This document shows positions 1 to 10,724 of a stretch of DNA of 10,724 bases, one piece after another. Below the pieces are notes generated by a model, which had not been told where the DNA came from, searched no databases, and worked only from the letters and a program-made list of their open reading frames with translations. The first letter of the stretch is position 1; the number at the start of each line of letters is the position of its first letter. Both the position numbers and the translations under genes were made by a program. Origin of the DNA: Candidatus Tectimicrobiota bacterium (GTDB lineage: Bacteria; JACPSX01); assembly GCA_016193065.1 (NCBI GenBank), contig JACPSX010000109.1, positions 1 to 10,724 on the forward strand, read 5' to 3'.

Positions 1-1439
1 GGGCTGTGGAGCTGATCTCCAAATTTCCGCTTCACTTCCCGCAGAAGCTCTTGCGGAGTCTCTACGGCAACAGGGAACTCACTGCGCCAGTCCCACGGCT
101 TACACGCGTCGATGATCGCTCGAGAGTTGAACCACTTCTCCTTATTTGGACCCGGACGAATGGCCGGGTCCAAGGGACCGCTCAAGCAGTGGGTCAGGAT
201 TTCAATGGCGTTCTGCGGATCGCTCCGCGTACCCAATGCCCAGAGAACCTCGTCGTTGTCATAGATATCGATATCGTCGTCCACGACAATCGTATAACGG
301 CCCATATATGCCCCCGCCCCGCACTGTGCGAGCACCCGGGCGGCCTGGCGGGAATGCCCCGCGTATCGCTGACGTATGGCAATGATGCTCAACATGGTTT
401 CCGCGGCCGCATCGTGGAAGCGAATCGCTTTCACATCAGGCACACCCGCTTTTTCCAGTTGCTCCAGGACCACGGCTTCACGCAGCATGGATGAGAACAC
501 CAGCGGCGCAACGGAGGGCTTCAGGGACGGCACGCCGAGGATGATCGGATCGTTTCGATACATGAGCGAAGTGACTTTAATGGTGGAGACGAGCCGGCTG
601 CTGCTCGCATAATAGCCGTGCCACTCGCCGAAGGGTCCTTCGGGCCGCTCGTCCTCAGGGGAAGAAATCCCTTCGATGACAATTTCCGAGGTGGCCGGGA
701 TCGGCAACCCGGTGTGCGGGGCTTGGATCACCTCGATCGGCTCTCCGCGAACTCCGCCTGCCCAATTATATTCAGAGACCCCGTAGGGCAAACTCGCTGA
801 GCCGGCCAGCAGGAGCAGCGGATCATGGCCGAACGACACGGCAACACGCATGGACTCACCCCTGGCGAACAACTGGTCCCTATGAATTCGGGCGTGATGG
901 CTGGGCGATACATGAAAACTCAGCGTCTTCTCATCGTGAATCATGATCCGATAGGTCCCCAGGTTCACCCAACCGGATTCCGGATCTCGCGTGACGGTAA
1001 CGCTGCCTGTGCCGATGTACCGGCCGCCGTCCTGCGTATGATATTTCGGGGCCGGCAGAGAGAACATGTCGATGTCTTTGCCTTCCCGAATATTTTGCAG
1101 GACAGGCCCATCAGATACAATCTCCGGCGCCAGCGAGGGCAGCGAATTTATTTTTTCGCGCAATTTGTAAGAAAACTCGGTGCGCTCGATTCCAGGGTCA
1201 AAATCCAAGGTCATGGCCACGCGGGGCAGCGTTGCCAGTGGATCCAGGAGAACGCGGTAGCCTTTCGGATACCCAACGATCTCATCGCAAAGGAGCGCCC
1301 ATCGTGTCTCCTTCTTGTTTCGCGCCACCATTTCAGAAAGTGCGGACATCTCCATGTCCCAGTGCACTCCGTTGACCCGGCGAAGCTCGTCGAGCTGTTG
1401 AGCATGCATCATCCATTCTCGAAGATCTTTGTGCGGCAT
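1..1439 (-). CDS. UbiD-family prenylated-FMN-dependent decarboxylase (C-terminus cut by the window edge)
   Basis: Predicted to carry out reversible decarboxylation of an aromatic, heteroaromatic or unsaturated carboxylic acid with prenylated FMN in the cytoplasm. The visible 479 residues run from an ATG at 1439 to the left edge without a stop, so only the extreme C-terminus is missing. AGGAGG lies about 11 nt upstream of the ATG (1451-1456). The family core is clear: GGRYIGTGSVTVTRDPE (residues 138-154), WVNLGTYR (157-164) and PEGPFGE (266-272). Against Aspergillus Fdc1 as I recall it, the catalytic Arg-Glu-Glu maps to R164, E267 and E272. The metal/phosphate ligands map to N159, H182 and E223. 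All six are present, so the enzyme looks active. Substrate cannot be read from sequence; UbiD paralogues act on very different acids. No ubiX-type prenyltransferase is in the window, so cofactor must come from elsewhere. It follows the permease gene by 205 nt. Confidence 0.94.
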   Translation of the reverse strand, partial: MPHKDLREWMMHAQQLDELRRVNGVHWDMEMSALSEMVARNKKETRWALLCDEIVGYPKGYRVLLDPLATLPRVAMTLDFDPGIERTEFSYKLREKINSLPSLAPEIVSDGPVLQNIREGKDIDMFSLPAPKYHTQDGGRYIGTGSVTVTRDPESGWVNLGTYRIMIHDEKTLSFHVSPSHHARIHRDQLFARGESMRVAVSFGHDPLLLLAGSASLPYGVSEYNWAGGVRGEPIEVIQAPHTGLPIPATSEIVIEGISSPEDERPEGPFGEWHGYYASSSRLVSTIKVTSLMYRNDPIILGVPSLKPSVAPLVFSSMLREAVVLEQLEKAGVPDVKAIRFHDAAAETMLSIIAIRQRYAGHSRQAARVLAQCGAGAYMGRYTIVVDDDIDIYDNDEVLWALGTRSDPQNAIEILTHCLSGPLDPAIRPGPNKEKWFNSRAIIDACKPWDWRSEFPVAVETPQELLREVKRKFGDQLHS

Positions 1440-1610
1440 AGTCCTTTAACCCTCCTGACGGTCGAGCCGTGATCCTATCGCGGCGCAGAGGCCGACAGTT
1501 GCCGACGCCCGAATAGAGCAATTCCCTTCCATCTCAAAGGCGCAGTACGCCGTCCCGTGAGCACCAGTACCCCGATGGACTCTCGCAGAGCCGGGCTCGC
1601 AGACAACCTT

Positions 1611-1634
1611 TCCTTCCTGAGAACTCAAGAAGGA
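1611..1634 (-). promoter_or_regulatory. RNA hairpin just after the permease gene
   Basis: On the minus strand the arms TCCTTCTTGAG and CTCAGGAAGGA are complementary over 11 positions around a TT centre; in practice the inner pair or two would open. The only imperfect pair is U-G in minus-strand RNA, but C-A on the plus strand. It lies 10 nt downstream of the permease stop. No T-run follows, so it is not a classic intrinsic terminator. A 3'-end stabiliser, processing site or weak attenuator before ubiD are possible roles. Confidence 0.5.
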
Positions 1635-1644
1635 CGTGGGTGCA

Positions 1645-3420
1645 TCAGCTAACGCTCATACTGAGACCAAGCCGCCGCACGACCAAAGCCACCCCGACCG
1701 CCAGGACTGTCACAATGAGCCCCAGGATAGCGGCGCTCTCTATATTGCCGGCCGCCGAGAACTCAAACATCAGCAGCGATAGAGTCCTGCTTGACGGAGT
1801 GACCAGCAGGACGGTCGTGCTGATGTCACGAACAGCTCCAATGAAGGTGACTGCGAACAGGCTCACGAGGGTTGGAGCAATGAGCGGCAGCATGATCCGG
1901 CGATAGGTCCTAAACCAGCTGGCTCCACATACCCGCGAAGAAAATTCAAGCTCCTGAGATATTTGGAGGAATGCGACGCTGGAAAGATTCACGCCCAGCG
2001 GGAGCTCCTTGATAAATAGAGCGAGCAATAAGGCCCCGATGTTGCCGTAGAGGAGTCCCAGCACTGGCATGGAAAGCAGCAACCACAACAATCCGATGCC
2101 CAGCAACATCCCCGGAATGGCCCACGGCAGCCACGTCATCAATCCGATCAACTTGCGGCCGGTCAGATTCGACCGTGCCAGCACGTAGCCCAGAACCGAG
2201 TAAAAAACCAATCCGAGTATCGACGTGCTCAAGCTCAGGACCAGCGTGTTCCTCACGGCAAGACTGAAAACGGGGCTTTCAAGTACGCGTCGCCAGTGGT
2301 CCAGAGTGAACGGATGACTGATCCCAAAAAAGCCGAAGAGCCGCATGAAAGATCCGAGCACCAAGACCGTGACAGGCAATACAACACCGATTCCAATATA
2401 CGCAAACAGCGCGGCCGAAGCAGCGTACCGCCAACGTCCGGTCAGCAACGGCCGCATTGACATACCTCGACCCGTCACGGTCGCGTAGTTGCGGGAAGAG
2501 ACGATCCGTTGGTACAAAAGGGCCAGGAGACATAAGACGCCCAGGATAAGAGTGCTGAGGGCCATTGCCTGAGGGATCTGGGGGGGCTGATAATTAATCA
2601 GATCATAGATCCGCGTAGCGTACACGTAAATGCCTGAGCGCGAGCCCAGGAGCTGCTCGACCTCAAACGCTTCCAGGCTCCGGATCAGGCCGGCGAGTAC
2701 CGCGGTCAGGCTGGCGGGGAGAATCAGAGGAAAAGTGATCCGCCGCAGGGTCTGCCAGTTTTTGGCCCCACACGTGCGCGATACCTCTTCCATGGAGGCG
2801 TCCATGATTCTAAAAGCCGGGGCCAGGAGCATCGTCATAACCGGTACGGTGGCGATGCTCATATGAACCCACAAGATGCCGACTACGGACTGAATATTCA
2901 ATGGCCCAAGCTGCCAGGGCAACTTCTTCAGAAAGATATTGATCAGGCCGCTGTTGGGATCCAGCAAAAGGACCCAACCCAGCGTGATCGGCAAAGCGGG
3001 AAGGAAGAAGGCCGTCCACAGAGCCAGCTCGATCACGGAACGGCCAGGGATCTGAGCGCGAATTAACAACCAGGAAATCAGAAAGGCGATCGCGACCGCC
3101 AGCGGTGCTCGAACGGACAGGATAAGGCTGTACGTCAGCGATGACAATGTCCGCGAGCTCCCAAAGATCGCATCGCTCCAGCCGCTCAGCCCGAAGGTCC
3201 ATGGCTGGCTTGGTTGGGCAACGTTGAATGAGTTGACCACAACAAAGGCGATTGGGAGAACTGTAATAGCGGCAACGCCGATCACCAACGCGATTCCCAG
3301 CCACCGATCCCGCGTGTGCCGCGCCAACAATTGCGGCCGCTCTTCCAACGGGAATCTCCCCTCGACCGCGCTCAACCTCCCCGACTGTCTATCAGCCACT
3401 GGACCCTTTCTACCAACCAC
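1645..3420 (-). CDS. ABC importer permease, fused two-domain type (COG1178-like, iron/thiamine-importer class)
   Basis: Inner-membrane channel subunit that should work with the ATPase and solute-binding protein encoded just upstream. At 591 residues it is two binding-protein-dependent permease domains in one chain, as in FbpB/ThiP-type transporters, with about 12 hydrophobic segments. The first is at about 40-65 and a second block starts at about 333. Each half carries the cytoplasmic EAA loop that contacts the ATPase: residues 211-231 (EEVSRTCGAKNWQTLRRITF) and 491-512 (LEFSSRVCGASWFRTYRRIM). The stated start is a GTG at 3420, the first in-frame start after an upstream stop, with only a weak AGG nearby. 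A GTG at 3399 preceded by AGAAAGGG is a reasonable alternative and would remove 7 residues. The transported substrate is unknown; this architecture is shared by ferric-ion, thiamine, phosphonate and organic-acid importers. Confidence 0.94.
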   Translation of the reverse strand: MVGRKGPVADRQSGRLSAVEGRFPLEERPQLLARHTRDRWLGIALVIGVAAITVLPIAFVVVNSFNVAQPSQPWTFGLSGWSDAIFGSSRTLSSLTYSLILSVRAPLAVAIAFLISWLLIRAQIPGRSVIELALWTAFFLPALPITLGWVLLLDPNSGLINIFLKKLPWQLGPLNIQSVVGILWVHMSIATVPVMTMLLAPAFRIMDASMEEVSRTCGAKNWQTLRRITFPLILPASLTAVLAGLIRSLEAFEVEQLLGSRSGIYVYATRIYDLINYQPPQIPQAMALSTLILGVLCLLALLYQRIVSSRNYATVTGRGMSMRPLLTGRWRYAASAALFAYIGIGVVLPVTVLVLGSFMRLFGFFGISHPFTLDHWRRVLESPVFSLAVRNTLVLSLSTSILGLVFYSVLGYVLARSNLTGRKLIGLMTWLPWAIPGMLLGIGLLWLLLSMPVLGLLYGNIGALLLALFIKELPLGVNLSSVAFLQISQELEFSSRVCGASWFRTYRRIMLPLIAPTLVSLFAVTFIGAVRDISTTVLLVTPSSRTLSLLMFEFSAAGNIESAAILGLIVTVLAVGVALVVRRLGLSMSVS

Positions 3421-3452
3421 TGCAGCATCTTACCTGAGATGGGACAGACACC

Positions 3453-3476
3453 CTGAATCCCGATTGTCGGGTTCAG
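3453..3476 (-). promoter_or_regulatory. Second intergenic hairpin, binding-protein/permease gap
   Basis: Arms read on the plus strand are CTGAA-T-CCCGA and TCGGG-TTCAG around a TTG loop: ten pairs with a single-base bulge. It begins one base after the larger hairpin at 3478-3515, making a tandem structure in the 118-nt gap. No T-run follows in the direction of transcription. Confidence 0.45.
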
Positions 3477-3477
3477 T

Positions 3478-3515
3478 GAAGCAGCCGTTCCCCCACCTAT
3501 AGGAACAGCTGCTTC
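3478..3515 (-). promoter_or_regulatory. Strong intergenic hairpin after the binding-protein gene
   Basis: Plus-strand arms GAAGCAGC-C-GTTCC and GGAAC-A-GCTGCTTC enclose a 10-nt loop. The stem has 13 perfect pairs plus one position that is C-A on the plus strand but U-G wobble in minus-strand RNA, which favours function in the operon transcript. It lies 23 nt downstream of the binding-protein stop and is not followed by a T-run. In importer operons such hairpins commonly protect the binding-protein message or reduce read-through so that binding protein exceeds permease. That role is inference. Confidence 0.6.
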
Positions 3516-3538
3516 GGCCGACACCGCTCCCTCTTGCG

Positions 3539-4628
3539 TCAGCGGCCGAGGGCTTGTTCAATCTGCTTGCGCATCTTGGGTGCTATGTTGACGTAGTAGT
3601 CCTCTTCATACTGGTTGCGGTACTTGGTTTTCGCCTTCGGGATGATATACTGCGGAATCGTAGGGACGACAACGTCGGTACGCCGGCTCGGTTCCAACGA
3701 AATCGCCGTATAGATTTCCTGCCCCCGCTTGGACATGAACCAGTTCACAAATACCGCCGCCGCATTCGGATGGGGCGCGTTCGCAACGATCTTCGGCACG
3801 GCGCTCCCGCCGCTGACGCTCAGCACGCCGTCCGTCGGGAAGACTCGTTCCAGAGGAAACCCTTCTTTCCGGAACGCTTCCGCGTGCGCGGGTATCACGG
3901 CCAGCGCGATCGGTTGACTTCCTTGAGCCATCAACCGCACAACCTCCCGCGCGTCGCGCGTTAACACGAGATCTTGTCCCTTATAGAGAGCTTTCAGGTA
4001 CTCGGGACCGAAATCCTCGAGCAAGGCACGAGCCGTCGCTCCGCCGGCCCCCACCGTCACTTCCTGGGCCACAATCTTCCCCTTGTACTCCGGCTTCAGC
4101 AGGTCCTTCCACGAAGTGATCTTCTTGGGATCGATAACCCGCGTGTTGACCATAAGGTCAATGTGCACCCACTCGGAAACCATCGGCATGTACTGCTGGG
4201 CCTTATCTGCCCACTTGATCCCTCCCTCCCGCCATTTGGATGAATCAGTCACATCGGCGAGCGCAAGCTTGGGTCGAACCGGCGCCAGTAGGCCTTTCGG
4301 ATACAGATCAAGAAATTCCGTAACACCTGAGATGAGGATGTTGGTTGTGTTCTTTCCCGCTGCGGATTCCCGTTCGATCCGGAGCTGAGCAGGACCGGTC
4401 GGCTCGGCTGTGAAGTCGAGCCGGATGCCGAATTCTTCCTGCGGGAATATGACCCGGAAGAATGATGCGGACGCTCCCTTCTTTTTTCGCTGCCTGGACC
4501 ATGGCCGTCCAGCCGGCCTGGTCAGCCGCAAAAGGCTGGCTGGACGCCAAGAGCAATCCGGCAAATGTCATAACCAAAAGCCGGGCGATACTGCGAAGTG
4601 ATCGTGAAGAGTACGGACGCTTTAACAT
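3539..4628 (-). pseudogene. ABC importer periplasmic solute-binding protein (COG1840/FbpA-like), frameshifted
   Basis: Captures the substrate in the periplasm and delivers it to the adjacent permease. The true start is the ATG at 4628, with AGGAGAGG 7 nt upstream (4636-4643). It begins a signal peptide: basic MLKRPYSSRSLRS, a hydrophobic stretch at about 14-30, and likely cleavage after QPFAA at residue 35. The mature start WTAMVQAAKKEGSVRIILPG (40-59) fits the family. After about 4452 this frame becomes nonsense, while the +1-shifted frame carries the rest (IFPQEEFGIRLDFTAEP onward, then DLLKPEYKGKIVAQ, down to the stop at 3539). The junction is also short: homologues have roughly 8-10 more residues between the first strand and the GI-x-x-x-F/Y strand. 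A deletion of about 26-29 nt would explain both shift and shortening. This is either a real inactivating mutation or a consensus error. A nearby A6 run (about 4483-4488) is an alternative error site, but the in-frame match extends past it. The longest open frame (from 4564) has no signal peptide and is not the natural protein. Confidence 0.85.
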
Positions 4629-4635
4629 TTTCTTC

Positions 4636-4643
4636 CCTCTCCT
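4636..4643 (-). promoter_or_regulatory. Ribosome binding site deciding the solute-binding-protein start
   Basis: AGGAGAGG on the minus strand, 7 nt before the ATG at 4628. It supports this start over the in-frame start at 4679, which would put 17 extra hydrophilic residues before the signal peptide. Confidence 0.75.
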
Positions 4644-4688
4644 TCCGTTTACTGTAAGACCTTCTTTCGCATGGCCCAAAGCTGGGGT

Positions 4689-5780
4689 TTACTCGTCAGA
4701 GGCCGGCCAAGTTTTCACCCTCTCTGCATTCATTCTGAGAACAACCTCTTGTCCACGTTCAAGGGCAGTATCTTTTGACGTATCAAAAAGCAATTGAGTC
4801 TCGCCCACTCTCAATACGTATTCGATGTGATCTCCACAATAGATTAGATCTTCGACGATCCCGCGGATCCCATTCTTCGAGATCGCATCCGAAAGCGGCT
4901 CGATAGTTACGTCCTCAGGACGAATTGCCAATCGAACTCGATTACCGTTCGGCGAAGAATCATGGTGCGCAGAAATGGAATCAGGCGTAACGTCAATCTG
5001 GAAAACCGTTCCATTCGCCGATCCCAGGACGACTGGCAGAGTAAGAACACGACCCACGAAACTTTGCACAAAAAAACTCGCGGGCGACTCGTAGACCTCC
5101 AATGGCGTGCCAAGCTGCTCGATTTTCCCCTGGCGCATAACTGCGACTCGATTGGCCAGTGACATTGCCTCGACCTGATCATGCGTGACGTAGAGAATTG
5201 TCATACCCAGGCGTCTCTGCAGCGCCTTCAGTTGTAGACGCATCTCAGCGCGGAGCTTCGCGTCAAGGTTACTCAAGGGCTCATCGAGCAGTAAGATGTC
5301 CGGTTCGTAGGCAAGAGCGCGGGCGAGCGCTACCCGTTGCTGCTGCCCGCCGCTTAGTTGGGTGGCTCGCCGCATCCCGAATTCGCCCAACCCGACCAGG
5401 TTTAAAACTTCTTCAACCTTCTCCTGAATCTTGGCCCGCGGGAAGCCGCGGATTTCGAGCGGGTAAGCAATGTTCTTCCCCACGGTCATATGAGGCCAGA
5501 TTGCATAGGACTGAAACACGAGGCCCAGATTGCGCTTCTCAGCCGAGACGAACACGCGCCGGCTGGCCGAAGCCACGGTCTTACCGCGGATCTTGATTTC
5601 GCCGCCCTCGGGCTCTTCAAGACCGGCTACCAAGCGCAACGTTGTACTCTTGCCACAGCCGCTGGGACCAAGCAGGGCCAATACTTCGCCTCGGCAAAGA
5701 TCGAAGCTCACGCTGTCGACGGCCATGACTCGCCCGTAACTTTTCTGAAGAGCACGGACTTCAAGAATTAGATCGTTCAT
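4689..5780 (-). CDS. ABC importer ATP-binding subunit (FbpC/PotA-like, with C-terminal TOBE-type domain)
   Basis: Cytoplasmic ATPase that powers the importer encoded by the next two genes. The 363-residue product has all nucleotide-binding motifs: Walker A GPSGCGKST (38-46), Q-loop Q90, signature LSGGQQQR (142-149), Walker B ILLLDE (162-167), D-loop SNLD (170-173) and switch H200. A C-terminal beta-rich region from about 240, including RLAIRPEDVTIEPL, matches the TOBE-type regulatory domain of this subfamily. I chose the ATG at 5780, with AGGA 9 nt upstream at 5790-5793. An in-frame TTG at 5789 would sit directly against that AGGA and is unlikely. The stop is 60 nt before the solute-binding-protein start, so ATPase, binding protein and permease form one unit in that order. 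The upstream gap (5781-5999, 219 nt) has no convincing ORF or clear promoter; it is the likeliest place for an internal promoter. Confidence 0.97.
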   Translation of the reverse strand: MNDLILEVRALQKSYGRVMAVDSVSFDLCRGEVLALLGPSGCGKSTTLRLVAGLEEPEGGEIKIRGKTVASASRRVFVSAEKRNLGLVFQSYAIWPHMTVGKNIAYPLEIRGFPRAKIQEKVEEVLNLVGLGEFGMRRATQLSGGQQQRVALARALAYEPDILLLDEPLSNLDAKLRAEMRLQLKALQRRLGMTILYVTHDQVEAMSLANRVAVMRQGKIEQLGTPLEVYESPASFFVQSFVGRVLTLPVVLGSANGTVFQIDVTPDSISAHHDSSPNGNRVRLAIRPEDVTIEPLSDAISKNGIRGIVEDLIYCGDHIEYVLRVGETQLLFDTSKDTALERGQEVVLRMNAERVKTWPASDE

Positions 5781-5999
5781 AATATCCAATCCTAGAGTGA
5801 CAGAAGCGGAGACGAGGCCACGCCTACAACGTGCCTAAGCGCATCGCGCAATCAATCAACCAGCCCGAACTGCGATGGCTACGGTGACTCATGCACCGGC
5901 CCAGAATCTTTTCCTCTGCCGTTGACTCGATGAACAAAAATTAGAAGCCTCCATCTGCTCTCCAACCCTTTCCATCGCTTCTTGCGTGCTGCTCTGCCT

Positions 6000-7340
6000 T
6001 TAAATCACTTCCTTGTGCTTGTCGAGCCAGTCCCTCGGTTCCCGGGCGTAATCTTGCCAGTAGTCCCCCGGCACACTAATTCCTGGGACGGGGGGGATCC
6101 ACTCCTCGCGGAGGATTTCCTTGGGATCGCCGTACTTGGCGGCCAAGGCCACTACCTCCGGATCGTCCAGCGCCGTCAAGTGCCCGTTATCGACCACTTT
6201 GATTCTCTTTCCGTCGCGGCAAATAATCTCGTAAGTCGGGAACAGAAGGTGCACGTGCATGTGCCCGTAGGGATGCTTTTTTTCTTCCGCCCAATTCTCT
6301 GAAGGCCCGTACAGCACGGTCCCGATACCAATGTGGATTATGCCCGATCGGAGCCTCTCCGAGAGAGCACCGGCGCCCGATAGCATAAACGCGTTCGAGG
6401 GCCGCCTCATCTTTGGGTTCGTTCCAATCGCCAACTCCCACCACCAGAAAAGGCCTTCGCTCGGGTATTCTGGGTAACGGATTTTTTTTCCAATATCAAG
6501 AAGCTCCCGCCAAGCATCACCGTACTTGCCACCCTCCTCTATTCGAACAGCCTTGCCCCCCTCAATGTGAAGCTTGATACGGGGAAACGGGCTGCTGATG
6601 TGATTGATCGTCCCCGCCACCACGCCGGAGGCGTCTTCACTGCTGCGCTCATAGGGCGGCGTTGGCCGGCCAAATAAGTGCCCGAAGAAGGGCTTTTCTT
6701 GGAAAAGGGGCAGGGATTTGGTTTGGGCGTATCGATTCAGGTCGTAAGACTCTTCAGGAAATGTGAAGGTAATATCCGTGCCTTCAGGGTCTGTCAGCCG
6801 AACTTTGCCTCCCCTGCCCTTGTTCCATATTTGATCCCATGCTCTATGATTTATTGCGTCCCATACCTCGTATGGAAAATCGGCCGCGGGAAATACCTCA
6901 CGGCTTGTCCAGGGTATGCCTCCATAGCGGAACTTTTTTGCCGGCAGGGAACCGCCCAAAGTGTGGATCAAAATGTCATATTCCCCTCGCTCAGCGACTT
7001 CCTCCGCCCACCTCACACGCTCGATCCACTGTCGAACCTCATTTACTTCGGGAACACCCGGACAGTTATGCATAAACCCCAGCAACTCGTCTGTGTAGTT
7101 CAAAGGACGATCCGGGCCCATGTCAACGCTGATCAGATCCACCTTGCCCGGAAGCTTTCGGATGGCTTGCACAATGGCATCAACAACTGCCTGATCATAA
7201 AAACTGTTCACCACAAGAAGAGCACGTTCCCCGGGCTTCATACCGTAACCCGCAGGTAACGATCCCCCCACAAACGAGCCCACGACCAAGCGCCTAGCTG
7301 TCTCTAATAAACGGGCGTCATAAGGGATCGGGGAACACAT
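6000..7340 (-). CDS. M29 aminopeptidase/NicX-like metalloenzyme (hydrolase or ring-opening dioxygenase)
   Basis: A 446-residue cytoplasmic protein without signal peptide. It resembles the fold shared by M29 metallo-aminopeptidases (AmpS/AmpT) and the Fe(II) enzyme NicX, which opens 2,5-dihydroxypyridine. Family-like blocks are the N-terminal nucleotide-binding-like half (ERALLVVNSFYDQAV, 38-52), VRLTDPEGTDITFTF (180-194), WELAIGTNP (301-309), SGIIHIGIG (332-340) and HPYGHMHVHLLF (356-367). Likely metal ligands are E302, H336 and the histidines at 360-364. M29 and NicX usually have H-x-D at the last site; here it is H-x-H, so metal number and chemistry may differ. The ATG at 7340 has AGGAAGGA 10 nt upstream (7351-7358). 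It starts 58 nt after the Dop-like gene, so co-transcription is likely. Peptidase, amidase (removing a group added by the neighbouring ligases) and aromatic-ring dioxygenase all remain possible. Family assignment is moderate; substrate is unknown. Confidence 0.7.
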   Translation of the reverse strand: MCSPIPYDARLLETARRLVVGSFVGGSLPAGYGMKPGERALLVVNSFYDQAVVDAIVQAIRKLPGKVDLISVDMGPDRPLNYTDELLGFMHNCPGVPEVNEVRQWIERVRWAEEVAERGEYDILIHTLGGSLPAKKFRYGGIPWTSREVFPAADFPYEVWDAINHRAWDQIWNKGRGGKVRLTDPEGTDITFTFPEESYDLNRYAQTKSLPLFQEKPFFGHLFGRPTPPYERSSEDASGVVAGTINHISSPFPRIKLHIEGGKAVRIEEGGKYGDAWRELLDIGKKIRYPEYPSEGLFWWWELAIGTNPKMRRPSNAFMLSGAGALSERLRSGIIHIGIGTVLYGPSENWAEEKKHPYGHMHVHLLFPTYEIICRDGKRIKVVDNGHLTALDDPEVVALAAKYGDPKEILREEWIPPVPGISVPGDYWQDYAREPRDWLDKHKEVI

Positions 7341-7359
7341 ATTTGTTTGTTCCTTCCTA

Positions 7360-7372
7360 AATTTTGAAAATT
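7360..7372. repeat. AT-rich perfect odd palindrome upstream of the M29/NicX-like gene
   Basis: AATTTT-G-AAAATT occupies the 58-nt gap between the Dop-like and M29-like genes, just upstream of the ribosome binding site. It may simply keep the leader unstructured; an operator role is possible but there is no second copy in the window. Confidence 0.3.
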
Positions 7373-7398
7373 ACGTGCTCACGGCAGCTCAAGGGCGA

Positions 7399-8988
7399 CT
7401 ATCCGGAGGCTCGCACACGTCGCGCGCTTTCCTCAACCGACTCGGCAGAAGCGATCATTTGAGAACTCTCCTCCTCTCCCCAGCACAGAGGGTCCGGCAG
7501 CCTAAGCACACCCCCCCGGTAGTAAATCCTTTCCCAGGAGGCTTGTAGAACCTCGGGTCCGAATTTCCTCAGCACCGCGCTCCGCAGATAGTCTCGGGTG
7601 TCACCCGGACCGTGCATCATTGCCGTAGCAATATCTCGCCGTAGGTCTGTTGCCTTACAACCAGCCAGCCGCTTCTCAGCATACTCGAGTGATGATTCGA
7701 GATTATGCAAACAGTCACAGCTGTCCAAGTCCACTTCCTCGCCTGTGTACCAGCGCACTCCTTCATCAATCAGCGAAAACTGGTTGCATACTGTAAGCGC
7801 TTCCTCTCCCTGGGCTCCATACTCTTCCAACAGGGCAAGTTTTGTGACCCAATCTATCCCGTGAACTAATGAATCGAAATCCCCGGTTGCCAATTGCGTG
7901 ATTACCGTGGAAATCAACTCAACGGCTGCGTGATCTTCCGGCGAGCCCTCTCGGGCCACCAACTGCCCGATCTTCTCTAGATAGAAGCCCCCCAGTATGT
8001 CCCGGAGGGCGTGAGCCGTGCGTCCGTTTTCAAGCTGAACCTGCCAGTCCCTTGGCTCCAAGCCAAATACCAGCTGAACACCCGATCGTAGCGGGTGCGC
8101 CAGCTGAGGTGCTCCATCCAGCAGTCCTCGCTGGAAAGCGGCTACGATCAAAGTCTGCAATGCGTCCACAATATAAAGTTGAAACGGACTTCTCAGCGCC
8201 TCCAGGTTGATATCGTGCAGCCGCCAATAGGAGACGTCGTCCGCATGCGGCTCGTCACGTTCGTTGACCAGACCACGCCAGAACGTGGTGTCCAGGGTAG
8301 ATACAACGCGGACAAAGCAGATACGTGGGGAAATGGCGAACCTGAGTTCCTGACCGAAAAGTTCAGCATCCCGCCAGTCAACCTCCCATTGCGGCCCCGA
8401 TTTTCGAACGGGCACCATGTTTCCGCTGCCGATGAGCGGCAGTCGGGCGATCGTGTATGGCACCAGGGCTCGGCGTACCTGTTCCCAGTTCCGCAAGTTG
8501 CAAATACTGCGGGGCAGCAGAAGATTGTGATGAGTCCCGTAGGCCACTGAGCGAATGAGGCCGTCTTCAACTGTCGTGGACAGGTTGTTCTTGTAAGCCG
8601 CCACGGGTTTTTCGAACCGCTTGCTCGCCGCCTTGGCGGCAAGATAAACCAACACCTCACCTGCCAGAGAATATCGCACCAGATCCCGCGGATTTCTGAC
8701 CACAGGACTCGAAACCTCAAAGTGCACGGCGTCGTCGTACAATCGCATGCCGTTATACGCAACAGGGAATGGACCTCCGTCTGCCGCCCAGTTGGAGGCG
8801 ATCGACCTCTCATAGGCAAGATTACCCGCTTCATCCGTAACAGCCCATTTCGCGGGCGCGGTGTACCCTGCATCATGCAGGCAGTTCAGAGCCGTGTCGA
8901 TGAGCAGACGCCTGGGCACTTGATCCGCCGGGCAGGTGTTCATGGCGTACTCTTGTTCAAGTCCCCTGGCCACGGAGCGAACAATCAC
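7399..8988 (-). CDS. Dop/PafA superfamily enzyme (Pup_ligase fold), most like depupylase/deamidase Dop
   Basis: Dop removes Pup from tagged proteins or deamidates Pup's terminal Gln; the fold is that of glutamine synthetase-type carboxylate-amine ligases. The 529-residue product shows the N-terminal metal motif GLEQEYAM (E11, E13), RLYDDAVHFE (83-91; D86 aligns with the catalytic Asp, E91 with a metal ligand), AYKNN (131-135), NERDEPHAD (242-250), RLHD (256-259), GIDWVTKL (377-384) and DTRDYLR (463-469). The C-terminal ASWERIYY...GGVLRLP region matches Dop rather than PafA. The long segment between EYAM and RLYDD (about 17-80) includes a stretch resembling the Dop loop. One oddity is GTHHN (151-155), where Dop and PafA have a Glu (SHEN/CHEN). 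The GTG start at 8988 overlaps the preceding gene's TGA in GTGA and has GGGAGGGAGG 5 nt upstream. With no Pup or proteasome genes nearby, the true substrate is uncertain and could be a small molecule. Confidence 0.87.
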   Translation of the reverse strand: MIVRSVARGLEQEYAMNTCPADQVPRRLLIDTALNCLHDAGYTAPAKWAVTDEAGNLAYERSIASNWAADGGPFPVAYNGMRLYDDAVHFEVSSPVVRNPRDLVRYSLAGEVLVYLAAKAASKRFEKPVAAYKNNLSTTVEDGLIRSVAYGTHHNLLLPRSICNLRNWEQVRRALVPYTIARLPLIGSGNMVPVRKSGPQWEVDWRDAELFGQELRFAISPRICFVRVVSTLDTTFWRGLVNERDEPHADDVSYWRLHDINLEALRSPFQLYIVDALQTLIVAAFQRGLLDGAPQLAHPLRSGVQLVFGLEPRDWQVQLENGRTAHALRDILGGFYLEKIGQLVAREGSPEDHAAVELISTVITQLATGDFDSLVHGIDWVTKLALLEEYGAQGEEALTVCNQFSLIDEGVRWYTGEEVDLDSCDCLHNLESSLEYAEKRLAGCKATDLRRDIATAMMHGPGDTRDYLRSAVLRKFGPEVLQASWERIYYRGGVLRLPDPLCWGEEESSQMIASAESVEESARRVRASG

Positions 8989-10400
8989 GCGGGCCTCCCT
9001 CCCATATCGAACGAGATGTGTTTCATAAGCTCAGTTCTTGTCTCTTTGTTCCATCCATCCAGCTTCAGAAGCTCGTATTTTCTGCCTCGGACCGTCACGG
9101 AATCCCAATCAAGTTGCTCCAGCTCCACGCCGAACTGCTCGGCCAGCTCCCGACGGAGAGCGGCTCGCGAGTCAGGCGGCGGGTTCACCATGGCCTGGCG
9201 CACTTCCTCCTCTGACGTAAGCCTTTCTATCGGGAGCTCCGCCTCAAGTTCAGCGAAAGTTGAATCCGTCAACGACTTGAACTGGAAATCCAGCGTTTCT
9301 TTTTCCTCCCAAGTTCCTTGCCGCAGTTGAAAGTATTCATTGCCATTGAGCTCGATCACGTCCAGTTTGACGGCCCAATCCAGCCGTCGAGACAGCCGGG
9401 TGATGGCGCTCGTCGCGAGACAGTCCAGGGTATCTTCGAGCAGATTCAACAGAAGGCTATCAGACCGGGCGATCCCAAGCTTCTGCGCAAGCCGCTGGAT
9501 TGGATCCATGTAGAACTCTCGCAAAAACTCCACCGCGTCCATCCTGCTCCCGTTCTCAAGAGTGATCACCCAGTTCCCTGAAACGTTTGAGGAGATTTTC
9601 TGTGCTTCTTCCACGGGATCCTGAATCCGGGGGACGCTGTGAATCAATCCCTGTTCAAAGCAATTGATGATCGCTGCGGTGACGCCGTTTCGGAGGAACG
9701 TCGTACCATCGCATCGGGCCCCCTCTCCGCTACACAGATGAAGGCGAGCGAATCCATTGCCGGTGTTCGATCGCTTCCCCAGGGCAATGAACGGGAAGTC
9801 TCCAGTGACCTTGTCAGAAACTATTTTCCGCATAAAGAATTGGCGTGGCGACAACACGTATCGCCCTTGATAGTAGCCGCCGGTCCCACAGAGCAGTGGA
9901 CGAACCACCAGGAATGGGATTAAGCATTCTACAAGTTGACTCAGGTGATCTTCCCGCACGAGGTAGGATTCATGCAGCCCCCTGGGGGCATGCGACGTTT
10001 TTCTTTTATCACTGTAGGTGATGCTGCTTTTGTAACAGTGGACTCCCAGGCGGGAACAGGTCTCAGCCGTGACAAGATCACATGCCCTCTCATAGGCAAC
10101 CAGCTCTCTGGCCGAAGAGCATTCCGGAGTGCACAGCTCAAGAAGATCATGCCCGGCCGGGTGATCGATATATCCCCTTCCCCCGTTCTTGAGGAAGTTG
10201 GATGCACCTCCCCGCAACGGGATCAGATAGCTGCTGTTCTGCCGGCTATCCCCGTCGCCTTGGAGGTACTTCATGAGCCGATTTGCATCTGTCCATCCTT
10301 CCTCACGGATTGGAAGCGCGTACTCCACCTCCACGCCTTGCCAGCGGTGATCCAACAAATTCTCTCTTGCTCCCAAAGCTCCCTCGCTCCCCTGAGTCAC
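8985..10400 (-). CDS. Divergent PafA/Dop superfamily amidoligase (Pup_ligase fold), most like Pup ligase PafA
   Basis: PafA uses ATP to join Pup's C-terminal glutamate side chain to a protein lysine. This 471-residue homologue keeps the N-terminal GVEVEYAL (E24, E26) and SNFLKNGGRGYID (67-79), whose D79 aligns with the catalytic Asp. It also keeps LCTPEC (89-94), GLHESYLV (141-148), LIPFLVVRPLLCGTG (160-174), RYVLSPRQ (180-187), RLH (219-221), RRLDWAVKL (338-346) and PPPDSRAALRREL (407-419). The short linker before the catalytic Asp and the C-terminal layout are PafA-like. However, the strongly conserved R-D-E-P-H-A-D segment is replaced by KRSNTGNGFARLH (209-221), so nucleotide or substrate handling may be altered. 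The chosen start is the GTG at 10400, 10 nt after the upstream stop, with GGGAGGGG close before it; TTG codons further in are alternatives. The frame stays open to 10652, but that part overlaps the upstream oxidoreductase gene and reads as nonsense. It is translationally coupled to the Dop-like gene. Confidence 0.82.
   Translation of the reverse strand: MTQGSEGALGARENLLDHRWQGVEVEYALPIREEGWTDANRLMKYLQGDGDSRQNSSYLIPLRGGASNFLKNGGRGYIDHPAGHDLLELCTPECSSARELVAYERACDLVTAETCSRLGVHCYKSSITYSDKRKTSHAPRGLHESYLVREDHLSQLVECLIPFLVVRPLLCGTGGYYQGRYVLSPRQFFMRKIVSDKVTGDFPFIALGKRSNTGNGFARLHLCSGEGARCDGTTFLRNGVTAAIINCFEQGLIHSVPRIQDPVEEAQKISSNVSGNWVITLENGSRMDAVEFLREFYMDPIQRLAQKLGIARSDSLLLNLLEDTLDCLATSAITRLSRRLDWAVKLDVIELNGNEYFQLRQGTWEEKETLDFQFKSLTDSTFAELEAELPIERLTSEEEVRQAMVNPPPDSRAALRRELAEQFGVELEQLDWDSVTVRGRKYELLKLDGWNKETRTELMKHISFDMGGRPA
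8994..9003 (-). promoter_or_regulatory. Ribosome binding site of the Dop-like gene inside the PafA-like gene's end
   Basis: GGGAGGGAGG on the minus strand, 5 nt before the GTG at 8988. It lies within the last codons of the PafA-like gene, where it encodes the Gly-Gly-Arg of the terminus. With the GTGA overlap it implies tight translational coupling and matched output of the two enzymes. Confidence 0.7.
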
Positions 10401-10410
10401 TACCCCTCCC

Positions 10411-10724
10411 TCAAGCTGGCGGCTCGTTCCGGCATTTGAGGCGGGGTACGACCTCTTTGTGGAACAGCTCCAGCTGCCGGAAGTAATTGTTCGCGTGGAT
10501 CGTGAGGATGATGCGCTCCAGCCCGGCAATTGGCAAAAGGCCGTTGATCTTATCAGCCAGCATCTCCGGAGTGCCGACCGCTCCATACTTGTACCGCTCC
10601 TCTTGAGTCGGATCACCCTGGGCGCGGTAGATCTTCCGCCCCTCCCGTTCAATAACCCAGCGGGAGTCGCAGGAGGCGGCGTCGGCCATCGCCTCCTCGA
10701 GGTCGGGGTTGATGTTCACCTCAA
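10411..10724 (-). CDS. Luciferase-like (LLM class) flavin-dependent oxidoreductase, C-terminal fragment
   Basis: Only the last 103 residues are in the window; the gene continues past the right edge. Enzymes of this class use reduced FMN or F420 on a TIM-barrel to oxidise or monooxygenate small molecules. The visible end is typical of the family: VGTPEMLADKI, a short linker containing AGLERIILTIH, then QLELFHKEVVPRLK, ending at the TGA at 10411. The GTG at 10719 is an internal codon, since the frame stays open to the edge. The stop is 10 nt before the PafA-like start, so the two are surely co-transcribed. Substrate and flavin preference cannot be judged from this part. Confidence 0.85.
   Translation of the reverse strand, partial: EVNINPDLEEAMADAASCDSRWVIEREGRKIYRAQGDPTQEERYKYGAVGTPEMLADKINGLLPIAGLERIILTIHANNYFRQLELFHKEVVPRLKCRNEPPA

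Follow-up and report, generated by a model that had tools for sequence, protein, structure and literature searches.

What two diverged members of the Pup-ligase superfamily might be doing in an operon of transport and putative catabolic genes is the question raised by this locus. To our knowledge, PafA and Dop have been described solely as enzymes of Pup-type tagging, and no report of a PafA/Dop function outside pupylation was found in the open-access literature searched. A sequence-only reading of the window, the 10,724-base stretch of DNA analysed here, had offered two alternatives, either tagging with an unlinked Pup-like tag or a repurposed ligase/hydrolase pair. The window is a complete contig (C68) of the source draft genome, a 2.9 Mb assembly of 294 contigs that is 86% complete. 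All eight main genes lie on the (-) strand (Table 1), no terminators were predicted between genes on this strand, and a search of the window with Rfam families gave zero matches. Packing is tight from the end of the flavin monooxygenase gene through the genes for the PafA-like and Dop-like proteins, with a 10-nt gap followed by a GTGA overlap. The PafA-like gene has a GTG start 10 nt past the upstream stop, together with a stretch that resembles a ribosome-binding site (GGGAGGGG).

Table 1. Features of the window and the evidence on which each assignment is based
Feature	Position	Strand	Evidence
UbiD-family (de)carboxylase, cut by contig end	3..1439	(-)	PF01977, 217 bits
ABC importer permease, 591 aa, two BPD_transp_1 stretches	1645..3420	(-)	profile matches
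Periplasmic binding protein (SBP_bac_6/8)	3539..4679	(-)	profile matches
ABC importer ATPase with TOBE_2	4689..5789	(-)	Pfam/NCBIfam models
NicX (2,5-dihydroxypyridine dioxygenase)/M29-like protein, 446 aa	6000..7340	(-)	via intermediate sequence
Dop-like protein, 529 aa, GTG start	7399..8988	(-)	PF03136, 175.7 bits; alignments
GTGA overlap of Dop-like start and PafA-like stop, 4 nt	8985..8988	(-)	sequence
PafA-like protein, 471 aa	8985..10400	(-)	PF03136, 198.8 bits; alignments; AlphaFold model
Probable luciferase-like flavin monooxygenase, C-terminal 103 aa, cut by contig end	10411..10722	(-)	weak PDB matches

Both proteins score over the cut-off of 25 bits for PF03136 (Pup_ligase) and are encoded by the only PF03136 genes in the source genome. 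The proposal of an adjacent superfamily pair at 7399-10400, overlapping by 4 nt, was thus borne out. When solved structures were searched by sequence, both proteins found Dop and PafA only. The AlphaFold model of the PafA-like protein (pTM 0.85) had Dop 4b0r and PafA 4bjr as its top PDB matches; TM scores, query-normalised and for the best chains, were 0.75-0.81 against Dop/PafA versus 0.48 against YbdK (GCS2). This structure ranking rules out a GCS2 or glutamine synthetase identity for the modelled protein. Chance or spurious ORFs were likewise ruled out, by the 176-199 bit Pfam matches and by codon structure: the two frames run unbroken for 471 and 529 codons, and codon-position GC resembles that of the neighbouring genes. 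Both proteins are nevertheless far under the NCBIfam equivalog cut-offs of 492 bits for Dop (TIGR03688) and 551 bits for PafA (TIGR03686). The PafA-like protein scored 160.6 bits with the Dop model and 142.2 with the PafA model, and the Dop-like protein 157.7 and 97.4 bits, respectively. By score, then, both are nearer Dop, and the earlier assignment of one protein to PafA and the other to Dop holds by anatomy: the Dop-loop is absent from the first protein, as it is from PafA, and this feature, not the score, is the reason for the name PafA-like.

The active-site core of the family was found in both proteins. In common they have both Glu residues of the ExE motif, the nucleotide-contacting Arg and Tyr (R-x-Y-x-D), the catalytic Asp, equivalent to D94 of Acidothermus Dop, and the Glu that follows it, together with His of HxN, Arg of SxR, and both Arg and His of RLH. 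Alignment with 28 pupylation-type homologues defined 62 near-invariant positions, of which 41 are kept in the Dop-like protein and 35 in the PafA-like protein. The retention of active-site residues amid strong divergence suggests that these are working enzymes and that the substrate is altered in at least one of them. The Dop-like protein has ExE at 11/13, Trp48 aligned with the conserved Dop-loop Trp, Asp86, Glu91, His153, Thr234, RDEPH at 244-248, and His258. The alpha-loop Thr, the phosphate-holding Arg of RDEPH and the C-terminal Trp are all kept, as is most of the R(P)IINTRDEPH segment. With residue roles assigned from PMC8599861, its predicted active site is a near-complete Dop set.

The PafA-like protein has ExE at 24/26 and Asp79 as its catalytic Asp. 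The RDEPH segment, invariant among the pupylation enzymes in the alignment and kept in the Dop-like protein, is lost from this one; residues 208-212 are GKRSN instead, as part of a larger segment swap in which FPFIALGKRSN stands where pupylation enzymes have RPIINTRDEPH. Confidence in the AlphaFold model is low around the lost motif. In Acidothermus Dop the Arg of RDEPH is R227, which keeps the catalytic phosphate in place (PMC8599861), and a protein lacking this Arg should handle its substrate differently. It could also be inactive or regulatory, a point that counts against any reading in which both proteins work as a repurposed pair. An arrangement of this kind, in which catalysis falls to the Dop-like protein alone, as an ATP-requiring amidohydrolase or deamidase, and the PafA-like protein is a weakened partner or regulator, appears improbable. 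It would account for the loss of RDEPH and the R227-equivalent Arg from one protein beside a near-complete Dop set in the other, and the 4-nt overlap suggests coupled expression. However, the PafA-like protein retains ExE, Arg, Tyr, Asp, Glu, His and RLH, which would be needless in a dead partner, and the nearby Lys-Arg of GKRSN could be a stand-in for the lost Arg.

In two free trees, both proteins fell outside the canonical PafA and Dop clades, with branch lengths of about 3.7-4.8 changes per site. AU tests rejected none of the alternative placements: the Dop-like protein with Dop had p 0.43, the PafA-like protein with PafA had p 0.25, and the two as sisters had p 0.36. Nesting in canonical Dop or PafA is thus compatible with the data, which weighs against a repurposed pair. 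Such long branches would also be expected if the pair were the relic of a canonical pupylation locus, decaying under relaxed constraint, and the adjacent binding-protein gene, whose signal peptide and mature part are in two frames, has an apparent frameshift. We consider a relic very improbable: the frames of both proteins are intact over their full 471 and 529 codons, their catalytic residues are retained while the rest has diverged, and the ribosome-binding-like sites and the gene overlap are still in place.

The tag and the proteasome were sought in the window and throughout the source genome. On the operon strand of the window, the scan of short ORFs found none ending in G[EQ]. In the genome, at its 86% completeness, the Pup model had no match, and the best UBact match was 13.3 bits, under the 27.8 cut-off. 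No 20S proteasome was detected in the genome, where the sole proteasome-fold gene is HslV, which adjoins HslU. AAA matches to Mpa/ARC were all under the cut-off, and the top one carries CDC48_N. Pup, proteasome and ring ATPase are therefore indeed out of view in the window, as first claimed, and the window is the whole contig; a canonical pupylation locus in it is ruled out by the lack of a tag ORF and of any proteasome or Mpa match over cut-off. The sequence-only reading had said that pup-like and proteasome genes elsewhere in the genome, with both proteins nested in the canonical clades, would make this an ordinary pupylation locus. What was found is no Pup, UBact or Mpa match over cut-off, HslV only, and two proteins outside those clades in the free trees.

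A divergent pupylation system is a different matter. In such a system the tag would be unlinked and beyond the reach of the Pup and UBact models; the PafA-like protein would attach it, the Dop-like protein would deamidate and remove it, and no proteasome would be involved. Among canonical loci, 68 of 80 had a GG[EQ]-ended ORF no more than 800 nt from the enzymes, and the same was seen at each of the three divergent PafA/Dop pairs examined (loci L057, L058 and L059), where a GG[EQ]-ended, Pup-like ORF adjoins the enzyme genes. The habit of the family, judged from these three loci, is protein tagging, which argues against a repurposed pair. The three ORFs match neither the Pup (PF05639) nor the UBact model, so that such models may overlook an unlinked tag that has diverged. 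Pup diverges fast, the genome is in 294 contigs and incomplete, and residues with roles in handling the Pup C-terminus and phosphate (the Dop-loop Trp, the alpha-loop Thr, RDEPH and His residues) are retained by the Dop-like protein. Against this, the operon strand has no tag-like ORF, the Pup and UBact models found nothing over cut-off in the genome, and pup has been described as invariably next to a PafA gene (PMC2588565). Furthermore, the PafA-like protein has lost RDEPH, invariant in the pupylation enzymes compared. Taking both sides together, we regard divergent pupylation as rather unlikely.

The neighbours named earlier, an ABC importer, UbiD, an M29/NicX-like enzyme and a flavin monooxygenase, were recovered, the last two by less direct routes. 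The monooxygenase is represented by a 103-aa fragment with no Pfam match. Its five PDB matches, all weak (E 0.3-0.7), are without exception to luciferase-fold flavin monooxygenases, with RutA at the top; that the oxygenase is known here from this fragment alone tells against a repurposed pair. The NicX-like protein had no direct match in Pfam or the PDB. Its link to NicX runs through a protein from a Streptomyces plasmid, which it matches at E 4e-5 (hhalign 97.6%) and which in turn matches NicX 7cn3 at E 1.3e-5; a single-sequence structure model of the NicX-like protein reached a pLDDT of only 33. The importer appears to be of the polyamine, 2-aminoethylphosphonate or Fe(III) type, with no confident substrate. 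The top NCBIfam model for UbiD is phenylphosphate carboxylase beta, under its cut-off. A paralogous UbiD/NicX-like pair is found elsewhere in the source genome (G000:C20), where its neighbours are a TctC receptor, a DctM transporter and, close by, CoA-transferases and another UbiD. This paralogous pair strengthens the catabolic look of the operon.

The same paralogues bear on whether the contig belongs to the source genome. Its composition is at the genome's edge, the lowest among 26 contigs, as might be expected had it been mis-binned. However, NicX-like proteins are rare, with relatives at the cut-off used in only 1 of 385 other genomes versus two further copies in the source genome, one of them the copy adjoining the UbiD paralogue. 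These copies tie the contig to the source genome despite its edge composition and make mis-binning unlikely.

Relatives of the pair were sought in several collections. Scans with exact peptides found no orthologue of either protein in viral contigs or GTDB contigs, and a degenerate-peptide scan of the viral contigs also found none. In GTDB contigs, the best 80 listed from the degenerate-peptide scan were about 26-31% identical. No close relative was found in 386 phylum-spread genomes or in 95 of a Methylomirabilota-like phylum, where matches were canonical proteins only about 25-43% identical, and plasmids gave the same picture. All of the genomes compared are from phyla other than that of the source. 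The phage collection yielded a single match, at 23.6%, in an unverified, unannotated record. The operon is thus one observation, with no orthologous pair in the genomes and contigs searched against which to judge conservation of the neighbourhood, and this counts against a repurposed pair.

When set beside known systems, the pair is closest to PafA and Dop. It shares with them the fold, the C-terminal domain, the core of ExE and R-Y-D/E, the adjacent paired genes, and the division into one member with the Dop-loop Trp and one without the Dop-loop. It differs in being only about 20-35% identical to them, far under the equivalog cut-offs, in lacking an adjacent pup and any over-cut-off match to a proteasome or Mpa, in its catabolic operon, and in the missing RDEPH of its first member. 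UBact systems (PF20513, NF033388) also have PafA/Dop-type enzymes outside Actinobacteria; here, however, the genome has no UBact match over cut-off and the window no tag ORF. The three divergent loci resemble this one in having a strongly diverged PafA/Dop pair (at most 288 bits for the L057 pair), but theirs adjoin a GG[EQ]-ended ORF, of which the window has none, and L058 additionally has genes for an ARC-like AAA protein and ThiF. GCS2/YbdK carboxylate-amine ligases belong to the same superfamily; the PafA-like model is far nearer PafA/Dop, and each protein of the pair carries the C-terminal region of PafA/Dop. A likeness of another sort is to the glutamyl organic amide synthetases (AtdA1/AtdA2, NpaA1; PMC11335346), whose catabolic operons likewise pair a ligase with a hydrolase of the resulting amide and add an oxygenase. 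Their ligase is of the glutamine synthetase family and their hydrolase GAT-like, whereas both proteins here are of the PafA/Dop family; the likeness is an analogy in the way of working and not one of membership.

The explanation we favour, to which we give about an even chance, is that a diverged PafA/Dop-type pair has been recruited into a catabolic operon as an amide former and an amide cleaver. It is consistent with the fold, the shared core, the Dop-type site, the gene overlap, the one-strand catabolic run, and the lack of a detectable tag or proteasome. On this explanation, the ABC importer would bring a compound into the cell. One member of the pair would use ATP to form a gamma-glutamyl-type amide between a carboxylate and an amine, the amine being a pathway substrate or intermediate; the flavin monooxygenase, NicX-like enzyme and UbiD would act on the ring; and the Dop-like protein would cleave the amide. 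The overall logic would be to glutamylate, oxidise and release, as in the degradation of aniline. In aniline and naphthylamine degradation, a glutamine-synthetase-like gamma-glutamylanilide synthase, a GAT-like amide hydrolase and a dioxygenase cooperate (PMC11335346), a precedent that holds by analogy, not descent. We infer that both proteins are active, and infer likewise which is ligase and which hydrolase, and that the substrate is small, as well as its identity. The more specific claim, that the PafA/Dop fold has moved from protein tagging into small-molecule catabolism and that the pair reversibly conjugates a pathway intermediate, is tentative, at somewhat under an even chance. Overall, the analysis strengthens the catabolic setting and leans towards the second of the two alternatives first offered, without settling the choice.

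A small-molecule role would make this a new kind of enzyme pair only if it is demonstrated. PafA and Dop have been proposed to descend from ligases that, like gamma-glutamyl-cysteine synthetase, act on small molecules (PMC2588565), and if such a role is true, this would be a case of the fold returning to small molecules. In the alternative, the pair would expose a tag unlike any known.

The alignment shows that the NicX-like family carries Glu302 in place of the His preceding the GLNPK-type motif, and HVH in place of HCD. Read against the ligand positions of NicX (2,5-dihydroxypyridine dioxygenase), these replacements could, judging from sequence, leave a two-His-one-carboxylate set in place with its order changed. 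The second UbiD/NicX-like pair of the window's source genome is accompanied by CoA-transferases, an AMP-ligase, another UbiD, and TctC and DctM transport genes. In the binding-protein gene of the window (4300-4679), the signal peptide and the mature part lie in different frames, an apparent frameshift that is either an assembly error or a pseudogene.

A 20S proteasome was not found in the source genome (an 86% complete draft), despite the CDC48_N and double-AAA protein encoded there.

Strongly divergent PafA/Dop pairs adjoined by a GG[EQ]-ended ORF are present in three other genomes. In L058, the neighbours of the pair include an ARC/Mpa-like AAA protein, a ThiF/E1-like protein, a weak match to JAB, and a 168-aa unknown protein similar to one in L057; this is possibly a mixed Pup and ubiquitin-like locus. 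The Pup-like ORFs of L057, L058 and L059 match neither the Pup nor the UBact profile models, and surveys using these models therefore overlook them. PafA/Dop-type matches were found in 73 of 95 genomes from a Methylomirabilota-like phylum (that of G225); such enzymes are thus common in that phylum.

Features in the window, in other contigs of its source genome (G000) and in loci of other genomes
Feature	Locus	Genome:contig	Coordinates
Divergent PafA/Dop pair, adjoining GG[EQ]-ended ORF	L057	G098:C35	
Divergent PafA/Dop pair, adjoining GG[EQ]-ended ORF	L058	G292:C18	1-14000
Divergent PafA/Dop pair, adjoining GG[EQ]-ended ORF	L059	G321:C72	
Pup-like ORF	L057	G098:C35	9971-10171
Pup-like ORF	L058	G292:C18	2898-3185
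Pup-like ORF	L059	G321:C72	9066-9296
CDC48_N and double-AAA protein	L062	G000:C288	21-1988
NicX-like protein	window	G000:C68	6000-7340
NicX-like protein	L168	G000:C20	13793-15166
Second UbiD/NicX-like pair	L168	G000:C20
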